From a virus, in the IMG/VR virus record IMGVR_UViG_3300009545_000067, positions 1 through 21,582 of that record: a DNA stretch of 21,582 bases. One strand, 5' to 3'. Position 1 is the first letter of the stretch; the number at the start of each line of letters is the position of its first letter. The notes beneath the pieces were generated by a model. That model had not been told where the DNA came from. It did not search any database and saw only the letters and a program-made list of their open reading frames with translations. The translations under genes and the position numbers were made by a program. This document shows, piece after piece, positions 1 through 21,582 of the stretch.

Positions 1-298
1 AGGCGGCGAGCAGGTCTTCGGCGATTTCTGGTTCGATGCCGGTGGCGATCAGCCGGCGCTCGGCGCGGCTGCTATCGACGCCGGTGCAGCTGCCAAGCCC
101 GGCATAGGTCAGCCGGATCGGCGGGGCACAGAAGGCTCCCCAGGCGGCGCGCCCATCGACAGTGAGGGGTGCGTGTTCGTTGTAAGGGCACTCGCGGGGA
201 TGCGTGGTGGCACACCGCGTGCCGACCATTTCGCAGCCCTCGCAATATTTACGGCCGAAATTCTCGCTGAAGTGCCATTCAGCAAGGGCCGTTAGACG
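1..298 (-). CDS. Tail assembly chaperone, frameshifted G-T extension (T-like domain), partial
   Basis: This reading frame has no plausible start codon of its own near its beginning and stays open to the window edge. It lies in the -1 frame relative to the 140-aa chaperone that ends at 292, and joins it through a slippery heptamer at 298-304. The translated extension starts RLTALAEWHFSENFGRKYCE and carries clustered cysteines (CEGC, then C-A-T-T-H and REC), suggesting a small metal-binding domain. In lambda, the T domain of gpG-T binds the tail tube protein and recruits it to the tape measure protein. Here the tail tube gene lies just upstream in the operon, and the tape measure gene is expected beyond the left edge. 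The frame assignment is read directly; the T-like role is inferred from gene order and the frameshift architecture. Confidence 0.75.
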
Positions 299-304
299 TT
301 TCCC
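252..304 (-). promoter_or_regulatory. Programmed -1 ribosomal frameshift signal
   Basis: The minus strand reads GGGAAAC at 304-298, with zero-frame codons GGA AAC, so it fits X XXY YYZ. A 6-nt spacer (297-292) contains the zero-frame TAA. A stem-loop follows: CGGCC (291-287) pairs with GGCCG (256-252), and CTTGCTGAA (286-278) pairs with TTCAGCGAG (271-263, one G-T wobble). The loop is TGGCAC, with a 6-nt bulge on the 3' side. This is the canonical layout of a -1 frameshift element. Lambda G/G-T uses the closely related GGGAAAG. Confidence 0.85.
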
Positions 305-714
305 TCCGATTCCACTTCATTGAGCGGCCGGAAGTAGTTCCGCCGGAAAGCTTCGGAGATCGCGCCATCCTGAAACAGCACGGCGAGCAGTTTCCCGTCG
401 AAGGCGAGCGGGGTGCCATCCTCGTCGTTCACACCCCGCCAGTCGGACGCGGCCAGCTCAGCGACGCTGACGGTGAAGAGTGAGTTGTAAAGCGCGGTCG
501 ACTTTTCGAGGTCGCCGAGATCGGGCAGGCCGGATATTCGGCCGCCGACCTTGGTGACCGCTTCGCCGCCTTCCTTGAGCGCGACAACGAGCGCCAAGGC
601 TTCCGCCCTGCCGGTATAAGTGACGATCGCCGTGGGCGGGCTGCAGAATAGCGCCACACCATTGCCCAGCTCGATCCACTCCGGCTCGCGTTTGAGCTTG
701 AGCCTGATCGCCAT
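292..714 (-). CDS. Tail assembly chaperone (lambda gpG-like)
   Basis: This 140-aa protein sits directly downstream of the tail tube gene, where lambda carries gene G. It is the short, zero-frame product of a G/G-T pair; such chaperones coat the tape measure protein during tail assembly and are absent from the virion. The start is fixed by a TGATG overlap: the tail tube TGA (714-716) shares its A with this ATG (712-714). The last codons are GGA AAC GTC TAA, and the GGA AAC pair is part of a GGGAAAC slippery site, which allows a fraction of ribosomes to enter the -1 frame. No signal peptide or membrane segment is seen. I recognise the family by position and the frameshift, not by a sequence motif. 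Confidence 0.75.
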   Translation of the reverse strand: MAIRLKLKREPEWIELGNGVALFCSPPTAIVTYTGRAEALALVVALKEGGEAVTKVGGRISGLPDLGDLEKSTALYNSLFTVSVAELAASDWRGVNDEDGTPLAFDGKLLAVLFQDGAISEAFRRNYFRPLNEVESEGNV

Positions 715-1703
715 CAGTAGCTCTCGACGTCGTTGAGCAGCGTGATGCCCAGCATGTGGCCGGCGCCTGCGTCGAAAGCGGCGCGCCAGTTGGTGGTGGC
801 GTTGATGCCGCCAGGGCCACTGATCGGCTTCTTGGCCAGGGCCAGAAAGACGCGCGGCAGACTGAACTTCAGCACCCAGGTCGGCGCGCTGCGCAGGCTG
901 AATGCGAACTCGACAACAGCGGGCGTCTTGGCGTCGACCAGATCGTCTACCGTATGGTCCGTGCCGAAACGCAGGTCGAATGTACCGCTGAGCTGGCGCG
1001 CCCCTTCATCGGCACCATCAATCTCGCCATCCGGCCGGATGGTCGCGACAGGATCGAGGTTGTTGGTGAAGTTGATCTGCGCGCCGGTGACGTTGGCGAG
1101 CAGCACGCCGCCGATCTTGATGGACCCAGTGGCGTTGTCGAACGGCAGGTATTCGTAGGTCAGCGGCGAGGCGTCTCGAGCCGTCGCCGGCGTATCCTTG
1201 GCGTTCGACTGGGCGGTCATCGGGATGGTGAGCTGAGCACGGCCGGTGCGCGACATCGGGAAGGAAAAGCCGCCTGCCTTGGCCCCTTTCGAGGTCCGCG
1301 CCTTGGGTGTCGTCAGCTTCGGATGGACGCGCTGCACGGTGTAGGAATTGAGATCGAGACCGGAGCGCCAGGCGTGAGTAAAGGTGCCGTCCCCGTTGTC
1401 CGTCGGACCGGCAGGTTCGGTGCCGAGCGCCACCGTGAGCCAGAGGCCAACAGCGCGCGAGCACATCGGCACAACCAGATTGCCGCTCGCATCGAAGGCA
1501 CCCAGCGACGGGTCAGTATCGTCGGGCTGGCTGTTATTCCAGAGCGGATCATCCTCGAGGTCCTGGCTACCGTCGAGTTCGTCCGACTTCATCAGCGGGC
1601 GCGTGTAGACGCCGCCTGCGGTGCCATCCGGCGCCGTGCCGTAAGTAGTTTCCTTGGCGATGAGCAGAATGGCATCGGCGCCTGTCGCGCGAGGCTTGGC
1701 CAT
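714..1703 (-). CDS. Tail tube (major tail) protein
   Basis: This 329-aa protein is the likely major tail tube subunit, which stacks as rings around the tape measure protein to form the non-contractile tail. It lies between a tail-terminator-like gene and the tail chaperone pair, the position of lambda gene V. The N-terminus (MAKPRATGADAILLIAKETT) and the glycine-, threonine- and aspartate-rich, mostly beta-type composition resemble phage tail tube proteins. It is longer than lambda gpV (about 246 aa), so it may carry an extra surface domain. The start has a good ribosome binding site, AAGGAA seven nucleotides before ATG. The stop overlaps the next ATG (TGATG). There are no catalytic motifs or membrane segments. 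Confidence 0.75.
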   Translation of the reverse strand: MAKPRATGADAILLIAKETTYGTAPDGTAGGVYTRPLMKSDELDGSQDLEDDPLWNNSQPDDTDPSLGAFDASGNLVVPMCSRAVGLWLTVALGTEPAGPTDNGDGTFTHAWRSGLDLNSYTVQRVHPKLTTPKARTSKGAKAGGFSFPMSRTGRAQLTIPMTAQSNAKDTPATARDASPLTYEYLPFDNATGSIKIGGVLLANVTGAQINFTNNLDPVATIRPDGEIDGADEGARQLSGTFDLRFGTDHTVDDLVDAKTPAVVEFAFSLRSAPTWVLKFSLPRVFLALAKKPISGPGGINATTNWRAAFDAGAGHMLGITLLNDVESY

Positions 1704-1727
1704 GGCGATGTTCCTTGGTTTGCAGCC

Positions 1728-2168
1728 TCAACCGAGGCTTGAGGTTGACCAGTAGTCGAGTTCGATGGGCAGCTCGGCGCCCTTCATATCGGCGGCGCCC
1801 CAGAGCGCTTCCGGCGCATAATCGGCAGGCTGCACGCGGATATCGGTGACGAGCCCCCCGAGGCCGTCAGCCAGCGCCGCTGTCATTGCGGCGTCGGCGG
1901 CTTCGATCATCGCGTCGAGCGCGGCGTCCGGAGCGGCAGCATCATCGCCCTTGACCATCAGGATGAGGGCCGGCGTCATGGTGAATTCGTACATCGGCGG
2001 ATTGATGAAAGCTTCCGTCTGCCCACTCGTCCCGTCGATCAGGTTGGCGAAGGAGTTTCCTGCCGCGTCGAAATCGGTAAGGGGCGCGTTGCGCGTCACT
2101 GCCGTGCCGGCCAGCGACCCGAACGCCGCATGCAGCGCCACGAGGATCTGTTCGCGCTTGGTGGCCAA
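1728..2168 (-). CDS. Tail terminator-like protein (lambda gpU position)
   Basis: This 146-aa protein lies between a Z-like minor tail protein and the tail tube gene, where lambda has gene U, whose product caps the tail and joins it to the head. The N-terminal helix (TKREQILVALHAAFGSLAG) followed by a beta-rich body with the segment FINPPMYEFTMTPALILMV is typical of small terminator folds. The start is TTG (2166-2168), three nucleotides past the upstream TGA; GGAG lies about 10 nt upstream, and an ATG in the same stretch is out of frame. Function is inferred from order, length and general pattern, not from a decisive motif. Confidence 0.55.
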   Translation of the reverse strand: MATKREQILVALHAAFGSLAGTAVTRNAPLTDFDAAGNSFANLIDGTSGQTEAFINPPMYEFTMTPALILMVKGDDAAAPDAALDAMIEAADAAMTAALADGLGGLVTDIRVQPADYAPEALWGAADMKGAELPIELDYWSTSSLG

Positions 2169-2171
2169 GGC

Positions 2172-2822
2172 TCATTCACTCCATGCCGCGATGACATTGT
2201 TCAACAAATCATCCTCTGCCTTGGCGTAAGCCGACTGAGGATCGATGCGCTTCTTGAGGCGTACCTGCGGCACGAGGAAGAACATCACGATGGTCTCCGT
2301 GCTGCCTTTCTTGATCGCGGCAGCGGTGCCTTTGCGAATACCGCCACGCTTGCCGGTTCCACGTCGCACCTGGTCAACGACCAGCAGCGAGGACTTCCCC
2401 TGCCGATAGACAAAACGGAGCTTGCCGAACCGGTCTTCAGGAAAGGTCGATGGCGTCAGGCGGCTGCCGCCCGGCCCTTTCGGGCAATCGGGCGACGGGA
2501 TGGCGAGCCAGAAGCCTTTGGCGCTCTTGATGACCGTCGCCTGCTCGAAGGCCTCAATGATATGCGGAGCTTTCGAATAGACGACCGACGCAGCGCCGAG
2601 GCTGGTTTTTGGCAGCTTCGGAAACGCTTCCGCCTGCCAGGTGTTCGCCAGGCGCTGTGAGCCGAACGCGGCGGTGATTTGAGCCCGAAGCGCAGCCTTA
2701 AGCGATATGGTTGTGACGTCGATGCCGCGGCTCACCGCCGAGGCACCACGGTCCGTCTCTTCCTTCATGAACTCCGGCAGGTCGCCGAAGACAGTTGCCC
2801 GAAGCTGCAGCTTGGTTGGCAT
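2172..2822 (-). CDS. DUF6441-like minor tail protein (lambda gpZ position)
   Basis: This 216-aa basic protein resembles the DUF6441 family of prophage proteins: an N-terminal helical part with the segment GSQRLANTWQAEAFPK, a core containing SKAPHIIEAFEQ and KGFWLAIPSP, and a C-terminal FFLVPQVRLKKRID segment. Such proteins sit in head-tail or tail completion clusters. Here the gene lies between FII-like and U-like genes, matching lambda Z. I place the start at the ATG at 2820-2822, forming a TGATG overlap with the upstream stop; an upstream in-frame alternative at 2849 would overlap the FII-like gene by 28 nt. The biochemical role is not established for the family. Confidence 0.65.
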   Translation of the reverse strand: MPTKLQLRATVFGDLPEFMKEETDRGASAVSRGIDVTTISLKAALRAQITAAFGSQRLANTWQAEAFPKLPKTSLGAASVVYSKAPHIIEAFEQATVIKSAKGFWLAIPSPDCPKGPGGSRLTPSTFPEDRFGKLRFVYRQGKSSLLVVDQVRRGTGKRGGIRKGTAAAIKKGSTETIVMFFLVPQVRLKKRIDPQSAYAKAEDDLLNNVIAAWSE

Positions 2823-3142
2823 CAGGCCTTCACGAGGCTGATCGCCCATTCAAGGCGGCCGTCGCCCCAAGGTTTGCAGTCGACGACCCGGTAGCTGACA
2901 GCGCTCTCTTCGATGAGATCGCCTTTGGCGAGGCCGGGAAAGAGCGCGGTCGGCGCGTAGGCAACGTGCGTGCCATTGCGGACTGGATGCCCGAAATAGT
3001 CCTGATCTTCCGTCGCGACCTCGACGCCGTAGATCGCATTGAGGATCGTCACCGGCTGGCCGCCGAGCGGCGTATAGACCACGTCCGAGAAGAGCTGCCC
3101 CCGGATGTCTTCAAGCGCCGCCGCGACCAGTTCCTTGCGCAT
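2822..3142 (-). CDS. Head-tail joining protein (lambda gpFII-like)
   Basis: This 106-aa protein is close in length to lambda gpFII (117 aa) and sits in the equivalent place, after the acidic FI-like gene and before the Z-like gene. FII-type proteins attach to the portal/W complex on the filled head and form the docking surface for the tail. The sequence starts with a helix (MRKELVAAALEDIRGQLFSD) and continues as a beta-rich small domain with YTPLGGQPVTI and LIEESAVSYRVVDC. The start is two nucleotides after the upstream TAG, and the stop shares one base with the next ATG, so translation is probably coupled. The assignment rests on order, length and predicted fold type. Confidence 0.6.
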   Translation of the reverse strand: MRKELVAAALEDIRGQLFSDVVYTPLGGQPVTILNAIYGVEVATEDQDYFGHPVRNGTHVAYAPTALFPGLAKGDLIEESAVSYRVVDCKPWGDGRLEWAISLVKA

Positions 3143-3144
3143 GG

Positions 3145-3564
3145 CTAGAGCCCAAAATCCGCCTTGGTGGCGGGACGGGCGGCTTCCCGCTTCAGCAGAA
3201 GGTCCGCGTCGGCAGCGGGAATACGCACCAACTCGCCGGCATCGCCGTGCTCGATATCGATGTTGAGGACGATGCTGCGCAGAGGGCCGACCATGGCCAC
3301 CTCGTCATCCTGCCGGACGGATTCTTCGTCATCGGCGTCTGACCGGTCGCCGTCCGGCTCGCGCGCGGCGTCATTATCCCCTGCGTCGCTCTCGATCGGC
3401 GCCCCGTCCAGGGCACCCGTATCGGTATTTGCCACGTCATCTTCCACGGCGCCCTCCGCGGGCTCTTCTGCCCCAGTGGACGACTGTTGGGCCTGGGACT
3501 GTTCGAGCGGCGTCCTGCGGGCATTCCCCTTGCCGCGCGGAGTAGATGTAGTGGTGGTGACCAT
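3145..3564 (-). CDS. Acidic FI-like protein between major capsid and FII
   Basis: This 139-aa protein has a low-complexity, strongly acidic middle (many Asp and Glu, residues about 30-90) and a short conserved-looking C-terminal part (LRSIVLNIDIEHGDAGELVR, ending KADFGL). Lambda gpFI, encoded at the same position, is also acidic and of similar length, and stimulates DNA packaging by helping the terminase-DNA complex engage the prohead. The start is chosen at the ATG at 3562-3564 because AAGGAA lies seven nucleotides upstream; the longer in-frame version to 3642 would run into the hairpin after the capsid gene. FI-like identity is an inference from position, charge and size. Confidence 0.55.
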   Translation of the reverse strand: MVTTTTSTPRGKGNARRTPLEQSQAQQSSTGAEEPAEGAVEDDVANTDTGALDGAPIESDAGDNDAAREPDGDRSDADDEESVRQDDEVAMVGPLRSIVLNIDIEHGDAGELVRIPAADADLLLKREAARPATKADFGL

Positions 3565-3631
3565 GTCGTGTTCCTTTCGGAGAGTTGCCGTTGCATCCAG
3601 GCGCCAGCACGGCGCCCAGGTGGAAAGGCAA

Positions 3632-3653
3632 CGGCCCGGCAAAAGCCGGGCCG
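3632..3653 (-). terminator. Perfect hairpin after the major capsid gene
   Basis: CGGCCCGGC (3632-3640) and GCCGGGCCG (3645-3653) form a perfect 9-bp GC stem with a 4-nt loop (TTTT on the transcribed minus strand). The sequence after it (TTGCCTTTCC) is only weakly U-rich. It may be a weak terminator or a 3' stabilising stem for the capsid message. Confidence 0.5.
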
Positions 3654-3669
3654 CGCTGCAAACATGCGA

Positions 3670-4719
3670 TCAGTTCGAGGTGTGGATTTCGACCAGCAGT
3701 TCGGGCCGCTTGACGATCGGCAGCGGGTTGGACTGGCTTTTCAGCTCGATGCCCTCGCCGTGCTTCAGGATTTCGGGCGAAATATAGATGTTTTCGCCCG
3801 GCGTATTGACGAAGCGGATATCGTCGGCAGGCGCGAAGAACGTCTCGAACGCGTTCTGGGTCCCGGTCGGATAGGCGTGCCCGTAATTGGCCGCAATGAA
3901 GGGCACGCTAGTCGCGGCGCCGGCAGCCTTGACCGGCGCCGAGCCGCGATACTCGGTCCAGATGATTTGATTGAACTCGAACGTGCGACCCCAGCTCTGC
4001 CCCAACTCTGCACGACGCATCTTCGCAAACTCGGCGACGCCGAGCTGATTGCTGGTCCAGTATTTCTCGACATTGGGATGCTGGATCAGCCTGTTGAAGA
4101 ACCCGCCGTCGACCAGCACTTCGACGCCGGTCATTGTCTCGCCCTTCAGGTTGTCGGCGATCGAATGATAGACCTGGTCGCACTTGGCGATGACGTCGGT
4201 ATCATCGGTGCCGAGCGCGAAATCGACCGTGACCTTGTTGATGCCGAAGACGTCGTAGAGGTCGTAAAGGGTCGTGCCGTCACCGTCGAGGATCAGGCCC
4301 TTCAGCGCACCCATCCGCAGGTATTCGAGGGTGATATCGTGGTTGCGGCGGATGTTGAGCAGCCGTTTCGCCAGCTCGTCTTCGACCGTCGCCGGGCGCT
4401 TGGTGCGCGCGATGACGATCATCATGTTCTGGATGTCCTGCGGCGTGATGAGATCGAGCGAGGGGAAGTGCGGCACGCTGAGGAAGATGCTGGTGCCCGT
4501 CTCGCGCTGACCGACAGTGCCGGGCGCGCCGCGTTCCTTGGCGGGCAGCACGCGCAGCACGCCATCTTCGATGCGGATTTCGACCGTGGTCGAAACGACG
4601 GGCGTGCCATCGCCGAACAGGCCCATGGCGCGAAGCAGGCCATAGGAATTGGGAATACGATTGATCTGCTCGGTGAGATCAGTCGCCGTATACGGGAATA
4701 CGAAATCTTCGGGGTCCAT
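3670..4719 (-). CDS. Major capsid protein (lambda gpE family)
   Basis: This 349-aa protein matches the lambda gpE-type major capsid family (Phage_cap_E) in length and general sequence: an N-terminal region with YTATDLTEQINRIPNSYGLL, a central segment IFLSVPHFPSLDLITPQDIQ, the helical region around TVEDELAKRLLNIRRNHDIT, and a late segment FFAPADDIRFVNTPGENIYI. It forms the icosahedral shell, with the upstream decoration protein binding its surface. ATG is preceded by GGAGG with a 6-nt spacer, one of the strongest ribosome binding sites in the window, as expected for the most abundant virion protein. The gene is flanked on both sides by strong inverted repeats that may tune its mRNA level. Confidence 0.88.
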   Translation of the reverse strand: MDPEDFVFPYTATDLTEQINRIPNSYGLLRAMGLFGDGTPVVSTTVEIRIEDGVLRVLPAKERGAPGTVGQRETGTSIFLSVPHFPSLDLITPQDIQNMMIVIARTKRPATVEDELAKRLLNIRRNHDITLEYLRMGALKGLILDGDGTTLYDLYDVFGINKVTVDFALGTDDTDVIAKCDQVYHSIADNLKGETMTGVEVLVDGGFFNRLIQHPNVEKYWTSNQLGVAEFAKMRRAELGQSWGRTFEFNQIIWTEYRGSAPVKAAGAATSVPFIAANYGHAYPTGTQNAFETFFAPADDIRFVNTPGENIYISPEILKHGEGIELKSQSNPLPIVKRPELLVEIHTSN

Positions 4720-4758
4720 GGACCGCCTCCAGAATGGGTTTCAAGGGACGCGATTGGG

Positions 4759-4786
4759 CGGCAAGCTGCAAATTTGCAGCTTGCCG
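4759..4786. repeat. 28-bp perfect palindrome between decoration and capsid genes
   Basis: Positions 4759-4786 form an uninterrupted perfect palindrome with the core TGCAAATTTGCA (4766-4777). As RNA it would fold into a stem of about 12 bp with a tiny AATT loop; as DNA it could be a dimer binding site. The same 12-base core occurs at 13500-13511, upstream of the terminase genes. Confidence 0.7.
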
Positions 4787-4797
4787 GAGTGGAGGGC

Positions 4798-5478
4798 CTA
4801 GCTCGGGCGGGCGATGATGCCCTTGAGCGCGAGGGCGGCGAGCGCAGCCGCCTTCTGGGGGTCGGTCACGCCGTCCGGCCATTCGATGCCATCGAGCGCG
4901 ATGATCGCCGGGCCGCGGGACAGCGCGAGAATGGTGCTATCCGTGCCGTCCGCCGCGATGCCCTTGGCGAGCGCGATGCTGTCGACAAGCGCGCTGCCGT
5001 CGAGGGCGGTCGGGTCCCAGGCCTTGGCCTTGGCGCCGACCGGCACGGTGACGAAGAACGCGTCGCCGGCGACGAAGTCGGCCGCACCATCGGCGATCGT
5101 GAATTTCAGCGCACCGGTAAAGGCGACCGCCACAACCGCAGTGCCGATGGCGACGCCGTTGGGATCGAACACCTCGAAGGTACCGGCATTCGCCGCAGGT
5201 TCGATGCAGACGACCTCGTAGACGCCCGGCAGCGTACCGGCGGCGATCGCAGGATTGGCGAGGGTAAAGACGCCGTTGCCGGTGTTGCCGGCCTTGGCGG
5301 CAACCGACACGGCGGTTGTGGTCGAGAGCCCAAGAATGGTGCCAAGCTCGATGATGCGTTCGGCGCCGCTGCCCGCCAGCAGGGTCAGCTGCTCGCGGTT
5401 GAAGTCGGGGAACAGTTCATATTTGAGAAGAGCGGTCTGAAGCTTGGGCTTGCCGACCGAAAAGGACCTGGTGAGCAT
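4798..5478 (-). CDS. Head decoration protein (lambda gpD family), with inserted domain
   Basis: This 226-aa protein is a gpD-type capsid decoration protein, which binds the expanded shell and stabilises it against DNA pressure. The N-terminal part (FSVGKPKLQTALLKYELFPD, then LTLLAGSGAERIIELGTILG) and the C-terminal part (from WDPTALDGSALVDSIALAKG to the end) are typical of the family. Lambda gpD has about 110 aa; the difference here is mainly a middle segment, residues about 66-146, rich in Gly, Ala, Val and Thr, beginning GNGVFTLANPAIAAGTLPGV and containing FEVFDPNG. This looks like a beta-sandwich-type insertion that could project from the capsid. ATG has AAGGAG seven nucleotides upstream. 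A terminator-like hairpin lies just upstream of the gene. Confidence 0.82.
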   Translation of the reverse strand: MLTRSFSVGKPKLQTALLKYELFPDFNREQLTLLAGSGAERIIELGTILGLSTTTAVSVAAKAGNTGNGVFTLANPAIAAGTLPGVYEVVCIEPAANAGTFEVFDPNGVAIGTAVVAVAFTGALKFTIADGAADFVAGDAFFVTVPVGAKAKAWDPTALDGSALVDSIALAKGIAADGTDSTILALSRGPAIIALDGIEWPDGVTDPQKAAALAALALKGIIARPS

Positions 5479-5510
5479 TGACGCTCTCCTTCAGCTGGGT
5501 TGCAGGGATA

Positions 5511-5545
5511 CAAAACGAAACCGCCCGGCACGGGACCGGGCGGTT
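5511..5545 (-). terminator. Intrinsic terminator-like hairpin between scaffold and decoration genes
   Basis: AACCGCCCGG (5519-5528) pairs perfectly with CCGGGCGGTT (5536-5545) around a 7-nt loop. On the minus strand the stem is followed by a T-rich tract (TTTCGTTTTG). This is the best intrinsic-terminator shape in the window, yet it lies inside the head operon, so it probably acts as an attenuator or is passed by antitermination. Confidence 0.6.
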
Positions 5546-5573
5546 GGACTGGCGGACAGGAATTTCGGCGGCG

Positions 5574-6071
5574 CTATGCGCGCTTCTTGGCAACCAGCCG
5601 ATCGACGGCAGCGCCGAGACCGGCGCCGCGAGCGAGACCGGCGCCGGCATCGTTGCCGGGGTTGCGGTCGCGATTGGTCATGGCATCCGCCAAGGGGCGC
5701 GACTTCGGCGCGGAGGCGAGCATGTCCTTGGCCTCGCCATAGGTCAGCTTGCCATCGGCGACCTTGCGGGCGAGGCGATTGGCGAGGTCCGTGCGGCCCT
5801 TGGCCTCTTTGGCGTTCAGCAGCTTAAAACCGGCGTCGGCGCCGGTCGCTTTCGCCTCGGGCTCGCCGTCGCCATCCTCTTCGTCGTCGTCATCGTCGTT
5901 GGCGGGCTTCTGCTTGCCGTCGCCATCGGTCTCGTCATCATCACCAGCGTCGTCGTCCGTCGCATCTTCGGCCTTGGCCGAAACGCCGAGGCTCTTGAGT
6001 TCGGCAAGGGCCGCCGTATCGCCGTTGGCCGCCTTGGCACGCAAGGCGGCGATCTGTTCCGCGAGTGGCAT
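5574..6071 (-). CDS. Internal in-frame scaffold gene (Nu3-like)
   Basis: Within the protease gene an ATG at 6069-6071 is preceded by GGAG with a 6-nt spacer, a proper internal ribosome binding site. It starts exactly at the domain boundary: MPLAEQIAALRAKAANGDTA, then an Asp/Glu-rich linker and a helical C-terminal part ending AAVDRLVAKKRA. The product would be a 165-aa scaffold without the protease domain, as lambda Nu3 is relative to gpC. Scaffold copies fill the prohead and are degraded by the full-length protease. The internal start is seen in the sequence; its use in the cell is inferred. Confidence 0.65.
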   Translation of the reverse strand: MPLAEQIAALRAKAANGDTAALAELKSLGVSAKAEDATDDDAGDDDETDGDGKQKPANDDDDDEEDGDGEPEAKATGADAGFKLLNAKEAKGRTDLANRLARKVADGKLTYGEAKDMLASAPKSRPLADAMTNRDRNPGNDAGAGLARGAGLGAAVDRLVAKKRA

Positions 6072-7097
6072 ATCAGTCTCCGTGTTAGCGCGCGTTTTGT
6101 CGGTTGACCCTGACGCAGCAGGCGACGCGCCGCCGGAGCTGGTCAGGGATTTCTGCAGGGCGGCAAAGGCAGCCTGCTCGGTGGCGATTTCATCGACCAG
6201 GCCGAGCGCGAGGCCCGACTGTTTCGGATCATCGTGCTGGGCGAGGAACCACTGCCCCTCAAGCTCGGCGATCGTGGCCGTAGAGAGGGCGCGGCCGGCA
6301 TTCACCACACCAGCGAAGCGGCGTCCGATCTGGTCGACGGTCGACTGCAATTTTGCACGCGCATCGTCCGAAAGCGGCTTCCAGTCGTGGCCGTCCGTCT
6401 TGCGGGCGCCATTCTGGATCGCCTCGATCTTGACGCCATGCTCGGCGAGCCAGCCGGAGGCATCGACGTGCAGGACGTAGACGCCGATGGAGCCGACATC
6501 GCTTTCGGAGGCGGCAAGGATCCTGTCAGCCGCACTGGCGAGCGCATAGGCGGCCGAGCATGCGGTGCGGACCGAGGCCCAAACGGGCTTGCCTGCGGAC
6601 TTGCCATTACCGGCAGCAATGTCGGCAGCGAGATCGAAGCAGCCATCGACAAGACCGCCGGGCGAGTTGATGCGCAGAAACAGCGCGTGAACGCGATCAT
6701 CGCCACGGGCAAGCGCAACGGCCGCGCCGATCTGAGTGTAACCGCCGTACCAACAATCGGTCCAAAAATCGTAGTAGCCATCGGGCGTCAGGACGCCGCA
6801 GATGTCGATGACGGCGACGCCATCGACGATGGCGTAACCATCCGCCCACTCGATCGTGCCAGCCCACGGAACTGAGGCCGTGGCGAGGCGTGACCGGTCA
6901 ACCTGCCGATCGGCGTCGTCATCATCGCCGGCCTCGGCGCGCGGCCGATGAGTGAGGGCCGAAAAGGCGCGCGTCAGCAAATTGCCGCCGCCGGAACGAC
7001 GCTCCTCGAACGCACGATCGATCATGGCCTCCGCGACGCTCCGTTCGAGCATCAGCACACGGCCGGGCGTCCTTAGGATAAGATCGAGATCAGGCAT
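5574..7097 (-). CDS. Head maturation protease (S49/SppA-type) with C-terminal scaffold, lambda C/Nu3-like
   Basis: This 507-aa protein combines a serine protease and a scaffold. Residues about 75-310 form an S49/ClpP-fold domain: RINSPGG (143-149), the likely nucleophile Ser181 in TACSAAYALAS, and the likely general base Lys233 in NGARKTDG after GSIGVY. This Ser/Lys dyad cleaves scaffold and portal or capsid tails inside the prohead. Residues from 343 on are a separate helical and extremely acidic part (runs of Asp and Glu), typical of scaffold. The start is the ATG at 7095-7097 with GGAA upstream, overlapping the portal stop by 8 nt; the open frame continues further upstream to 7478 but that part is a shadow of the portal gene. 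In lambda, Nu3 is likewise translated from an internal start within C. Confidence 0.85.
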   Translation of the reverse strand: MPDLDLILRTPGRVLMLERSVAEAMIDRAFEERRSGGGNLLTRAFSALTHRPRAEAGDDDDADRQVDRSRLATASVPWAGTIEWADGYAIVDGVAVIDICGVLTPDGYYDFWTDCWYGGYTQIGAAVALARGDDRVHALFLRINSPGGLVDGCFDLAADIAAGNGKSAGKPVWASVRTACSAAYALASAADRILAASESDVGSIGVYVLHVDASGWLAEHGVKIEAIQNGARKTDGHDWKPLSDDARAKLQSTVDQIGRRFAGVVNAGRALSTATIAELEGQWFLAQHDDPKQSGLALGLVDEIATEQAAFAALQKSLTSSGGASPAASGSTDKTRANTETDMPLAEQIAALRAKAANGDTAALAELKSLGVSAKAEDATDDDAGDDDETDGDGKQKPANDDDDDEEDGDGEPEAKATGADAGFKLLNAKEAKGRTDLANRLARKVADGKLTYGEAKDMLASAPKSRPLADAMTNRDRNPGNDAGAGLARGAGLGAAVDRLVAKKRA

Positions 7098-8736
7098 CGC
7101 TGGTTCCAGTTCTTCCCTGTTCACCGCCCGGCTGCTGCTGGGCATCGGTCGGGGCGACGATCTTGGTATCGGTGACGACGCCCGGAATGCCGGCGGCTTC
7201 CATGGCGGCACGCTCGCGGGCGAGCTGGGCGATGATCTCTTCCCAATCCTGACCCTGCTCGGCCGCTTCGCGTTCGAGCGTCGAAATGCGCCCATCAATC
7301 CGCAGAGAGGAAGCCTGCGCTTCCTTGACCGGGTCGATGAAGCCGCGCGCCGGACCGATCCAGTCGGCGTTGAGCCAGGCGGCCGGCGCATCATAAAAGT
7401 CGGCGCAACCCTTCGGCACCTCGACCGTGCCGGCGTCGAGCGCATCCTCGAGCCAGGCCGCGAAGACCGGAACAGCAAAACCCCAGATCAGGATGGCGCG
7501 GAGGCGCATTACCCCGCGCCAGACCTCGTTGAGCGCGGCGCGGGCCGACGAATAGTTGGTGTTCGACCAATCCATCGACAGCTGCTCGTAGGAAATGCCG
7601 AGCGAGGCGGCGAACGCCTGCAAAAACGACGTCTGAAACGCCGGATAGCCCGCTGTCTGTCGCGGTGTCGTGTTCAGGTCGAGCCGGTCGGACGGAAACA
7701 GCGTCAGGAAGCGCGCATCGTCCATCACATTGCGCTTGCCGTAGAACTCGGCGCGCGACGTGTTGAATTCGCCCCAGTCGACGTCGCTGGGGGCGTCGCT
7801 GCCGAGGTGGTCGGCGGCGTATTCGGCGCCCATCTGGGTGTAAATCGCGCCGACGATGGTGGCGTTGATCGCCGCCGTGCGCACTTCGGATTCTGAGTAG
7901 CGGGATAGCATGCGAAGCTTGGTCAGCGACGCGACGAAGTCGGAAATGCCACGTGACTGGCCTGGCCGATGCTTGTCGTAGACATGAACGACCTTCGGCC
8001 GCTCCCAGGGCCCTATCGCATCCCAGCGGGGGATGTAATCCCACTGAAAGGACGACGTTTTCATGCTGAAAACGTCGGCGGGATGACCGCGGCGGATGTG
8101 ATAGCCGATCGGCGCGTTGTTCTGGTCTTTTTCGACCCCGCCCCGCAGCGTGTCGCTGTCCGGCATGCCCATCGGATTGCTCAGGCGGTCGGGATCGATG
8201 ATCTGGACGGCAGTGCGATAGTTCCAGCCGGGTCGATCGATCCAGCGAAGCACGCCAAGGCCCTCGCCAATGCCGACAAACTCGCGGGTAATGAGCCCGG
8301 CGAGCCCGGCAAACGGCAACTGCCGCTCGGCATCGCAACGGAAGATCGGGTCTTCGGCCCAATCGAACCATTTTGACTGGATTTGACGGCCAAGCGCGTG
8401 CGCCGCGGCAGGCGAAATCCCCAAACCGACCGGATCGGGCTTCGCGTTGAGGCGCAGCGAGCCGCCGACCAGCATGTCGACCTTGCGATCGACGCCGGAT
8501 TTGGCCCAGCCCTCGTTGCGGATGACGTCACGGATGCGTGCGATCGAAACCGGACGGTCACGGAGCCACTCGGCATCGGCGGACTGGATGGGCGGCATCC
8601 AGCCCTGCAGGGACGGATGGCCGAGATCAGCCGCGTTGTAGCTGGTGCGGCGGATTCCGCCTTCGGCAACGGGCCGTGCGGTACGGCCGGTCGCGTCGCC
8701 GGCGGCAACACGCACGCGAGGCTTCAAAGCGCTCAA
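7090..8736 (-). CDS. Portal protein (lambda gpB family)
   Basis: This 548-aa protein is a lambda-type portal, the dodecameric channel at one capsid vertex through which DNA is packaged and ejected. Family features include VIRNEGWAKSGVDRKVDMLV near residue 70-90, the RPGQSRGIS segment (257-265), and the highly typical WSNTNYSSARAAL stretch (390-402) before the channel/crown region. The C-terminal 80 residues are helical and Gln/Glu-rich, as in clipped portal tails. The start is TTG at 8734-8736, overlapping the W gene stop as TTGA, with GGGAG six nucleotides upstream; no better ATG exists. The gene sits between W and the protease, as in lambda. Confidence 0.9.
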   Translation of the reverse strand: MSALKPRVRVAAGDATGRTARPVAEGGIRRTSYNAADLGHPSLQGWMPPIQSADAEWLRDRPVSIARIRDVIRNEGWAKSGVDRKVDMLVGGSLRLNAKPDPVGLGISPAAAHALGRQIQSKWFDWAEDPIFRCDAERQLPFAGLAGLITREFVGIGEGLGVLRWIDRPGWNYRTAVQIIDPDRLSNPMGMPDSDTLRGGVEKDQNNAPIGYHIRRGHPADVFSMKTSSFQWDYIPRWDAIGPWERPKVVHVYDKHRPGQSRGISDFVASLTKLRMLSRYSESEVRTAAINATIVGAIYTQMGAEYAADHLGSDAPSDVDWGEFNTSRAEFYGKRNVMDDARFLTLFPSDRLDLNTTPRQTAGYPAFQTSFLQAFAASLGISYEQLSMDWSNTNYSSARAALNEVWRGVMRLRAILIWGFAVPVFAAWLEDALDAGTVEVPKGCADFYDAPAAWLNADWIGPARGFIDPVKEAQASSLRIDGRISTLEREAAEQGQDWEEIIAQLARERAAMEAAGIPGVVTDTKIVAPTDAQQQPGGEQGRTGTSDA

Positions 8737-8978
8737 ATCCGTCTCCCAAAGCCGATGCGGATCGGCCCGTTGCCGGTCGGCAGGCCGGTAAGCCTCGACC
8801 GCAACACCTCAAGCCGGGCGATCTCGGCGTCAATGTCCGCGAGGGTCGCCATTTCCTTTTGTACCGACCCGCTCTGGTACTGAGTCCGCACGACCGCACC
8901 GCCGGTCAGGCGCGCCATTTTGGCCGAGCGCAGGCTATCGATCGCCGAGTTGATCTCGTCGAGGGTCATGTCGGCCAT
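8733..8978 (-). CDS. Head-tail joining protein gpW-like
   Basis: This 81-aa protein resembles lambda gpW (68 aa): an N-terminal helix (MTLDEINSAIDSLRSAKMAR), a beta-hairpin (GGAVVRTQYQSGSVQKEMAT), a second helix (LADIDAEIARLEVLRSRL) and a short basic tail ending GFGRRI. gpW plugs the portal after DNA packaging and is needed before gpFII and the tail can attach. The start is ATG at 8976-8978 with AGGA five nucleotides upstream; an upstream in-frame extension to 9080 reads into the intergenic region and has no such site. It precedes the portal gene with a 4-nt overlap. It is separated from the large terminase gene by an opposite-strand insertion of about 1.6 kb. Confidence 0.8.
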   Translation of the reverse strand: MADMTLDEINSAIDSLRSAKMARLTGGAVVRTQYQSGSVQKEMATLADIDAEIARLEVLRSRLTGLPTGNGPIRIGFGRRI

Positions 8979-9044
8979 CACAGTCCTGCATCGTTGTCGG
9001 TTGAACAATTGGGCGGGGCAAGACACAGCGCGACGCCAGACATT

Positions 9045-9077
9045 CCATGCCAATACACTTGCGTTGTCTTGGCATGG
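9045..9077. promoter_or_regulatory. 9-bp perfect inverted repeat upstream of the plus-strand ATPase gene
   Basis: CCATGCCAA (9045-9053) and TTGGCATGG (9069-9077) are perfect inverted arms with a 15-nt spacer, ending 38 nt before the GTG start. This places the repeat where a promoter or leader of the plus-strand gene should be. It could be an operator for a dimeric regulator or an RNA hairpin. No convincing -35/-10 pair could be assigned by eye. Confidence 0.5.
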
Positions 9078-9115
9078 CACTAAGAGTTGAGTGAGCTATT
9101 TCAGAGGGGCGTTCG

Positions 9116-10624
9116 GTGGACACCATTCGACAAGCACTTCAGTCACTCGACCTAGGTAAATCGGTGGCAGAGTTCGACGAAGCGCTGGAACGCTATTTCG
9201 TTGAGACCAACGCGTTTCGCGAACTCGTGCACGATCGTTGCGACATCATTTCTGGCGACAAGGGAACAGGAAAGACCGCCATCTACCGAATACTCGAGAA
9301 GACCTATGCGGCGCTGCCGGAACTAAAGAAGATTGAGGTTATTCCGGCATTTAACCCGTCAGGGAGCCCGATCTTTCAACTTCTCACGAATCACGAGGTG
9401 CAGACCGAGGCAGAGTACAACCACCTTTGGAAGGCTTACCTATCCTCATTCGCCGGAAATTGGATCCTACGCCTCTATGAAGGCAGCTTCACCCCGCAGA
9501 TGTCTACACTTGACAATGTGCTACGCGGACTCGAACTGCGCACTGAGCTAGATGCCCCCCGAAGCGTCTTCTCGAAGGTTCTGAGCAAGATTGGCTCGAT
9601 GTTCAACTGGCGGTCAGCGGAGATGCAATTCACCATTTCCGAAAGTGGAATGCCAGTACTAACCCCTCGTGTCGAGTTTTCAGGAGACGAGGCCGCTAAA
9701 ACCAAGACGCCGGGTCCTGTACCTGCGGACGCCATCTTCAGATTGTTGAACGCTTGTCTTGTTGAGGCCAACATCACAGTTTGGATCGCCATCGATCGAC
9801 TTGACGAGGCATTTTCAGGATACCCGGGGATCGAGATACCCGCTCTGCGAGCGTTGCTGCGAACTTATCTAGACTTAACAGAATTCAGCAATATCAAGCT
9901 TAAGTTATTTGTTCGGAGAGACTTGTTTAGCAGAATTACTGCAGGCGGTTTCGTTAATTTGACCCACATAAACGCCCGTAAGCTTGATATAATCTGGCGG
10001 GAAGACGACCTGCTCAATCTACTCTGCAGACGAATAAGGGAGAACCCTCAGTTCTGCGCGGCGCTGAAGATAGTCGGAGCGACGGATAAAGAGATATTCG
10101 ACGTGATGTTTCCAGAGCAAGTCGACTTTGGAAAACGAAAGCCCGTAACGTGGACTTGGATGATGCGACGAATTCGCGATGGCAACGACGTGAAGCCTCC
10201 ACGCAATCTTCTCGATCTCATCCTGCTATCGCAACGGGCACAACTCAAACGTGAGGACATCAGGAACCGAATGATCGACGCACGTCCGATACTAGAGCCA
10301 GACGCGCTTCGGGAGGGGTTGTCCGACCTCAGCGTCATGAGGGTTAATGACACCCTTTTTGCCGAGGCCGGGGAATCCGCCGTTGCTGCCATTGGCAAAT
10401 TCCGAGGAGGCAAAGCCGAACACAACATTCAGTCGATTGCCTCACTCTTCGGAACTAGCGTCGAGCAGGCACGAGCCGATGCCACCCCGTTGGTCGCAAT
10501 AGGGTTCCTAGAGGTAATCAAGGATTCCTATAAGGTGCCCAGTCTCTTTCGCGAGGGAATGAAAATCACCCAGGGTAAGGCCTTCGAAGGCGGTTTAGTG
10601 TCCGGAGAAGACGACGACGAATAA
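9116..10624 (+). CDS. P-loop ATPase, Sll1717-like family; opposite-strand cargo gene (moron)
   Basis: This 502-aa protein has a clear Walker A motif GDKGTGKTA (residues 47-55), a Walker B-like strand VWIAIDRLDEAF (222-233, acidic residues D227, D230, E231), and a likely sensor/arginine-finger region KLFVRRDLFSRI (263-274). The C-terminal third is helical and ends in an acidic tail (GEDDDE). The layout resembles the Sll1717-type P-loop ATPases, whose function is unknown. The start is GTG with AGAGGGG six nucleotides upstream. It is the only large plus-strand gene, sits between large terminase and W, and ends 12 nt from the convergent terminase stop. Its composition is foreign: 22 G+C of 60 bases at 9901-9960, against 42 of 60 in the portal at 8401-8460. 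No membrane segments or nuclease motifs are visible. A host-benefit or phage-exclusion role is inference. Confidence 0.85.
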   Translation: MDTIRQALQSLDLGKSVAEFDEALERYFVETNAFRELVHDRCDIISGDKGTGKTAIYRILEKTYAALPELKKIEVIPAFNPSGSPIFQLLTNHEVQTEAEYNHLWKAYLSSFAGNWILRLYEGSFTPQMSTLDNVLRGLELRTELDAPRSVFSKVLSKIGSMFNWRSAEMQFTISESGMPVLTPRVEFSGDEAAKTKTPGPVPADAIFRLLNACLVEANITVWIAIDRLDEAFSGYPGIEIPALRALLRTYLDLTEFSNIKLKLFVRRDLFSRITAGGFVNLTHINARKLDIIWREDDLLNLLCRRIRENPQFCAALKIVGATDKEIFDVMFPEQVDFGKRKPVTWTWMMRRIRDGNDVKPPRNLLDLILLSQRAQLKREDIRNRMIDARPILEPDALREGLSDLSVMRVNDTLFAEAGESAVAAIGKFRGGKAEHNIQSIASLFGTSVEQARADATPLVAIGFLEVIKDSYKVPSLFREGMKITQGKAFEGGLVSGEDDDE

Positions 10625-10636
10625 CGCCGGAACGAA

Positions 10637-12757
10637 CTACCTGTTCAGACGCGCCAGAGCGTCGAGCCCATCACTCAATTTTTTCGTTCGTACCGGCTTG
10701 GCCGGCTCCGCATCTACCTCGTCTGCGAGAGTTTCGGCGGCGGGCAAAGCCGTCGTGACAGCGCCGGACGGTGCGCCAAAAATATCTGTCTGGATGTCGC
10801 GCGTCATTTCCGACAGTTCGCGGGCACGATCTTCCCACTGCTTCTCGGTCCACACCCAAAGGTTGGTGTAATACGTCAGCGCCCAACCGTAGATGTTGCA
10901 GTCGAGCCAGTGGTTCGGCCCCTTGCGCTGCCAGACGCGCTTGATCTCACCCTTCTCTTCGACGGTCGCCACGAACTCGGAGACGAGGTGGCGGAAATAC
11001 TCCTCCTCGGTATCGCCGGGGAACTGCTGGTAGCCGGTGGGCAGGCCGCCGTCGCCCTCCTTGGGCAGCCGCGCGAGGAAGTTCATCAGCGCGGCCTTGA
11101 GGCCGTAGGTACCGACCAGCCATACCTTCATGCCATGGCGGCGCGCCTTACCGGCCGAGGTGCCGTGCTTCCTGACCTCGGGCGTTTCAGCGCGGCCGAT
11201 CGGCAGTTTGCTCCAACCCTCGATACCCTTGAAGGCAAGCGCGTTGTGGCGGCGCTTCACCCAGCTGTAGACCGCCTCAGCGTTGTAGCCGCTGTCGACG
11301 CCGATCAGGTCGGGCGCGATGCGGATGCCGCAGAAGCTGATCCCCCGATCCGCTATGAGATCGAGCTTGGGCCACGCCCCTTCGAAGGCGACGTCGGTCG
11401 ATCCGGCGAGGAAGCCGTGATCGATATGCCAGGTGCGTTTCCCCGGCCCCCAACCGAGGATCGCCCAATAGAGACCGTCCGCCTGCACGTCGGCCGTCAG
11501 CGTGGTGTAGAGCACCCCGGCGGGCATCGCACCCCGCGACCAATCACTGTCTTTGCGCGCGGCCAGCAACTCCCAACCTGGCCCCTCGCCCTTTGGTTCG
11601 TAGGCGCGGCCGAGGTCGCTGTTCTGGAACGGCTGCAGCTTCTCCGGGTCATCGCCAGCGTCTTTTTCGCGCTGCGCCAGGTTGTCCCAGCGCTCGAAGA
11701 TATTGAACTCGCCGGTGATGGCGTAGCTCTTGATGAAGCGGCCGGTATGGCGGTGTCGCCAGGCGTCGATATCGCCCCTCGCGATCGTCTTTGGCGGGAC
11801 CTCGCCATCGGCGTCGGGAGCGGTCGGTATCCAGCAGGCACCCGACGCGACCGAAATCATGTTGGCCTTGTCGCCCTCGTAGTGCACCATGCCACAGCTG
11901 GGGCAGATGAGGCGGCAACGGAACGGCGCGGCGTCGTTCTTCTGGATATCTTCCCAGACGAAATCCGTGAGATCGCCGCAGCGCTTGCACGCCATGTAGT
12001 AGCGGCGCTTATCGCCGAGCTCGTAGTCGGCGTCGATGTCAGCGCCCTTCAGCTTCGGCGAGGATACGTCGAGCACCTTGGCGAGGCCGAAGACACGGAA
12101 CGTCTTAAGGCGCGCGTCGCTCAAATCCTTCGGATCGCCTTCGCCATCGGCGTTGTCGGTCCAGGCGGAACGATCGTCGCGCACCATGTAGCGTATCGAA
12201 TGCTGGCGCAGCGTGGCCGCCGAGTTGGCGCCGGACAGGAGCAGGAAGCCACCGGCGAAACGGACGCGCTTGGTTGTCGAGCCTTCGCCCGACCGCGACC
12301 GCTTCGGGGCCACGGTGCCACCACGCGCCGGCGACAATACCGGGGTGGCGTTGATCGTCGGCTCTAGCTTCTCCTGGTACCAGTCGATCGCCGCCTGCAC
12401 GGTTGGGCCGACATACATCGTCGGACCCGGTGCACGGTGCATGATGAAGCCCAGCCAGTTTTCGCCAACCGCCGAACCACCCGACTGCGACGGCTTGATG
12501 ATGACGACGCGCTCGCACGGATCATCCGGCGAGAGTGCATCCATCGGCTCGATCAGATACGGCCCGACGTCGTTGCGCCAGGGGCCAGGCACAGCGCCAA
12601 TCTCCGGCACGATGCGGAAGGCCTCAGCCCAGTTCGAGACCTTTTCCTGCGGATCGGGCCGAATGCCGTTGGCAGCCCCACGATAGACGACGCGGCCATT
12701 GCCGCGGATGCGACGATCGCTGTCAGTTCGGCTCGCCAGCGTCGAGGTCGTCGCCAT
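10637..12757 (-). CDS. Terminase large subunit (lambda gpA family)
   Basis: This 706-aa protein is the packaging ATPase and nuclease. Counting from the chosen start, Walker A is KPSQSGGS (88-95) and the Walker B region is YMVRDDRSAW (D194, D195), followed by the family-typical DGEGDPKDL. A zinc-ribbon-like set of cysteines (about 257, 260, 285, 288) separates ATPase and nuclease. Likely nuclease metal ligands are D423 (LTADVQADG), D488 (IGVDSGYN) and D619 (NHWLDC). It cuts concatemers at cos-type ends and pumps DNA through the portal. The start is uncertain: three consecutive ATGs at 12763-12755 overlap the small subunit gene by about 35 nt, and I take the third, with TGGA 5 nt upstream. No start codon exists nearer the small subunit stop. 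Confidence 0.9.
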   Translation of the reverse strand: MATTSTLASRTDSDRRIRGNGRVVYRGAANGIRPDPQEKVSNWAEAFRIVPEIGAVPGPWRNDVGPYLIEPMDALSPDDPCERVVIIKPSQSGGSAVGENWLGFIMHRAPGPTMYVGPTVQAAIDWYQEKLEPTINATPVLSPARGGTVAPKRSRSGEGSTTKRVRFAGGFLLLSGANSAATLRQHSIRYMVRDDRSAWTDNADGEGDPKDLSDARLKTFRVFGLAKVLDVSSPKLKGADIDADYELGDKRRYYMACKRCGDLTDFVWEDIQKNDAAPFRCRLICPSCGMVHYEGDKANMISVASGACWIPTAPDADGEVPPKTIARGDIDAWRHRHTGRFIKSYAITGEFNIFERWDNLAQREKDAGDDPEKLQPFQNSDLGRAYEPKGEGPGWELLAARKDSDWSRGAMPAGVLYTTLTADVQADGLYWAILGWGPGKRTWHIDHGFLAGSTDVAFEGAWPKLDLIADRGISFCGIRIAPDLIGVDSGYNAEAVYSWVKRRHNALAFKGIEGWSKLPIGRAETPEVRKHGTSAGKARRHGMKVWLVGTYGLKAALMNFLARLPKEGDGGLPTGYQQFPGDTEEEYFRHLVSEFVATVEEKGEIKRVWQRKGPNHWLDCNIYGWALTYYTNLWVWTEKQWEDRARELSEMTRDIQTDIFGAPSGAVTTALPAAETLADEVDAEPAKPVRTKKLSDGLDALARLNR

Positions 12758-13394
12758 CATCATCCAGGTGGTCAAGCTCGCCGGCGAGCTGGTCAAGCAT
12801 GCGCCGCATTTCGTCGGTCAGGATCGCGCGGACGGCGCGGGCATCAGGTGCCACCGTGACCTTTTCCGCGACGGTGGCGGGGAAGGCGAGGAGGCGGTCC
12901 CGCACGCGGCGGAAGGCGGTCATGGTGCGTCGTTCGACGTCGTCCTTGTCGGCAAGACGGTCGAGGCGCTCGTCGAGGTCGAGGCGGGCATTCTCGGCCT
13001 GGTAGGCTTCACGCTCGGCACGGGACCGGTGGTAGTTGGCTTTGCCCTGAGGCGCGCTGCGATCAGTCGCCTCGCCAGCGTCATCCTCGTCATCGCCGAG
13101 ATCGAGGTGATCGGCGACCGGGGCCGGGGCTCGGTTGTTGCGCAGATCCTGCGCCGGGTCCGTCTCCTCAGCGATCGCCCGGTTGAGTGCGACGATGTTT
13201 ACCAGCACCGTGCCGCGCGGGCCGGGCTTCGTCGACAACCGGCCGGCCGCCACCAGCCTGGTCACCCGCTTATGGATCGCCTGCTTCGAAATCGGCGGTT
13301 GCTGGCGCTGCGCCGCCTCGGACAGCGAGACCCAGACGAGGCTCTCCGTCAACTGGCCGTCAACCGCCGCGAGCACGTCCGTCAACCCCGTCAA
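12723..13394 (-). CDS. Terminase small subunit-like DNA-binding protein (Nu1-like)
   Basis: This 223-aa protein lies immediately before the large terminase, overlapping it, as expected for the cos-recognition subunit. Residues about 20-65 read as a winged helix-turn-helix (VSLSEAAQRQQPPISKQAIH, then a wing with PGPRGTVLVN). A middle acidic linker is followed by a long charged helix (YQAENARLDLDERLDRLADK) and a segment RRVRDRLLAFPATVAEKV that recurs in small terminase proteins. The C-terminus is very acidic, probably contacting the large subunit. The start is a TTG at 13392-13394; a second in-frame TTG and a GTG follow within 20 nt in GGTTGACGG repeats, so the exact start is not settled. Confidence 0.75.
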   Translation of the reverse strand: MTGLTDVLAAVDGQLTESLVWVSLSEAAQRQQPPISKQAIHKRVTRLVAAGRLSTKPGPRGTVLVNIVALNRAIAEETDPAQDLRNNRAPAPVADHLDLGDDEDDAGEATDRSAPQGKANYHRSRAEREAYQAENARLDLDERLDRLADKDDVERRTMTAFRRVRDRLLAFPATVAEKVTVAPDARAVRAILTDEMRRMLDQLAGELDHLDDDGDDLDAGEPN

Positions 13395-13707
13395 CCCTGT
13401 GCGAAAATGGCCAAACTACAAAGCACATGCGCTTTGACGTCCCGCATACGTTTTGAGGGCTGGGAAGGACCCGGTGACCCATGGCGGGGTTGTGCAACGT
13501 GCAAATTTGCAGGTTGGCGTCGGGCAGCACGCGCTCAGACCATTGGCCCAAATGCGAAACGCGCCACCGTTGCCGGCAGCGCGTTCGTGATTCCCAATTC
13601 GTTGTCCCAATATCTGTCAAATATTTTCCCCCGCTGCAAGGGGCTTGTTCGATACCTCCCGATCAGCAAGATTGGTGTTGCGTCCAACTCGTCATCAGCA
13701 GGAGAAA
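13395..13707. promoter_or_regulatory. Gene-poor region upstream of the terminase operon (probable late promoter region)
   Basis: No convincing gene lies here. The stretch holds an AT-rich island (about 13590-13630) and, on the minus strand, a perfect TTGACA (13620-13615) without a clear -10 box at 16-18 nt. A 22-bp near-palindrome (13495-13516) lies about 100 nt before the small terminase start. Repeated GTCAAC units occur at 13380-13398. Because all late genes read leftwards from here, the late promoter is probably within it. The exact promoter is not identified. Confidence 0.4.
13495..13516. promoter_or_regulatory. 22-bp near-perfect palindrome, candidate late-gene operator
   Basis: CAACG TGCAAA / TTTGCA G GTTG pairs in 10 of 11 positions around its centre, with the perfect core TGCAAATTTGCA at 13500-13511. 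It lies upstream of the late operon and shares its core with the palindrome at 4759-4786. A dimeric activator or repressor site is the simplest reading. Confidence 0.5.
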
Positions 13708-13782
13708 ATGAAGCAGGCATTCGCCAGTTTAGCGATCTCGGCGATTATCATGTGTTGCGGCGCCACGCGGCGTGACATCTAA
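13708..13782 (+). CDS. Possible 24-aa hydrophobic small protein
   Basis: ATG at 13708 follows AGGAG at 13700-13704 with a 3-nt spacer, a strong ribosome binding site but close. The predicted peptide has a lysine near the start, then a hydrophobic stretch (AFASLAISAIIMCCGA) and a short basic end (TRRDI). It could be a small membrane peptide or a signal-like leader. It is on the plus strand in an otherwise gene-poor region, and its stop overlaps the next possible ORF by 11 nt. Small ORFs of this size arise by chance, so this is tentative. Confidence 0.25.
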   Translation: MKQAFASLAISAIIMCCGATRRDI

Positions 13783-13918
13783 CGACACGACAGAAGCCGT
13801 CATCAAATACCTAGTAGCTCACCCCGATCAGAGGGCACTGGCCGCCGCGAGTACGGCCGAAGTAGCTCTGAAAGCAGCTTATCCCTGTAGCGTGCTGCGT
13901 CTCCAGTCTGCGCGCTAG
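13772..13918 (+). CDS. Possible 48-aa small protein
   Basis: A GTG-started plus-strand frame overlaps the 24-aa ORF and encodes a 48-aa product with two helix-like segments (TTEAVIKYLVAHPDQRALAA and AEVALKAAYPCSVLRLQSAR), vaguely like a helix-turn-helix. Its TAG stop shares the palindromic bases CTAG (13915-13918) with the TAG of the convergent minus-strand gene. The ribosome binding site is weak and would need coupling to the preceding ORF. I do not recognise a family. Confidence 0.3.
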   Translation: MTSNDTTEAVIKYLVAHPDQRALAAASTAEVALKAAYPCSVLRLQSAR

Positions 13919-14520
13919 GCGGTCATGTGGATCACTACCGCCGGCATGTCCCATGGACACTCTGGAACAGCCGGACCGGTCGCCACGTATTTGGTCAGTC
14001 GCGAGTTCACTGCGACGCGCAGATCGCTAAGCGCCGCATGCCATGCCATCCATTGCAACATCAGCATGTCGAGTTCGGCAGGATCGTTGCCGATCCATTC
14101 CCATTCGAAGCCGATGATATGTGCGCCCTTGCGTTGATCTCGATATCGTTTGATCGCCGCGCCGGTGCCGTTGTTGCGCCGCACAAGCTCATAGCGCCCG
14201 CTACCTTCCTTGCCCCACTCAGGGCGCGTGCCGACCTGTCCATAGTGGACAACCAACGCCGCGCTCTCGGCCGTGCGCTTGTCCCGGCTCATCGCACCGA
14301 TGACGTCCGCAATGACGATTGCATCATCGTGCGTCCACTTACCGTCCGAACCGCCGCCGCCACCATCGACGCGCATCCCAGTCGGAATGTCTCGCGACCG
14401 ACCGCTGGCTTCGCCACGAAGCGTGTTGCCCAAGCCCTGCTTTTCCAAGGCCCAGTTCACCAGCCACTCGATATCCCGAGCCTCTCGCATCGCTGCCGGC
14501 CGCTGTTTCAAATCTGTCAT
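13915..14520 (-). CDS. Hypothetical phage protein between replication and late modules
   Basis: This 201-aa protein is not recognised. It begins with a helical segment (MREARDIEWLVNWALEKQGL), has a glycine-rich turn (GGGGG near residue 53-57), and a central block with ALVVHYGQVGTRPEW, GRYELVRRNNGTGAAIKRYR and IGFEWEWIGNDPAELDM. It looks soluble, mixed alpha/beta, with no membrane segment or catalytic motif I can name. The start ATG has GAGG five nucleotides upstream. It is the last gene before the late promoter region, a place where lambdoid phages often encode a late regulator, so a regulatory role is possible but unsupported by sequence. Confidence 0.6.
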   Translation of the reverse strand: MTDLKQRPAAMREARDIEWLVNWALEKQGLGNTLRGEASGRSRDIPTGMRVDGGGGGSDGKWTHDDAIVIADVIGAMSRDKRTAESAALVVHYGQVGTRPEWGKEGSGRYELVRRNNGTGAAIKRYRDQRKGAHIIGFEWEWIGNDPAELDMLMLQWMAWHAALSDLRVAVNSRLTKYVATGPAVPECPWDMPAVVIHMTA

Positions 14521-14818
14521 TTCCGCCTCTGTTTTTCTCAGGTGATAGTTGGTTGAGGGTTAGGTGAAGGTTGGGTGAGGGTTGAAGTCAGGTGCTGCTA
14601 GGGGAAAAGCGGGTGGTGATAGTTTACGGCGCGCGGTGCATATCAGCCGCCATCATCATCGTTCGCACCACCCCGTTCCCCACATGACGTCGCTCGCGCG
14701 CGAAAACCCGCACCACCCGCACCCAGCCATTGATTTTGCTTGGCATTTCGCCTGTCAACTCTCACCTCAACCCGCAACCAACCCGCCCCTCAGGTGCGGG
14801 TTTTGAAAAACGAACGCC
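14521..14818. other. Repeat-rich intergenic region, candidate replication origin
   Basis: No gene is supported in this stretch. It contains iteron-like units related to GGTGAGGGTTG: 14541-14550 (GGTGATAGTT), 14551-14562, 14563-14573 and 14574-14584 in tandem, another GGTGATAGTT at 14615-14624, and an inverted copy (CAACTCTCACC) at 14756-14766. Inverted pairs include GCGGGTGGTG (14609-14618) with CACCACCCGC (14711-14720), and AAAACCCGCAC (14703-14713) with GTGCGGGTTTT (14794-14804). A minus-strand TTGACA lies at 14758-14753. Such repeats beside helicase and primase genes suggest an origin. Confidence 0.5.
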
Positions 14819-16699
14819 TCAATCATCTGGGGGTGCGGGGTCGCCATAGGAGGATGACGGCTCGGCATCGGGCACATCGTGCAGCTCGATATCCACGAAT
14901 ATCTTGACGCCGTGCAGCCCGCGTTTCCGCTTTTCCATCGGCACGCCATCGACCGGCACGCGCTTGATCTTGAGACCGAATGAGGTCTCGGAGGGCATCG
15001 GATCGATGCCATTGGCCGCGCACCAGCGCTTGAACCCCTGGTAGAGTTGCCGCGACGTCACCCAATGCCCTTCGACGGCCGACGGCCGCACGCAATCATC
15101 GACATAGGAGCCCACCGCATCACGATCGCGCCTGACGCTCTCGCGCCAGCGGCGCATTTCGTCGGTGACAAATACGTCGAGGCCATAGGCGAGGTACTTT
15201 TCAACGCCCTCGACGATCCAGTTGAGGATGCCGTCGCGCTCGGCCACATACATGGCTAACACCTCGTCGAACGGCCGCTTTTCGGCATCGGGCACCTTCT
15301 CTTCCCAATGGACGATCAGCGTGCGGCGCCAGATGCCCTTATCGGCACCTTTGATGTTCGGCTCGGCATTCGAGATCATGATCGCCGTGAATTTCGGCGG
15401 CATGTCGAAAATGTTCTTGTTGAGGTGACGCACCGGCATGTCGGAGCCGGAACTGATCGCCTTCAGCAGTTCTTCCTTGAGCGGCTCGGCGCGCGGCACC
15501 TCCTCGATGGTGAGGTAGCGGACACCCGGTAAGCGTGCCCAGTCTGGGCTTGGCTTGTCTCCGGATGGCGTGCTCTGCCCGGCGATCGAGGAATACATCA
15601 TTGGTTTCGCGAGGCTTCCGAAGACCCTGCCGATCGTCTGAGTGAACATCGATTTCCAGTTCTGCCCGTCTCCGTAAAAGAAGCCGAAGACCTGCTCGCC
15701 GGTGCCACCTAGTGCGCAATAACCGATGAATACCTGCAGGAAGTCGCGCGTGTCGGCGGCTGGCATGAAGCGCTTGAGATCGCGCAGGAAATTGGGCGCG
15801 GTCGCCTTCGGGTCATAGCTAGCGGCCGTGACCTTGGTGATGAGGTCGGCCGGATCGTGCGGATCGAGGCGTTTGCTGACGATATAGCGGGTCACTGCTG
15901 GGTCGGGGCAATCGAGGTCGCGTGTCCGCGAAAACCGTAGCGTGCCCGACATCGTGTTGAGGGCAAAATCCTCGGCATCCATCAGCCGCGGCAGTTCGGA
16001 GCGGTGCGGCTCGGCCAGGTCGACCATTGCGATGGTGCGGGCCCGATCGCCGGAGCGGATACCGAACTGAAAACGCCCGGAGCGTCGTGCGGCGACGGCC
16101 TTGGCGATCGTCTCGCCGCGCTTGATCGCATCGCGCACATCGAGTTCAACGAAGGTGGCAACGCCATCGACCATACGTTCGAGCTCGTATGTTGGCGGGC
16201 GCTTTCTAGCCTCAGGGAATAGCTCCTTAAGCTTCAGCGCCTCGGCGATCGCCAGCAGCTCGTCGGGGTCAGCCTCGATTAGCGCGGCCTCGCGCTTAAT
16301 CAAGGGGCTCACCAGCTGGGCGAAGCGCTCGACTACATATTGCCCCGTTTCGATCTCCCAATGCGTGCCGGTCCAGCCATGCCAGCCGGCCTCTTGCACG
16401 TTAAGCATGCGATCGCCGAACCAGTCGAGCAGGCGCCTCGCATTGCCGATGTCGTTTTCGTCATAGCGGGCGCATCCCTCGAGAATCTTCCACTCGGCCG
16501 GTGTCAGCTTTTCGATATAGGGAGCGCCGGCCGGCGACCGGACCTCATCGCTCGCATGGGGCGGTGGGGTTTCGCCATCCGCAGACTTGCGGCGCGTGCG
16601 CTTTGGTTTGGCGCCGGCGACGACGGATGGATCGAAAGGCACGTCTTCTACCGCCTTGGCTTTTGCCACGGCGTCGCGCACTTTTTTGCTGGTCGTCAT
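14819..16699 (-). CDS. D5-type SF3 replicative helicase (P4-family primase/helicase C-terminal part)
   Basis: This 626-aa protein is a superfamily 3 helicase of the phage D5/P4 type, which unwinds DNA at the phage origin. The N-terminal about 60 residues are basic and low-complexity; the middle has D5_N-like helices (ATAPNFLRDLKRFMPAADT); the ATPase has Walker A GDGQNWKS (343-350), a Walker B with paired acids in RYLTIEEV, an Asn sensor in AIMISNAEPNIKGADKG and an arginine pair GIWRR. The usual Gly before the Walker A Lys is Trp348 (TGG at 15656-15658). The C-terminal part has a small winged-helix-like region (SRQLYQGFKRWCAANGI). The start ATG follows AAGGGG. The primase is encoded separately just upstream. 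Confidence 0.85.
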   Translation of the reverse strand: MTTSKKVRDAVAKAKAVEDVPFDPSVVAGAKPKRTRRKSADGETPPPHASDEVRSPAGAPYIEKLTPAEWKILEGCARYDENDIGNARRLLDWFGDRMLNVQEAGWHGWTGTHWEIETGQYVVERFAQLVSPLIKREAALIEADPDELLAIAEALKLKELFPEARKRPPTYELERMVDGVATFVELDVRDAIKRGETIAKAVAARRSGRFQFGIRSGDRARTIAMVDLAEPHRSELPRLMDAEDFALNTMSGTLRFSRTRDLDCPDPAVTRYIVSKRLDPHDPADLITKVTAASYDPKATAPNFLRDLKRFMPAADTRDFLQVFIGYCALGGTGEQVFGFFYGDGQNWKSMFTQTIGRVFGSLAKPMMYSSIAGQSTPSGDKPSPDWARLPGVRYLTIEEVPRAEPLKEELLKAISSGSDMPVRHLNKNIFDMPPKFTAIMISNAEPNIKGADKGIWRRTLIVHWEEKVPDAEKRPFDEVLAMYVAERDGILNWIVEGVEKYLAYGLDVFVTDEMRRWRESVRRDRDAVGSYVDDCVRPSAVEGHWVTSRQLYQGFKRWCAANGIDPMPSETSFGLKIKRVPVDGVPMEKRKRGLHGVKIFVDIELHDVPDAEPSSSYGDPAPPDD

Positions 16700-16707
16700 G
16701 CCGCCCC

Positions 16708-17943
16708 TTAAGCCCCATCCCTGACGGCCGCCGCGTCGGCCATGGCGATGGAATTGAGATCGGTGCCTGCCTCGCCTGGTGGCACCATCATGATCGACAG
16801 CGACGGCAATTCCGGCCGCTCAGCTCGCTGCATGGACCGATAGCGCAGCGCCCGCCTGAGGCCGCGCGTTACCTTCTCGACAGTGTGTTTTTGCGCCTCG
16901 TCGCCGTCGCAGATGTAAACCAGCTCCTCGCACCAGTCGGGCGGCAGGAAGCAGTCGAGGTCATCCATGTCCGGCTGGTCGTAGATTTGGCCGCCAGTTG
17001 GGCCGCGCAGCGCGCGGCCGGACATATTGCCGAGGTCGACGCCGGCCCAATAGGCCGTGCCGTGCTGGTAGGCATGAGCGAGCGCGGTAAGTGTCGTCTC
17101 GATGCCCTCGCCCATGACGATCCGCTCGGCCGTCTCCGGCGTGTAAAGACGGATCGCGCCGCCCTTCTTTGCGCCGAGCACTTTCTTGGATGGCCGCTCT
17201 TTGCCGGCATCGTCCGGCGGCAGCACCAGCTTGCCTTTTGGCTGACTGAGGTCGATCCACGTCTGGTGAACGGCGCCGAATTTGCCGTCCGCAAGTTGCA
17301 CCGGCGCGATCATCGCCGGCGCCGACGCTATGGTACGCCAGGCTTTGTAGCCGCGCTCGTCGGTGAACTGCTCGCGCCAAGGATGCTCGTCGATCTCGCG
17401 CAGCAGGATTTCGTCCCCATGCACCCATTCGTGGTCAGCACAGCCGAGATCGATGCCGCGGCGCTTGAGGTATCGTGGCGTTGTGCTGCCGTCCGACGAA
17501 ACCGGCCAGCTCGGCTTGTGCGCGCGCTCCACCCAGATTTCGTAAGCAGTTCGTCGCGCCGCCTCGCGATAGCGATCGTTCTCCGCCGCCTTCTCGCGCT
17601 CGCGCTGCTCGTTCTCCGCCCGGACTTTGGCCAGCTCGGCAGGGTCGATTGGTGCCGCCGGCGTGCGACCGGTGATGCGTTCGAGCGCCAGCACGAAGGT
17701 GAGGCCTTCGACATGCTGCACGAGGAAAATGACGTCGCCGCCACCGACGCCGCAATGGCGACAGTTCCACGCGCCAGTCGTTAAGTTGATACCGAACCGG
17801 TCAATGCCGCCGCATTTTGGGCAGGGGCCGATTAGCTCGTTGCCCGTCTGACGGAGCTTCCAGCCCTGGTCGCGCGCCCACTGCGCGGTCGAGGTCTGTA
17901 GCGCCAGCTGTTTGAGCGTTTCCAGTTCGGGCGGCAGGGTCAT
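16708..17943 (-). CDS. DNA primase with CHC2-type zinc finger and Toprim domain
   Basis: This 411-aa protein pairs an N-terminal zinc ribbon (C41-P-K-C44, C61-R-H-C64) with a C-terminal Toprim domain: the catalytic Glu279 in IVMGEGIETT and the DxD motif D346-G-D348 in YICDGD. Between them is a charged coiled-coil-like helix (residues about 100-140) and the primase core. This is the arrangement of phage DnaG/P4-type primases, which lay down RNA primers. Its ATG overlaps the upstream stop as ATGA, and it ends 8 nt before the SF3 helicase start, so primase and helicase are co-translated and probably act together at the phage origin. Confidence 0.85.
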   Translation of the reverse strand: MTLPPELETLKQLALQTSTAQWARDQGWKLRQTGNELIGPCPKCGGIDRFGINLTTGAWNCRHCGVGGGDVIFLVQHVEGLTFVLALERITGRTPAAPIDPAELAKVRAENEQREREKAAENDRYREAARRTAYEIWVERAHKPSWPVSSDGSTTPRYLKRRGIDLGCADHEWVHGDEILLREIDEHPWREQFTDERGYKAWRTIASAPAMIAPVQLADGKFGAVHQTWIDLSQPKGKLVLPPDDAGKERPSKKVLGAKKGGAIRLYTPETAERIVMGEGIETTLTALAHAYQHGTAYWAGVDLGNMSGRALRGPTGGQIYDQPDMDDLDCFLPPDWCEELVYICDGDEAQKHTVEKVTRGLRRALRYRSMQRAERPELPSLSIMMVPPGEAGTDLNSIAMADAAAVRDGA

Positions 17944-18308
17944 TTTGCCTCCGCCGCGAGAGCGTCGAGCACGGTGCCGATGATCGTATGCGGCACCGGC
18001 GTGACCTTGCCCATAAGGTTGAGTTCGCTGCGCCCGACTGCGCTCCGAAGCACCTCAAGCGGTGCACCATGCTGCAGCGCGATTGAGACCAGCACCGCAA
18101 TGTCGTTGCCGAGGTCGCGGACGCGATCGCTTTTCTTGCGCTCGCCTTCGCGCGGCGGATAGTCGATTAACACCTCACCAATCCGGCCGTCGTCATAGCG
18201 GCCGATAGTCACCAGCATCATCTCATCGACGTCGCCATGGGCGCCGCGCCAGACGTGCACGATTTCGATGGCTTCAGCTTCGCGACGGTCGGGAAGGCGT
18301 TCACGCAT
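17940..18308 (-). CDS. TSCPD-domain-like small protein
   Basis: This 122-aa protein starts MRERLPDRREAEAIEIVHVW and contains VTIGRYDDGRIGEVLIDYPP and DIAVLVSIALQHGAPLEVLR. This pattern matches small phage proteins with a TSCPD-like domain, related to the C-terminal part of some class II ribonucleotide reductases, and common in alphaproteobacterial prophages beside primase genes. Here no reductase is encoded, so it stands alone and its function is unknown; a role in nucleotide pools or replication is only a guess. Start and stop both overlap neighbours (ATGCGTGA upstream and ATGA downstream). Confidence 0.65.
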   Translation of the reverse strand: MRERLPDRREAEAIEIVHVWRGAHGDVDEMMLVTIGRYDDGRIGEVLIDYPPREGERKKSDRVRDLGNDIAVLVSIALQHGAPLEVLRSAVGRSELNLMGKVTPVPHTIIGTVLDALAAEAK

Positions 18309-18453
18309 GGTAGGCCACCTCAGCGGAGTCCCTAAGGATGCGCTTCACCTCGGCGATAGCTTCCGCATGGGTGGGCTCGCGCCCAAGCTTGACAGTGAGC
18401 CTGTTCCAGATCGTGGTTGGGTTGCGGTTCGCCCAAGTGACCGTCACGCGCAT
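18301..18453 (-). CDS. Small conserved-looking phage protein, 50 aa
   Basis: This 50-aa gene fills the gap between the helicase-methyltransferase and the TSCPD-like gene: its ATG lies one base after the upstream TAG, and its TGA overlaps the next ATG by 8 nt. The protein is basic, starting MRVTVTWANRNPTTIWNRLT and continuing with a helix (THAEAIAEVKRILRDSAEVA). The tight coupling, sensible composition and lack of any other explanation for the gap support it as real. I do not recognise a function. Confidence 0.65.
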   Translation of the reverse strand: MRVTVTWANRNPTTIWNRLTVKLGREPTHAEAIAEVKRILRDSAEVAYHA

Positions 18454-18454
18454 A

Positions 18455-21076
18455 CTATTTCCCATCTTCGACGCCCATCAGGTCGAACAGGGTCGGCATC
18501 GAGACCTCCTGTTCGGTCGCGACGCAGTATTTGACGCCATCGGCGAAATAGCCGGGGTTGAGTTCGGCAGCCCGGCCGCGACGGCCGGCCTTCATCGCGC
18601 GCACCGGCACCGTGAACAGCCCGCCGAACGGATCGAAGATCAGATCGCCCTTGTTGGAAAACCGCTCGATCAGCCGGTCGACGATGTCGAACTGCAGCGG
18701 GCAGACGTGCTTTTCGAGGTTCTGCTGCGCCTGGTCGCCGTTGAGCGTCAGCATGCGGTTGACGTCATGCCAGAGATCGTCGCGGTTGCTGCCCGGCGCG
18801 AGCGCCATGAAGGTCTTCGGCAGCGCACCACGCTCGGCGAGCGCATCGCCAACGGCGACATGCGTCTTGAAATCGTAGACTTGCCGCATTGTCTGCTCGG
18901 TGAAGAGCCGGCTGAGCACCTCGGGCCGCAGCTGCGCCAGCTCGTCGACGCTGAGGTGACGATCGCCTGACGATCGCCAGAACGAATGCGCGTCGACCTG
19001 CCAGCGGGCCAACGAGTATTCGGATGGTAGTTTCTCGACGCGATCATCGGCATAGGATTTGCCGCGATCGGTCGGAAGCTTTCGCATAAGCAGCACGTAT
19101 TCAGGGCTGCCGACGCCCATCTTCGATCCGTCCTTGAGCATTTCGGTGTAGCCGAGGCGGTAGGTCTGGTTGTTCTCCCTGACCACGTCCGTCTGCACCT
19201 GGATCATCCCCATGAAGGCGAAGCCGTGCGACTGGTAGTGAAATAGCGTCTTGGCGTGGAACGGGTTGACGGTCGGCGTCCCCATGCCGGTGACAGAGCC
19301 GAAGAGGATGCGGTCCTTGACGTGGATGCAGGCGAGACGGCCGGGCTTGAGGATCCTGAAGAGTTCGGGCGTCAGGTAGTCCATCTGGGCGAAGAAGTGC
19401 TCATCGCCATCGGTGTGCCCGAAATCGTTGTAGCTCGGCGTGTACTCGTAGTGGTTCGAGAACGGGATCGAGGTGACGATCTCGTCGATGCTGTCGCTAT
19501 CGATGAGCTTGGCTTCCTCGACGCAATCGTTATTGGCGACCAGCCACCCTGCCCCGCTCGCCTCGACGCGAGCCGTACCGATCGAGCGGGTCAAAACGTC
19601 CGACATGCTCAGCGTGGCCAGCCCGTGTTCGCGGATAATCTCTGCCATGGTCTCCACCATCTGGTTGTGCTGCGCCCATTTGCCCTGCAGCGTGCGCAAA
19701 ACCTCGCGCTCGGTCTCGGCATGGATGATGTGGATTTCGACCGGAAAGCCCTGCAGGAACCGCTGGATGCGATGCACCGCCTGGATGAAGTCGTTGAACT
19801 TGAAGCCGATGCCGAGAAAGATCGCCTTGTGGCAATGACGCTGGAAGTTGCAGCCGCTGCCGGCGATCACCGGCTTGGCAGCGAGCAGCCGGAATTTTCC
19901 GTCTGAGAAATCGACGATCGCCTGCTCGCGCGCCTCAAGGTCCTGCGAGCCGTAGACTGAAACGACGCCTGGCACAGCCCGCTCGATCGCCCGCCGCTCA
20001 TCCTCGAGATCGTGCCAGAGCAGAAAGTGATCGGCCGGCGCCGCGTCGAGGATAGCCGTCATTGCCTCGATGCGGGCGGGCAGTGTGTCGCGTTTTTCCT
20101 TGGCGGCATCCTTGAGGCCGATCGCGGCATCGCGCATCAGCTTCATCTGTCCGTCGCGATCCTCGCCGCCATCGGCGAGGTCCGCTTGCACCTCGTGATA
20201 AATCACGTTGAGCGGCGGCAGCTCGTAGCCTTCGTCGGAATAGCCGAGGTCTGACGGCCGCTGCAGGAAGATCGACCAGCTATTGAGCCAGAGCCAGAAT
20301 TCGCGCTCTTTGTGGGGATAGAGCGTGAGGTTGTTCGCCTGCGTGGAATCCCGTTGGAAAAACCGCGTCAGGGCCTGCCCGGTATCCATAATGCCGAGGA
20401 AGCCGGCATAGTGGATCAATTCCTTGAAGCGGTTCGGTGAGGGCGTAGCCGTGGCGACGAAGCGGTACCGCACGGTGACGAACAGGGAGAGGAACGTCTG
20501 ATAGGTCTTCGACCCGAACGACCGGAGCACGCTCGCCTCGTCGAGGCTCACCGCGCCGAAGAGGTTCGGGTCGAGTTTGCCATCACGGACGGTCTCATAG
20601 TTGGTGATGTGCAGATGGCCCGTACGCCGGTCGATCTCATCGGTGGCGCGAATGAAGGTGATCGACGGAATGCGAGCAGGATGGCCGGCCTGCCATGCGC
20701 GTAGCTCTTCTCGCTGCGCATCCGTGATATTGGGATGCTCACCCGTTGCGAGGGTATGGACGTCCTTCTTGAACTCTTGCCGGACGCCGAGCGGCGCGAT
20801 CACCAGCGGCGCACCACCACCGAGCTGTTGCAGCAGCCGCAGGATTTCGATCTGCATAAAACTCTTGCCGAGCCCGAAGGCAGCGAAGATGGCGCGCTGC
20901 CCGCCCTTCACGGCCCATAAAACGATATCGCGCTGATGCGGCTTCAGCAGCGGATTCACCTGGTCGGCAGTGACGAATGGAAACCCGTCCTGCGCAGCCA
21001 TACGCACCTTGCGCTCAAGGAACGTCCGGTAGCTTGCCGAAGGCGCGATCGCCGGTCGGGCGAAGGGCGCGTTCAT
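18455..21076 (-). CDS. Fusion of SF2 helicase and beta-class DNA methyltransferase
   Basis: This 873-aa protein has two parts. Residues 40-460 form an SF2 (SNF2-like) helicase: motif I GLGKS (68-72), motif II DEAS (179-182), motif III TATP (209-212), and motif VI QAVHRIQR (432-439). Residues about 500-850 form an amino-methyltransferase: the catalytic motif IV region TSIPFSNHYEY (535-545) comes before the SAM-binding DPFGG (815-819), the beta-class order. The usual second residue of the S/D-P-P-Y/F motif is Ile here (S-I-P-F). It may translocate on DNA and methylate it to protect phage DNA from host restriction. No nuclease motif is seen, so it is not a complete restriction enzyme. The gene overlaps the upstream one as ATGA. 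Confidence 0.88.
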   Translation of the reverse strand: MNAPFARPAIAPSASYRTFLERKVRMAAQDGFPFVTADQVNPLLKPHQRDIVLWAVKGGQRAIFAAFGLGKSFMQIEILRLLQQLGGGAPLVIAPLGVRQEFKKDVHTLATGEHPNITDAQREELRAWQAGHPARIPSITFIRATDEIDRRTGHLHITNYETVRDGKLDPNLFGAVSLDEASVLRSFGSKTYQTFLSLFVTVRYRFVATATPSPNRFKELIHYAGFLGIMDTGQALTRFFQRDSTQANNLTLYPHKEREFWLWLNSWSIFLQRPSDLGYSDEGYELPPLNVIYHEVQADLADGGEDRDGQMKLMRDAAIGLKDAAKEKRDTLPARIEAMTAILDAAPADHFLLWHDLEDERRAIERAVPGVVSVYGSQDLEAREQAIVDFSDGKFRLLAAKPVIAGSGCNFQRHCHKAIFLGIGFKFNDFIQAVHRIQRFLQGFPVEIHIIHAETEREVLRTLQGKWAQHNQMVETMAEIIREHGLATLSMSDVLTRSIGTARVEASGAGWLVANNDCVEEAKLIDSDSIDEIVTSIPFSNHYEYTPSYNDFGHTDGDEHFFAQMDYLTPELFRILKPGRLACIHVKDRILFGSVTGMGTPTVNPFHAKTLFHYQSHGFAFMGMIQVQTDVVRENNQTYRLGYTEMLKDGSKMGVGSPEYVLLMRKLPTDRGKSYADDRVEKLPSEYSLARWQVDAHSFWRSSGDRHLSVDELAQLRPEVLSRLFTEQTMRQVYDFKTHVAVGDALAERGALPKTFMALAPGSNRDDLWHDVNRMLTLNGDQAQQNLEKHVCPLQFDIVDRLIERFSNKGDLIFDPFGGLFTVPVRAMKAGRRGRAAELNPGYFADGVKYCVATEQEVSMPTLFDLMGVEDGK

Positions 21077-21306
21077 AGCGGCTCCTTATGGCGCCTGAGG
21101 CGCTCGACGGCCCGCACGTCTTCCATGATCGAGGCGCGCTTGAACGCCGCGATCTTCTCTTCCAGCTGCTCGACCTGGTCGCGGGTGTAGAGAACGTCGA
21201 CCGGCGTGCCGGCGATCGCCACTTCGAGGTAGTGCGTGCCGGCCGGCTCGAACACCGCCATGGCCACGATCTCTGCCTCGGGAAGTTTTGGCAGTGGGCG
21301 GTTCAT
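21073..21306 (-). CDS. Small hypothetical phage protein, 77 aa
   Basis: This 77-aa protein starts MNRPLPKLPEAEIVAMAVFE, has a beta-like half (HYLEVAIAGTPVDVLYTRDQ) and ends with a charged helix (VEQLEEKIAAFKRASIMEDV). It overlaps both neighbours as ATGA and so belongs to the replication operon. No family or catalytic residues are recognised. Confidence 0.6.
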   Translation of the reverse strand: MNRPLPKLPEAEIVAMAVFEPAGTHYLEVAIAGTPVDVLYTRDQVEQLEEKIAAFKRASIMEDVRAVERLRRHKEPL

Positions 21307-21476
21307 CTGACCGCCTCGATCAGCTCGCGATGCATTTCGCGGACGACGTCGCGGCTAGCTTGCAGCGTGCGCGCGACGATCGCTTCGGCGATACCGAGCA
21401 GCTGCGCGATATCGGCCGTGTCGAAGTGGCCGCTCTCAAACATCACGATTGCCGCCTGGGTCTGGAGCGCGGTCAT
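21303..21476 (-). CDS. Small helix-turn-helix protein, 57 aa
   Basis: This 57-aa protein has a clear helix-turn-helix pattern at residues about 19-40 (FDTADIAQLLGIAEAIVART), followed by a basic helix (SRDVVREMHRELIEAVR). Such small HTH proteins recur in early phage operons as regulators or DNA-binding accessories. The ATG directly follows an upstream TAG with no gap, and its TGA overlaps the next ATG as ATGA. The assignment is by motif only; the target is unknown. Confidence 0.6.
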   Translation of the reverse strand: MTALQTQAAIVMFESGHFDTADIAQLLGIAEAIVARTLQASRDVVREMHRELIEAVR

Positions 21477-21582
21477 CTAGTCCGCCTCCGGCAGGTTCGA
21501 AGGCGCAGCCGATGGCGATACCCCCCCCCCCCGTTTGACCGGCGAGCTCACGCCGCTTCCGGTTTTGCTTTTGTGTCACCAA
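21477..21582 (-). pseudogene. 3' end of an upstream gene, frame interrupted at a 12-nt G tract (partial)
   Basis: The minus strand ends in TAG (21479-21477) directly before the HTH gene, after a frame reading SPSAAPSNLPEAD. Traced upstream through the G tract, this frame hits TGA at 21578-21576. A different frame before the tract reads sensibly from GTG (21579-21577) as TQKQNRKRRELAGQ. With 11 instead of 12 G the two halves would join. Either the gene is broken, phase variable, or the homopolymer was miscounted. The gene may extend beyond the window. Confidence 0.35.
21521..21532. repeat. Homopolymer of 12 C (12 G on the minus strand)
   Basis: Positions 21521-21532 are twelve consecutive C, the only homopolymer of this length in the window. 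It lies inside a probable coding frame of the minus strand and separates two halves that are out of frame with each other. Confidence 0.9.

Follow-up and report, generated by a model that had tools for sequence, protein, structure and literature searches.

The window, that is, the whole stretch of DNA analysed, is a 21,582-base virus record whose late genes lie on the minus strand. Antisense to them, on the plus strand at 9116..10624, is a gene encoding a 502-aa P-loop ATPase of the Sll1717 family with a predicted ORC/Cdc6-STAND-like fold and C-terminal winged helix. It begins with GTG at 9116, and a purine-rich ribosome binding site, AGAGGGG, can be read from the sequence a few bases 5' of it (9103..9109, plus strand). 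The protein has a Walker A motif, GDKGTGKT, and a Walker B motif, WIAIDRLDEAF, in which G50, G52, K53 and D227 are kept, and alignments of close homologs showed no variation at the key residues. The G+C content of the gene is 0.523 over 1509 bp as against about 0.64, and when the whole window was scanned the lowest 1509-bp value outside the insert was 0.588. GC3 is 0.59, as against 0.70-0.82 in the other large genes measured. The composition of the gene is foreign, with the deviating base composition by which prophage morons are recognized. What the first-pass annotation described here, a Walker A/B ATPase of 502 aa with a GTG start and a strong ribosome binding site, is present as stated, and its G+C counts, 22/60 at 9901-9960 and 42/60 at 8401-8460, are exact.

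The ATPase gene is tail-to-tail with terL (10637..12796, minus strand), which encodes a GpA-type terminase large subunit (PF05876, 200 bits; PF20454, 175 bits), and 12 nt separate the two stops. At the other side lies the late gene downstream of the insert, gpW (8733..8978, minus strand), whose 81-aa product starts MADMTLDEINSAID and agrees in length and start with the gpW of loci L021 and L069. A 115-aa gpW ORF in the program-made list is over-extended and was dropped in favor of the 81-aa start at 8978. The lambda-family portal protein gene follows at 7090..8736 on the minus strand (PF05136, 292 bits). The antisense placement between the large terminase and W, as proposed earlier, is borne out by these flanks.

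The ends of the insert were defined, as the first-pass annotation had suggested they could be, by relatives lacking the gene. Two IMG/VR relatives, L004 and L005 (54.4 and 52.4 kb), have 91-98% nucleotide identity to the window in aligned blocks of the structural operon. Their similarity to the window is lost at the start codon of gpW on one side and where terL ends on the other, the alignment breaking off at 8979/8974 and 10644/10694. In 19 related records the joint is empty, with 3-11 bp from the terL stop to the gpW ATG. These records represent only about 10 lineages, since in several cases two collections contain the same prophage. Their terL is 53-68% identical, and they include prophages of four Devosia genomes and one Pelagibacterium genome. 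Thus the whole insert, from the gpW start codon to the terL stop codon (8979..10636), is 1658 bp in place of a few bases. Rfam and tRNA searches of the window gave no match, and no tRNA therefore accounts for the insertion. The gene had been read as a moron, a reading that was to fall if all relatives carried it with matching composition; it is absent from close relatives and its composition deviates. The moron reading is backed, and gains detail, by the insertion between genes that are adjacent in relatives and by the foreign composition. That there is a slot, that the ATPase gene was inserted in it and that it is cargo are close to certain.

The phage is a temperate lambda-type prophage of a Devosia-like soil bacterium. 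Integrase-like matches were found in near relatives (in the two closest they fall short of the family cutoff), one near relative has an S24 repressor, and further relatives sit in bacterial contigs.

In L004 and L005 the ATPase gene is replaced by a 304-aa gene and a 151-aa gene, respectively, both antisense. Because these near-identical phages hold different antisense genes, three unrelated genes in three phages, the terL/gpW joint is a swappable slot; different genes at one site in close phages are a feature of prophage defense hotspots. Neither the 304-aa nor the 151-aa occupant matched a defense family. Among the 207 loci in which both genes were found, the terL-gpW gap is <=60 bp in 157, 60-200 bp in 5 and larger in 45. 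The larger gaps are partly filled by apparently structural genes in sense orientation (L009, L010, L100, L247).

Antisense occupants of the joint in more distant phages are mostly below their own locus in G+C, and they include known defense systems. A prophage-like contig has at its terL/gpW joint an antisense two-gene CBASS (L144 3037-5482, minus strand), whose effector is a patatin and whose cyclase is DncV-like (PDLC00757, 379 bits; PDLC00824, 557 bits). An Mrr restriction endonuclease (PF04471, 115 bits) occupies the same position in two related phages (L285 3752-4696 and L300 7294-8238, both minus strand). Other antisense occupants include a CoiA-type nuclease (L049), a DUF4238 protein (L071), a Glyoxalase_8-like protein (L064/L098) and genes of no family in L048 and L016. 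CBASS and Mrr are thus found at the homologous joint in distant phages, without a defense-family match in the closest ones. Sense occupants include ParDE (L281), a SocA/Panacea protein, an antitoxin (L015), a DNA methylase (L294) and DUF2026 (L040), and with these a rule of obligate antisense orientation at the joint was dropped. Antisense cargo is present in 3/3 phages of the window's own clade, not across the whole group. From its occupants, the terL/gpW spot appears to be a socket in which putatively protective cargo is swapped.

The ATPase matches the NCBIfam model of Sll1717, NF047389, at 144.4 bits (cutoff 75) over residues 13-472, which is near full length, and also phrog_14159 (1.7e-54). 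Pfam gave only weak P-loop matches below cutoff, to ORC-CDC6-like and to nSTAND3 (15.9 bits vs 27.2). No effector or sensor domain flanking the NTPase was found with Pfam or in the predicted structure. The PADLOC candidate system PDC-M28 is matched partially, through its component PDC-M28C (2e-18); the component set is incomplete, with component C alone present and the second gene absent from the insert. A PDB sequence search with the single protein gave no match, and profiles gave the P-loop only. The AlphaFold2 model, built from a 17-sequence alignment, has a mean pLDDT of 82.7 and a pTM of 0.81, and its secondary structure suggests a winged-helix-like end at residues ~435-473. The best PDB matches in Foldseek are Orc1/Cdc6, BrxC of BREX, the archaeal AAA+/Walker-type ATPases 2fna/2qen, RdrA of RADAR and plant NLRs, with low full-length TM-scores of about 0.3-0.4 on the query; because of these scores the match is taken as a clade-level likeness.

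Of the family assignments that the first-pass annotation wanted checked, Sll1717 holds by sequence. No STAND/NACHT family match was reached by sequence, and the likeness to STAND is one of predicted fold only. With the Sll1717 family the ATPase shares the near full-length match over cutoff, the Walker A/B motifs and the family length; it differs from members L307 and L320 in lacking their N-terminal part, which is Nuc_deoxyrib_tr-like (just under cutoff) or ParA-like. With the ORC/Cdc6-STAND clade (BrxC, RdrA, NLRs) it shares the Foldseek matches, an AAA+ core and the predicted winged helix, but its whole-length TM-score is low and it has neither sensor repeats nor a fused effector. Literature searches found no paper on Sll1717 or PDC-M28, and the family is still, as noted before, without an assigned function.

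Homologs of the ATPase are sparse, mobile, single genes. The searches gave 4 long matches among 398 genomes of the order and 2 among 385 of the class, and the cutoff of the Sll1717 model was exceeded in 21/299 Pseudomonadota genomes and 0/14 controls. Plasmids gave three distant matches and a tblastn search of isolated phages gave none. The homologs have no constant neighbor gene. One lies between two near-identical transposase-like ORFs, copies of an IS (L210), and another is flanked by a transposase-like ORF and core genes (L211); others follow an HK97-type terL (L207) or adjoin a tape measure gene (L209). IMG/VR has 17 more phage homologs with 29-51% identity. Among these are copies that adjoin integrases (L342, L347) or a umuC-type gene (L344), one that precedes terL and a putative terS in antisense orientation (L355), and others in sense orientation within Mu-like head or tail operons (L352, L346). 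Those of L349 and L350 are tail-to-tail with P2-type portal and terminase genes (gpQ/gpP). In P2 the defense hotspot is bounded by the replication gene on one side and the portal gene on the other (PMC9519451), and the L349/L350 position adjoins it, as judged from the portal side only. In L347 and L358 the homolog is split in two ORFs, possibly decayed copies. Both fold and genomic contexts of the Sll1717 family point to defense.

Upstream of the ATPase gene is a 13-nt inverted repeat, CCATGCCAATACA-7-TGTCTTGGCATGG, at 9045..9077; 2/1000 shuffles were as good. It has no other copy in the phage or in the inserts of the near relatives, and a phage-wide operator is ruled out by the lack of another copy in the phage. 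The repeat is a possible operator of the ATPase gene itself. Scans of the insert for promoters (sigma-70 and Caulobacter-type consensus) and for terminators gave nothing above shuffles, and RNA folding of the leader gave a z of -0.25. Since the stops of the ATPase gene and terL are so close, and no terminator consensus lies in between, late transcription should continue antisense through the ATPase gene. From this geometry it is possible, though doubtful, that late antisense transcription silences the gene.

The locus is probably best explained as a moron in a swappable antisense terL/gpW slot that would be expressed in the lysogen as an exclusion factor. A promoter of its own, lying toward gpW, would drive the ATPase gene in the lysogen. 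Its product would act alone to exclude other phages, as it lacks both a fused effector and a conserved partner gene. On meeting an invader, nucleotide binding or exchange in the ATPase would be switched on, and action would follow via the winged-helix DNA-binding end or via oligomer assembly; a nucleotide-switched, DNA-binding or oligomerizing ATPase is our best guess at the biochemistry. When the prophage is induced, the late antisense transcript over the gene would help to turn the ATPase off. A phage-exclusion function in itself appears likely.

The recurrence of defense and toxin-antitoxin genes at the joint, a sparse and mobile distribution typical of defense genes, and homologs adjoining P2-type portal genes near the P2 hotspot speak for exclusion. 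They speak against a lysogenic-conversion moron with a non-defense role, in regulation, DNA maintenance or stress, acting on host or prophage DNA via the ORC-like ATPase and winged helix. Such a role seems rather unlikely, with several features in its favor: the nearest fold is that of the Orc1/Cdc6 initiators with their winged helix, the ATPase has no detected effector domain, its family has no known function, the upstream palindrome suggests regulation, and SDR and glyoxalase-like genes are found at the joint in other loci. The stress-response alternative raised in the first-pass annotation gained no support.

It is improbable that the AT-rich ATPase gene is a selfish or neutral passenger that arrived recently at an insertion-tolerant joint and is of no use to the phage. 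Intercistronic joints do tolerate insertion, the turnover among the three near-identical phages is fast, and the split ORFs of L347 and L358 fit a gene without use; yet the ATPase ORF is intact with all invariant motifs, the same phage was found in a second record with 99.99% identity, and the recurrence of defense genes at the joint is hard to square with neutrality. One could also suppose that the cargo promoter interferes with terL transcription and that this antisense regulation of the late operon, not the protein, is the selected function. In each of the three close phages 12-15 nt separate the cargo stop from the terL stop, and since the window shows no terminator consensus in this interval, cargo transcripts would run into terL antisense. 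Against this, the coding sequences are intact, and most relatives have an empty joint and hence do without antisense cargo; selection for such interference is highly improbable.

Lambda bor/lom-type morons are accessory genes with their own promoter in the late region; the ATPase cargo, which would share these traits, differs from them in position and in protein. The exclusion-factor moron favored here has parallels in the P2/P4 prophage defense hotspots, in which a fixed temperate-phage site likewise holds different cargo in related phages (Rousset 2022, PMC9122126; Vassallo 2022, PMC9519451). Hotspot cargo consists mostly of unknown genes mixed with known defense systems (PMC9122126, PMC9519451). 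The P2/P4 slots are cos-proximal, by the portal or early genes, whereas the slot described here is inside a lambda-type packaging/head operon and antisense in three close phages. The noncontiguous Tha/Ith operon of S. aureus 80alpha is a case in which opposed transcription contributes to tying a prophage defense gene to the lysogenic state; its contribution is minor, and most of the effect comes from the inhibitor protein (PMC11087260). Overlapping opposite transcription is the shared feature (PMC11087260), and the tie of cargo to lysogeny is here a proposal. In Tha/Ith the defense gene runs with cI and the antisense inhibitor gene lies inside the operon; here it is the cargo that runs antisense to the late genes and, unlike in Tha/Ith, no inhibitor gene is seen.

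A second slot appears at the portal/protease joint, which is empty in the window (7090..7106). L004 and L005 have there an insert of ~410 bp, 99.3% identical between the two, with an antisense 136-aa ORF (L004 13016-13426, L005 12605-13015; minus strand) that reads as a two-helix membrane protein. Distant loci also have genes at this joint, antisense in L091/L094 and L063 and sense in L048 and L071. The gene in L091 (11494-12651, minus strand) and L094 (11465-12622, minus strand) is AT-rich, encodes 385 aa and has a putative Fic-family look. Lambda-type phages may keep swappable antisense sockets at several packaging/head joints, with orientation as a safety switch, on in the lysogen and off at induction, a generalization put forward tentatively. 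If late transcription shuts the cargo off, unrelated defense genes could be plugged in without a dedicated inhibitor. The placement makes testable a general question, whether antisense position in the late operon is a prophage's way to escape its own immunity on induction, and the uncharacterized Sll1717 ATPase family gains a testable role. A cargo slot at conserved joints (terL/gpW, plus portal/protease) can be detected automatically in many prophages, and therefore offers a direct way to new phage-exclusion genes outside defense islands.

Another segment of the window unlike both near relatives, 13642-14435, overlaps a 201-aa ORF (13915-14520, minus strand) and a dip in G+C. At 18455-21076 (minus strand) the window encodes an 873-aa protein in which a helicase (phrog_16) is fused to an adenine methyltransferase-like end. 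In L196 (IMGVR_UViG_3300010373_001372) an AT-rich gene pair lies by the integrase end (1349-2526, plus strand), the first encoding a putative SocA/Panacea protein, and this is possibly a further cargo site.
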